From NCBI GenBank assembly GCA_039679645.1, contig JBDKUO010000040.1:1-40946 (forward strand): a stretch of 40,946 bases of DNA. Direction: 5' to 3'. This DNA comes from Armatimonadota bacterium. GTDB taxonomy: Bacteria; Armatimonadota; UBA5829. The first letter of the stretch is position 1. Each line of letters starts with the position of its first letter. Both the position numbers and the translations under genes were made by a program. This document shows positions 1 to 40,946 of the stretch, piece after piece. The notes below the pieces were generated by a model. The model did not search any database, was not told where the DNA came from, and worked only from the letters and a program-made list of their open reading frames with translations.

Positions 1-45
1 CCATATCTGCTTCGGGTCCTGTGGCATTTCCTTGAATCGCGGCAT
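1..45 (-). CDS. 5' end of an unidentified gene (partial)
   Basis: Only the first 15 codons are in the window; the gene runs off the left edge. The start ATG follows a good ribosome binding site (GGGAGG, plus-strand positions 57-62) and the visible residues begin MPRFKEMPQDPKQIW. This N-terminus is loosely reminiscent of IS1182-type transposases, but 15 residues cannot establish that. Function is left open. Confidence 0.45.
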   Translation of the reverse strand, partial: MPRFKEMPQDPKQIW

Positions 46-187
46 TACATCAATCCTCCCATATAGGAGTTCGACAACTATACCGCAAATTCATGTCTCT
101 TCGCTTATTCTTTTTGAGACAGCTTCATCGTATCCGAAGCATATTCGTGCGCAGAGAACTGAACTCATTGTTGCGATTGTTTTGCTA

Positions 188-216
188 TTGCACTTTCTTT
201 GAGTAAGTGTTATATT
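188..216 (+). promoter_or_regulatory. sigma-70 type promoter of rpsT
   Basis: TTGCAC (188-193), a 17-base spacer and TATATT (211-216) match the housekeeping consensus well. A start near 223 would give a leader of about 48 bases before rpsT. Confidence 0.55.
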
Positions 217-270
217 AGTAAGGTTGTCGATACGAGCACTCTTATGGCAAGGACAGGGGGTGAAACCTAG

Positions 271-543
271 TTGCCGAATATTAAGTCAGTTGTTAAAGAC
301 GTCAAGAAGTCTCGCGAGCTGAGGCAGCGAAATCTGGACACAAGGTCCAAGATCAAGACCTTTGTTAAGAAGACCAAGGCCGCACAGGATGCCACGGCCG
401 ATACAGCCACAGCGTTCCTCAATGAGACTGTGAGCATAGTAGACAAGGCGGCAAAGCGCGGTATTATTCATCCGAACGCTGCTGCCAGACGCAAGTCCAG
501 GCTTATGAAGCGCGCCGCTTTCAAGGCAAATGCGCAGGCATAG
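271..543 (+). CDS. rpsT: 30S ribosomal protein S20
   Basis: This 90-residue protein is the primary 16S rRNA-binding protein bS20, which helps assemble the 5' domain of the small subunit. It is small, highly basic and helical, with the family pattern of an N-terminal Lys/Arg-rich helix (SVVKDVKKSRELRQRN), a central helix, and the conserved C-terminal GIIHPNAAARRKSRLMKR segment. The length matches the family. The start is TTG at 271, placed after the purine-rich site GGGGGTGAAA. An upstream promoter and a downstream hairpin suggest a single-gene transcript. Confidence 0.95.
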   Translation: MPNIKSVVKDVKKSRELRQRNLDTRSKIKTFVKKTKAAQDATADTATAFLNETVSIVDKAAKRGIIHPNAAARRKSRLMKRAAFKANAQA

Positions 544-572
544 CCGACGTCAATTAATAGATTTTTTAGACT

Positions 573-600
573 GAGAGGTGAGCTTTGCCGCCTCTCTTTC
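573..600 (+). terminator. probable intrinsic terminator after rpsT
   Basis: A six-base-pair stem (GAGAGG at 573-578 with CCTCTC at 591-596) is followed by a T-rich stretch (TTTCTCT). The stem is short and the tail imperfect, so confidence is moderate. Confidence 0.45.
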
Positions 601-610
601 TCTATGTACG

Positions 611-645
611 TTATGCGTTTTGGGTTATGAGTTGTGAGTTATGGG
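611..645. repeat. GTTATGAGTT-type dispersed repeat
   Basis: Short direct units (GGGTTATGAGTTGTGAGTTA) of the kind that reappear, on the other strand, at 21363-21420 and 22680-22705. The element runs up to the start of the acetyltransferase gene and supplies the GTG at 634 that could be mistaken for its start. Confidence 0.6.
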
Positions 646-648
646 CTG

Positions 649-1551
649 ATGGTCACCAAAAAGCACATTGAGATGGGACTCAATAAGATCGGGCTCGGCA
701 GCGGTGATGTTGTCGTAGTTCACAGCTCGCTGTCGAGCTTTGGTAGAGTCGACGGCGGAGCCGAGGCTGTTGTCGATGCGCTGCTGGAGACTATCGGCGA
801 GCAGGGAACACTTGTAGTGCCCACATACACATATGGTTTGGATGTGTATGATCCTCAGAGATCATCATCACTCTGCGGAGCCATTACGGAGGCTGTTCGC
901 AAACGTCCAAATGCTCTACGCAGCCTGCACCCCACTCACTCGGTCGCAGCAATCGGAGCACTGGCAGATGTAATTACCGGCGGTCATGAAAAAGTCCACG
1001 CATTTGCCCGCGGATCGGCGCTGTTCAATGTCCTCCAGGCTCGAGGCAAGATTCTCCTGCTCGGCGTTTCGCATAAATCGGACTCCATGATCCACGTTGC
1101 CGAAGAGATCGCAAACCTGCCGTATCTGGAACGGTCGAGGCAAATAGATGTCAAGAACGCACAGGGCAAGACCGTCCAAAAATGGGTTCGCAGGCCAGGC
1201 TGCAGCCACGGTTTTGATGCAATTGAAGAAATCCTGGATGAGCACGACGCCGTCCGTGAGACAACAATAGGCGAGTGCCGTGCGCAGATTATGGCCGCAA
1301 GATCGGTTGTCGACGCCGCGCTTGAAGTCCTCAAGATGGACCCTGAAGGCCTTTTATGCGAAAGGCCCGACTGCGAGGTATGCGCTCAGGCCAGGGTGAT
1401 GGTCGAGGCGACAGCGGTCGAAAAGCAGGACAGAGATACAATTGAGCAAGCTGAGGAAGAGGAACGCGTTCGCCGCGTGATCCAAAGACGGCTTCAGGGC
1501 GGCGAGGTCAAATTCTTTGACGCCGATGACGAATACACTTCGCCTAATTAG
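649..1551 (+). CDS. AAC(3)-family N-acetyltransferase
   Basis: Members of the antibiotic_NAT (AAC(3)) family transfer an acetyl group from acetyl-CoA to an amine, classically position 3 of aminoglycosides; many environmental members have unknown substrates. Visible family marks are VVVHSSLSSFG near the N-terminus, TLVVPTYTYG, and RSLHPTHSVAAIG, which contains the conserved histidine region. After about residue 235 there is a charged extension with CERPDCEVC and a predicted helix rich in Glu and Arg, not part of the usual core. The ATG at 649 is preferred because the family normally begins VTKxxI just before the HSSL motif, and the upstream GTG at 634 lies in a dispersed repeat; neither has a clear ribosome binding site. 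The 3' end overlaps the converging gene by 8 bases. Aminoglycoside resistance should not be assumed. Confidence 0.85.
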   Translation: MVTKKHIEMGLNKIGLGSGDVVVVHSSLSSFGRVDGGAEAVVDALLETIGEQGTLVVPTYTYGLDVYDPQRSSSLCGAITEAVRKRPNALRSLHPTHSVAAIGALADVITGGHEKVHAFARGSALFNVLQARGKILLLGVSHKSDSMIHVAEEIANLPYLERSRQIDVKNAQGKTVQKWVRRPGCSHGFDAIEEILDEHDAVRETTIGECRAQIMAARSVVDAALEVLKMDPEGLLCERPDCEVCAQARVMVEATAVEKQDRDTIEQAEEEERVRRVIQRRLQGGEVKFFDADDEYTSPN

Positions 1552-2335
1552 CCCCTATCAGAAAATCGCGAGACCGCTGGATCAGGCTCATTGCATCGTC
1601 ACCATGGTTGGCAAGCTCAATACACATAATCGCCTCCTGGGGCAAAGCATGCAACTCCGGCAGCACAGCGCTCCAGTCGATATTGCCTGCTCCCGGCGGC
1701 AGATGCAGGTCCTCCTTGCCCAGGTTGTCGTTGATGTGAAGCTCTATTATAAGTTCACGGAACTCACGCAGATAGTCCTCGGTAGGCACTCCATCAAGAG
1801 CCATGCTGCGATTGGCATGACCGGTGTCTATGCAGATTCCCAGCCCTATGGACAGTGGGTCTGAGCCGATAATATCGAGAGCGCGCCTCATCATCGCGAT
1901 ACCTGTGCGCCCGCTGTTTTCAAATGCAAGCCTGATTCCAGAGTCCTGAGCGAACTTGCATATATCACGAAGGATTTGTGGTGACGGCGGATTATTGCAG
2001 CGCTCCAGTCCGAACGTGGCCGGATGCACCACCAGCACACTCCCACTAAAACTTGCGACCATAGGAATTTCGGCCATGAGCTTGTCATAGTTCCACTCGA
2101 ACTGGTTTGTATGACAAGTCAGAAACTTAGCCTCTTTGCCTATCTCGCGAACCTGCTCGATCGCCTGCTGAGTATATGGAGTGTAATTATACTCCGAGAG
2201 AAAAACCTCTACTCCAATCCCGAAGTCCACAATCTCTTTCGCACAGTCGGCAACCGGCATGCAGTCACTTTCAGGGTCATCATGAGGAAAAAACACATAA
2301 ACTGATGCGCTGAGGTAGTTTTGTATATCGGCCAT
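1544..2335 (-). CDS. sugar phosphate isomerase/epimerase-like TIM barrel
   Basis: A 263-residue protein of the AP-endonuclease-2/xylose-isomerase-like TIM-barrel superfamily, whose members are metal-dependent isomerases, epimerases or dehydratases of sugars. The barrel is recognisable from GIDTGHA-like CIDTGHANRS, the metal-binding strand IELHINDN followed by KEDLHLPPGAGNIDW, and the terminal IMCIELAN strand carrying the last acidic ligand. An AGGAG site stands just upstream of the ATG at 2335. It converges with the acetyltransferase gene (8-base overlap). The substrate cannot be read from the sequence; inositol, xylulose or hydroxypyruvate-type activities are all possible in this superfamily. 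Confidence 0.85.
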   Translation of the reverse strand: MADIQNYLSASVYVFFPHDDPESDCMPVADCAKEIVDFGIGVEVFLSEYNYTPYTQQAIEQVREIGKEAKFLTCHTNQFEWNYDKLMAEIPMVASFSGSVLVVHPATFGLERCNNPPSPQILRDICKFAQDSGIRLAFENSGRTGIAMMRRALDIIGSDPLSIGLGICIDTGHANRSMALDGVPTEDYLREFRELIIELHINDNLGKEDLHLPPGAGNIDWSAVLPELHALPQEAIMCIELANHGDDAMSLIQRSRDFLIGAN

Positions 2336-2463
2336 TTCACTCTCCTTGTGAGATCGAGAAACTTAACTATACGACGAGTATGATCCCAATCCCTCTTTAC
2401 TACCATCTAAAACCCTGCAATAATAGTCTGGTTAACAATCAAGCGAACTATTGGAGGTTATAT

Positions 2464-2835
2464 ATGCCGAACAAGATCAAAATTTTAGCCGGGTCTGTAA
2501 CACAGACCGCGACCCTCAATGACAGCGCATGCGCAAAGAGAATCTTTGATGCACTGCCGATAGAGACAAACGGTAGCACCTGGGAAGACGAGATATACTT
2601 TGAAATCCCTGTAGACTGCAACAGTGAGAACCCACAGGAGACAGTGGAACTGGGCGACCTGGCCTACTGGCTGGCTGGAAGCTGCTTTTGTATATTCTTC
2701 GGGCCAACTCCTATGAGCCAGGGCAACGAGATCAGGCCCGCGAGCGCCGTTGAGGTATTCGGCAGGCTTGACGGCGACCCGAAGGAGTTCAAAAAAGTCC
2801 ACAGCGGGCAAAGAGTTGTTATCGAGAGAGCATAG
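2464..2835 (+). CDS. cyclophilin-like protein, TM1367 family
   Basis: A 123-residue protein of the DUF369/cyclophilin_TM1367-like family, a beta-barrel fold related to cyclophilins but without proven prolyl isomerase activity. Family signs are the N-terminal strand KIKILAGS, the DALPIE segment, EDEIYFEIPV, the block VELGDLAYWLAGSCFCIFFGPTP, and the closing VEVFGRLDG strand. The ATG at 2464 has a strong GGAGG ten bases upstream and agrees with family length; longer readings toward 2380 lack a site. It lies 27 bases before the GH13 gene and may be cotranscribed with it. Biological role unknown. Confidence 0.85.
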   Translation: MPNKIKILAGSVTQTATLNDSACAKRIFDALPIETNGSTWEDEIYFEIPVDCNSENPQETVELGDLAYWLAGSCFCIFFGPTPMSQGNEIRPASAVEVFGRLDGDPKEFKKVHSGQRVVIERA

Positions 2836-2862
2836 ATATAAAGTCAGGAGATGACAATCAGG

Positions 2863-4470
2863 ATGAATAGACCATGCCCGAAGTGGCTTGAAAACGCAGT
2901 GTTTTATGAAATATACCCGCAGAGTTTCTGTGATTCCAATGGTGACGGGATCGGCGATCTGCAGGGGATTATTGAGAAACTCGATTATATAAAAGACCTC
3001 GGATGCAACGCCATCTGGATGAACCCATGCTTTTTGTCGCCGTTCCAGGATGCAGGTTATGATGTCGCAGACTTCTATCGCATAGCGCCTCGCTACGGCA
3101 CTAATGATGACGCAAAGAAGCTCTTTGCAGAAGCCGCAAAGCGCGGCATAAAGGTCTGCCTGGACCTTGTGGCGGGCCATACATCCATTGAGCATGAGTG
3201 GTTCAAGCAATCGTGCAAGCCTGAGCATAACAAATATTCAAACTGGTATGTCTGGACCAACAGCATCTGGGACGCCGGAGACTGGACCGGCAGGTTTGTT
3301 GGCGGATACGCTCAGCGCGATGGCCAGTATTTGAACAACTTCTTTTATTGCCAGCCGGCCTTAAACTATGGGTTCGCCAACCCTGACCCGAACAAACCCT
3401 GGCAGTTGCCAATGGATCACCCAGACTGCCTTGCAGTGCGGCAGGAACTCAAAAACATAATCAAGTTCTGGCTGGATATGGGCGCAACGGGTTTTCGCGT
3501 GGACATGGCCAAATCACTTATCAAAAATGACCCCGATTCGGCAGTTGTCGCAAAGCTGTGGAATGAAGTGCGCGAATGGCTAGATGCCGATTACCCGGAG
3601 GCTGTTCTTATCTCGGAATGGGGAGACCCTGTCATTGCAATTCCCGCAGGTTTTCATATCGACTTTTTGTTCCAACTTCATGTTGGTTACAACTCGCTCT
3701 TCAGATATGAGCGGGACCAGTTCTGTAACCCCACACCCGAAAACCACAGCTTTTTCCGAAAAGAAGGCAAGGGTGATATCACTCTATTCCTCGACCAGTA
3801 TATGAACTACTACCGCAAGACAAAAGATAAAGGATATGTATCGCTGATAAGCGGCAACCATGATATAGGGCGGTGCTCACAGGGATGTGACAGCGAAGAC
3901 CTCAAATTGATATTCGCGTTCCTGCTGACTATGCCGGGCGTGCCGTTCATATATTACGGCGATGAGATTGGAATGCGCTATCTGAGCGGTCTGCCGTCCA
4001 AGGAAGGCGGGTTCCACCGCACGGGCGCACGCACGCCGATGCAGTGGTCAGCCGAAGCCAATGCGGGCTTTTCGACTGCAGACCCGTCGAAGCTCTATCT
4101 GCCGGTAGATCCGTCACCGGATGCGCCGAATGTAGCCGACCAGCAGGGCAAGCCGGATTCACTTCTGGAGACTGTCCGCGCGCTCATAAAGCTGCGCAAG
4201 GATAACCCAGCGCTGTGCGCCGACGGAGAGTTCAGCCCGGTCTACTGGGAGCCGAACGGGTATCCGTTTGTTTTTCTTCGAACTCTGAACGGTGAGAGAA
4301 TGCTGGTGGCGTTTAATCCGTCTGGCAAGCCTGCAGAGGTTGAGTTCCAGATCACCGGTTCAGGATTTAAGAACGAGCTGATGATGGGTAAAGGAGCACA
4401 TATTGCAGAGTCGTCAGGTAAGATAAAGCTGAAGATGGACGGAGTGTCGTACGGCGTTTTCAAGCTTTGA
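2863..4470 (+). CDS. GH13 alpha-glucosidase/trehalose synthase-like enzyme
   Basis: A cytoplasmic 535-residue enzyme of glycoside hydrolase family 13, with a (beta/alpha)8 barrel and C-terminal beta domain; it acts on alpha-glucosidic bonds of short oligosaccharides, trehalose or sucrose-like substrates. The four conserved regions are visible: DLVAGHTS (region I, about residue 101), GFRVDMAKS with the nucleophile Asp (about 214), LISEWGD with the acid/base Glu (about 252), and SGNHDIG with the third acid. Region I has Gly where NH would be usual. There is no signal peptide. ATG 2863 lies 12 bases after AGGAG; ATG 2851 abuts that site directly and would add four residues. The domain B segment and WLENAVFYEIYPQSF start resemble oligo-1,6-glucosidase and trehalose synthase subfamilies; the exact specificity is not resolved. 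Confidence 0.88.
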   Translation: MNRPCPKWLENAVFYEIYPQSFCDSNGDGIGDLQGIIEKLDYIKDLGCNAIWMNPCFLSPFQDAGYDVADFYRIAPRYGTNDDAKKLFAEAAKRGIKVCLDLVAGHTSIEHEWFKQSCKPEHNKYSNWYVWTNSIWDAGDWTGRFVGGYAQRDGQYLNNFFYCQPALNYGFANPDPNKPWQLPMDHPDCLAVRQELKNIIKFWLDMGATGFRVDMAKSLIKNDPDSAVVAKLWNEVREWLDADYPEAVLISEWGDPVIAIPAGFHIDFLFQLHVGYNSLFRYERDQFCNPTPENHSFFRKEGKGDITLFLDQYMNYYRKTKDKGYVSLISGNHDIGRCSQGCDSEDLKLIFAFLLTMPGVPFIYYGDEIGMRYLSGLPSKEGGFHRTGARTPMQWSAEANAGFSTADPSKLYLPVDPSPDAPNVADQQGKPDSLLETVRALIKLRKDNPALCADGEFSPVYWEPNGYPFVFLRTLNGERMLVAFNPSGKPAEVEFQITGSGFKNELMMGKGAHIAESSGKIKLKMDGVSYGVFKL

Positions 4471-4524
4471 ATAGCTGAGAACCTGGAACCACAGATTATC
4501 AAGACAGAAGTTTTGTTTTTTTCG

Positions 4525-4551
4525 GGAACCTATTTTTCCTAACTCAGCGTA
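4525..4551 (+). promoter_or_regulatory. ECF-sigma type promoter of candidate small RNA 1
   Basis: CGGGAAC (GGAAC at 4525-4529) and CGTA (4548-4551), separated by 18 bases. It resembles the promoters before the ECF sigma gene, htrA and candidate small RNA 2, but the spacer is one base longer. Confidence 0.5.
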
Positions 4552-4557
4552 ATGATA

Positions 4558-4633
4558 AAAGAAGCAACAAACGACCTTCTTTTCATTCTACCTCCTTTCT
4601 TTGACCCTGACCATCCGGTCAGGGTTGTTTTTG
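4558..4633 (+). ncRNA. candidate small RNA 1 with anti-Shine-Dalgarno tract
   Basis: No coding gene fits here. From the expected start about seven bases after CGTA, the RNA would be about 75 nt: a 5' hairpin (AAAAGAAG paired perfectly with CTTCTTTT), an unpaired pyrimidine tract containing CCTCCTTTCT at 4591-4600, and an intrinsic terminator. CCTCCTTTC equals the 3' end of 16S rRNA, so the tract is complementary to purine-rich ribosome binding sites. The same order of parts recurs 146 bases downstream. Small RNAs made by envelope-stress sigma factors that mask ribosome binding sites are known in other bacteria; that this is one is inference from architecture. Confidence 0.55.
4604..4633 (+). 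terminator. intrinsic terminator of small RNA 1
   Basis: Nine-base-pair perfect stem ACCCTGACC/GGTCAGGGT (4604-4612 with 4617-4625), a four-base loop, then TGTTTTTG. It may also end read-through from the GH13 gene. Confidence 0.85.
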
Positions 4634-4670
4634 TACACCTGACTCTTAATTTTAAGATTTTCATATACCG

Positions 4671-4696
4671 GGAACGTACAAAATGTGATATGCGTA
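4671..4696 (+). promoter_or_regulatory. ECF-sigma type promoter of candidate small RNA 2
   Basis: CCGGGAAC (GGAAC at 4671-4675) and CGTA (4693-4696) with a 17-base spacer, identical in layout to the promoters before the ECF sigma gene (31660) and htrA (30380). Confidence 0.6.
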
Positions 4697-4702
4697 GAAT
4701 AA

Positions 4703-4783
4703 ACTGACAAAGATACTGGTTATCTTTTCTCCTTTCTCCTCCTTTCCTTCGACCCCGGTCAACTAGATCGGGGCTCTTTTTTG
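4703..4783 (+). ncRNA. candidate small RNA 2 with anti-Shine-Dalgarno tract
   Basis: A second transcript unit built like the one just upstream. After the ECF-type promoter come a hairpin (AAAGATA paired with TATCTTT around a CTGGT loop), a pyrimidine tract with CTCCTTTC then CCTCCTTTCC (4738-4747), and an intrinsic terminator; predicted length is about 80 nt. The hairpin and terminator sequences differ from copy 1 although their positions match, so structure and the CCTCCTTTC tract seem to be what is kept. The distance from CGGGAAC to CCTCCTTTC is 68 bases in copy 1 and 69 in copy 2. Confidence 0.55.
4753..4783 (+). terminator. intrinsic terminator of small RNA 2
   Basis: Stem CCCCGGTC/GATCGGGG (4753-4760 with 4766-4773, one G-U pair), loop AACTA, then CTCTTTTTTG. 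It ends three bases before the stop codon of the convergent phosphorylase gene. Confidence 0.85.
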
Positions 4784-4785
4784 TA

Positions 4786-6087
4786 CTAATATGTCAGCTC
4801 ATGTATAAGTGGCGGGACTATCGAGACATCACCTATGGTATATGCTTTACAAACAGCCGACGCGACTTCGGATGTCTTCGATTCGTCGTTTGAGTAAAGC
4901 TCGGCCAATGCCTCGCCATTCTCGACTCTATCGCCAAGCTTCTTATTTGTAATTATGCCGACCGCTGGGTCTATAGAGTCTTCTTTACGCTCGCGGCCCG
5001 CGCCCAGCATGCATGCGGCCCGTCCGATAAGAGCGCAGTCGACCTCAGAGACAAACCCTGATCTCTCACTTACGACATCATACTTGTATTTCGCTTGGGG
5101 TAGCAGAGTATAATCATCAATCACGGCGGGATTGCCATCCTGAGAAGATATGATCTCTGCAAACTTCTTCAGTGCGCTTCCATTATCGAGTGATCCGGAC
5201 GCTATGGCGCGACCTTCGTCCAGGGACTTGCATTGTGCAGCCATGTATAATATTATAGCCGATAGCTCTACGCATAGATGTCTGAAATCTGCCGGGCCAT
5301 CACCTTTGAGAGTGTCAATCGCCTCGGCAACCTCCAGAGCATTGCCTACAGCCCTGCCCAGTGGCTGATTCATGTCCGTGATTGCAGTGCCGACTTTACG
5401 CCCCAGGTTTGTGCCGATTGCGATCATAGTCCGGGCAAGCTCCCTGGCTCGCGGAAGATCATGCATGAATGCTCCCGAGCCGACTTTAACGTCCAGCAGG
5501 ATAATATCGCTCGAACAGGCTATCTTCTTGCTCATAATGCTCGCGGCGATCAGCGGAATGCTTTCGACAGTGGCCGTGACATCGCGCAGAGCATAAATCT
5601 TCTTATCGGCGGGCACTATATCATGCGTCTGGCCTGCTATCGCCGCGCCTATATCGTTCACCTGTTTTACAAACTGGTCTGGACTAAGCGCCATATTGAA
5701 GCCCGGGATGGACTCGAGTTTGTCGAGAGTGCCGCCAGTAAATCCCAGACCTCTGCCGGACATTTTAGGCACAGCCAGACCGCATGACGCCATGACCGGG
5801 ATTACGACGAGTGTGGTCTTGTCCCCCACTCCACCCGTGCTGTGCTTGTCCACCTTTGTTTTGGATATTGACGATAAGTCTAATACTTCGCCGCTGTCGA
5901 TCATAGCCTGGGTCATGGCGGAGGTCTCGGCAAAGCTCATACCGTTGATATACGCAGCCATAAGAAATGCCGACATTTGATAATCTGGAACCTCACCTGC
6001 TGCATAATCCATTACAATTCTGGATATTTCACCATTGGTAAGCTCACGGCAGTCTCTTTTGGCGGCAATGATATCTTGTATCCTCAT
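4786..6087 (-). CDS. pdp: pyrimidine-nucleoside (thymidine) phosphorylase
   Basis: A cytosolic enzyme that splits thymidine, deoxyuridine or uridine with phosphate to the free base and (deoxy)ribose-1-phosphate in nucleoside salvage. The 433-residue length and three-domain order match the family: an N-terminal helical domain, the phosphate-binding signature VDKHSTGGVGDKTTL, the SGRGLGFTGGTLDKLESIPG block, the KVGSGAFM loop, and the C-terminal PYNP domain around YDVVSERSGFVSEVD. The ATG at 6087 is chosen because AGGAG lies seven bases upstream. It could equally be called deoA; substrate range (thymidine only, or uridine too) cannot be told by eye. It converges on the candidate small RNA pair. 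Confidence 0.92.
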   Translation of the reverse strand: MRIQDIIAAKRDCRELTNGEISRIVMDYAAGEVPDYQMSAFLMAAYINGMSFAETSAMTQAMIDSGEVLDLSSISKTKVDKHSTGGVGDKTTLVVIPVMASCGLAVPKMSGRGLGFTGGTLDKLESIPGFNMALSPDQFVKQVNDIGAAIAGQTHDIVPADKKIYALRDVTATVESIPLIAASIMSKKIACSSDIILLDVKVGSGAFMHDLPRARELARTMIAIGTNLGRKVGTAITDMNQPLGRAVGNALEVAEAIDTLKGDGPADFRHLCVELSAIILYMAAQCKSLDEGRAIASGSLDNGSALKKFAEIISSQDGNPAVIDDYTLLPQAKYKYDVVSERSGFVSEVDCALIGRAACMLGAGRERKEDSIDPAVGIITNKKLGDRVENGEALAELYSNDESKTSEVASAVCKAYTIGDVSIVPPLIHELTY

Positions 6088-6115
6088 CAGTTCACTCCTA
6101 ATAAGAGCCAAGAGC

Positions 6116-6144
6116 GCAGATTCCTCACTGCGTTCGGAATGACA
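6116..6144. repeat. dispersed GCAGATTCCTC...CGGAATGACA element
   Basis: GCAGATTCCTC, six variable bases, then TTCGGAATGACA; the same element occurs at 21314-21343 with a G-A-C-T-T-C centre. The arms (TTCCTC/GA and TC/GGAA) form an imperfect palindrome. Elements of this wording are scattered between genes in many unrelated bacteria. The rest of the gap 6088-6250 shows no gene. Confidence 0.6.
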
Positions 6145-6250
6145 TTACTCATAGCCTACGGGCAATGCCTATTGCATAGATTAGATTTTATCAGGAAGCA
6201 GGATGCAGTCAAGCATAGGCTGAATTATAGAGTAGATATTGGAGGCAACA

Positions 6251-6889
6251 ATGCGCTGTAATGCGGTCTGGATATCTCTGATTATCGTAGTTATATCGAT
6301 CCCGGCATATGCTCAGAGCAGCGTGCCTGCTGATTCGATGAATGGGCTGCAGATTACATTTTCGATAACACGAGACAAACTCTGGCAGATCAATGATGAT
6401 TTCTGGCACGCAGGCGAGTTCGAGCGATGCATAGCAACAATGCGCCTGATAACTCAGATAGACCCGCATGACACGCAGGCCTACAGCGACGGCGCGTGGC
6501 TTATGCAAAACCAGCTCAGAGACGATGAGGCAGAGGTCTTTCTGCTGGAAGGCCTTGCTGATAACGGTGATATATACGATCTGTATTTCGAGGTCGGATA
6601 TTATTATTACACGCATGAGAGGTTCAATGAAGCGGTAGACTATCTCATTGCAGCTTCGACTTTTGATGCACCGATGCCGGTTTGGCACACACTCGCTCAT
6701 GCATATGAGAGTGCAGGCTACGCCGAGTCGGCTCTGGGCGTATGGGCGCTCAGGAGCGCGGTCGACCCCGAAAACCCCGTGCCTCAAATGCAGATTGAGC
6801 GTATACTAAGCGGCGGGCCTGCATCAGACATTCCCAGGTTTCTCTCTCAGGCAAGGCAGGAGCGCAAAGCAAGAGCCGGAATAAAGTAA
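6251..6889 (+). CDS. secreted TPR-type repeat protein
   Basis: A 212-residue protein with a clear signal peptide (MRCNAVWISLIIVVISIPAYAQSS, cleavage likely after AYA) followed by helical pairs of TPR character: FERCIATMRLITQIDPHD, DEAEVFLLEGLADNGDIYDLYFEVGYYYYTHERFNEAVDYLI, and WHTLAHAYESAGYAESALGVWALRSAVDPENP. It is probably an exported scaffold. The ATG at 6251 follows GGAGG by five bases; the in-frame TTG at 6239 overlaps that site. It abuts the convergent metalloprotease-like gene with no gap. No enzymatic motif is visible. Confidence 0.75.
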   Translation: MRCNAVWISLIIVVISIPAYAQSSVPADSMNGLQITFSITRDKLWQINDDFWHAGEFERCIATMRLITQIDPHDTQAYSDGAWLMQNQLRDDEAEVFLLEGLADNGDIYDLYFEVGYYYYTHERFNEAVDYLIAASTFDAPMPVWHTLAHAYESAGYAESALGVWALRSAVDPENPVPQMQIERILSGGPASDIPRFLSQARQERKARAGIK

Positions 6890-9268
6890 TCAGTCGACTA
6901 CATTCAATACGATAATCTTTCCGGTATCCGTCTTTTCAGGCGCAAGAACACCGTCTAGAATTGTAAATGAGCCCGCCGTCAATGAAGCGCTCTGGGTCGG
7001 TCTGACGTAGACATACTGGTTCTTTCCGCTGGCGCCCATGCCAGATTTGAACTTCCATAACCCATTGTCTGCTGCCTCGGGGTAACCCCACAACCTCACG
7101 AGCAGCCCAAAACAGAGTTTATTCGACATTGCTGTCGCCATATTGACTCCTATAGGCTCCGGAAGTGATTCGCCATGACAGATAGTATCGACGGAGGTCG
7201 GCTGAATATAACGCTCACCGACTGAAGTTGTGCGCATAAGGCCTGTTATACTTACTCTGTCGCCTGACTTCACTGACGCACCTGATAATACTTTCAAGCT
7301 GCATGCACGATTGTCATCCTCAATATAGAAAGAATCACTCAGAGCGGCAGTGACTATTTTGCTTACAAGGCTTACCGACAGCCCATCACTCATACTCTTT
7401 ACATTACCGATAGGTTTCGAGGTCTCAACAGTGATGCCATCGGATTCGGCAGGCCCGCTCCAGACACCGCTTGTATTTGCGGCCTCGACATAAACGTAGT
7501 AAGTACATTCATCCTGCATAGAAAGGGAAATATCAATGTTGGTCTGCTTGCCGGCTGAGGTCCAGCCCTTGACGTAACCCGAGCCTGTGTCGGTCGGTGA
7601 TGTGCCGACGGCGTATTTATATTCACTCACCTGCGTCTCAGGATCGGTAGCGCTCCAGGATGCATGCAGCGAGCTTGTGTTGTTGGTATACTGACCATCG
7701 TCCTGGACAGCTTCGATCACCGGAGCGGTTTGATCAGGAAGGACGGCTACAGACACAGTGCACACCGATGACAGATTGCCGACGGTGTTTTGAGCGCGCA
7801 CATTGATCAAATGCTCGCCGGGAGCGACACCGGCGATTTCAAAGTTGAAATACTCAAGCACCGAATCGAACGCGCCGTCCGAAGCGGCAGCAGTTGTCCA
7901 CGAGCCGCCATCGACATTATACTCAACCTGGGTAATTTTATTTATCGTGACAGGCGTGAAAGATGGTGAATCACAGGGCACATCGTATGCCGTTCCTGTA
8001 AAGTGAAGCGTGCTGTTTGTAGTCGGGCTTGCATCCTGACATTCGGCGCTGCAATTCACTGACGTGTCTATAGGATCGAATATGCCGTCGCCGTCCGAAT
8101 CCAGCCAGCCTATCTGCCCGAGAGTCGAAGCGCACAAGTTATCGGAGTTGTCTTTCATAACACATGGCAGGCTGTCGGCATTGTTGTACGCACAGTTCGT
8201 GTTTGCAATGCCCAGATAGCCGTATGAGCCAAAATCGCAGGATGAGTAGCTCCCACAGTATTCATCCGCTGCGCCGAATATATGCCCAACTTCGTGTCTG
8301 AACACCTGGTCCATGCGGCTGTGCCCCCACAGACCACAGTCATATGTCATCACTACCATCGGGCCGTTCCTGTAGGCGAAGCTGTAAGTCCCATCCGGAA
8401 AACACCCGTCGGTATCATTATAGCTGTCGGCTACGTAGACACAAAAGCTCCAGTCCGTGTTATACTTTGTCCTTATGTCATTTATATATGCCAGAGTCAG
8501 GCTGGTCCCGTTTGCGTATGTGTCATAATATCCCAATGTGCCCAATGTGCTTACTATCCAAGCATCGGAAAACATTGAACTGAATGAAATGGGTTCACAT
8601 TCACATGCTGCACCTAGATTTTGCGCCGGCGCATCGTAATAGACCGTCAGGCGCGCCTTTGCCTCCGATTTGTCGATCCACCAATCCATTCCCTGCACAA
8701 TCTTGCCGAGCACGGATTCGATGCGGTAGCCGGACCAGTTTTCCGAACCGTTGATGCTCTCGGGAAGTATCACTCCGACTGCTATGGAGCCAATCATATA
8801 TGAACTGGTCTGGTAATATCCGGGCGCCAGGGGCGAATACTGGAGATCGGCGCCCTCAGATGTGAGAGAAACAGCATCATTAACCAGCGTCGAAGAAGCC
8901 TGGTCGGCAGAAAGAAGCGCAACATGGCGTGAGCACAATGAATTCCACACTTTCAGGCCGCATACTGAATTGGGATCCAGATCGGGGAAATTGTCGGGGC
9001 TCAATGCTTGGGTAAGGACCGCGCGGACTTGCGGAAGAGATTCGAGAGCATTTTGAGAGGTGGAGTTAGCATCACATATCAGCACTTGCGGGACAAAGAC
9101 ATGCCTTACGGCCGCACCGGCACACTCAACACTCTTGATAGCGCTGATACATTCATCTCTGCTGTTTGTGTTCAAAACCACACATACCGTATCCGCCATA
9201 ACAACAGATGCCACAAGAAACAGCACAGTGATTATAGTTAAACGCAATATTCCGCGCAGCCAGCCCAA
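6890..9268 (-). CDS. large secreted zinc metalloprotease-like protein
   Basis: A 792-residue exported protein. After an N-terminal membrane/signal segment (TIITVLFLVASVVMA) there is a region of about 300 residues leading to FRHEVGHIFGAADEYCG, an HExxHxxGxxxE-type zinc site, so it is probably a metallopeptidase. Next come a Cys-rich patch with CVMKDN, then two immunoglobulin/Fn3-like beta domains (one with TDPETQVSEYKYAVGTSP) and an OB-like C-terminal domain (LKVLSGASVKSGDRVSITGL). TTG at 9268 is chosen because GGGAGG lies eight bases upstream and places the signal segment at the terminus; a longer reading to 9322 is possible. Its substrate and whether it is catalytically active are unknown. 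Confidence 0.7.
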   Translation of the reverse strand: MGWLRGILRLTIITVLFLVASVVMADTVCVVLNTNSRDECISAIKSVECAGAAVRHVFVPQVLICDANSTSQNALESLPQVRAVLTQALSPDNFPDLDPNSVCGLKVWNSLCSRHVALLSADQASSTLVNDAVSLTSEGADLQYSPLAPGYYQTSSYMIGSIAVGVILPESINGSENWSGYRIESVLGKIVQGMDWWIDKSEAKARLTVYYDAPAQNLGAACECEPISFSSMFSDAWIVSTLGTLGYYDTYANGTSLTLAYINDIRTKYNTDWSFCVYVADSYNDTDGCFPDGTYSFAYRNGPMVVMTYDCGLWGHSRMDQVFRHEVGHIFGAADEYCGSYSSCDFGSYGYLGIANTNCAYNNADSLPCVMKDNSDNLCASTLGQIGWLDSDGDGIFDPIDTSVNCSAECQDASPTTNSTLHFTGTAYDVPCDSPSFTPVTINKITQVEYNVDGGSWTTAAASDGAFDSVLEYFNFEIAGVAPGEHLINVRAQNTVGNLSSVCTVSVAVLPDQTAPVIEAVQDDGQYTNNTSSLHASWSATDPETQVSEYKYAVGTSPTDTGSGYVKGWTSAGKQTNIDISLSMQDECTYYVYVEAANTSGVWSGPAESDGITVETSKPIGNVKSMSDGLSVSLVSKIVTAALSDSFYIEDDNRACSLKVLSGASVKSGDRVSITGLMRTTSVGERYIQPTSVDTICHGESLPEPIGVNMATAMSNKLCFGLLVRLWGYPEAADNGLWKFKSGMGASGKNQYVYVRPTQSASLTAGSFTILDGVLAPEKTDTGKIIVLNVVD

Positions 9269-9398
9269 TAAGTCACCCTCCCAACAATAGTAATAGCATG
9301 CAGGCACAGGGTTGTCAAGCAAATGTATAGTATTATGCGTTTCCTGGTACAGGACATTTCGTAGTGTTCACATGGTGGTCTTCCTTACATAAGAAAAT

Positions 9399-9423
9399 GG
9401 AACCTGTATTATAAACAGGTTCC
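9399..9423 (-). terminator. intrinsic terminator after the STN-like gene
   Basis: Perfect nine-base-pair stem GGAACCTGT/ACAGGTTCC; on the minus strand it is followed by ATTTTCTTA. It lies 41 bases beyond the stop of the split gene upstream, and also shields the metalloprotease-like gene from it. Confidence 0.65.
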
Positions 9424-9463
9424 GCTCACACATACCAGTTTTCGATGCGTACAAAACAGGTTA

Positions 9464-10389
9464 TTACTGATCTTGGGCTTTTTCTTGCATTTCTTCTTGG
9501 ATAGCTATTGCGTCCTCCTGGAGTATTTGCCTTTGCTCAGGGGTAATCATCGACATCGTCTGCATATTCATCTTTAACATGGCGCGCCTCTGTTCCTGAG
9601 GCATATTAAAGAGCATATCGGTCTGCCTTGAAACCATCAGCTTGAGAGAATCCGGATTTGCATTTAACATGGTCTGCATCACAGCGCTCATATACTCCGG
9701 CCCAATGTTGTTCATCATATCCAGATTGGCAATAATCGCCTGCTCCCTCTCCTCAGGGCTCATATTCATAAAAAGGTCCATCTGTTCTTTCGTGGTTTCC
9801 TTGAATTTGTTTACCGCCTTATTATCCTCAGCTTTTTTCGCAGCAACAGCAGCGTCATCGGTTATAACATAGACCAGCTTAAGGCCCTCTTTCTTGACAA
9901 CTGGGTCCAGAGCGGCCTGGACACCTCATCGGTTTCGCTGTGAAGCACACATTTCTTTCCCGATGAACCCGCAATGATAATATCAGGAAAGCCAAGACCT
10001 GAAGCGAGCCGAATTGTAGCAGCCAATCTATCGGGCTGTTCGAGCAACTTTGAGTTGGGATCAATATAAATCTTGCGCCAGTCCAATTTTTCTGTTTTGC
10101 ATATCGTTTCCAAAATCGTCTGCAAAGGCAATTCATTCAGCGAGATTCTTACTTTCTTCTTTACACTGGATTCAACGACTATCTTTTGCTTCGATTTATC
10201 CGCGAGTGCCTTAAATACATCGGCGGCATTCATGTCTTTTGCATCAATAGAAATTTTTGCTTCATCAGACTTGACCGCAGACTCAGCACTATTATTGCTG
10301 ACTCCCGTCTTAATTTCATCTGCCGCAAGCGCTCCAGCACAGACTGCCAGAGTTGCTGCAACAGTCAAGCAAATACCCAGGATTTTCAT
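9464..10389 (-). pseudogene. secretin-N (STN)-like exported protein, frameshifted
   Basis: Two reading frames together make one protein. The 5' part (from ATG 10389) has a signal peptide (MKILGICLTVAATLAVCAGALAA) and a secretin N-terminal-like domain: ISIDAKDMNAADVFKALADKS, KIVVESSVKKKVRISLNELPLQTILETI. It then slips out of frame after SETDE. In the neighbouring frame the sequence continues VQAALDPVVKKEGLKLVYVI and a long Met-rich helical tail (MSPEERE, MPQEQRR, MITPEQR) to 9464. The break lies at the doubled AC dinucleotide 9921-9924 (GTGT on the coding strand); removing one copy restores E-V-Q-A-A. This may be a real mutation, an assembly error, or less likely a programmed shift. No secretin channel domain follows, so it is a soluble periplasmic-type protein. 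Confidence 0.65.
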
Positions 10390-10490
10390 CTTCTTAGATA
10401 TCCTTTAGCATTCTCACGTTATGAGTTGATAATAGATAATTCGTGACCGCAAGCAATCATCCTGCTTTTGTCTACGCATTAAAATGCACT

Positions 10491-10522
10491 AACAAAAGGG
10501 AGGAGCCTCACAGACTCCTCCC
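10491..10522 (-). terminator. terminator of the hydrogenase operon
   Basis: Stem GGGAGGAG/CTCCTCCC (10498-10505 with 10515-10522) followed on the minus strand by TTTTGTTAG. It lies about 30 bases after the stop of the last hydrogenase gene and closes the array that begins near 25.3 kb. Confidence 0.85.
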
Positions 10523-10550
10523 TGCTTGCAACTTGTATTTTATATCTTGT

Positions 10551-12320
10551 CTACTCCACTTTCACTTTTACCGGCTGTTGCGCCTCTTGCTTACTTGTGC
10601 GACGAGACCGGGCGGTGTAGTGAGTGTGCAAAAGCTCATGGCTCTTGTGTGATAGAGGTTTGTCTAGGAACTCCTCGTATAGCTTAACAACAGCCGGGTT
10701 CTCATGGCTCTTGCGAATAGCCATGGCTTCGTCTTCATCATAGATCGCCTTAACGCGAGCCTTGCGGATTTCTTCAGAGGTAGGCTGGGGCTGGCCGCCG
10801 CCGCCGATGCATCCGCCGGGGCAGCACATGATCTCAATGAAGTGATAGTCCTTGAACTCGCCATTTTTAATTCCTTCGAGCACCTGTCTCGCATTGGCCA
10901 AGCCATGAGCGACGGCAGCCTTAACGGGCAGATCGCCGACCATAACAGTCGCCGACCGCACACCATCCATGCCTCGCACAGCTTTGATGTTGATATCCGG
11001 GACACTCTGGCCTGTGATGATCTCATAAGCGGTCCTAAGAGCCGCTTCCATAACGCCGCCTGTGTTACCGAATATAACAGCCGCACCGGTCGACATGCCA
11101 AGCGGATCATCGTAATCGCTGTCGGCAAGGCTGGGCAGGTCAATACCGGCCTCTTTCATCATACCTGCAGCCTCACGTGTCGTCAGGACATAGTCCACGT
11201 CCTGATATCCCGAATCGTTCATCTCGGGTCTGACGCACTCAAACTTCTTAGCGACACACGGCATGATAGAAACCGAAACTATATTTGCCGGGTCGATTCC
11301 CATCTTCTGGGCATAATACGTCTTGGCAAGCGCGCCGAACATCTGCTGCGGGCTCTTGCAACTCGACACATGCGGCAACAGTTCCGGGTAGTAATATTCG
11401 ATAAACTTGATCCATCCCGGTGAGCACGATGTAAGCTGCGGGAGCACCCCACCCGTCTTTATACGCTCGATAAGCTCGCTGCCCTCTTCCATGATCGTGA
11501 GGTCGGCGGTGAAGTCTGTATCCATCACCCGGTCGAACCCCATCATCTTAAGGGCTGTAACCATCTTACCGGTCACGCGGCTTCCGGCGGGCATGCCGAA
11601 CTCCTCACCTATGGCCGCGCGCACTGCCGGGGCAGTCTGCACAAGCACATGCTTGGCCGGGTCATATATCGCCTCCCAAATCTTGGCGGCTGGGTCATTG
11701 CCCTTGAGTGCTCCTGTGGGGCACCGATTGATGCACTGGCCGCAGTTCACGCAGACCACATCAGCAAGCTCATCACCCATACCCGGCACGATCACTGCGT
11801 TCCAGCCTCGATTTGCAGCATGCAGAGCCGCCACGCTCTGGATATCGTCACAGGTGCGCACGCATCTGTTGCAGAGGATGCACTTTTCTGGATCACGGAT
11901 CACAGACAAGCTCGATTGATCCTTGTCCCAAATCTTGCGCTCACCCTTGAAGCGTATATCCTGTATGCCGAACTCTTTCGCGAGGGCTTGAAGCTCGCAC
12001 TTGCCGCTCTTGGCGCACGTCAGACACTCCTGTGGATGGTTCGCCAGCATAAGCTCGACTATCATCTTGCGCGCCTCACGCACTCTGGGAGTATGGGTCA
12101 AGACCTCCATCCCATCGGAGACGGGATAGCAGCAAGCGGCGCAAAGTGTCCTCTGGCCCTTGACCTCGACCGAGCACACACGGCATACGCCGTCGGGCAT
12201 GAGGTCGGAGTGGTAACAGAGAGTCGGTATGTAGATTCCTGCCTTGCGGGCTGCAGCAAGGATAGTATCACCCTGTTCGGCAGTGAGTTTTTGTCCGTTT
12301 ATTGTAAGGTTAATCGCCAT
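10551..12320 (-). CDS. hydA: [FeFe] hydrogenase catalytic subunit HydA (copy 1)
   Basis: Catalytic subunit of a multimeric, electron-bifurcating type [FeFe] hydrogenase that couples H2 to NAD(P)H and ferredoxin in the cytoplasm. Domains in order: [2Fe-2S] ferredoxin (C35, C46, C49, C60), His-Cys3 cluster (H95, C99, C102, C108), two [4Fe-4S] sites (CILCNRCVRTC, CVNCGQCINRC), then the H domain with L1 TSCSPGW (297-303), L2 MPCVAKK (C355), and L3 EIMCCPGGCIGGGGQP (C500, C504), and a small-subunit-like C-terminal tail. L1 has Ser at 300 where the characterised TSCCPxW motif has the cluster ligand Cys. Length 589 fits trimeric enzymes. It is last in the operon, 80 bases after hydB1, and about 60-65% identical by eye to copy 2. 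Confidence 0.93.
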   Translation of the reverse strand: MAINLTINGQKLTAEQGDTILAAARKAGIYIPTLCYHSDLMPDGVCRVCSVEVKGQRTLCAACCYPVSDGMEVLTHTPRVREARKMIVELMLANHPQECLTCAKSGKCELQALAKEFGIQDIRFKGERKIWDKDQSSLSVIRDPEKCILCNRCVRTCDDIQSVAALHAANRGWNAVIVPGMGDELADVVCVNCGQCINRCPTGALKGNDPAAKIWEAIYDPAKHVLVQTAPAVRAAIGEEFGMPAGSRVTGKMVTALKMMGFDRVMDTDFTADLTIMEEGSELIERIKTGGVLPQLTSCSPGWIKFIEYYYPELLPHVSSCKSPQQMFGALAKTYYAQKMGIDPANIVSVSIMPCVAKKFECVRPEMNDSGYQDVDYVLTTREAAGMMKEAGIDLPSLADSDYDDPLGMSTGAAVIFGNTGGVMEAALRTAYEIITGQSVPDINIKAVRGMDGVRSATVMVGDLPVKAAVAHGLANARQVLEGIKNGEFKDYHFIEIMCCPGGCIGGGGQPQPTSEEIRKARVKAIYDEDEAMAIRKSHENPAVVKLYEEFLDKPLSHKSHELLHTHYTARSRRTSKQEAQQPVKVKVE

Positions 12321-12353
12321 AGTTTATCACCTTTTCCAGCGTTGAGAGGCTGC

Positions 12354-12388
12354 CCCCTCACCCCGGCCCTCTCCCCCAGGAGAGGGAG
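12354..12388. repeat. CCCTCTCC/GGAGAGGG palindromic intergenic element
   Basis: Wording of the widespread short element CACCCCGGCCCTCTCC...GGAGAGGG: CCCTCTCC (12367-12374) pairs with GGAGAGGG (12379-12386) around CCCCA. It fills most of the 80-base gap between hydB1 and hydA1 and could act as an mRNA hairpin between the two genes. Confidence 0.65.
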
Positions 12389-12400
12389 TTTGGGCACTGG

Positions 12401-14017
12401 TTACTTTACCTCCTCAAGAACTCTGTCCATCGCACAAGTACCTGTCGGACATTCTTTGTCTTTAACGTGAGACAGGTATTCATCTACGAAAAGAGGCAGG
12501 CTGCTCTTGAACGCAACTGCCGCAAACTGCCCAAGGCCGCACTTTGACGACGCAGCCATGGTATCGCCCAGCGATTCGAGCAGTCTTAGATCGTCCTCGC
12601 TGCCCGCGCCGGATGTCCACCAGTTCAGGATTTCCAGGATACGTTTTGTCCCCTCGCGACACGGCACGCACTGCCCGCAGCTCTCGTGATAGAAAAACTC
12701 GGCGACATTTTGCATAAGGTCTACAATACATCTGCTCTCATCGAGCACTATCAGCGCTCCCGCGCCCGGCGCAAGGTCCTCCGTGCACAGACGCCTATCC
12801 AGGGCATCCTCACCGACCACCACGCCGCTCGGCCCACCCATCAGGCACGCCTTAAAGCGTTTGCCGCTCTTGATTCCGCCTGCCATATTGTAAATGACCT
12901 CGCGCAGAGTGACCCCGAATGGAACTTCATACACGCCCGGATAAAGCACATCACCGCAGGGTGAGAATATCTTTGTGCCTTTGGTCTTATCTGTCCCGAG
13001 GCCGCAATACCAGTTGGCTCCGCTCGCAATTATATGCGGGACGGCTGCCAGGGTCTCGACGTTGTTAATGACAGTCGGACTGCCCATAAGGCCGTATGTC
13101 GGTGGGAAGGGCGGCTTCATACGAGACTCGCCGCGCTTGCCTTCCAGGGACTCCAGCAGAGCTGTCTCCTCGCCGCAAATATAGGCTCCAGCACCCTTGA
13201 AAATTTTAATATCGAAATCGAACCCTGAGCCGAATATGTTCTTGCCAAGGATTCCCATAACGCGCGCATCGGCAATGGCCTTTTCGGTATGAGATACAGA
13301 CTGTTGATACTCGCCCCTGATATATATGTAACCCTCACTTGCGCCGACTGCATAGCCCGAGATGATCATACCCTCGATCACCTGATGCGGGTCGCCCTCA
13401 AGGATAAGCCGATCCTTGAAGTTGCCCGGCTCGCCCTCGTCCGCATTACATACAACGGCCTTGTGCTTTCCACCGGCCTTTGCAGTGAACTCCCACTTGA
13501 GTCCCGTCGGGAAGCCTGCTCCACCGCGACCCTTAAGCTGGGAAGCCTTGACATGGGCGATCACATCTGCCGGTTTCATCTGCGTTAAAGCTTTGGCCAT
13601 GCCGTCATAGCCGCCGTGCGCGATATATTCGTCGATGCTGGTCGGGTCGATCACACCCACATTCTTGAGGATCACCCTCACCTCACCTGCGCGCGGTTTG
13701 GCCTTGCCGTCTACCACGGCAGCCGACGGACCCGTATATACCAGGCGCTTCACCTGCCTGCCCTTCAGCAGATGCTCTTCGACGAGTTCGGGGATATCCC
13801 CAGCAGTGACATTCGCATAAGTCACGCCCTCTGGATATATCACCAGCGCCGGACCGGCTCCGGTCAGACCCAGATCGCCCGTCTCGACTACTTTAATCTC
13901 TTTATCCAGACCCTTTTTCTTGATCTCGTCGACCAGCGCGGACTTTATGCCCATAGCGCCCTTAAGGACTGCAGGCGTGCCCGTATCCACTAAAACATGT
14001 GCTCTGTAGAATGACAT
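12401..14017 (-). CDS. hydB: HydB/NuoF-like subunit lacking its N-terminal [2Fe-2S] ligands (copy 1)
   Basis: Flavin subunit of the hydrogenase, related to NuoF: it binds FMN and NAD(P)H (GRGGAGFPTGLKWEF at about 163-177, CNADEGEPG, GAGAYICGEETALLESLEGKRG), has an SLBB domain, and a C-terminal [4Fe-4S] site (C447, C450, C453, C493). The N-terminal 90 residues still align with the thioredoxin-like ferredoxin domain of copy 2 (MSFYRAHVLV...) but contain no cysteine at all: the CAGAGC and TGCMGSC motifs read DTGTPAV and TGDLGLTG. It also lacks the C-terminal double [4Fe-4S] ferredoxin of Thermotoga-type HydB and ends ECPTGTCAMDRVLEEVK. The ATG directly follows the TAA of hydC1, with GGAGGGCAGG upstream, so the two are coupled. 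Confidence 0.92.
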   Translation of the reverse strand: MSFYRAHVLVDTGTPAVLKGAMGIKSALVDEIKKKGLDKEIKVVETGDLGLTGAGPALVIYPEGVTYANVTAGDIPELVEEHLLKGRQVKRLVYTGPSAAVVDGKAKPRAGEVRVILKNVGVIDPTSIDEYIAHGGYDGMAKALTQMKPADVIAHVKASQLKGRGGAGFPTGLKWEFTAKAGGKHKAVVCNADEGEPGNFKDRLILEGDPHQVIEGMIISGYAVGASEGYIYIRGEYQQSVSHTEKAIADARVMGILGKNIFGSGFDFDIKIFKGAGAYICGEETALLESLEGKRGESRMKPPFPPTYGLMGSPTVINNVETLAAVPHIIASGANWYCGLGTDKTKGTKIFSPCGDVLYPGVYEVPFGVTLREVIYNMAGGIKSGKRFKACLMGGPSGVVVGEDALDRRLCTEDLAPGAGALIVLDESRCIVDLMQNVAEFFYHESCGQCVPCREGTKRILEILNWWTSGAGSEDDLRLLESLGDTMAASSKCGLGQFAAVAFKSSLPLFVDEYLSHVKDKECPTGTCAMDRVLEEVK

Positions 14018-14512
14018 TTACCTGCCCTCCTTTGCCGCAATCGGTGCATACCTGGCCAAAATCCCCGGCACCATCTCGGGTGTAAGGTTGCCGTAGACGT
14101 CGTCATTGACCATCATAGCGGGCGCGACACCACATAAGCCCATGCAACTCACAGTCTCGAAAGTAAAAATGCCGTCATCCGTGGTCTCTCCCGGCTTTAT
14201 ACCGAGTTCTGCGGTGACGGCATCTCGAATCTGCTTACTGCCTTCGATATGGCATGGCGGCGAGTCGCACAGGCGCACGATGTGCTTGCCGTGCGGCTTG
14301 GTGTAGAACAGGCTGTAGAAAGTGGCGACGCCGTGGACATCACCGACGGTCACATCCAGCCTCTCGGCCACTGTCTCCATCACCTCAGGCGAGAGGTAGC
14401 CCAGCTCGTCCTGAAGCTCATGGAGCAGTGGGATCAAATTACGTTTGTCGCTGTCGTATTTTTCGATAATCTCTACGATCAGCGAATTGCATCCACACGA
14501 ATCACAACCCAC
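14018..14512 (-). CDS. hydC: HydC/NuoE-like [2Fe-2S] subunit (copy 1)
   Basis: A 164-residue thioredoxin-like [2Fe-2S] subunit that passes electrons between the flavin subunit and the rest of the hydrogenase. The helical N-terminal half (LIPLLHELQDELGYLSPEV, GDVHGVATFYSLF) and the cluster ligands CDSPPC and CMGLC are intact. The N-terminus MGCDSCGCN is unusually rich in Cys, an extra possible metal site. Start GTG 14512 follows GGAGG. The stop is immediately followed by the hydB1 start. It is separated from the preceding hydA2 by a 322-base gap. Confidence 0.92.
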   Translation of the reverse strand: MGCDSCGCNSLIVEIIEKYDSDKRNLIPLLHELQDELGYLSPEVMETVAERLDVTVGDVHGVATFYSLFYTKPHGKHIVRLCDSPPCHIEGSKQIRDAVTAELGIKPGETTDDGIFTFETVSCMGLCGVAPAMMVNDDVYGNLTPEMVPGILARYAPIAAKEGR

Positions 14513-14834
14513 AGTTTTCCTCCGAAATATTTAGTATTGATTATCTTTGATTTATTATTTTGCTGCTCGCCTTCGGTCCTCAACGTTGGGGGAGCAGAAG
14601 GATAATTTTGAATTATGAATTATTAAGTCTACTCTTGGTATATCAAGACTTCAGCCTCGGCACCTACCTGCGCCTCTGATTTCTGGACTAAAGAGGCTGT
14701 CTCAAATCCCGGACCATCCAGTCACGGAAGAGCTAAGGGGCGGCGATTCTGAAATCGCCACCCAGATTCTCATCAACGATCAGACGATACACGATCATAC
14801 GATCAGACAATCCGCGATTAAACCACAACTACTT
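14513..14834. repeat. repeat-laden gap between the two hydrogenase sets
   Basis: No gene is visible. The stretch holds CAAATCCCGGACCATC (14703-14718), which recurs exactly at 16739-16754; a small palindrome GGCGATT/AATCGCC around 14743; and near-tandem units CGATCAGACGATACACGATCATACGATCAG at about 14778-14806. AT-rich text (TTAGTATTGATTATC) at 14529-14545 resembles the gap at 20820-20850. No promoter for hydC1 is convincing. Confidence 0.5.
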
Positions 14835-16622
14835 CTATGCCTTGACCTTTTCAACGTCATCCACAAGCACATCCGTCGGCCAGATAGAGCGTGGCGTGTA
14901 CTTCGTATGAAGCAGTTGGTGTGACTTATGACCTAAAGGTTCACCCAGGAACTCTTTGTATAGCGCCATGACGGCTGGGTTCTCGTGACTCTTGCGCACG
15001 GGCAGGCCCTCGTCCTCGCGATATATAGCCTCGATTCGCTTCTGCCTGATCTCATCGGTTGTCGGGATAGGCTGGCCGCCTCCACCGATACACCCGCCGG
15101 GGCAGCACATGATCTCTATGAAGTGATAGTCCGCTTTGCCCTCCATGATCAGGTCCATCAGTTTGCGGGCATTGGATAGTCCGCTGGCTACAGCAACCTT
15201 TACATCGAGTGTGCCTTTACCCTCTGCACATACAAGCGGGACCGTGGCTTCCTTTACTCCTTCGAGTCCTCGAACAGCCGTAAGGTTTACGTCCTTAAGG
15301 GTTTCGCCTGTGACCACTTCGTAGACCGTGCGCAGAGCAGCTTCCATAACGCCGCCTGTCGCTCCAAAGATGACTGCCGCGCCCGTGGAGATACCAAGAG
15401 GCTCATCGAATGCTTCGTCAGGCAGGTTAGGGAAGTCCACACCCATCTCGCGCATCATCTGGGCGGCTTCTCGGGTCGTGAGGACCGCATCCACATCGGG
15501 AATACCCTCCACGCTGCACATCTCCTCACGCCCCGCCTCCAGCTTTTTGGCAGTGCAGGGCATAATCGAGACGCAATACATGTTCTCGGGTTTGACGCCG
15601 ATCTTGTCGGCATAATATGTCTTGGCCAAAGCGCCGAACATCTGCTGCGGGCTCTTGCAACTGCTCAGATGCGGCAAAAGCTCAGGATAGAAGTGCTCAA
15701 TGAAGTTGATCCAGCCCGGTGAGCAGGATGTGATCATCGGGAGCGTGCCGCCTGTTTTGAGGCGCTGGAGCAGTTCGTTGCCCTCTTCGAGTATCGTAAG
15801 GTCTGCGGTGAAGTCAGTATCGAAGACCTTGTCGAAGCCGAGCCGTCGCAGTCCCGCGACCATCTTCTTGGTCACCAGGCTTCCGGCGGGCATTCCGAAC
15901 TCCTCGCCTATCGCGGCACGAACGGCGGGTGCGGTCTGCACAACCACATACTTATCGGGATCGTTAATTGCATCCCAGACTTGTTCCTTGTGACTCTTCT
16001 CGCGAAGTGCGCCGACCGGACATATGCTGATACACTGCCCACAGGCCACGCACGCCACATCGCCCAGGTTCTTCTTGGCTGCGGGAGCGATTATGGTCTC
16101 AAAACCCCGGTCGACCGGGAAGAGCTGGCCGACACTCTGCACTTCATTGCACACAGTCACACACCTGCGGCAGAGAATGCACTTGCTTGAATCGCGGACA
16201 ATGCTCGGCGAACTGGTATCTACCAGCACAGGCGGCATCTCCCCTGCAAAGCGGTTTTCCTGTATCCCGAGGCGCTTGGCAAGAGCCTGAAGCTCGCAGT
16301 TGAGGCTGCGGACACAAGTCAGGCACTCCTGTCTGTGCGCCGAAAGCATCAGTTCGACCACTGTCCTGCGGGCGTCATGCACGCGCTTTGTATTGGTATG
16401 CACGACCATGCCGTCTGCCACGGGAAATGCACAGCTTGCCTGCAAAGCGCGTCCACCCTCGATCTCGACCAGGCACACCCGGCACGCGCCAAGAGCCTTA
16501 TGGCCATCCATATGGCAGAGTGTCGGAATATATATCCCTGCTGCGCGCGCGGCGTCGAGCGCCGTGCTGCCCTTGGGGACTTCTACTTTTATGTTATCAA
16601 CGGTTACTTTGATCATATCCAT
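14835..16622 (-). CDS. hydA: [FeFe] hydrogenase catalytic subunit HydA (copy 2)
   Basis: Second catalytic subunit, 595 residues, with the same domains as copy 1: [2Fe-2S] (C36, C47, C50, C64), His-Cys3 (H96, C100, C103, C109), two [4Fe-4S] sites (CILCRRCVTVC and CVACGQCISIC), and H-cluster motifs TSCSPGW (299-305), MPCTAKK (C356) and EIMCCPGGCIGGGGQP (C507, C511). Like copy 1 it has Ser in the second position of the L1 Cys pair. ATG 16622 has GAGG eight bases upstream. It follows the fused HydB2 by 140 bases, a gap filled with palindromic repeats. The two sets are most likely an ancient tandem duplication, since every subunit is paired. Confidence 0.93.
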   Translation of the reverse strand: MDMIKVTVDNIKVEVPKGSTALDAARAAGIYIPTLCHMDGHKALGACRVCLVEIEGGRALQASCAFPVADGMVVHTNTKRVHDARRTVVELMLSAHRQECLTCVRSLNCELQALAKRLGIQENRFAGEMPPVLVDTSSPSIVRDSSKCILCRRCVTVCNEVQSVGQLFPVDRGFETIIAPAAKKNLGDVACVACGQCISICPVGALREKSHKEQVWDAINDPDKYVVVQTAPAVRAAIGEEFGMPAGSLVTKKMVAGLRRLGFDKVFDTDFTADLTILEEGNELLQRLKTGGTLPMITSCSPGWINFIEHFYPELLPHLSSCKSPQQMFGALAKTYYADKIGVKPENMYCVSIMPCTAKKLEAGREEMCSVEGIPDVDAVLTTREAAQMMREMGVDFPNLPDEAFDEPLGISTGAAVIFGATGGVMEAALRTVYEVVTGETLKDVNLTAVRGLEGVKEATVPLVCAEGKGTLDVKVAVASGLSNARKLMDLIMEGKADYHFIEIMCCPGGCIGGGGQPIPTTDEIRQKRIEAIYREDEGLPVRKSHENPAVMALYKEFLGEPLGHKSHQLLHTKYTPRSIWPTDVLVDDVEKVKA

Positions 16623-16645
16623 AGTTTTACCTCGTCAGTTCAGAT

Positions 16646-16754
16646 CGTCGGGGATTTGAATCCCCGACGCACGTTCCCGGGACTTTAGTCCCTGAACCTG
16701 CTATCTGCTTCACTTTTAACGTAACAACCCTAGGGATTCAAATCCCGGACCATC
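16646..16754. repeat. cluster of three G/C palindromes in the hydB2-hydA2 gap
   Basis: CGTCGGGGATT/AATCCCCGACG (16646-16669), GGGACT/AGTCCC (16679-16692) and GGGATT/AATCCC (16733-16746) follow one another. The last one carries CAAATCCCGGACCATC, repeated exactly at 14703-14718. None has a T-run, so they look like repeats or mRNA processing hairpins and not terminators. Confidence 0.65.
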
Positions 16755-16761
16755 GTATGCT

Positions 16762-19700
16762 CTACGTTCCTGCGTCGCACCTCAAACATCTGGCGGCTTC
16801 GCGAAGCGCCTGTTCTCTAGTAAATCCGAGATCGACCTCGGTCATGCCCACACGCTTTTCGACTGCGAGCATGTTGCAGCACACGCGCGGGGTCTCGACT
16901 ATATCGTCCACGTCCTCGGGAGCTTTCGGAATCTCGATATCCTCGGCATCCGACGCAAGCTCGCCGTAACCGCCGAGATAGCGGTCGATGGAGATTGCGG
17001 CTTTGATGCCATCACCGATAGCGCCGATAACCGTCCATGGACCCTTCACAACATCACCGCCGGCAAACACGCCGTCGAGGTTTGTCTTCATTGTGGACTC
17101 TTCGATCTGGACAGTGCCGCCCCTACGTGTCTTGAGGTCTTCGCCTGCGAATTTGACGTCAGGCTCCTGGCTGATTGCGGTGATGACCGTATCGACCGGA
17201 AGATCGAATATTGCTCCATCGATAGGCTTGGGAGCGCGGCGACCGGACTTATCGAAATCCGCAAGCTCCAGCATCTGGCACTTGAGAGTCTTGACCTTGC
17301 CGCCCTCTCCGACAGCCTCTACAGGCAGCGATAGATACTTGATCTCGATACCCTCCACCTCAGCTTCGTGAATCTCTTCCTCTGCAGCAGGCATGTCGTC
17401 ACGGAGCCTGCGGTAGACAATCGTCACCTTCTTTGCTCCAAGACGGTGGGCAGTGCGCGCAGCATCAATAGCGGCGTTTCCACCGCCGACCACCGCGACC
17501 CTCTCGCCGACCTTTATGGTGTCCCTGCCCAGGTTAACATCATTGAGGAATGTAATCGAGTCATAGATGCCGCTCAGGTCCTCACCGGGAATGCCGAGTG
17601 TCCAACCCTTGTCGGCTCCGACTGCTATAAAGACGGCAGCGTAATCCTTCTTGATCTTCTCGAACGGTATGTCCTTGCCTACTCGAGTGTTGAGCTTAAT
17701 CTCCACGCCAAGTTGCTTGATCATATCGATTTCGCCCGCAAGGACTTCACGCGGAAGCCGATATGGCGGGATGCAGCTTGCAAGCATGCCGCCTGCAACC
17801 GGGTCAGCCTCAAAAACTGTCGGTAGATGACCCATTCGTGCGAGGTGGTAAGCTGCCGTCAGACCCGCCGGTCCGCCGCCGATGACAGCGATTTTCTTAC
17901 CGGCAACCCTGGATAATCTCTTCGATGGAAGAGGCAGATTGCCGTTTTCAGCAGAGTCGGCTGCAAACCGCTTGAGCGCTCGAATCGAGAGAGGCTCGTC
18001 TATCTGAGCGCGCCTGCACTTGTCCTCACACGGCGCGTTGCATACACGCCCACAGACTGACGTAAATGGGTTCTTGTCTCGAATCAGACGTAAAGCATCT
18101 GTGAACCTGCGAGCGCCAACTAATGCGACATACTGCGGGACATGTGTGCCTGCCGGGCATGTATGCGAGCACGGCGCATCAAAGAGCGAGTTGCATACAC
18201 ACGCTGGGCAGCGCTTGTCTTTGATGTGGGCCTCATACTCGTGGCGGAAATAACGAATGGTCGAGAGGACCGGGTTCGGAGCTGTCTGACCAAGGCCGCA
18301 GAGAGCGGAGTCTCTGATCTGTGTGCCAAGGTCTATCAGCAGTTCGATGTCGCCCTCCTGGCCGAGACCATGGCAGATGCGGTTCAAGATTTCAAGCATT
18401 CGCTTGGTCCCGATTCGGCATGGCGTGCATTTGCCGCAGCTCTCGTCCTTGATAAAATCGAGAAAATAGCGGGCGAGGTCTACCATGCAGGTGTTCTCGT
18501 CCATGATGATAAGGCCGCCCGACCCCATCATCGCGCCGAGTTCTTTGAGCGAATCGTAATCCATCGAAACATTAAGATGCTCTTTAGGAATACACCCGCC
18601 CGAAGGTCCGCCCGCCTGCGCGGCTTTGAACTTCTTGCCGTTGCGCACGCCGCCGCCGATATCAAAGATGATATCGCCTAAGGTGGTCCCCATCGGAACC
18701 TCGACAAGGCCTGAGTTATTAATAGCGCCTGCCAGCGCGAATACTTTAGTTCCCTTGCTGCCCTCTGTGCCAATTGCGGAGAAGGCGTCAGCTCCATTCT
18801 GGATAATCCAGGTGATGTTGGCGTAGCTCTCTACGTTATTAAGGAGCGTCGGGCACTCCCAGAGACCGGATATCGCAGGGAATGGTGGCCGGGGTCTTGG
18901 TTCACCGCGCTTGCCCTCGATACTGGCCATAAGGGCTGTCTCCTCACCGCAGACGAACGCCCCCGCGCCGATTCTGATATCCAGGTCGAATCCGAAACCG
19001 GTACCCATGATATTCTTTGAAAGGAACCCCCACTCACGAGCCTGATTGATTGCTGTCTGAAGCCTCTCGATAGCCAGAGGATACTCGGCTCGAACGTAAA
19101 CATAACCCTGGTTTGAGCCGACCGCATAACCGGCAATGGTCATCGCCTCAATGACCGAGTGCGGGTCACCCTCCAGGACGCTGCGGTCCATAAATGCGCC
19201 TGGGTCGCCCTCATCGGCATTACACAGCACATATTTCTGATCGCCGGTTGCCTTGGCGGTAAACTCCCACTTGAGGCCGGTCGGGAAGCCGCCGCCGCCG
19301 CGTCCGCGCAGACCGGACTTTTTTACTTCGGCGACAACCTGCTCGGGAGTCATCTCACCGAGGACCTTCGCGAGAGCCGAATAGCCGTTGCGGGCGATGT
19401 ATTCCTCGATGTTACCTGGGTCGATAATGCCACAGTTGCGCAGAACGATCTTGAGCTGTCTCTTAAAGAAGGGCACATCCTTCATCATTGGCGAAACGGC
19501 TTCGCCATCGCCCTCTTTGTGCATAAAATCTTCGACAGGACGGCCTTTGAGCAGATGCTCTTCAACTATTCGTTTGGCGCCCTCGGGAGTAAGTTTTTCA
19601 TAAAAAGTGCCGTCGGGTAAAATTGCTGCGACCGGACCAAGGTTGCATGATCCCATACAGCCGGTCATAACGAGCTTGACTTCATCTGCAAGGCCGTGGC

Positions 19701-19806
19701 TCTCGATCTCGCGGCGCATAGCCTCGGCTACCTCTTGGCAACCGCAGGAAACACATCCCGCGCCCGCACAGACCAGCACATGAGTCCTAAAAAGCTTATC
19801 AGCCAT
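16762..19806 (-). CDS. HydB fused to a GltD/NfnL-like NAD(P)H:FAD oxidoreductase
   Basis: A 1014-residue fusion. Residues 1-95 are a thioredoxin-like [2Fe-2S] domain with its ligands (C13, C18, C50, C54). Residues 110-540 are a complete NuoF/HydB: GRGGGGFPTG (168-177), CNADEGDPG, GAGAFVCGEETALMASIEGKRG, SLBB, and the [4Fe-4S] site C457, C460, C463, C503. Residues 545-1014 are a GltD/NfnL-type module: Fer4_20 cysteines CSHTC and CGRVCNAPCEDKC, FAD motif GGGPAG (643-648), NAD(P) motif GGGNAA (774-779) with VYRR after it, favouring NADPH, and GGDVVKGP for FAD. It ends CLRCDAGT. Such a chain could link NADH, NADPH, ferredoxin and H2 in one complex, as in Stn/Nfn-type transhydrogenases; the coupling is inference. 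ATG 19806 follows GGGGGAG. Confidence 0.92.
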   Translation of the reverse strand: MADKLFRTHVLVCAGAGCVSCGCQEVAEAMRREIESHGLADEVKLVMTGCMGSCNLGPVAAILPDGTFYEKLTPEGAKRIVEEHLLKGRPVEDFMHKEGDGEAVSPMMKDVPFFKRQLKIVLRNCGIIDPGNIEEYIARNGYSALAKVLGEMTPEQVVAEVKKSGLRGRGGGGFPTGLKWEFTAKATGDQKYVLCNADEGDPGAFMDRSVLEGDPHSVIEAMTIAGYAVGSNQGYVYVRAEYPLAIERLQTAINQAREWGFLSKNIMGTGFGFDLDIRIGAGAFVCGEETALMASIEGKRGEPRPRPPFPAISGLWECPTLLNNVESYANITWIIQNGADAFSAIGTEGSKGTKVFALAGAINNSGLVEVPMGTTLGDIIFDIGGGVRNGKKFKAAQAGGPSGGCIPKEHLNVSMDYDSLKELGAMMGSGGLIIMDENTCMVDLARYFLDFIKDESCGKCTPCRIGTKRMLEILNRICHGLGQEGDIELLIDLGTQIRDSALCGLGQTAPNPVLSTIRYFRHEYEAHIKDKRCPACVCNSLFDAPCSHTCPAGTHVPQYVALVGARRFTDALRLIRDKNPFTSVCGRVCNAPCEDKCRRAQIDEPLSIRALKRFAADSAENGNLPLPSKRLSRVAGKKIAVIGGGPAGLTAAYHLARMGHLPTVFEADPVAGGMLASCIPPYRLPREVLAGEIDMIKQLGVEIKLNTRVGKDIPFEKIKKDYAAVFIAVGADKGWTLGIPGEDLSGIYDSITFLNDVNLGRDTIKVGERVAVVGGGNAAIDAARTAHRLGAKKVTIVYRRLRDDMPAAEEEIHEAEVEGIEIKYLSLPVEAVGEGGKVKTLKCQMLELADFDKSGRRAPKPIDGAIFDLPVDTVITAISQEPDVKFAGEDLKTRRGGTVQIEESTMKTNLDGVFAGGDVVKGPWTVIGAIGDGIKAAISIDRYLGGYGELASDAEDIEIPKAPEDVDDIVETPRVCCNMLAVEKRVGMTEVDLGFTREQALREAARCLRCDAGT

Positions 19807-19809
19807 CTG

Positions 19810-20334
19810 CTAGCTCCCCCTGTACTTCTTAATGATCTCCGGAATCTTGTCCACCTTGACGCGGCGGTAGATATCCGGGCCTACGGTAACAACCGGCGCG
19901 AGGCCGCAAGCCCCTACGCATCGGTTCACTTCGAGGGAGAACTCCCTGTCCTCGGTGGTATTGTTGACCCCTATGCCGAGTTCGTGCTCAAACTTCTCGA
20001 GGACTTGCTTTCCGCCGCGGACATAGCATGCCGTGCCCAGGCACACACGGATTGTGTGCTTGCCGCGCGGAACTGTCGTAAAGAATGAATAGAAACTGAG
20101 CACACCGTGCACCTCGCTCAAAGGCACATCCAGGCCCTTCGCGATCTTTGCCTGGGCCTTCTCCGGCAGCCATCCAAAGAGCTCCTGGGCAGCGTGCAGG
20201 GTCTGGATCAGCGGACCCTTCACCTCTTTGTGTTTGGCTATGATCTTATCCAGTTCTTCGTAAAGCCTGGCCTCTTCCTCTTGGGCGGCTTTGGCCTTGG
20301 CTTCACATTCACAAGTATGAGTAGACAACTTCAC
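19810..20334 (-). CDS. hydC: HydC/NuoE-like [2Fe-2S] subunit (copy 2)
   Basis: A 174-residue electron-transfer subunit of the second hydrogenase, with the NuoE fold: helical N-terminus (IQTLHAAQELFGWLPEKAQ, SEVHGVLSFYSFF) and cluster ligands CLGTAC and CVGACG. The extra N-terminal stretch THTCECEAKAKAAQEEEARLYEEL is charged and helical. Start GTG at 20334 follows AGGAGG. Its stop lies three bases before the HydB2 start, so the two are translated together. Confidence 0.92.
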   Translation of the reverse strand: MKLSTHTCECEAKAKAAQEEEARLYEELDKIIAKHKEVKGPLIQTLHAAQELFGWLPEKAQAKIAKGLDVPLSEVHGVLSFYSFFTTVPRGKHTIRVCLGTACYVRGGKQVLEKFEHELGIGVNNTTEDREFSLEVNRCVGACGLAPVVTVGPDIYRRVKVDKIPEIIKKYRGS

Positions 20335-20431
20335 TTTACCTCCTATCGGGCTTCTGAAGCCCCCTCAGAGCGTTCATACACCCAAATCCGTCTATGTGCG
20401 TTATGCGTCTTAGCGTCCCCGCGTCATGCAT

Positions 20432-20791
20432 TTAACTGCTGGTCACGACCCAGTCACCGATGATGCTGCCGTTGACCAGATGCTGGGCTACAATCTGCTT
20501 GGCCTTTTCGGAATCGATGTAGCCGTAGGTCACGGATTTGCCGTCTTTGATCACATCAACAGTCGGCTCCTGCTCACAAAGGCCCTTACAGCCGGTCTGG
20601 GTGACCGAGACATCGGATATACCGCGTTTATCGAGCTCATCGAGAATGGCGGTCATCACTTCGCGCGCACCGGCGGCTATTCCGCATGTGCCCATTGCAA
20701 CAACTACCTTTGCCGAAAACTTGCCCTCGCGCAGTTTCATCTGCTCAAGAGCCTTCTCACGCACTTTCTTGAGATCTTCGAGTGTTTTCAT
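20432..20791 (-). CDS. (2Fe-2S) ferredoxin, thioredoxin-like, hydrogenase associated
   Basis: A 119-residue stand-alone relative of the HydB N-terminal domain. It has VVVAMGTCGIAAGAREVM and TGCKGLCEQEPTV, the cluster-binding motifs typical of the small ferredoxin encoded beside hydrogenase genes, and ends ...VNGSIIGDWVVTSS. It probably serves as an electron carrier or accessory subunit. It is the first gene of the catalytic part of the operon, 97 bases upstream of hydC2. Because HydB1 has lost its own [2Fe-2S] domain, this protein could replace it; that is a guess. Confidence 0.88.
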   Translation of the reverse strand: MKTLEDLKKVREKALEQMKLREGKFSAKVVVAMGTCGIAAGAREVMTAILDELDKRGISDVSVTQTGCKGLCEQEPTVDVIKDGKSVTYGYIDSEKAKQIVAQHLVNGSIIGDWVVTSS

Positions 20792-20861
20792 TGTCTGTCT
20801 AGCACCCCCGATTTCGATTTAGTATTTTAGATTTGGTATTGATTATTCCACGGAACATGAT

Positions 20862-20911
20862 GGGCGGGGGTATTCTTGCCCCCGACCTCTCTTCTCGGGC
20901 ATTATTGCCCG
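20862..20911. repeat. two small palindromes upstream of the ferredoxin gene
   Basis: GGGGG/CCCCC around TATTCTTG (20866-20883) and CGGGC/GCCCG around ATTATT (20896-20911). They belong to the same class of short intergenic palindromes as those at 16646-16754. The surrounding AT-rich wording TTTGGTATTGATTATT recurs at 20930-20945. Confidence 0.55.
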
Positions 20912-20949
20912 TAGAGATTTAGTATTAGAAATTTTGTATTGATTATTTA

Positions 20950-21312
20950 TCAGTCATACTCATAGAAACCGGCCACGCGACCTGACTTCTTATCATATGC
21001 AACACATACGGTTGCCGGTTTTGTCCTAATGCCCAACATGTGATATTGACAGTCCAACTTACCGCTGCGTGGAACAACCCCATTCGGGCGATAAAATGTC
21101 CACAACGGCTTTTTTCCCGGCTTTAACTGCTCTTCCGTGTATAGCCACAGCTTCATTTGTATCTGTTTGCGAGTTGTGCATTGCCATGTGTCACGCGGAG
21201 CGGTTACCATCACTCCAAGGAAACAAAGCAAGTCCCGATAAGCATAGACACCACAGCCCACAATCAGCATAACCAAGATCAGGATTATTCGTTTGCCTAT
21301 ACGCTTGTTCAA
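20950..21312 (-). CDS. small membrane-anchored protein of unknown function
   Basis: A 120-residue protein with an N-terminal membrane segment (IILILVMLIVGCGVYAY) after a basic MNKRIGKR start, then about 95 residues predicted to lie outside. The outer part has three Cys (WQCTTRK, LDCQYHM, TVCVAYD) and a beta-rich look. No family is recognised. It is read in the same direction as, and lies between, the regulatory and catalytic halves of the hydrogenase array. Repeats flank it on both sides, so it may have been inserted. No strong ribosome binding site is seen. Confidence 0.6.
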   Translation of the reverse strand: MNKRIGKRIILILVMLIVGCGVYAYRDLLCFLGVMVTAPRDTWQCTTRKQIQMKLWLYTEEQLKPGKKPLWTFYRPNGVVPRSGKLDCQYHMLGIRTKPATVCVAYDKKSGRVAGFYEYD

Positions 21313-21313
21313 A

Positions 21314-21420
21314 GCAGATTCCTCGACTTCGCTCGGAATGACAGAGCGATACGTATTGCCTGACTCATAACCCGCAACTCATAACCCAGAACTCACAACT
21401 CATAACTCATAACCCGCAAC
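21314..21420. repeat. composite repeat: GCAGATTCCTC element plus tandem ACTCATAACCC units
   Basis: The first part (21314-21343) matches the element at 6116-6144. The second (21363-21420) is built of 7- and 14-base units (ACTCATA, ACTCATAACCCGCA), three full and several partial. It reads through the 3' end of the GHKL ATPase gene, whose last residues and stop codon are made by the repeat. Related wording is at 611-645 and 22680-22705. Confidence 0.7.
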
Positions 21421-21942
21421 ATTCTCTTTCACATACTGCGATATCCATCTGAGCACCGGGCCTTCGTTTATCGGCACACCGTCCAGTCGAGATTTGATCT
21501 CCTGCGTATCGAGAACAAAAACTTTGTCATTCATACTCTGTGCGTATTTCAGATGAAGATCAGGATTAACTGCGACTATGCTCACTATAGTCGATGCGAT
21601 ATCTCCTAATGGCGCGCGGTCTATGTGACTGAGCTTAAATGTCGCCTCTATCTTGGTGCCTACGCCCGGAACAGAGTCTATCGATAGACTGCCGTCGCAA
21701 GCGGTCGCCGCTTCCTCAAACATCGGGATACCCAGCCCCACCCTGCGCGTTGTGCGGGTAGTAGTGAACGGGTCGCGCACCCTCGCGACAAAATCTGCGT
21801 CCATCCCCCTGCCGTTGTCCTTGAGCGAGATAGTGAGTTTATCAGCCTTTGTGTCAGCCAAAACTTCTATATAGAGCCTGGTCGCGCCCGCTGCAATCGA
21901 GTTTTGAGCCAGGTCGAGTATGTGCATGGAAAGCTCACGCAT
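21400..21942 (-). CDS. GHKL-type ATPase (histidine-kinase ATPase domain only)
   Basis: A 180-residue protein that is almost only an HATPase_c domain: N box LDLAQNSIAAGAT, G1 box DNGRGMD, G2 box RRVGLGIPMFEEAA, and GVGTKIEATF. No dimerisation/phospho-acceptor helix with His, no sensor and no membrane segment are present, so it is a free ATP-binding partner and not a complete sensor kinase. ATG 21942 overlaps the end of the PHP gene (AATGCGTGA), after GGAG, indicating coupled translation. It belongs to the regulatory module around the sensory H-cluster protein. The C-terminal GYEL and stop lie in a tandem repeat. Confidence 0.82.
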   Translation of the reverse strand: MRELSMHILDLAQNSIAAGATRLYIEVLADTKADKLTISLKDNGRGMDADFVARVRDPFTTTRTTRRVGLGIPMFEEAATACDGSLSIDSVPGVGTKIEATFKLSHIDRAPLGDIASTIVSIVAVNPDLHLKYAQSMNDKVFVLDTQEIKSRLDGVPINEGPVLRWISQYVKENVAGYEL

Positions 21943-22714
21943 TCTCCACTCTCCTGCCGAACTCACTCCTGCACGCCATCTTTATCTCGCCCACGTTCCG
22001 ATGCTCCAAATGAAAAATCGTCCGACGCTGGCCTATCGCGGCGAGCCAGTGCGAATCAGAGTTTTGAATGATCGGCTTGTCACCTACACTGGGAAAAGCG
22101 CATCGCGCCTGATCCGGTGCCATGTTTACGCTGATCTCAAACGCATCGAAATCCGGCGAATCAGGGATCATCGCAAGGACATCGATCATACCGGTTGATT
22201 GCCTGTCAATGTGCGATGGGATCATTATCCCGCCAATATCTCTCACACGCTCATAAACCTCGTCTATGTCCATCGTGGTCGGCAGAGCGATATGCCTGTC
22301 GCAATACCTGATAAACTCGCCCTCCGAATCGACCACAAACTGCTCCTGCGTATGCTTGTATGTGCCGGTCATGCTCACCAGGCTCCCGTATACCGACTCC
22401 TGCATCGCCTCTGCCTGCGACACTTGGTCAAACAGACAGAGCAAGTGAACACCCTCAACAGACTGCACTTCCAGACCAGGCAGGACCCGTATTCCACTTC
22501 CTGCGGCTGCATCAATCACTGCCTTGGTGTTTTCACAAGAGTTGTGATCTGCAATGCCGATTATGTCCAGTCTGGCCGTCTTGGCCGCCTCTATAATAAG
22601 CGGCGGTATCATCTCCAGCTCACCGCACGGCGAGAGCAGAGTGTGTATATGCAGATCGGCCTGATATGCCGTTATGTGTTTTGAGTTATGAGTTGTGTGT
22701 TGGGCACTGCGCAC
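21935..22714 (-). CDS. PHP-domain phosphoesterase-like protein
   Basis: A metal-dependent PHP-fold protein of 259 residues; the family hydrolyses phosphoesters. Metal motifs are present in order: DLHIHTLLSPCGE, DIIGIADHNSC, LEVQSVEGVHLLCLFD, MIPSHID and SDSHWL. GTG 22714 is chosen because it sits one base before the TGA of the DRTGG gene (order TGATGTG) with GGAG eight bases upstream; longer readings run into that gene. Its first 15 residues (HTTHNSK) are encoded by a GTTATGAGTT repeat. Similar PHP genes stand beside hydABC in many anaerobic Clostridia, but their substrate is not known to me. Confidence 0.85.
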   Translation of the reverse strand: MRSAQHTTHNSKHITAYQADLHIHTLLSPCGELEMIPPLIIEAAKTARLDIIGIADHNSCENTKAVIDAAAGSGIRVLPGLEVQSVEGVHLLCLFDQVSQAEAMQESVYGSLVSMTGTYKHTQEQFVVDSEGEFIRYCDRHIALPTTMDIDEVYERVRDIGGIMIPSHIDRQSTGMIDVLAMIPDSPDFDAFEISVNMAPDQARCAFPSVGDKPIIQNSDSHWLAAIGQRRTIFHLEHRNVGEIKMACRSEFGRRVENA

Positions 22715-22715
22715 A

Positions 22716-23054
22716 TCAGCAACTCCGTATACCCATCTCGTTGAGCTTGCCCACCAGTTCGTAGAGCGACATATCCGTTGTATATAAAGCAACGTTTTCC
22801 ACTTTTGCTTTTGTCACTGTGTTTGGCTCGGGGTCGATGCCACCTGCGATCACAACTCCCGCCAGGTTAAGCATTACGGCAACCCCAATTATGTTGATAT
22901 GCTTCTGATTGGTCACCCAGATGGCGCCGTTTCTTGCCTTTGCAAGCACGTCACTGAGCAGATCCGACGCGTAACCTGAGGTCACCTCAATATCCGCATC
23001 GATTTCATTTATTGGTGTCAGGTTCAGCTTTTGCGCTATGTTCGCCAATAGCAT
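22716..23054 (-). CDS. DRTGG-domain protein (second)
   Basis: A 112-residue stand-alone DRTGG domain, a small ligand-binding fold also found in phosphotransacetylases and CBS proteins. Visible: IAQKLNLTPI, VTSGYASDLLSDVLAKA, GAIWVTNQKHINIIGVAVMLNLAGVVIAGGI. It overlaps the end of the H-cluster protein gene by 50 bases and is followed after one base by the PHP start. Two DRTGG proteins in one operon suggest a regulatory pair; ligand unknown. Confidence 0.85.
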   Translation of the reverse strand: MLLANIAQKLNLTPINEIDADIEVTSGYASDLLSDVLAKARNGAIWVTNQKHINIIGVAVMLNLAGVVIAGGIDPEPNTVTKAKVENVALYTTDMSLYELVGKLNEMGIRSC

Positions 23055-24429
23055 TCTCTATTTCCGCCTTCTTTTCTACATGCCCCATCGCGGGCGGGGC
23101 TTTTTCGGCCAGTTCCATCATCTCTACAGCCAACTGTCGGACTTTCTCCCTAAGCTTGAAAATGCAGTCCATTTCATTTGCAAGCCCCCGGACTACGTCC
23201 TCGGCAAGAGCGCGGCAGTTCGGAGCGCCGCAGCTTCCGCAGTCCAGGCCCGGCAGGTCTTCGACTATTTTCTCCATCTGCTCCATCTTGCGGATAGCCG
23301 TAGCCATGTCATCATCGAGCTTAAGTGTCGGCCTCGGCTCTATAGGCTTATCGTGACGGAACCAGTCCTCGTTTTCGAGAGCCTCGCAAGCAATTTTGTC
23401 GCGAAGGACTCCGTCGAGTCTGTCCGCGCTTTCGGTTGCAAGAATTCTTACCCGCCGCCGAGTGATAAACGAGTTCTCGACCGTTAGCACACCTCCGACG
23501 CATCCGCCTACACAAGCTTGAGCTTCGATATAGTCGATATCGGAGAGCTTGCCGCGTTCGACATCCTCAAGAATCTGGATCACGCTGTGGATGCCGTCCA
23601 CAGCAATCTGGCGTGAGCCTCCGATAGATTGGTTCTCCCCGCCGGAGCGCGCCCATCCCAGTCCAAGCCCGCTACCAGGTTTAGAATCAGCGACTATCCG
23701 GTCCAGTTCCTCGGGGCAATGATTGATCTTCTCCCGAATGAGCGGGTAAACTTCGGCAATTGGAATAGCGCCGGATATGGTGTTCTCCCCGGTACCCGCG
23801 GGTTCGTTGATGGCGCTGACCTTGCCCGGGCATGGACTGATGAACCAGACACCTACGTCTTTAAGATCAAGACTCGTCTTTTCGGCAACCTGGTTTCGCG
23901 CAATATTGGCTGCAGCCCGCATGGGTGACAACACCGGCAAAATATGCTCGATCAGGTTCGGAAACCTCACCTGGACCAGCCGAACAACTGCCGGGCATGC
24001 CGATGATATGAACGGTCTGATCTCGCTCGGCGCACTGATCGCCTCGCGAATTTTTTTGCCTACAAGGTCAGCAGCAAAAGCCACATCTACAACATGATCA
24101 AAGCCGATCGATAGCAGAGCGGCCATAACGAGCCGCGGATCAATTCCTTCGCGAAGCTGCCCATAGATCGCGGGAGCCGGCAGCGCCACGTTATATTTGT
24201 AGCCATTTAGCTCATTGAGCGTATCGGCTACGACTATCTTCGCCTGGTTCGGGCAGATTCGCACACATTCGCCGCAGTCTATGCAGCGGGCCTCTATGAT
24301 GTGAGCCTTGCCGTCACGCACACGGATAGCCTCGGTCGGGCACCGCTTGATGCAGTTCACACACCCTTTGCACTTGTCCTCCATCAGATGGACGGAGTGA
24401 AAATACTGCTGATTATCGACCTTAAGCAT
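23005..24429 (-). CDS. sensory-type H-cluster protein ([FeFe] hydrogenase-like) with C-terminal 4Fe-4S domain
   Basis: A 474-residue relative of [FeFe] hydrogenases in which the active-site motifs are altered. Domains: two N-terminal [4Fe-4S] sites (CKGCVNCIKRC and CIDCGECVRIC), an Fe_hyd_lg_C domain with SSACPAVV (C145), SPCPGK (C200) and EAQACVGGC (C306, C310), and a C-terminal PF04060-type cluster (DCGSCGAPNC plus C422) followed by a helical tail. All four probable H-cluster cysteines remain, but the proton-transfer Cys of L1 is Ala, the L2 Met is Ser, and the L3 Met is Gln. This pattern is like that of sensory group C/D hydrogenases and suggests H2 or redox sensing. No PAS domain is fused. 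ATG 24429 overlaps the ATPase gene stop; ACAATGCTTAA indicates coupling. Confidence 0.85.
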   Translation of the reverse strand: MLKVDNQQYFHSVHLMEDKCKGCVNCIKRCPTEAIRVRDGKAHIIEARCIDCGECVRICPNQAKIVVADTLNELNGYKYNVALPAPAIYGQLREGIDPRLVMAALLSIGFDHVVDVAFAADLVGKKIREAISAPSEIRPFISSACPAVVRLVQVRFPNLIEHILPVLSPMRAAANIARNQVAEKTSLDLKDVGVWFISPCPGKVSAINEPAGTGENTISGAIPIAEVYPLIREKINHCPEELDRIVADSKPGSGLGLGWARSGGENQSIGGSRQIAVDGIHSVIQILEDVERGKLSDIDYIEAQACVGGCVGGVLTVENSFITRRRVRILATESADRLDGVLRDKIACEALENEDWFRHDKPIEPRPTLKLDDDMATAIRKMEQMEKIVEDLPGLDCGSCGAPNCRALAEDVVRGLANEMDCIFKLREKVRQLAVEMMELAEKAPPAMGHVEKKAEIENAIGEHSAKAEPDTNK

Positions 24430-24874
24430 TGTCAAATACCATGCGCACCGTTGTGCCTACGCCTCTGCGCGATGTGATCTCCATCTGCGACGAGCAGTTT
24501 TTCATATTAGGTAGCCCCATACCCGCTCCGAAACCCATCTCCCTGACATAATCGGGAGCCGTCGAAAAACCGGGAGTCATCGCCATTTCGATGTCTTCGA
24601 TTCCGGGACCTTCATCCTCCACAACGATCATGACTTGATTGATATCCGCATCCAGGGTAACAAACGCGTGGTGAGCGTGGATCACGACGTTCATCTCAGC
24701 TTCGTAGCAGGCAACCGCGACTCTGCGGACAACAGCGGAATCCGAGCCAATCTGCTGGAGGATCTTCTTGACCTTGCTGGAAGCATCCCCCGCCTTATTG
24801 AAATCGCCTCCCTGTACTTCAAAAACAAAGTGCAGGGAGGTTGTATTATTAATAGCGTTATGGTCCATAGCCAT
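24422..24874 (-). CDS. RsbW-like anti-sigma-factor type ATPase
   Basis: A 150-residue HATPase_c protein of the RsbW/SpoIIAB type, which in other systems bind and inhibit sigma factors or phosphorylate partners. Motifs: N box ACYEAEMNVVIHAH, G1 VEDEGPGIED, G2 GAGMGLPNMKNCSS and GVGTTVRMVFD. The ATG at 24874 has no clear ribosome binding site and lies 20 bases after the DRTGG gene. Its 3' end overlaps the sensory H-cluster gene. No sigma factor or anti-sigma antagonist (STAS) is encoded nearby; its partner may be the H-cluster protein. Confidence 0.85.
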   Translation of the reverse strand: MAMDHNAINNTTSLHFVFEVQGGDFNKAGDASSKVKKILQQIGSDSAVVRRVAVACYEAEMNVVIHAHHAFVTLDADINQVMIVVEDEGPGIEDIEMAMTPGFSTAPDYVREMGFGAGMGLPNMKNCSSQMEITSRRGVGTTVRMVFDNA

Positions 24875-24894
24875 TTGGTTGGATGATTAGACTA

Positions 24895-25260
24895 TCAAAC
24901 TCTCATACTGTCCGACTCTTCACGCTCCCGGCAGCCTTCAAGCCCGGCCTTATACAATTTGCCGCAGCTTTCATATAATGGGTGCGGTGAGAGAATAAGC
25001 ACAAGTCCTAGAGATTGGGCCATACGAACAGTATGCTCGTCGGGCCTCTTGTCTCTGACAAAAACTATGCCTTTAAGATCGAGCATTTCCGCGGTCCTGA
25101 TCACCTGGGGATTGGTGAGTCCTGTCAAGAGCACCGAACCCGAGCGAGTGAATGCAAGCACATCACTCATCAGATCACATCCACAAGCGCTGGAAACCGT
25201 CTCCTGCGCTCTGTCCATACCGCAAATAATCGTCCCATCAAGCATCTCGCTAATCTGCAT
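24895..25260 (-). CDS. DRTGG-domain protein (first gene of the hydrogenase operon)
   Basis: A 121-residue DRTGG protein with the family wording SSACGCDLMSDVLAF, SVLLTGLTNPQVIRTAEMLDLKGIVFVRDKRPDEHTVRMAQ and ending in a helix with YESCGKLYKAGLEG. Such proteins are encoded beside hydABC and its sensory partners in several anaerobes. ATG 25260 fits the usual length; an upstream ATG at 25290 would add ten residues. Neither has a good ribosome binding site. It is the first gene downstream of the Rex-like operator and presumed promoter. Confidence 0.82.
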   Translation of the reverse strand: MQISEMLDGTIICGMDRAQETVSSACGCDLMSDVLAFTRSGSVLLTGLTNPQVIRTAEMLDLKGIVFVRDKRPDEHTVRMAQSLGLVLILSPHPLYESCGKLYKAGLEGCREREESDSMRV

Positions 25261-25470
25261 CAGTGAAAATATGTTACTGCTGTGCTCCATTGAATGCCCG
25301 CACCACGTTTACGACGAGGCAACACCTCGTGATATTTTTCACAATGGACCTCTAAAGCAAAACAAGGCCTCATTCCAATTATATGCAACGCGCTCAGCAA
25401 TGTCAACCAATTCTTCGCATTATGGTGTTTTATTTCACTGCTGATTCCGCTGGCGTCGATTCGGTACCTT

Positions 25471-25488
25471 TTGTTACATATTTAACAG
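25471..25488. promoter_or_regulatory. Rex-like (NADH-responsive) operator
   Basis: TTGTTACATATTTAACAG matches the Rex consensus TTGTTAANNNNTTAACAA at all but two non-N positions (position 7 C for A, position 18 G for A). It lies about 210 bases upstream of the first hydrogenase-array gene, overlapping the predicted start region of a minus-strand promoter. Rex represses fermentation and hydrogenase genes when NADH is low. No rex gene is in the window. Confidence 0.65.
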
Positions 25489-25496
25489 TTGATAAA

Positions 25497-25526
25497 ATAA
25501 TACTGAGCGTGAGCTATTATTTGAAA
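25497..25526 (-). promoter_or_regulatory. possible promoter of the hydrogenase array
   Basis: On the minus strand TTTCAA (25521-25526), an 18-base spacer, and TATTAT (25497-25502). The -10 is good and the -35 weak. The expected start near 25490 places the Rex-like site directly downstream, a usual arrangement for a repressor. Confidence 0.4.
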
Positions 25527-25712
25527 TGTGACATGGTGGATACAGCAATCATAATCGACATTCAAGCAATGCAAAAAGCAAATTATCGGCCCGAGACTGA
25601 TGGTTTATTTGTTAGTTCTCTTTCAGTAAACACTGTTTTGGGGGACATTTCGTATTTATGCCTGAGATTGGAAGGAATACGGGCCTAGATTAGTAAAGTG
25701 GTATATACTACA

Positions 25713-26333
25713 ATGAATGACATGAATAACAACAACGCTCCCGAAACGGAGCAGCAAACCAATATCGAATCCGAAGCTGTCCCGGTCGGAATTGCGCGTA
25801 TCAGAGACGAGTGGCGCGCCCATGGCCTGACAGAGAAACCCGCAGCCAGCCCAGACGAGGAGCCGGAGCCGATCATTTTTTCTGAAGTGGACGGAGGAGC
25901 CGGCGTAGGAGACTATACGCTTGAATGTGATGTGATTATGAACCGCCTCGCGCTGTCGCATGAGGCTATGGACAGGCTCATCTCAAGCGGGGAGATCGAC
26001 TCGATCCTGGTTCAGGGGCAAGACGGCAAGCCAAAACGCATGCTCAGCGAGTCTTCCGTAAAACGTTTTGAGAAGGACTCGGCAATAGACCCGCAGGCGC
26101 TCACGCGCGCGGCAAAGGCTATGGCTGACGCTACGCTGGTGGAATCTGTGCAGGAACTGACCGCTGAGATCGATGAACTACGAAACACACAGGGCAAAGT
26201 ACTGCAGCAGATGAAGGACATTTTGCTCCTGGAGGTGCGGAACCTCAAAGAGCAGGAACGCGACCTCACCTCGTTTGTGTATGAACTGGCTCAAGAAGTT
26301 AGAAATGCTATAGGCAAGAAGCAGAAAAAATAA
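25713..26333 (+). CDS. HTH_17/MerR-like DNA-binding protein with coiled coil
   Basis: A 206-residue protein. An acidic disordered N-terminus (NNNNAPETEQQTNIESE) leads to a stretch like an excisionase/MerR helix-turn-helix: IMNRLALSHEAMDRLISSGEIDSILVQGQDGKPKRMLSESSVKRFE, about residues 80-125. It is followed by a long helix with heptad spacing (VESVQELTAEIDELRNTQGKVLQQM to the end), probably a coiled coil. ATG 25713 is preferred to GTG 25698, though neither has a clear ribosome binding site. It diverges from the hydrogenase array, so it might regulate it; that is a positional guess only. Confidence 0.6.
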   Translation: MNDMNNNNAPETEQQTNIESEAVPVGIARIRDEWRAHGLTEKPAASPDEEPEPIIFSEVDGGAGVGDYTLECDVIMNRLALSHEAMDRLISSGEIDSILVQGQDGKPKRMLSESSVKRFEKDSAIDPQALTRAAKAMADATLVESVQELTAEIDELRNTQGKVLQQMKDILLLEVRNLKEQERDLTSFVYELAQEVRNAIGKKQKK

Positions 26334-26360
26334 TGGCCGGGATTTTTTGATATCCCGGCC
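26324..26360 (-). terminator. terminator after the first prepilin-like gene
   Basis: Stem GGCCGGGAT/ATCCCGGCC (26335-26343 with 26352-26360). On the minus strand it is followed by ATTATTTTTTC, which overlaps the end of the convergent coiled-coil gene. Confidence 0.75.
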
Positions 26361-26377
26361 AACGGATAGAATGTTAA

Positions 26378-27118
26378 TTATTTTGGCTTAGGTATGGTGT
26401 GCTTCTGATAGGCCGGATTGGGCGCCCAGTTGGCTCTCTCACTCATCAACTGTTTCTTATCGCCGTACTTCACATGGCCATCAGCATATGCAACATTTGT
26501 CCCTTTGTTGTGAACATCACCTGGAATATCTCCATTATACTCGCAGTAGCTATCATTCATTGAACCAGCATCTTCTTGCATAAGAAGCATAATTTTTGAT
26601 GAACGACCTGCTGTAGCGGGCTCAAGCTTCATAGTACCTCTTGGATCATCTCCACCCAATTCAGGCGGAACCGCACCGGGAAGTGTGCCGATATCTTTAT
26701 TCATAGAGTAAGATATGTTTGAAATACTACCGCGGGTGCCATTTGCCGCTGTTCCAGGCTCAACACTTTTCCTTTTGTCGGAAGGGCACTTATATACTTT
26801 TGTATTGCGGACATATTGGAAAAGTCCACCCTTTGTTACATCTACATCAAGCCTTCCGGCATTAGACGCCGCGAGATTAACACCTTGAAAATCATATAGG
26901 GTAGGATATAGGAATGGATAATGAATAGGTGACCCCCCATTGTTATCTTGCACATACTGCTGGATGCCCAGTGCCATCTGCTTCAAGTTGTTCAGACATT
27001 GAGTCTGTCTTCCCTTCTCTTTTGCGCTTGAAAGAACGGGAAAGAGTATTGCCGCCAAGATAGCGATGATGGCAATAACCACCAGCAACTCAATTAGTGT
27101 GAACCCTCTTCTCTTCAT
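26378..27118 (-). CDS. prepilin-like DUF1559 protein (first)
   Basis: A 246-residue type-IV-pilin-like protein. The N-terminus [20 protein letters not shown] is a class III signal peptide and membrane helix with the GFTLIE cleavage/methylation motif. The rest is the DUF1559 (SBP_bac_10) domain with [20 protein letters not shown] and the C-terminal [12 protein letters not shown] (H-X9-DG motif family). These proteins are abundant in Armatimonadota and Planctomycetes. ATG 27118 follows AGGGGG; it is read alone and ends in a terminator. It likely forms a surface or secretion-associated pseudopilin. Confidence 0.9.
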
Positions 27119-27127
27119 TGAAATCAA

Positions 27128-27570
27128 CCCCCTGCATAAATGATGCGCCCGCCACTTTTGTTACTATTAACTATGCCTGCACAGCATACCGGATTATTTG
27201 TATCTGTCTTTGAAAACAAGTAAAATTCTCTACTTGTAATTATAGGCTATGATCGGCAGCATTCCAATGGATAAAATTTATATTTCATAAATCGATCAAC
27301 GGCATTATAAATCATGCTGCAGCGTATTTGGTCTACAGATATTAATAATACATCGTTTGACAGGATATCCTATATAGAATTATTGCGCAGGGTTAGCTGA
27401 TTGTCAATAAGACTAAAGCACTATTTTGCGAACATTGGACTTTGCGAATATTAATGATGAGCTTTCAGTCAGAACCTCTATATTTATCATCGACTCACTT
27501 TGCCAATAACTAAAACTGCCAAAAATATCAATAGTAAAAGAGGAATTGATTGCAGATACTGCTCACAAAA
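27128..27570. other. AT-rich spacer between the two prepilin-like genes
   Basis: About 440 bases of AT-rich sequence hold no convincing gene. The 5' untranslated region of the first prepilin-like gene occupies the left part; the minus-strand sequence at 27240-27420 contains several TATAAT-like hexamers but no convincing -35 box. Confidence 0.4.
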
Positions 27571-27600
27571 AATCCCTCCGAACATACATTTCGGAGGGAG
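27571..27600 (-). terminator. terminator after the second prepilin-like gene
   Basis: Nine-base-pair perfect stem CCCTCCGAA/TTCGGAGGG with loop ATGTATG, followed on the minus strand by ATTTTTTG. Confidence 0.85.
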
Positions 27601-27619
27601 TGCATTGCAATAGTTTAAT

Positions 27620-28303
<684 letters not shown>

Positions 28304-28536
28304 AACAATCAACTCCTTGCAAAAATACCGCAGAAACCACTCATCAGCTTGCTGAATGCCTACTACACTGACTAGATTGCACTCATCTATTGTATTATGA
28401 CCCAGTTGTGTATGATTGTCAATGATACATATGCACAATTCATGTTATTCGCGGTTCCTCGCACATCACTCACAGGTTTCATACATCGGTGACAGGGTAT
28501 ACATATTATGTGCAGATTTAAGTGAGGCGAGTTACA

Positions 28537-28743
28537 ATGGTAGATAGGGAACCATCGCCGGAAGGCTATATGCATAGGTGTACATACTGCGGCAAACCGA
28601 TTCTCGAAGATGAATTGGTATTAGCTGTTCCAGAAGAAGGATCAGAAGCGATATCGTTTTGCAGCCAAGAGTGCGCAGACACGTATTTATCATTACACAG
28701 GGAGAGCGAAGAGGAAGATATATTCAGAGCCGGTGCAACATAG
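28537..28743 (+). CDS. small zinc-binding protein (MYM/TRASH-like)
   Basis: A 68-residue protein with a treble-clef type metal site: HRCTYCGKPILEDELVL (two Cys) and FCSQECADTYLSLH (two Cys), spaced as in MYM/TRASH zinc fingers. It has an acidic tail (RESEEEDIF). ATG 28537 follows GAGG by about nine bases. Family members bind metals or help metallo-enzymes and regulators; the role here is unknown. It is followed by a strong bidirectional terminator. Confidence 0.75.
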   Translation: MVDREPSPEGYMHRCTYCGKPILEDELVLAVPEEGSEAISFCSQECADTYLSLHRESEEEDIFRAGAT

Positions 28744-28779
28744 AGCTGACCCGAGAAAGGGCTCGCCCTGCCTGACCAC

Positions 28780-28809
28780 AAGCCCCGCAGCCGATTGACT
28801 GCGGGGCTT
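28780..28809. terminator. bidirectional terminator between zinc protein and htrA
   Basis: Eleven-base-pair stem AAGCCCCGCAG/CTGCGGGGCTT with loop CCGATTGA and T-rich wording (CTTTACTCTG) on the plus strand. It can serve the converging genes on both sides. Confidence 0.8.
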
Positions 28810-28835
28810 TACTCTGTTTACCTGCGGCTATGCGC

Positions 28836-30305
28836 TTAATCCATCGTCATTTCAATTATGACACTGCGTTCTCCGCGCTGCACTACGACTATCGACGTGT
28901 CACCATTCTTGAGCTTGCTTACTGCTTTTGCGAATGACGCAACGCTGGTGATGGGAGTATCATCGATCTCCGTGATAACATCCTTGACAGCAAAGCCTGC
29001 GCGCTCGGCGGGTGTGCCCGGCTCCACTTTACGAACCACAACTCCCTGAATATCCTTGTCAACACCGATTGAAGACGCAATCTCGGGGGTCAGCGGCTGG
29101 ACAGTAAGGCCTGTCTTGACCGAATCTTCATCGGAGGTCGATGCGCCATCCAATTTGTCTGGGACTTCACCGACCTTCACGGTCAGTGTCTTCTCGGCTT
29201 TTTCGCGGATCACAGTCACCTTAACACTTGTATTGGGCGCTATAGTCTCGACTGCATGCCTTAGCTCTGCCGCATTATTGGTCCGCTTGCCGTTCACGCT
29301 TGTTATTACATCTTTTACCTTGATGCCGCCCTTGGCTGCGGGAGAATCACTCTGGATATCCTCAACAAGCACGCCGTCTTTTGCCCCAAGCTTTTCGGAT
29401 AGTGTGGAAGTAAGGTCTTTCATACTGACTCCCAGGTATCCTCTGACCACTTTGCCCTTTTCGATAAGTTGAGCCATAACAAACTTCGCGGTATTGGCCG
29501 GAATCGCGAAACCAATACCGACATTGCCGCCCGATGTGGAATAAATAGCGCCATTGATTCCCATCACCTTGCCGTCGAGATCGACCAATGGACCGCCGGA
29601 GTTGCCCGGATTGATTGAGGCATCAGTCTGGATTATCTCAGGATACGGCAGATCCTCCTGTGAATTGGCTCCCTCAACTTCTTTGCGGATAGCGCTCACA
29701 ACACCCACAGTCATAGTGTTTCTTAGTTTGAACGGGGCACCCATAGCAACCGCCCACTGGCCCACTTTTACCTTATCCGAATCTGCAAACTGTGCAGCGG
29801 GAAGGTCTTTTGCGTCAATCTTAACAAGAGCCAGGTCAGTTCGGGGGTCGAGAAACACTTTGCCCTTGAACTCACGCCCATCCAGGAGTTTGACGGTGAC
29901 TCTGTCCGCATCAGCCACAACATGGCTGTTGGTTAGAATATAGCCGTCAGAACGAACAATTATTCCCGAACCGCTGGCTATCTGAGTCTGTTTCTGAGTC
30001 TCCTGGGACTGCCGTGGTATACTGAACGGGCTTAAGTTGAATAAATTATCAAAGCCCGCAAATGGATCACGCACTTCGACAGTCTTTTCTCTTGTGATAT
30101 AAACGACACTTGGGCCGACTTTATCGGCAACATCTTCGAAAGCAGTGCGCCAGTCCGACATAGCCGCATCTTTTGTCGCGGCAATAGCCGGTGCGGATGA
30201 GTGATGATAATAATTTGCTGCAAGTGAAAAACCGAGCGCAACGCTCAGAACGCACACAACCAAAATGTTAGGTTGTTTCAGCGCTTTACTAAACGCCGTT
30301 CGCAT
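28836..30305 (-). CDS. htrA: HtrA/DegP-type serine protease with two PDZ domains
   Basis: A 489-residue envelope quality-control protease of family S1C. It has an N-terminal anchor (ILVVCVLSVALGFSLAANYY), the catalytic triad H128 (TNSHVV), D157 (RTDLALVKI) and S236 (NPGNSGGPLVD), then PDZ1 (GYLGVSMKDL onward) and PDZ2 (GLTVQPLTPEI to the end). It should face the periplasm or cell surface. ATG 30305 follows AGGAGG. Its promoter 30355-30380 has the same motif as that of the ECF sigma gene, so it belongs to the sigma regulon; sigma, anti-sigma and htrA lie in tandem. Confidence 0.95.
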   Translation of the reverse strand: MRTAFSKALKQPNILVVCVLSVALGFSLAANYYHHSSAPAIAATKDAAMSDWRTAFEDVADKVGPSVVYITREKTVEVRDPFAGFDNLFNLSPFSIPRQSQETQKQTQIASGSGIIVRSDGYILTNSHVVADADRVTVKLLDGREFKGKVFLDPRTDLALVKIDAKDLPAAQFADSDKVKVGQWAVAMGAPFKLRNTMTVGVVSAIRKEVEGANSQEDLPYPEIIQTDASINPGNSGGPLVDLDGKVMGINGAIYSTSGGNVGIGFAIPANTAKFVMAQLIEKGKVVRGYLGVSMKDLTSTLSEKLGAKDGVLVEDIQSDSPAAKGGIKVKDVITSVNGKRTNNAAELRHAVETIAPNTSVKVTVIREKAEKTLTVKVGEVPDKLDGASTSDEDSVKTGLTVQPLTPEIASSIGVDKDIQGVVVRKVEPGTPAERAGFAVKDVITEIDDTPITSVASFAKAVSKLKNGDTSIVVVQRGERSVIIEMTMD

Positions 30306-30354
30306 ATCTTGTCGATCCTCCTGTTCGAGTAGTAATTTATCTTACGACCGATTT

Positions 30355-30380
30355 GACGTGAGACTGGCCTTAGTGGTTCC
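30355..30380 (-). promoter_or_regulatory. ECF-sigma type promoter of htrA
   Basis: On the minus strand CGGAACC, a 16-base spacer after GGAACC, and CGTC (30355-30358). The layout equals that of the promoter of the sigma gene, allowing for one C/A difference in the -10. Confidence 0.65.
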
Positions 30381-30404
30381 GTTTTAGTTTAATAGTAGAA
30401 AGTA

Positions 30405-30451
30405 GAAAGCTGAAAGTAGAGTCCTCATAGGGCTTTCCACTTTCAGCTTTC
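30405..30451. repeat. 13-base inverted repeat between anti-sigma gene and htrA
   Basis: GAAAGCTGAAAGT (30405-30417) and its exact complement ACTTTCAGCTTTC (30439-30451) enclose 21 bases. A- and T-rich GTAGAAAGTAGAAAG repeats flank the left arm. It could be a weak terminator for the sigma/anti-sigma transcript or a dispersed repeat. Confidence 0.55.
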
Positions 30452-30463
30452 CACTGAATCAGC

Positions 30464-31006
30464 TTATCTTACGTTGATGCTTGCCAATTGGAGATTTGAA
30501 TGCGTAAGCTCACCGACGTTATCCCTGACCTTAAGCGGCTGAGGCTGGTCAGTCAGGATGTATGAGTCTGCGGATATATTCGGGGAATATTTGATATCGG
30601 ACGAATACGAGCCGTATTGCGACATAGCCATTTGCTGACCGGGCTGAGTGCGCACGCCATCAACCCCACCGGCAGACATTATCACAAGGGCAAAACCCGA
30701 CACAGCCAGAGCGGCCGCAACCGGACTTAGTTTCCGGTGCAGGAGATGAACCGCACAGTTGAGTATTTTCTGATATCGCGGCACTTCGACGGCATCCAGA
30801 TTTGTCATTATTGAAGCGGCAAAATCCGCTCTGGGCTTAACGGCATCGAGCCTGAAGAGCATCTGTTTCACCAGTCTTATCGATTCATATTCTTCGGCGC
30901 AATCCGCGCAATCGCCCAGATGTCTTCTGATCTCGAGCATTTCCACACCTGTAAGCTCACCATCTACATAAGCGGACATTAAACTCACTACTCGTCTGCA
31001 ATTCAT
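30464..31006 (-). CDS. ZAS-type anti-sigma factor
   Basis: A 180-residue anti-sigma factor. The N-terminal zf-HC2/ZAS domain has C3, H29, C33 and C36 (HLGDCADC, the H-x3-C-x2-C motif), binding zinc and the sigma factor. A membrane helix at about 92-112 (SPVAAALAVSGFALVIM) anchors it, followed by about 65 residues outside the membrane. It starts 15 bases downstream of the ECF sigma gene, the usual partner order, and regulates it by sequestration. Confidence 0.88.
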   Translation of the reverse strand: MNCRRVVSLMSAYVDGELTGVEMLEIRRHLGDCADCAEEYESIRLVKQMLFRLDAVKPRADFAASIMTNLDAVEVPRYQKILNCAVHLLHRKLSPVAAALAVSGFALVIMSAGGVDGVRTQPGQQMAMSQYGSYSSDIKYSPNISADSYILTDQPQPLKVRDNVGELTHSNLQLASINVR

Positions 31007-31021
31007 AGCCTGCCACCTACC

Positions 31022-31615
31022 TTACACAAACTGACCAGCATACACTTTTAACTTGTTTCTCAATAACCGTCTGCCCCTGTGCAATCGCGACCTGACAGTG
31101 CCGATATTAGTATCGGTAACCTCCGCGATCTCTTCATAGGACAAACCCTCGATATCGGCATAAATCACCGTCAGGCGAAATACCTCAGGCAAAGTGTCCA
31201 GCGCCTCCTGAATACGGCTGTCCATCTCTCTCGATAGAACAGTCTCCTCAGGTCCGCATGCCTTGTCCGCGATATCCATCGCCACCTCGCCCTCGGCAGT
31301 CGCCACCGGCTGGTCCAGTGACCGGATCATCGCCTTGGGCTTCCGGCGAAGCTTGTCTATAAACACGTTGGACATTATCTTATATAGCCAGCTATCAAAA
31401 GGAAGTTCCCGTCGATATTGCCCAAAAAACCTGAATGCCCTAATAAACGCATCCTGAACCAGGTCCTCCGCGTCCGCATGATTGCCGGCCATTCTGTATG
31501 CTATGTTGTACGCCTGCTTATGATAACGTTCGACAAGCGCGTCAAACTCTCTCCTGTCATCGCTCCGAGCCACGTCGGAAACGGTATCAGCAAGTTCAAC
31601 CAAAGCGGCCTCCAC
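31022..31615 (-). CDS. ECF (SigW/RpoE-like) RNA polymerase sigma factor
   Basis: A 197-residue sigma factor with region 2 (FDALVERYHKQAYNIAYRM, AEDLVQDAFIRAF, LPFDSWLYKIMSNVFIDKLRR) and region 4 (ALDTLPEVFRLTVIYADIEGLSYEEIAEV, GTVRSRLHRGRRLLR). It directs transcription of envelope-stress genes when its membrane anti-sigma releases it. GTG 31615 follows AAGGAAGAAAG. A CGGGAAC-N17-CGTA promoter stands directly upstream, showing likely autoregulation, and the same promoter motif precedes htrA and two candidate small RNAs in this window. Confidence 0.93.
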   Translation of the reverse strand: MEAALVELADTVSDVARSDDRREFDALVERYHKQAYNIAYRMAGNHADAEDLVQDAFIRAFRFFGQYRRELPFDSWLYKIMSNVFIDKLRRKPKAMIRSLDQPVATAEGEVAMDIADKACGPEETVLSREMDSRIQEALDTLPEVFRLTVIYADIEGLSYEEIAEVTDTNIGTVRSRLHRGRRLLRNKLKVYAGQFV

Positions 31616-31634
31616 CTTTCTTCCTTTACTAAAA

Positions 31635-31660
31635 TACGCTAGGCAGCGAGCACGAGTTCC
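31635..31660 (-). promoter_or_regulatory. autoregulatory ECF-sigma promoter
   Basis: On the minus strand CCGGGAACT (GGAACT at 31655-31660), a 16-base spacer, and CGTA (31635-31638), ending 20 bases before the start of the ECF sigma gene. This is the classical ECF layout. Confidence 0.7.
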
Positions 31661-31824
31661 CGGTTATACCCGGTCAAATTACCTGTTTTTCAGATGAATT
31701 TCGCGCTAACCCTAACCTCGCATTGCCCAATACACCATCATTATACTAAGGTATGCCGCGCGTTACAAGTCTGAGTCAGGTCGATACTGTGTCGAAAAAA
31801 GTTATCACTTTGGGTTTAAAATAC

Positions 31825-31853
31825 TTGACAGGCTACTTGTAACTTCGTTAAAA
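31825..31853 (+). promoter_or_regulatory. promoter of the NlpC/P60 gene
   Basis: TTGACA (31825-31830), a 17-base spacer, and TTAAAA (31848-31853). A start near 31860 leaves a leader of about 100 bases with an imperfect GCGTTC/GAACGC hairpin; I recognise no known riboswitch in it. Confidence 0.55.
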
Positions 31854-31962
31854 TTACGCGGATGGAATTGGGCGTTCTAGTTATGCGAGCGCCTTCGAAC
31901 GCGTGCAGTCGGAGCAGACGAAAGTAGTGCACCGGCAATCAACATCGAAGGGACGTGATGTA

Positions 31963-32844
31963 TTGACGGAAAAAAGGCTAAGCAGCGTCTTACTCGCAAT
32001 TATATTTGTATTTACATCGACCGCAGCTTTTGCAGGCTCGATCTCATATAAAGTCAAGAATGGCGATACTCTATGGGCTATCGCAAAAAGATATCACACC
32101 AGCCCAAGTAAAATAGCCGCAGCTAATGGTGTCGGTGAGAATGCAACACTCTCACTCGGCAAGAACATTAAAATTCCTTCAAAAGCCAATGTTCCTCAAG
32201 TCAAACAAAAAGCGGCAGTGAAACCGGCATACGGTTACGCGATCCACACAAAGAAAGACAACGTCTGCCTGAGAAAAGGACCGGGGACCGGCAGCAATAA
32301 GATATCCACACTCTCAGTCGGAACCACAGCCAAATTGCTTGCAACCAGGGGAGCATGGGCTAAGGTTGCTCTTTCGAATGGAACATGCGGGTATGTGCAT
32401 AGATCACTTATAACAAAAGGCCAAGGTTCTGCATCAACCGCTAACAACAGCAATGTTAGAATGGCATGCGCAAGCCAGGCAAGTGATAATCTGATACAAA
32501 CCGCATTGGCTTGCCGTGGCTCCAGATACATACGAGGCGGAACAAGCCGTGGCGGTTTTGACTGCTCAGGCTTTACGCGATACGTATTTGCTAAGTATGG
32601 CATTTCTCTTCCCCACTCATCAGCCGCGCAGGCCGGATTAGGCACGGCGGTCTCACGCAACAGTCTAAAGTCGGGTGATTTGGTATTTTTCCAGACATAC
32701 AGGCGTGGAATATCTCATGTGGGCATTTATGTCGGCGGCGGGCAATTCGTGCATGCAGCCACATACGGCAGAGGTGTCAGAGTCGATTCACTTAACTCGG
32801 GATACTACTCCAGCAGATTTCGCTGCGCAAGACGCGTAAAATAA
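31963..32844 (+). CDS. LysM-SH3-NlpC/P60 peptidoglycan endopeptidase
   Basis: A 293-residue exported cell-wall hydrolase. It has a signal peptide (LSSVLLAIIFVFTSTAAFAG), a LysM domain (YKVKNGDTLWAIAKRYHTSP), a bacterial SH3 domain (NVCLRKGPGTGSNKIS to YVHRSLI), and an NlpC/P60 domain with catalytic Cys in DCSGFTRYVF, His in ISHVGIYVGGG and HAATYG. It cuts stem-peptide bonds of peptidoglycan. TTG 31963 is taken as start so that the signal peptide is terminal; a reading from 31903 adds 20 residues with no site. It diverges from the envelope-stress sigma gene. Confidence 0.9.
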   Translation: MTEKRLSSVLLAIIFVFTSTAAFAGSISYKVKNGDTLWAIAKRYHTSPSKIAAANGVGENATLSLGKNIKIPSKANVPQVKQKAAVKPAYGYAIHTKKDNVCLRKGPGTGSNKISTLSVGTTAKLLATRGAWAKVALSNGTCGYVHRSLITKGQGSASTANNSNVRMACASQASDNLIQTALACRGSRYIRGGTSRGGFDCSGFTRYVFAKYGISLPHSSAAQAGLGTAVSRNSLKSGDLVFFQTYRRGISHVGIYVGGGQFVHAATYGRGVRVDSLNSGYYSSRFRCARRVK

Positions 32845-32873
32845 TCCATCTTTCGAGTTTTTGACTCCGGCGT

Positions 32874-33212
32874 CTATTTGTATGGGTTTTTGTGTGCCCC
32901 GACAAGCAGCGCAATATATGAAGATACGAGAAGCAGCGTAAATACCCCTATATGTAAAGGCGTGCTCCCGTAGTTTCCTACCGCGAGCGCTAAAACGAGC
33001 AGAACGAAGTTGGTTATACTTGCTACGATGAAGACAACCGAGTAGAGCCAATACATCAGCTTTCTTGCCGATACCACTTTCAACGATTCCTGCACGTACC
33101 GATAATACGAGTGTACGCCCATAACGACGGTCAGCAAAAACACCGAGATAACCCTGAAAACATAAAACCAGTTTGTGCCGCCCATGTTATCATGCACGAT
33201 ACTTTTCTCCAT
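32874..33212 (-). CDS. small integral membrane protein, unknown function
   Basis: A 112-residue protein with about three membrane segments: NWFYVFRVISVFLLTVVMGV, MYWLYSVVFIVASITNFVLLVLAL and IGVFTLLLVSSYIALLV. The start is uncertain: ATG 33212, GTG 33197 and ATG 33185 are all possible and none has a convincing ribosome binding site. Not recognised as a known family. Confidence 0.6.
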   Translation of the reverse strand: MEKSIVHDNMGGTNWFYVFRVISVFLLTVVMGVHSYYRYVQESLKVVSARKLMYWLYSVVFIVASITNFVLLVLALAVGNYGSTPLHIGVFTLLLVSSYIALLVGAHKNPYK

Positions 33213-33373
33213 TCGGATGTCTAGGCCATTGTAGCACAGAGCGGGGCAACGGGCAATCAAATGAAGTCAGTAATCGCTGCATTTTTATCGATAAGTGCTG
33301 CCATGCCGAGCCGAAGCCGAATTATCCCAAGAATGCCTGTTGCGCCCCACCCGATTATATGAATTTTAGCTGA

Positions 33374-33646
33374 CCAAGAACAGGATTAATCTGCAAATCT
33401 TGCACTTACCTATACACAGTTACAAAAGATGGTTTACGGCCAAAGGGTAAGGGCAAAGCGGATTCGCTTGGATGGAATGAGATATGGATCGGGGCGGTGA
33501 TACTGATGCCGACCGCGCTCGATACGTATCGTTACAAACACCCAGACGTAAAGTGGGCTGTTATGGCGAGCCGATTGAGCAAGCATGATTGCGCCGGCTC
33601 TCGACACGCCGTAATTGACGCTCTAAGCGCGCGCGTGTTACGATAA
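33374..33646 (+). pseudogene. gene remnant without a start codon
   Basis: An open frame between TGA 33371 and TAA 33644 that lacks an upstream start but reads like protein: VTKDGLRPKGKGKADSLGWN, then EIWIGAVILMPTALDTYRYK, then HPDVKWAVMASRLSK, after which it drifts into HDCAGSRHAVIDALSARVLR. The regular part looks like a hydrophobic segment of a longer protein now truncated. The rest of the gap 33213-33373 shows nothing else. Confidence 0.4.
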
Positions 33647-33666
33647 GCAAGAAAGCGTGATATATT
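33638..33666 (+). promoter_or_regulatory. possible promoter of tyrS
   Basis: TTACGA (33638-33643), a 17-base spacer, and TATATT (33661-33666). The -10 is good, the -35 poor. No T-box leader is seen; only a small CCAGG/CCTGG hairpin lies at about 33674-33690. Confidence 0.4.
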
Positions 33667-33728
33667 CGCCCTCCAGGTAAGATGCCTGGATAGATAGCAA
33701 TGACTTACAATATGATTGCGGGGATAGT

Positions 33729-34946
33729 ATGCTGACGATTGATGAACAGTTTGATGTGATTAAGCGCGGGACAATTGAGATTGTACCGGAAGAGGGTCTT
33801 AAGGCAAAGCTCAAGAAAGCTCAAGGAACCGGCAAGCAACTAAAAATTAAGCTGGGGCTTGACCCGACTGCACCCTATATTCATCTGGGACATGGTGTTG
33901 TGCTGCGCAAAATGAGGCAGTTTCAGGACTTCGGACATGAAGTCATCATTATAATAGGCGACTTCACTGCATCTATCGGCGACCCGAGTGGAAAATCAAT
34001 TACGCGACCGCAGCTCACCGCTGAAGAGATCGCTGAAAACGCCAAGACATACTACGATCAGTACTGCATGATTCTTGACCCAGCCAAGACCAGGGTTGTT
34101 TTCAACAGCGAGTGGCTCGGCAAGCTCAGTTTTACGGACGTTATAAAGATCATGTCAAAGGTGACTGTGGCGAGGATTCTCGAAAGAGATGATTTCGAGA
34201 CGCGACTTGCCGAAGGCCGTCCGATCAGCATGCACGAGCTTCTGTATCCTGTATGCCAGGCATATGATTCCGTGTTTTTGCAATCGGATGTTGAGATAGG
34301 TGGGACAGATCAGAAGTTCAATATCCTGATGGGACGCGATCTGCAGACACAGTTTGGTCAGGAAGAACAAGTCGGACTCTTTATGCCGATTCTGCCGGGT
34401 CTGGACGGCGTACTCAAGATGTCCAAGTCGCTGGGCAACTATGTGGGAATCACCGAGGAGCCAAAGGATATGTTCGGCAAGCTGATGTCGATACCCGATG
34501 ATGTTATGCCGAGCTTTTATGAGCTGTGCACTGATGTCCCCCTCGACGAGATCGAGCGGATCAAGAAGAACCTGACGGACGGCTCGATGCACCCGATGGA
34601 TGCCAAGAAGCGACTCGCACGCGAGATTGTGTCGATTTATCACTCACCCGAAGCGGCTGCACGGGCTCAGGCAGAGTTTGAGCGCGTATTCAGCCAGCAT
34701 GAGGTTCCAACCGATATGCCGGAGGTCTATGTTACAAGTCTGATGGAAGACGGCAAGGTGTGGATAGTCAAACTTCTTACAGCGGCTAATATGGCTCCAT
34801 CCAACAGCGAGGCGCGCAGGCTAGTCCAGCAGGGCGGGGTTACGATAGATGGTGAAAAAGTCGCCGGTCCATCGGCTAATGTAGAGGTCAAGGACGACCA
34901 GGTGCTGCGCGCAGGCAAGCTCAAATTTGCAAGAATCAAGCTCTAA
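33729..34946 (+). CDS. tyrS: tyrosyl-tRNA synthetase
   Basis: A class I aminoacyl-tRNA synthetase that charges tRNA-Tyr. The Rossmann domain has the HIGH-type motif HLGH (about residues 52-55) in LGLDPTAPYIHLGH, and the KMSKS loop in VLKMSKSLGNYVGI. The C-terminal S4 domain (SEARRLVQQGGVTIDGEKV) binds tRNA. Length 405 and the order fit the TyrRS-Z-like branch. ATG 33729 lies after GGGGAT. It is a single gene closed by a terminator. Confidence 0.96.
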   Translation: MLTIDEQFDVIKRGTIEIVPEEGLKAKLKKAQGTGKQLKIKLGLDPTAPYIHLGHGVVLRKMRQFQDFGHEVIIIIGDFTASIGDPSGKSITRPQLTAEEIAENAKTYYDQYCMILDPAKTRVVFNSEWLGKLSFTDVIKIMSKVTVARILERDDFETRLAEGRPISMHELLYPVCQAYDSVFLQSDVEIGGTDQKFNILMGRDLQTQFGQEEQVGLFMPILPGLDGVLKMSKSLGNYVGITEEPKDMFGKLMSIPDDVMPSFYELCTDVPLDEIERIKKNLTDGSMHPMDAKKRLAREIVSIYHSPEAAARAQAEFERVFSQHEVPTDMPEVYVTSLMEDGKVWIVKLLTAANMAPSNSEARRLVQQGGVTIDGEKVAGPSANVEVKDDQVLRAGKLKFARIKL

Positions 34947-34960
34947 GAGCACAGACCGTA

Positions 34961-34999
34961 GGGTCAGTATTCGGAAATCCTGACCCAGGTTGTTTTTTT
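34961..34999 (+). terminator. intrinsic terminator of tyrS
   Basis: Stem GGGTCAG/CTGACCC (34961-34967 with 34980-34986) with a 12-base loop, then AGGTTGTTTTTTT. Confidence 0.75.
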
Positions 35000-35034
35000 G
35001 TAACCGGTCCCAGGATTAATTTTGTCCAAATGAC

Positions 35035-35069
35035 AAAAGCCATGTGACTCATATGTTCACATGGCTTTT
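35035..35069. terminator. bidirectional terminator between tyrS and the glycosidase-like gene
   Basis: A 13-base-pair perfect stem AAAAGCCATGTGA/TCACATGGCTTTT with loop CTCATATGT. T-runs follow on both strands; it mainly ends the minus-strand glycosidase-like gene. Confidence 0.8.
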
Positions 35070-35094
35070 GCATTGATTTATCGCCGATAACGAA

Positions 35095-37029
35095 CTATCC
35101 CTCGATCTTCAGCTCAGCAACCGCCGCAACAGTATCGCTGGGCACGTCAAACTGCAGCGCGCCATCTTCCTTGTGGAACGGCAGCTCAATCGACTTTCCG
35201 CCGGGTTGATACAAAGTCACACTGCTGACCTGCTCCACATCTGAGGTACTTACGCTGACAGTCTTGTCCTGTATGGCTCTGCCCGGCAGACGAGTATTTT
35301 TACCGACTATACTGGCCAGCAGAGAACCCGATCTGCTGCGGAATATTCCTCCCTTGTACATCTTCGGGAAGCTTATGGGCTTAGGATCAAAGACCCACTT
35401 TCTGCGGAAAAGTTTCTCAACCAGCGGGACATACATATCGTAAAGATCGGCTGACGGCGCAGCTTCGCTGTAGCTGGTATAGCCCGCGCCGTGCACCAGA
35501 CAGCTCTGGAACATCAGCTCGATGTCCGCATCGCCTGATTGATACACCAGGAAGAACATAGGTTTAGCCAACCCATAATACTGCAATCGATCACACAGCC
35601 ATCCCTCGCCTTCAGCCATAAAACCGTCTATATACTTAAATATGCCCACGCCATATGGAGCATTCGCCATAATCGCTTTGTTCGGATGAAGCAGAGACGA
35701 AAGAAGCTCCAGGTGAGGATAATAGTTGAGGCCGGTCATGTAAGCAGGACGGTTATCCACTGCCGTTATGCCGTCATCGTGAGCGGTGTCCTGATGGTTA
35801 TAGCACGGCTGGTCCAGAAAGACTCCGTCCATCTCAGGATATCGCGACACCAAACCTTTTATCTGCCGGGTCATATCTTTGCCGAAGGGAAGCGAAGGGT
35901 CTGAGTTCATAAGAAGCGTGCCGGGCCAGGCGCTGGTGTTGCTGCCATAATAATCCTGCACCCTCGATCCGATGAACGCCGGATCGAGCAGTTTTTCGTC
36001 ACCGTCACCAGTGACTTGAATATAAGGCATGGCCGCTGAGCCGACTGCATGGAGGTTCTGGATTGTGCGGCGGATCGCATCAATCGTGATAATAGCGTCG
36101 TCGTCCCTATCATGACCGCTGCGCCAGCTCTCAACTCCTTCAGGATGATAATTGCCGTAGGCAGGGAAGTGACGATGTATCTCGTGCCACTTGAGCCCCA
36201 ACCCTGCCATCGCCTTGGCTTCTTCAAGTGAGACATTCCACCTACCGGATATATGACCGCCCCAAAGGTTGTCGATTATGTTTGAGCGAGGCTCGAAATA
36301 CTCATTGAACCTCTCATAGAGCCAGCCGAGTGAGCTGCGCCAGTCGCCTGTGGTGCCTCGCAAAAGCAAACTAGTTTCAGCGGATCGCGACGGGCTCAAA
36401 GCCATCCAATCGAACTGTATCTGCAAATTAGGCTCTCGGTAGGCGCTAATGAACCTGAAGCGCGGAGTAATGAAATCGAACGGTTTTGTCAGGAGCAGGC
36501 CAACGTTCTCATCTTCGAGATAAGAACACAGCGCAGGCATTGTGATTCCGCTTGTAGCCTCACCGTATTCCAACGCGACTTCTGCAAACATATGCGGGGC
36601 TGTGGGCATATTGTCGCGTGCTGCCCAGAAAGAGATCGGATACATCGGCTGAGGCCACGGTATACAATAGCTCACTGCACACGAACGATACTCACCAGCA
36701 TCCAATATAACCCGGCTTGTCCAACTTATGGCGCCATCTTCGAACCCATAAGTCTCGCGAAGCAGCCAGGGTGCTCCGTGAAATGTCTTTTCTATTGTCA
36801 GGCTGTCTTTGCCTTCAGAAAAAATGACGCTGCCAAGATCCCTACGGTCGAATGTCTTTCGCATAAGATCATCCCGGACTGTCACATCCCCGGGATGCGC
36901 TGACCATGTGAACTGCTTGCCCTGAATGACGACAAGACTCGACAAGCAGCCTGTTTTCTTATCCAGATCGAGTGTGAGGTTACCTGCTGAAATTTGCCAG
37001 CCGCTGGCCGTTCGCACAATTGCGTTCAA
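35095..37029 (-). CDS. glycoside-hydrolase-like protein of uncertain family
   Basis: A 644-residue cytoplasmic protein without signal peptide. The N-terminal third is beta-rich (galactose-mutarotase-like: LTLDLDKKTGCLSSLVVI, TFHGAPWLLRETYG). The centre is a TIM-barrel-like region with KWHEIHRHFPAYGNYHPEG, IQVTGDGDEKLLDPAF, the strand EMDGVFLDQPCYNH with a likely catalytic Asp, and FMAEGEGWLCDRLQYYG. The C-terminal 100 residues form another beta domain. This resembles large clans such as GH101/GH36-like enzymes, but no family is certain. TTG 37029 is used as start, nine bases after AGGAG. It is a single gene with terminator. Confidence 0.7.
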   Translation of the reverse strand: MNAIVRTASGWQISAGNLTLDLDKKTGCLSSLVVIQGKQFTWSAHPGDVTVRDDLMRKTFDRRDLGSVIFSEGKDSLTIEKTFHGAPWLLRETYGFEDGAISWTSRVILDAGEYRSCAVSYCIPWPQPMYPISFWAARDNMPTAPHMFAEVALEYGEATSGITMPALCSYLEDENVGLLLTKPFDFITPRFRFISAYREPNLQIQFDWMALSPSRSAETSLLLRGTTGDWRSSLGWLYERFNEYFEPRSNIIDNLWGGHISGRWNVSLEEAKAMAGLGLKWHEIHRHFPAYGNYHPEGVESWRSGHDRDDDAIITIDAIRRTIQNLHAVGSAAMPYIQVTGDGDEKLLDPAFIGSRVQDYYGSNTSAWPGTLLMNSDPSLPFGKDMTRQIKGLVSRYPEMDGVFLDQPCYNHQDTAHDDGITAVDNRPAYMTGLNYYPHLELLSSLLHPNKAIMANAPYGVGIFKYIDGFMAEGEGWLCDRLQYYGLAKPMFFLVYQSGDADIELMFQSCLVHGAGYTSYSEAAPSADLYDMYVPLVEKLFRRKWVFDPKPISFPKMYKGGIFRSRSGSLLASIVGKNTRLPGRAIQDKTVSVSTSDVEQVSSVTLYQPGGKSIELPFHKEDGALQFDVPSDTVAAVAELKIEG

Positions 37030-37062
37030 TTACCGACTCTCCTTATATAATATGATGTATCA

Positions 37063-37092
37063 ATTATACCAGATAAGCAGTATCCATTTGAA
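37063..37092 (-). promoter_or_regulatory. promoter of the glycosidase-like gene
   Basis: On the minus strand TTCAAA (37087-37092), an 18-base spacer, and a perfect TATAAT (37063-37068), about 30 bases before the TTG start. Confidence 0.5.
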
Positions 37093-37185
37093 AGAGTGCT
37101 CGCAGCTTTTTTAGTTTTATCGAAGGCCAAAGAATGCTTAGTGGATGCCCGAGGAAAATATAATATACTATTCCGACTGCATTAC

Positions 37186-37214
37186 TTGTCATTACTGTAA
37201 GACAACTCTATAAG
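37186..37214 (+). promoter_or_regulatory. promoter of the 26-codon gene
   Basis: TTGTCA (37186-37191), a 17-base spacer, and TATAAG (37209-37214). A start near 37221 leaves only about five bases before the ATG. Alternatively TATAAT at 37159-37164 gives a leader carrying the AAGGAG site. Confidence 0.4.
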
Positions 37215-37226
37215 GAGACTACCAGA

Positions 37227-37307
37227 ATGAGCAAAAAGATCGTTTCGTTGAGAACGATAATAGAGACACAAAAGCCTCATATATCCGTTTTTAGGTGCAC
37301 TTTCTAA
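37227..37307 (+). CDS. possible 26-residue peptide gene or small RNA
   Basis: ATG at 37227 has AAGGAG (37212-37217) nine bases upstream, and the frame reads MSKKIVSLRTIIETQ, ends in RCTF and a TAA at 37305. A hairpin (ATCGTT/AACGAT) lies within. A terminator follows at 37382-37413, so a transcript of about 190 bases is plausible whether or not the peptide is made. No similarity is recognised. Confidence 0.35.
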   Translation: MSKKIVSLRTIIETQKPHISVFRCTF

Positions 37308-37381
37308 AGCTATCCTCATCCAAGCTGATTTTCACGCTCGGAATGCCTGAATTTTGGTCGACCAAGAGTTAAGATCACACA

Positions 37382-37413
37382 AACGGCTCTATGTTTTTCA
37401 GAGCCGTTTTCTA
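37382..37413. terminator. terminator between small gene and sigma-membrane gene
   Basis: Stem AACGGCTCT/AGAGCCGTT (37382-37390 with 37400-37408) around ATGTTTTTC, then TTTCTA on the plus strand. The left arm belongs to a repeat, GGCAAGAGTTAAxATCAC, also seen near 39605. Confidence 0.65.
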
Positions 37414-37433
37414 TATGTCGATACGCACAATGA

Positions 37434-39152
37434 TCAGTGCTGCGTCGAACTCATCTGACGCTTGTTGATATATAGTGTGATCGCCAGCGCGATCAAAGGT
37501 ATTACGAGACCAGGTATATGGATGATTGCCTGCTGGGTTTTCGACCGCGCCGCCCATTGATCCACCATAAACATGATACCGAACCAGATGTTTATAAGCG
37601 CTATGATCCGATGATTCCGAATGCTGATCGCAACCCTCGGCGAGGATCGGTCCGGACTGAGGAAAAAAATATCGCGCACATCCTGTATGCGTCCCTCGGC
37701 AAAGAGACTCAGTGCATATCTTATCGTGTGGCAGGCCTGCTCTGCCAAATCGGCGTTGCTGATAGTCGTTGTGCATACTCCGTCCGTCCCAATGGTCATC
37801 TGTGTTCGGCTTGGCACAATGCCGATAGTTTCCAATGGATTGCGCGACATGCTGAAGAGCGAGAGGCAGACGGTATCTCCTTCAAAACGATAGTCGCGCA
37901 CCTGCCGCATTTCAGCTAGCAGCCTGGCGAAAGTACGCAGATCAAGCTTCGACAGTTTACGAGAAAGTCGCATATCGATCTCTGGCAGCCCAGCTATGCG
38001 CGAGAACGGATTGTAGCTACTCACTGCCCACATTGGCGGCATTTGTGGATCAGTGAAATAGCTAATGATGCCTATCACAATAAACGCCACCGCACCGGTA
38101 ACATCGGGCGCATCGAAGAATGCAGCCGCCACAATAGCAGCAAAGATGACTCCGTACATCAGAATGCGCGATGTTGCGCCGGGGATGCGTATCCGACCGA
38201 GTAGTTGAGGGCTGACTCCAATGATTACAAGCAAAAACATACAGCCAATAACCACCGCTTCGATTCGCACTGCAGTCATCGGGCCGACAAATCTATTTAG
38301 CACGAAAAATGCAGTGACGGTTGCGAACGTTTTAAAGGCGGCCTTCCTATATACCCTCCTGATCATCGCTCTGGCTGTTTGGTTCTGAGGAGCATCTTCC
38401 AGGCTGGACTCTTCGAGTCTGCTGAACAGGGAGTAGAACACCCATAAAGGTAGCGCAGAAACTGCTACCGTCCACAACATAAATGAGATGCTTGCGGACA
38501 GTTTTCCGAGAACAGCCAAGAGGCCGACTCCGGTCGCACCCTTTGGCGTAAGAGGAAGCAAGACAATGACTGATCGTGTGAAACCTCTGCTCGGCTGCAT
38601 GTCGGAAAGGGATTCTTCCAGCATATGCTCAAGCTGAGTGCGCAGCGCGGTCCTTGCCCGGTGCAGTCTTGTGCGCATGGTTTGCTCGGCTATTCCCAAT
38701 GCCGAAGAGGCCTCAGCTATACTCTTGCCTTCCACGTAGAATAGAGTCAGCGCCTCGCGGTGGATGACCGGTAGCTTGGCAAAGGAGTCCCAGAGCTGCT
38801 GTGATAGAGACTCGCGGTCCTCTTCTTGCGGCCCGGCCTCTGCGGATTCAAGAACAGCCAATCTATTGTGGAAGGCATTCTCACGCTTTATCCCACGCCC
38901 CAGCGAACCGCAGACGTTTCGAGCAATCCTTGCCAGCCATCCTGCGAATTTGCCGGGTTCGCGGAGCGTGCCAAGATAAGTATACGCTTTGACGAATGTC
39001 TCCTGGGCAGCGTCTTCAGAAAGGTCGACATCACCAAGATTACTCCATGCGATGCCGTAAACCATCTTCTTGTATTTGTCTACGAGTTTCCCATAGCCGT
39101 CCTTGTCACCTAGCAGGACAGCGTTTACTAGGAAAGAATCGTCTGTATACAT
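37434..39152 (-). CDS. ECF sigma factor fused to a multi-pass membrane domain
   Basis: A 572-residue fusion. Residues 1-180 are an ECF sigma factor: region 2 (YGKLVDKYKKMVYGIAWS, SEDAAQETFVKAYTYL, FAGWLARIARNVCGSL) and region 4 (AKLPVIHREALTLFYVEGKSIAEASSALGI, MRTRLHRARTALRTQL). Residues 205-370 hold about five to six membrane segments (for example SFMLWTVAVSALPLWVFYSL, AVVIGCMFLLVIIGV, FIVIGIISYF), residues 385-505 a soluble part, and two more membrane segments stand near 514-531 and 545-562. Such sigma factors with a C-terminal membrane extension appear to replace a separate anti-sigma factor, which is absent here. ATG 39152 follows GGAGG. It probably senses a membrane or envelope signal. 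Confidence 0.85.
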   Translation of the reverse strand: MYTDDSFLVNAVLLGDKDGYGKLVDKYKKMVYGIAWSNLGDVDLSEDAAQETFVKAYTYLGTLREPGKFAGWLARIARNVCGSLGRGIKRENAFHNRLAVLESAEAGPQEEDRESLSQQLWDSFAKLPVIHREALTLFYVEGKSIAEASSALGIAEQTMRTRLHRARTALRTQLEHMLEESLSDMQPSRGFTRSVIVLLPLTPKGATGVGLLAVLGKLSASISFMLWTVAVSALPLWVFYSLFSRLEESSLEDAPQNQTARAMIRRVYRKAAFKTFATVTAFFVLNRFVGPMTAVRIEAVVIGCMFLLVIIGVSPQLLGRIRIPGATSRILMYGVIFAAIVAAAFFDAPDVTGAVAFIVIGIISYFTDPQMPPMWAVSSYNPFSRIAGLPEIDMRLSRKLSKLDLRTFARLLAEMRQVRDYRFEGDTVCLSLFSMSRNPLETIGIVPSRTQMTIGTDGVCTTTISNADLAEQACHTIRYALSLFAEGRIQDVRDIFFLSPDRSSPRVAISIRNHRIIALINIWFGIMFMVDQWAARSKTQQAIIHIPGLVIPLIALAITLYINKRQMSSTQH

Positions 39153-39816
39153 TGCTTACCTCCGATGTCTTTGACTTAATGACGTCGGACATCGTCGAAG
39201 GTTACCGGCAAATATTATATCATTCCGCAGAGGCTAGACACATTGAAAGGTCTGCCGGAAAGTTGTGCGCACATCGTGAGGGCAAGAGTTCATAATTAGC
39301 TCTTGATGGAGGTGGTCGGGCAAGAGCTAAGTCTACGAACTATTCTATGACCGGTTGGCTGACAGATTTCACATTCATGCCACAGGTTTTCGCAGCTACC
39401 TCGGCCACAAGATAGGCTGTGGAAAAGCTTCAATATTGAGCTCAATATAGCTCTTGGATATGCGCAGTCTCAGAAATCATGGATGTGTTTCGCAACTTGC
39501 GTCTCGGTCGATTTGAGCAAAAGTCAGTTCTATGAAACAGAAACGAACACAAATAGGTCATTATTTGTGCCATCGGCCCAAATCTCATGAGCAAGCATTT
39601 GATAGGGCAAGAGTTAAAATCACGAACCGCTCTACGTTTTGTGGCAAGTTCTTCTACACCTGCAGACAGCGACTATGTTATGTTGTCGTTTGCTTCATCA
39701 GTCTCTCTTTCCTCGCAATTGAGGGGAGCTTTGTGCCTTACTACAACTGCTGAACTGCGCCTCCTGGCTGGACTCAGTTGGAACTCCTACTCAGATGAGC
39801 ATTTTGCAAGTAGCAT
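39153..39816. other. repeat-bearing gap between the sigma-membrane and AraC genes
   Basis: No gene is convincing. Three copies of a degenerate repeat are seen: GGCAAGAGTTCATAATTAGC (39281-39300, with hairpin CAAGAG/CTCTTG), 39318-39349 and 39605-39640, each beginning GGGCAAGAG and the last two continuing to ACGAAC and a TCTA end. A relative is at 37363-37396. A possible promoter of the sigma gene (CGGTAACC, 15 bases, CGTC, minus strand 39181-39205) is weak. Confidence 0.45.
39181..39205 (-). promoter_or_regulatory. possible own promoter of the sigma-membrane gene
   Basis: On the minus strand GTAACC (39200-39205), 15 bases, and CGTC (39181-39184). It resembles an ECF promoter with an altered -35 and a spacer one base shorter than that of the other ECF gene in the window, which suits a different sigma factor. 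Confidence 0.3.
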
Positions 39817-40734
39817 TCAACCACCGCTAGGTGACTCCACCACAGCCCGCATTTGGGCGACTGCTTCCGAGGGGTTGCATCCGAAATACCGCTTGAACTC
39901 CCGGCTGAACTGGGATGCGCTTTCGTAGCCTACTCTGCTGGCGGCGCTGCTGGCGCTGATGCCGTCCTGTATCATCATTACTTTCGCTTTGTGCAGGCGG
40001 ATGCTCTTGAGATATTGCAGCGGCGAGACGGCAGTAACGGCCTTGAAGTTGCTGTGGAATGAGGACACACTCATGTTCGCTTCGCTGGCTAGTGTGCTGA
40101 TATCAAGCTCCGAACCATACTCCGTGTGCATCCGCTTCATCACCTTCGCGATTTGGCTGAAGCGGCTATGACGAGCTGCCAGTAGTCGCAGTGCTCCACC
40201 TTGCTCACCGCACAGCACTCTGTAGATGATCTCTCTAACGATCTGCGGTCCCAGCATACGCCCATCAAGAGGATTCTGCATGGACTCGAGCAGCCGTTCT
40301 GTAGCGCAGAGCATCTCATTTGTTAAAGGCGTCGAGTAGATGCCTCGTGGCATCGAACCTGATAACGAAGCATTATCATCCATGTCCAGCAGCAGCTCAC
40401 TGTCTGTTGTCACGTCCACGCTTATCATCACCCCGAGGAGGGGTTCCTCGGGTGTTCCGCTTGTCTCGCATTCAAACGGGAGCGGGACCGAGAGCACCAG
40501 GTAGTTGTATGGGTCGTACCTGTAGACCTCGTTTCCAAGGTAGCCGGTTTTGTGTCCTTGGGCGATTATCACTATGCTCGGTTCATATACGACTGGGTTC
40601 CTGGGAATCGGCTTGTTCGACCGGACGAACTTAACGCCCTTAAGCGAAGATTCCGTGAAACCCTGCTTCGTCGCAAGCTCCTCGATCAGTTTGGCCAACG
40701 GCCTGTCATCTCCACTGCCTGTATAGTCTGCCAT
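39817..40734 (-). CDS. AraC-family transcriptional regulator
   Basis: A 305-residue regulator. The N-terminal two thirds match the AraC_N domain (VVYEPSIVIIAQGHKTGYLG, YRYDPYNYLVLSVPLPFECE). The C-terminal AraC/XylS DNA-binding domain has two helix-turn-helix motifs: LDISTLASEANMSVSSFHSNFKAVTAVSPLQYLKS and SASSAASRVGYESASQFSREFKRYFGCNPSEAV. ATG 40734 lies about nine bases after GAGGG; an earlier ATG at 40761 has a poorer site. The effector is unknown; nearby genes give no clear target. Confidence 0.9.
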   Translation of the reverse strand: MADYTGSGDDRPLAKLIEELATKQGFTESSLKGVKFVRSNKPIPRNPVVYEPSIVIIAQGHKTGYLGNEVYRYDPYNYLVLSVPLPFECETSGTPEEPLLGVMISVDVTTDSELLLDMDDNASLSGSMPRGIYSTPLTNEMLCATERLLESMQNPLDGRMLGPQIVREIIYRVLCGEQGGALRLLAARHSRFSQIAKVMKRMHTEYGSELDISTLASEANMSVSSFHSNFKAVTAVSPLQYLKSIRLHKAKVMMIQDGISASSAASRVGYESASQFSREFKRYFGCNPSEAVAQMRAVVESPSGG

Positions 40735-40844
40735 ATCCAAAGGCCCTCTATGCATCCTCAAAATCCATATATCCAGATATTACCTGACGCCGATGGCTGT
40801 GTCAACAGACGGTCGCTCGATGGGTGCATGTCAGATTTACGGAA

Positions 40845-40946
40845 TCACGCTGCAATTTTGGCAGCCTCTAATATATTGCCAGTTCTTTTATTAAGCACTG
40901 CAGAGCGCAAATGTGCGATTGTCTCGATTCCGTGCCTCTTCCAGCG
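40845..40946 (-). CDS. C-terminal end of a transposase-like protein (partial)
   Basis: The last 33 codons of a minus-strand gene entering from the right edge. The visible residues RWKRHGIETIAHLRSAVLN resemble the C-terminal motif of ISKra4/ISLre2-like transposases (RWS-EGA-x-LRA-x-LN), and the frame ends NILEAAKIAA and TGA. The identification rests on this short stretch only. The spacer 40762-40844 shows nothing further. Confidence 0.4.
   Translation of the reverse strand, partial: RWKRHGIETIAHLRSAVLNKRTGNILEAAKIAA

What the first reader, a model, noticed from the sequence alone, without database searches (positions are those of the whole stretch)
4521..4786. Two tandem small RNAs with ECF-sigma promoters and anti-Shine-Dalgarno tracts
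Both units have the order CGGGAAC, CGTA, 5' hairpin, CCTCCTTTC, intrinsic terminator. The distance from CGGGAAC to CCTCCTTTC is 68 and 69 bases, yet hairpin and terminator sequences differ, so the architecture is what is conserved. The pyrimidine tract equals the 16S rRNA 3' end and could mask ribosome binding sites of many mRNAs. Because the promoter motif equals that of the ECF sigma gene and htrA at 30-32 kb, these would be stress-induced repressor RNAs, functionally like MicA/RybB of enteric bacteria but unrelated in sequence.
Basis: partly seen in the sequence, partly recalled or inferred. Interest (0 to 1): 0.88.

Follow-up and report, generated by a model that had tools for sequence, protein, structure and literature searches.

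The report
Stress-sigma small RNAs mimicking ribosome tail
A group of uncultured Armatimonadota bacteria carries a previously undescribed set of short regulatory RNA genes, apparently switched on by an envelope-stress sigma factor, whose exposed pyrimidine stretch copies the ribosome's mRNA-docking sequence and so probably blocks translation of cell-surface proteins.

Summary
The window (an Armatimonadota MAG) holds two tandem sRNA genes, 4523-4640 and 4669-4787: ECF promoter (CGGGAAC-N17/18-CGTA), 5' hairpin, exposed CCUCCUUUC tract, intrinsic terminator. Covariance searches find the same architecture in four sister species, two more genera of the family and two more families of the order. 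In 21 aligned copies the terminator is 98% paired and all eight pairs show double-sided changes (0/500 shuffles). A second class (UAGCAAACCUUCCCACCCUCUUUUCUC), found by its tract alone, occurs in 17 of 28 genomes of the class and 0 of 263 elsewhere in the phylum; 32 of 34 copies carry the promoter (0.23% of random segments do). A third class exists: at least five such genes in this genome. The same promoter precedes the ECF sigma gene in 25 of 28 genomes. The class A tract shares 12 nt with the 16S rRNA 3' end. Of 661 sampled start sites, the best predicted target of sRNA2 is a porin, with identical pairing in a sister species. Rfam has no match. It resembles MicA/RybB/FoxI by convergence. Conserved sRNA genes: very likely. 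Envelope-mRNA repression: probable, untested.

The parts
4523..4551 (+). ECF-type promoter of sRNA1: -35 CGGGAAC 4523-4529, -10 CGTA 4548-4551 (spacer from GGAAC to CGT 18 nt)
   Evidence: -10 and GGGAAC kept in the sister species
4557..4634 (+). sRNA1 (class A, about 77 nt, ends predicted, not mapped): 5' hairpin 4558-4582, single-stranded CU tract about 4583-4601 with CCTCCTTTC 4591-4599
   Evidence: fold; conserved in G004, G003, G002; model R2
4602..4634 (+). intrinsic terminator of sRNA1 (stem 4602-4627, then U-tract)
   Evidence: compensatory changes
4669..4696 (+). ECF-type promoter of sRNA2: -35 CGGGAAC 4669-4675, -10 CGTA 4693-4696 (spacer 17 nt)
   Evidence: invariant in five species
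4703..4784 (+). sRNA2 (class A, about 80 nt, ends predicted): 5' hairpin about 4706-4729, CU tract about 4729-4750 (CTCCTTTCTCCTCCTTTCCTTC)
   Evidence: fold; body almost invariant in five species; family-wide model R3
4753..4784 (+). intrinsic terminator of sRNA2 (stem 4753-4773, then U-tract), abutting the 3' end of the convergent gene at 4786
31022..31615 (-). ECF sigma factor gene (SigW/SigE-like), the presumed activator
   Evidence: TIGR02937 above cut-off; orthologues in the class
31635..31662 (-). promoter of the ECF sigma gene, same motif (CGGGAAC-N17-CGTA)
   Evidence: same motif upstream of the sigma gene in 25 of 28 genomes
30464..31006 (-). anti-sigma factor with zinc-finger (zf-HC2), weak RseA_N match
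28836..30305 (-). HtrA/DegP-type periplasmic protease gene
30356..30380 (-). promoter-like site of htrA (GGAAC-N17-CGT)
2851..4470 (+). upstream neighbour: GH13-family gene (trehalose synthase-like); context only
4786..6111 (-). downstream convergent neighbour: pyrimidine-nucleoside phosphorylase; context only, syntenic in family f1

Best explanation
4523-4787 holds two tandem, independently transcribed small RNA genes of a family (class A) that, with classes B and C elsewhere in the same genome, forms the noncoding arm of an ECF envelope-stress sigma regulon. Shown by sequence: conserved genes, each with its own GGAAC-N17-CGT promoter and its own terminator; stems change in compensation while the CU tract stays. 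Inferred: the ECF sigma factor at 31022-31615 transcribes them when its zinc-finger anti-sigma releases it; the CU tract, a copy of the anti-Shine-Dalgarno end of 16S rRNA, is held open between hairpin and terminator, pairs (perhaps with Hfq, which the genome encodes) with purine-rich ribosome-binding sites of selected mRNAs, above all outer-membrane and exported proteins, and blocks translation.
For: Conservation with architecture in 20 class A copies from three families. Covariation: terminator 98.2% paired, 8 of 8 pairs with double-sided changes; 5' hairpin 89.5%, 6 of 7; all whole-structure measures 0/500 shuffles. Class B found by tract alone: 32 of 34 copies have the promoter upstream against 15 of 6660 random segments; 17 of 28 genomes of the class, 0 of 263 others, reversed-pattern control 0. 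Same promoter on the ECF sigma gene in 25 of 28 genomes. 16S tail GGAUCACCUCCUUUCU in six relatives shares UCACCUCCUUUC with class A copies. Hfq in 24 of 28 genomes including this one. Targets: starts of exported proteins pair better with the sRNA2 tract (p 2.6e-4 in sample 1, 0.052 in the replicate, 2.4e-4 pooled, 7e-4 pooled after removing 16S-tail pairing). Rank 1 of 661 for sRNA2 is a Porin_4 protein (-31.3 kcal/mol; median -11.9) with identical predicted pairing in sister species G004.
Against: No transcript data. The tract will pair weakly with any strong Shine-Dalgarno site, so specificity is uncertain; the replicate of the exported-protein test is borderline and shuffled CU-rich tracts give part of the effect. 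The pooled test with start sites chosen partly by anti-SD energy has a built-in bias. Family f5 has the sigma factor and promoter but no detected sRNA. Other ECF sigma factors in the genome could read the same promoter.
Confidence: 0.68

Rival explanations
1. The sRNAs are real and ECF-controlled, but the CU tract acts globally rather than on chosen mRNAs: as a mimic of the 16S tail it damps translation of all mRNAs with strong Shine-Dalgarno sites, or lowers free Hfq or another RNA-binding protein, during stress.
For: 12-nt identity to the 16S 3' end; pairing energies correlate with those of the 16S tail (r about 0.6); several tandem copies per genome would give high dosage.
Against: Class B tract (CUUCCCACCCUC) is not a 16S copy yet is conserved as strictly; sRNA2 pairs beyond the SD core with the porin start over about 30 nt.
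Confidence: 0.17
2. The sRNAs act mainly as sponges or partners of one another or of other RNAs, or work by an unrecognised protein-binding role of the near-invariant 5' hairpin plus tract, not by blocking ribosome binding.
For: Class B tract is conserved nearly letter for letter between families, more than pairing with varied targets needs; the sRNA2 hairpin is almost invariant within the genus; no long complement to the class B tract exists in the genus beyond its own genes.
Against: Pyrimidine tracts in single-stranded position next to a terminator are typical of base-pairing sRNAs; the hairpin varies freely between classes and is absent from class B.
Confidence: 0.08
3. The two hairpins are merely 3' terminators of the GH13 and nucleoside phosphorylase genes, or transcription attenuators, and the promoter likeness is chance.
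For: They lie between convergent genes in this family.
Against: The whole unit moves to another place (behind a 2-oxoacid dehydrogenase E2 gene) in families f2 and f3 with promoter, tract and terminator kept; class B lies elsewhere altogether; promoter statistics.
Confidence: 0.02

Closest known systems
MicA / RybB (sigma-E-dependent sRNAs of enteric bacteria)
   Same: Own ECF-sigma promoter, about 70-80 nt, intrinsic terminator, genome encodes Hfq, predicted repression of porin mRNA at the start site (family traits from general knowledge; ours)
   Different: No sequence relation (no Rfam match); pairing by a 16S-tail-like CU tract; tandem copies and three classes; different phylum and different -10 motif (CGT)
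FoxI / FoxJ (sigma-E-dependent sRNAs of Fusobacterium nucleatum, PMC11005410)
   Same: Noncoding arm of an ECF envelope response outside Proteobacteria, C-rich seed, porin (FomA) target
   Different: Fox seeds are C-stretches; here CU tracts copying anti-SD, several classes with tandem genes; no shown transcripts
Cuckoo / CcsR and alpha-r14 (NfeR1) sRNAs of Alphaproteobacteria (PMC10253847, PMC10746234)
   Same: Ultraconserved anti-Shine-Dalgarno motif in unpaired regions while stems diverge; tandem copies; stress sigma control in CcsR
   Different: Motif CCUCCUCCC lies in hairpin loops; CcsR are cut from one transcript with a DUF1127 gene; here each copy has its own ECF promoter and terminator and the tract lies between hairpins
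LhrC1-5 (Listeria monocytogenes, PMC4132741)
   Same: Multicopy sRNA induced by envelope stress, redundant CU-rich sites that bind the start region of a surface protein mRNA
   Different: Controlled by the LisRK two-component system; Rfam LhrC model scores 15.5 bits against a cut-off of 110

Membership tests
ECF-sigma-dependent envelope-stress sRNA (functional kind: MicA/RybB/FoxI) | promoter identical in type to that of the ECF sigma gene | tested here: met
   class B 32 of 34 copies
ECF-sigma-dependent envelope-stress sRNA (functional kind: MicA/RybB/FoxI) | short transcript ending in an intrinsic terminator, conserved in relatives | tested here: met
   (sequence level only)
ECF-sigma-dependent envelope-stress sRNA (functional kind: MicA/RybB/FoxI) | pairs with start region of porin / envelope mRNAs | tested here: inconclusive
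   predicted pairing: porin rank 1 of 661, kept in G004; exported-protein tendency borderline in replicate
ECF-sigma-dependent envelope-stress sRNA (functional kind: MicA/RybB/FoxI) | transcript made and induced by the sigma factor | not testable with these tools
   no expression data
MicA or RybB sequence families (Rfam) | match to the covariance model | tested here: not met
   no Rfam hit at gathering; neither listed at E up to 10
LhrC (RF00616) | match to the covariance model | tested here: not met
   15.5 bits against cut-off 110, E 8.1
Cuckoo / alpha-r14 sRNAs | CCUCCUCCC motif in hairpin loops | tested here: not met
   tract is CUCCUUUCNCCUCCUUUC or CUUCCCACCCUC, between hairpin and terminator
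suhB / mmgR (RF00519) | match to the covariance model | tested here: not met
   21.4 bits against cut-off 41

The most novel reading that the evidence does not exclude
A phylum far from Proteobacteria and Fusobacteria independently evolved a multi-gene noncoding arm of its ECF envelope-stress response in which several classes of tandem sRNAs expose a molecular copy of the 16S rRNA anti-Shine-Dalgarno tail and thereby silence porin and other envelope mRNAs.
Probability: 0.55. Interest if true: 0.82.

Novelty: new variant of a known kind. Interest (0 to 1): 0.74.

Why it matters
No regulatory sRNA from Armatimonadota turned up in the held literature and Rfam has no matching family. If the sRNAs work as proposed, the pairing of an ECF envelope regulon with porin-silencing sRNAs would be seen in a third phylum, with unrelated RNA sequences, which argues that this circuit is favoured wherever a cell has an outer membrane. 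It gives ready-made families (at least three classes, over 50 copies) with defined promoters and tracts to test, and a clean comparison between lineages that kept the sigma factor with and without the RNAs.

Tried and rejected
Plasmid collection: no match. 16S rRNA is not in this MAG, so the tail was read from six relatives. Idea that the hairpins are only gene terminators: rejected because the units move as a whole to another locus in other families. Idea of a long antisense target for the class B tract: rejected within the genus (no complement with up to 2 mismatches beyond its own genes and three scattered sites, one of them a degenerate further copy). Negative feedback on the sigma mRNA: pairing with its leader ranks only 44th (sRNA1) and 65th (sRNA2) of 661, so not supported as special. 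The genome contigs pattern scan gave eight Armatimonadota-type contigs (two titled only 'bacterium' but matching G001 and G002) and seven scattered others that look like chance; I did not follow the latter. Low-scoring R1 hits such as G009 (L066) are the antisense of a strong Shine-Dalgarno site of an exported protein, not an sRNA. Structure prediction tools were not needed.

Full report
WHAT WAS CHECKED. CGGGAAC-N-CGTA occurs at 4523-4551 and 4669-4696 and once more, on the other strand, at 31662-31635 before the ECF sigma gene; 0.08 matches are expected by chance. CCTCCTTTC occurs only in the two units. Each unit has a terminator and folds as 5' hairpin, open CU tract, terminator. The window lies in G000:C40; relatives' contig titles name Armatimonadota, one of them UBA5829. 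Downstream of the sigma gene come a zinc-finger anti-sigma and an HtrA/DegP protease; htrA has a looser promoter match 51 nt before its start.

CONSERVATION IN THE GENUS. BLAST with the 276-base region hits all four other species of the genus. G004, G003 and G002 have both units side by side; G001 has sRNA2 only. Promoter, hairpin and CU tract of sRNA2 are almost invariant in the five species, whereas the spacer between the units is not. Terminator stems change in compensation.

CONSERVATION BEYOND THE GENUS. Covariance models of sRNA2 (R1) and sRNA1 (R2) find further copies in two more genera of the family (three species of g3, two of g4) and in two other families of the order (G015, G017; G016, G018). 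G013 has its own tandem pair. In family f1 the units lie behind the pyrimidine-nucleoside phosphorylase gene, in f2 and f3 copies behind a 2-oxoacid dehydrogenase E2 gene (my reading of the translated ends), so the unit, not the place, is conserved. On the 21-copy alignment A6 the terminator helix is 98.2% paired with double-sided changes at 8 of 8 pairs, the 5' helix 89.5% with 6 of 7; every whole-structure measure exceeds all 500 shuffles. That alignment was fitted to the structure and includes two copies that I later assigned to class B and one to class C, so the numbers are an upper estimate; the five-sequence MAFFT alignments show the same in small.

A LARGER SET. Model R3 (from A6) run on 291 genomes of the phylum gave strong hits only in the same class, plus a second group of hits in G000:C24 and elsewhere. 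Reading these showed a second class, B: GGAAC-N17-CGT, then UAGCAAACCUUCCCACCCUCUUUUCUC close to the 5' end, then a terminator, no hairpin; two tandem copies in G000 (C24:26300 and 26433), up to four in G019. A search with the 18-mer CTTCCCACCCTCYTTTCT finds it in 17 of 28 genomes of the class and in none of the 263 others, with zero hits for the reversed control. These copies were found without reference to a promoter, yet 32 of 34 have GGAAC-N15..19-CGT upstream; 15 of 6660 random 60-nt segments of the genome do. 30 of 34 have a terminator by a strict rule, with 27 different stems; about 12% of shuffled flanks pass. A third class, C (CUCUCCUUUC..., promoter GAACAT-N-GCGTC), is in G000:C31 and in G001, G002, G003 and G005, next to the same gene where I could read it. 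A pattern search of G000 for promoter plus pyrimidine run returns the two window copies, the two class B copies and two other places only.

THE SIGMA FACTOR. All 28 genomes of the class have a homologue at E below 1e-30. GGAAC-N15..19-CGT lies 8-22 nt before the reading frame in 25 of 28, including every homologue of at least 54% identity. The three exceptions are G018, whose best hit looks like a paralogue, and G008 and G014 of genus g5, where a GAAAC...CGTA variant stands instead. No sRNA of these classes was found in g5 or in f5; f5 keeps sigma and promoter. Thus the sigma factor with autoregulation is older or wider than the sRNAs. That this sigma factor, rather than another ECF factor, reads the sRNA promoters is inferred from the motif.

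MECHANISM. In six relatives the 16S gene ends GGCTGGATCACCTCCTTTCTAAGGA. Class A copies such as those of G003, G016, G018 and G015 contain TCACCTCCTTTC, 12 nt of it. The tract is predicted single-stranded. Hfq is encoded in 24 of 28 genomes including G000. I predicted duplexes between the tracts and 661 translation starts from about 24% of G000. Exported proteins (simple signal-peptide rule) pair better with the sRNA2 tract: p = 2.6e-4 in the first sample, 0.052 in the replicate, 2.4e-4 pooled, and 7e-4 pooled after regressing out pairing with the 16S tail. Shuffled tracts show part of the effect (mean difference -1.5 against -2.25 kcal/mol; 1 of 40 as strong). This is suggestive, not proof; the start sites were chosen partly by anti-SD energy. 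The single best start for sRNA2 (-31.3 kcal/mol, median -11.9) belongs to G000:C39:109560-111590, a Porin_4 protein with signal peptide and C-terminal Phe; a second beta-barrel protein (OMP_b-brl) has -23.4, and an ammonium transporter -27.9. In sister species G004, whose porin is 72% identical, the predicted porin pairing is unchanged. The porin genes of both species also have GGGAAC-N16-CGTC upstream, so the porin may itself belong to the regulon.

COMPARISON. The kind is known: sigma-E-dependent MicA/RybB in enterics (general knowledge), FoxI/FoxJ in Fusobacterium (PMC11005410), LhrC in Listeria (PMC4132741), anti-SD sRNAs of Alphaproteobacteria (PMC10746234, PMC10253847). None is related by sequence: no Rfam family reaches its cut-off in the window or in six relatives. 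The literature searches found no sRNA work on Armatimonadota, within an open-access library only. I therefore call it a new variant of a known kind.

CONFIDENCE. That these are real, conserved sRNA genes with ECF-type promoters: about 0.95 (computed evidence). That this ECF sigma factor drives them: about 0.85. That they repress mRNAs by pairing at ribosome-binding sites: about 0.75. That envelope or porin mRNAs are the main targets: about 0.6.

Noticed in passing
G000:C24:26300-26420 and 26433-26550 (L126, L151): Second sRNA class (B), tandem, same ECF promoter, tract UAGCAAACCUUCCCACCCUCUUUUCUC, no 5' hairpin; up to four tandem copies in G019.
   Followed up: yes
G000:C31 about 1870-1990 minus (L127); L135, L136, L142, L067: Third sRNA class (C) with CUCUCCUUUC tract and a GAACAT...GCGTC promoter.
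   Followed up: partly
G000:C39 upstream of 111590 (L234) and G004:C13 (L283): The porin that is the best predicted target has its own GGGAAC-N16-CGTCTATAAAATAGAGG upstream, kept in both species, so the porin may be in the same sigma regulon (incoherent loop?).
   Followed up: partly
L101 (G117), L106 (G219), L108 (G037): In other classes of the phylum, GGGAAC...GT-type promoters stand before short hairpin units with CCUCC motifs, in L106 and L108 inside the terminator loop: possible unrelated sRNAs of the same design.
   Followed up: no
window 4634 and 4784; all class A copies of the genus: GTAC directly follows the U-tract of most terminators (and stands after the -35 of sRNA2); meaning unknown.
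   Followed up: no
G008, G014 (genus g5), sigma gene upstream: The genus without detected sRNAs also has an altered sigma promoter (GAAAC...CGTA) in two of three species.
   Followed up: partly
G042/AmtB start, G000:C42:16211: Ammonium transporter start site pairs strongly with all class A and C tracts (-25.8 to -27.9 kcal/mol).
   Followed up: no
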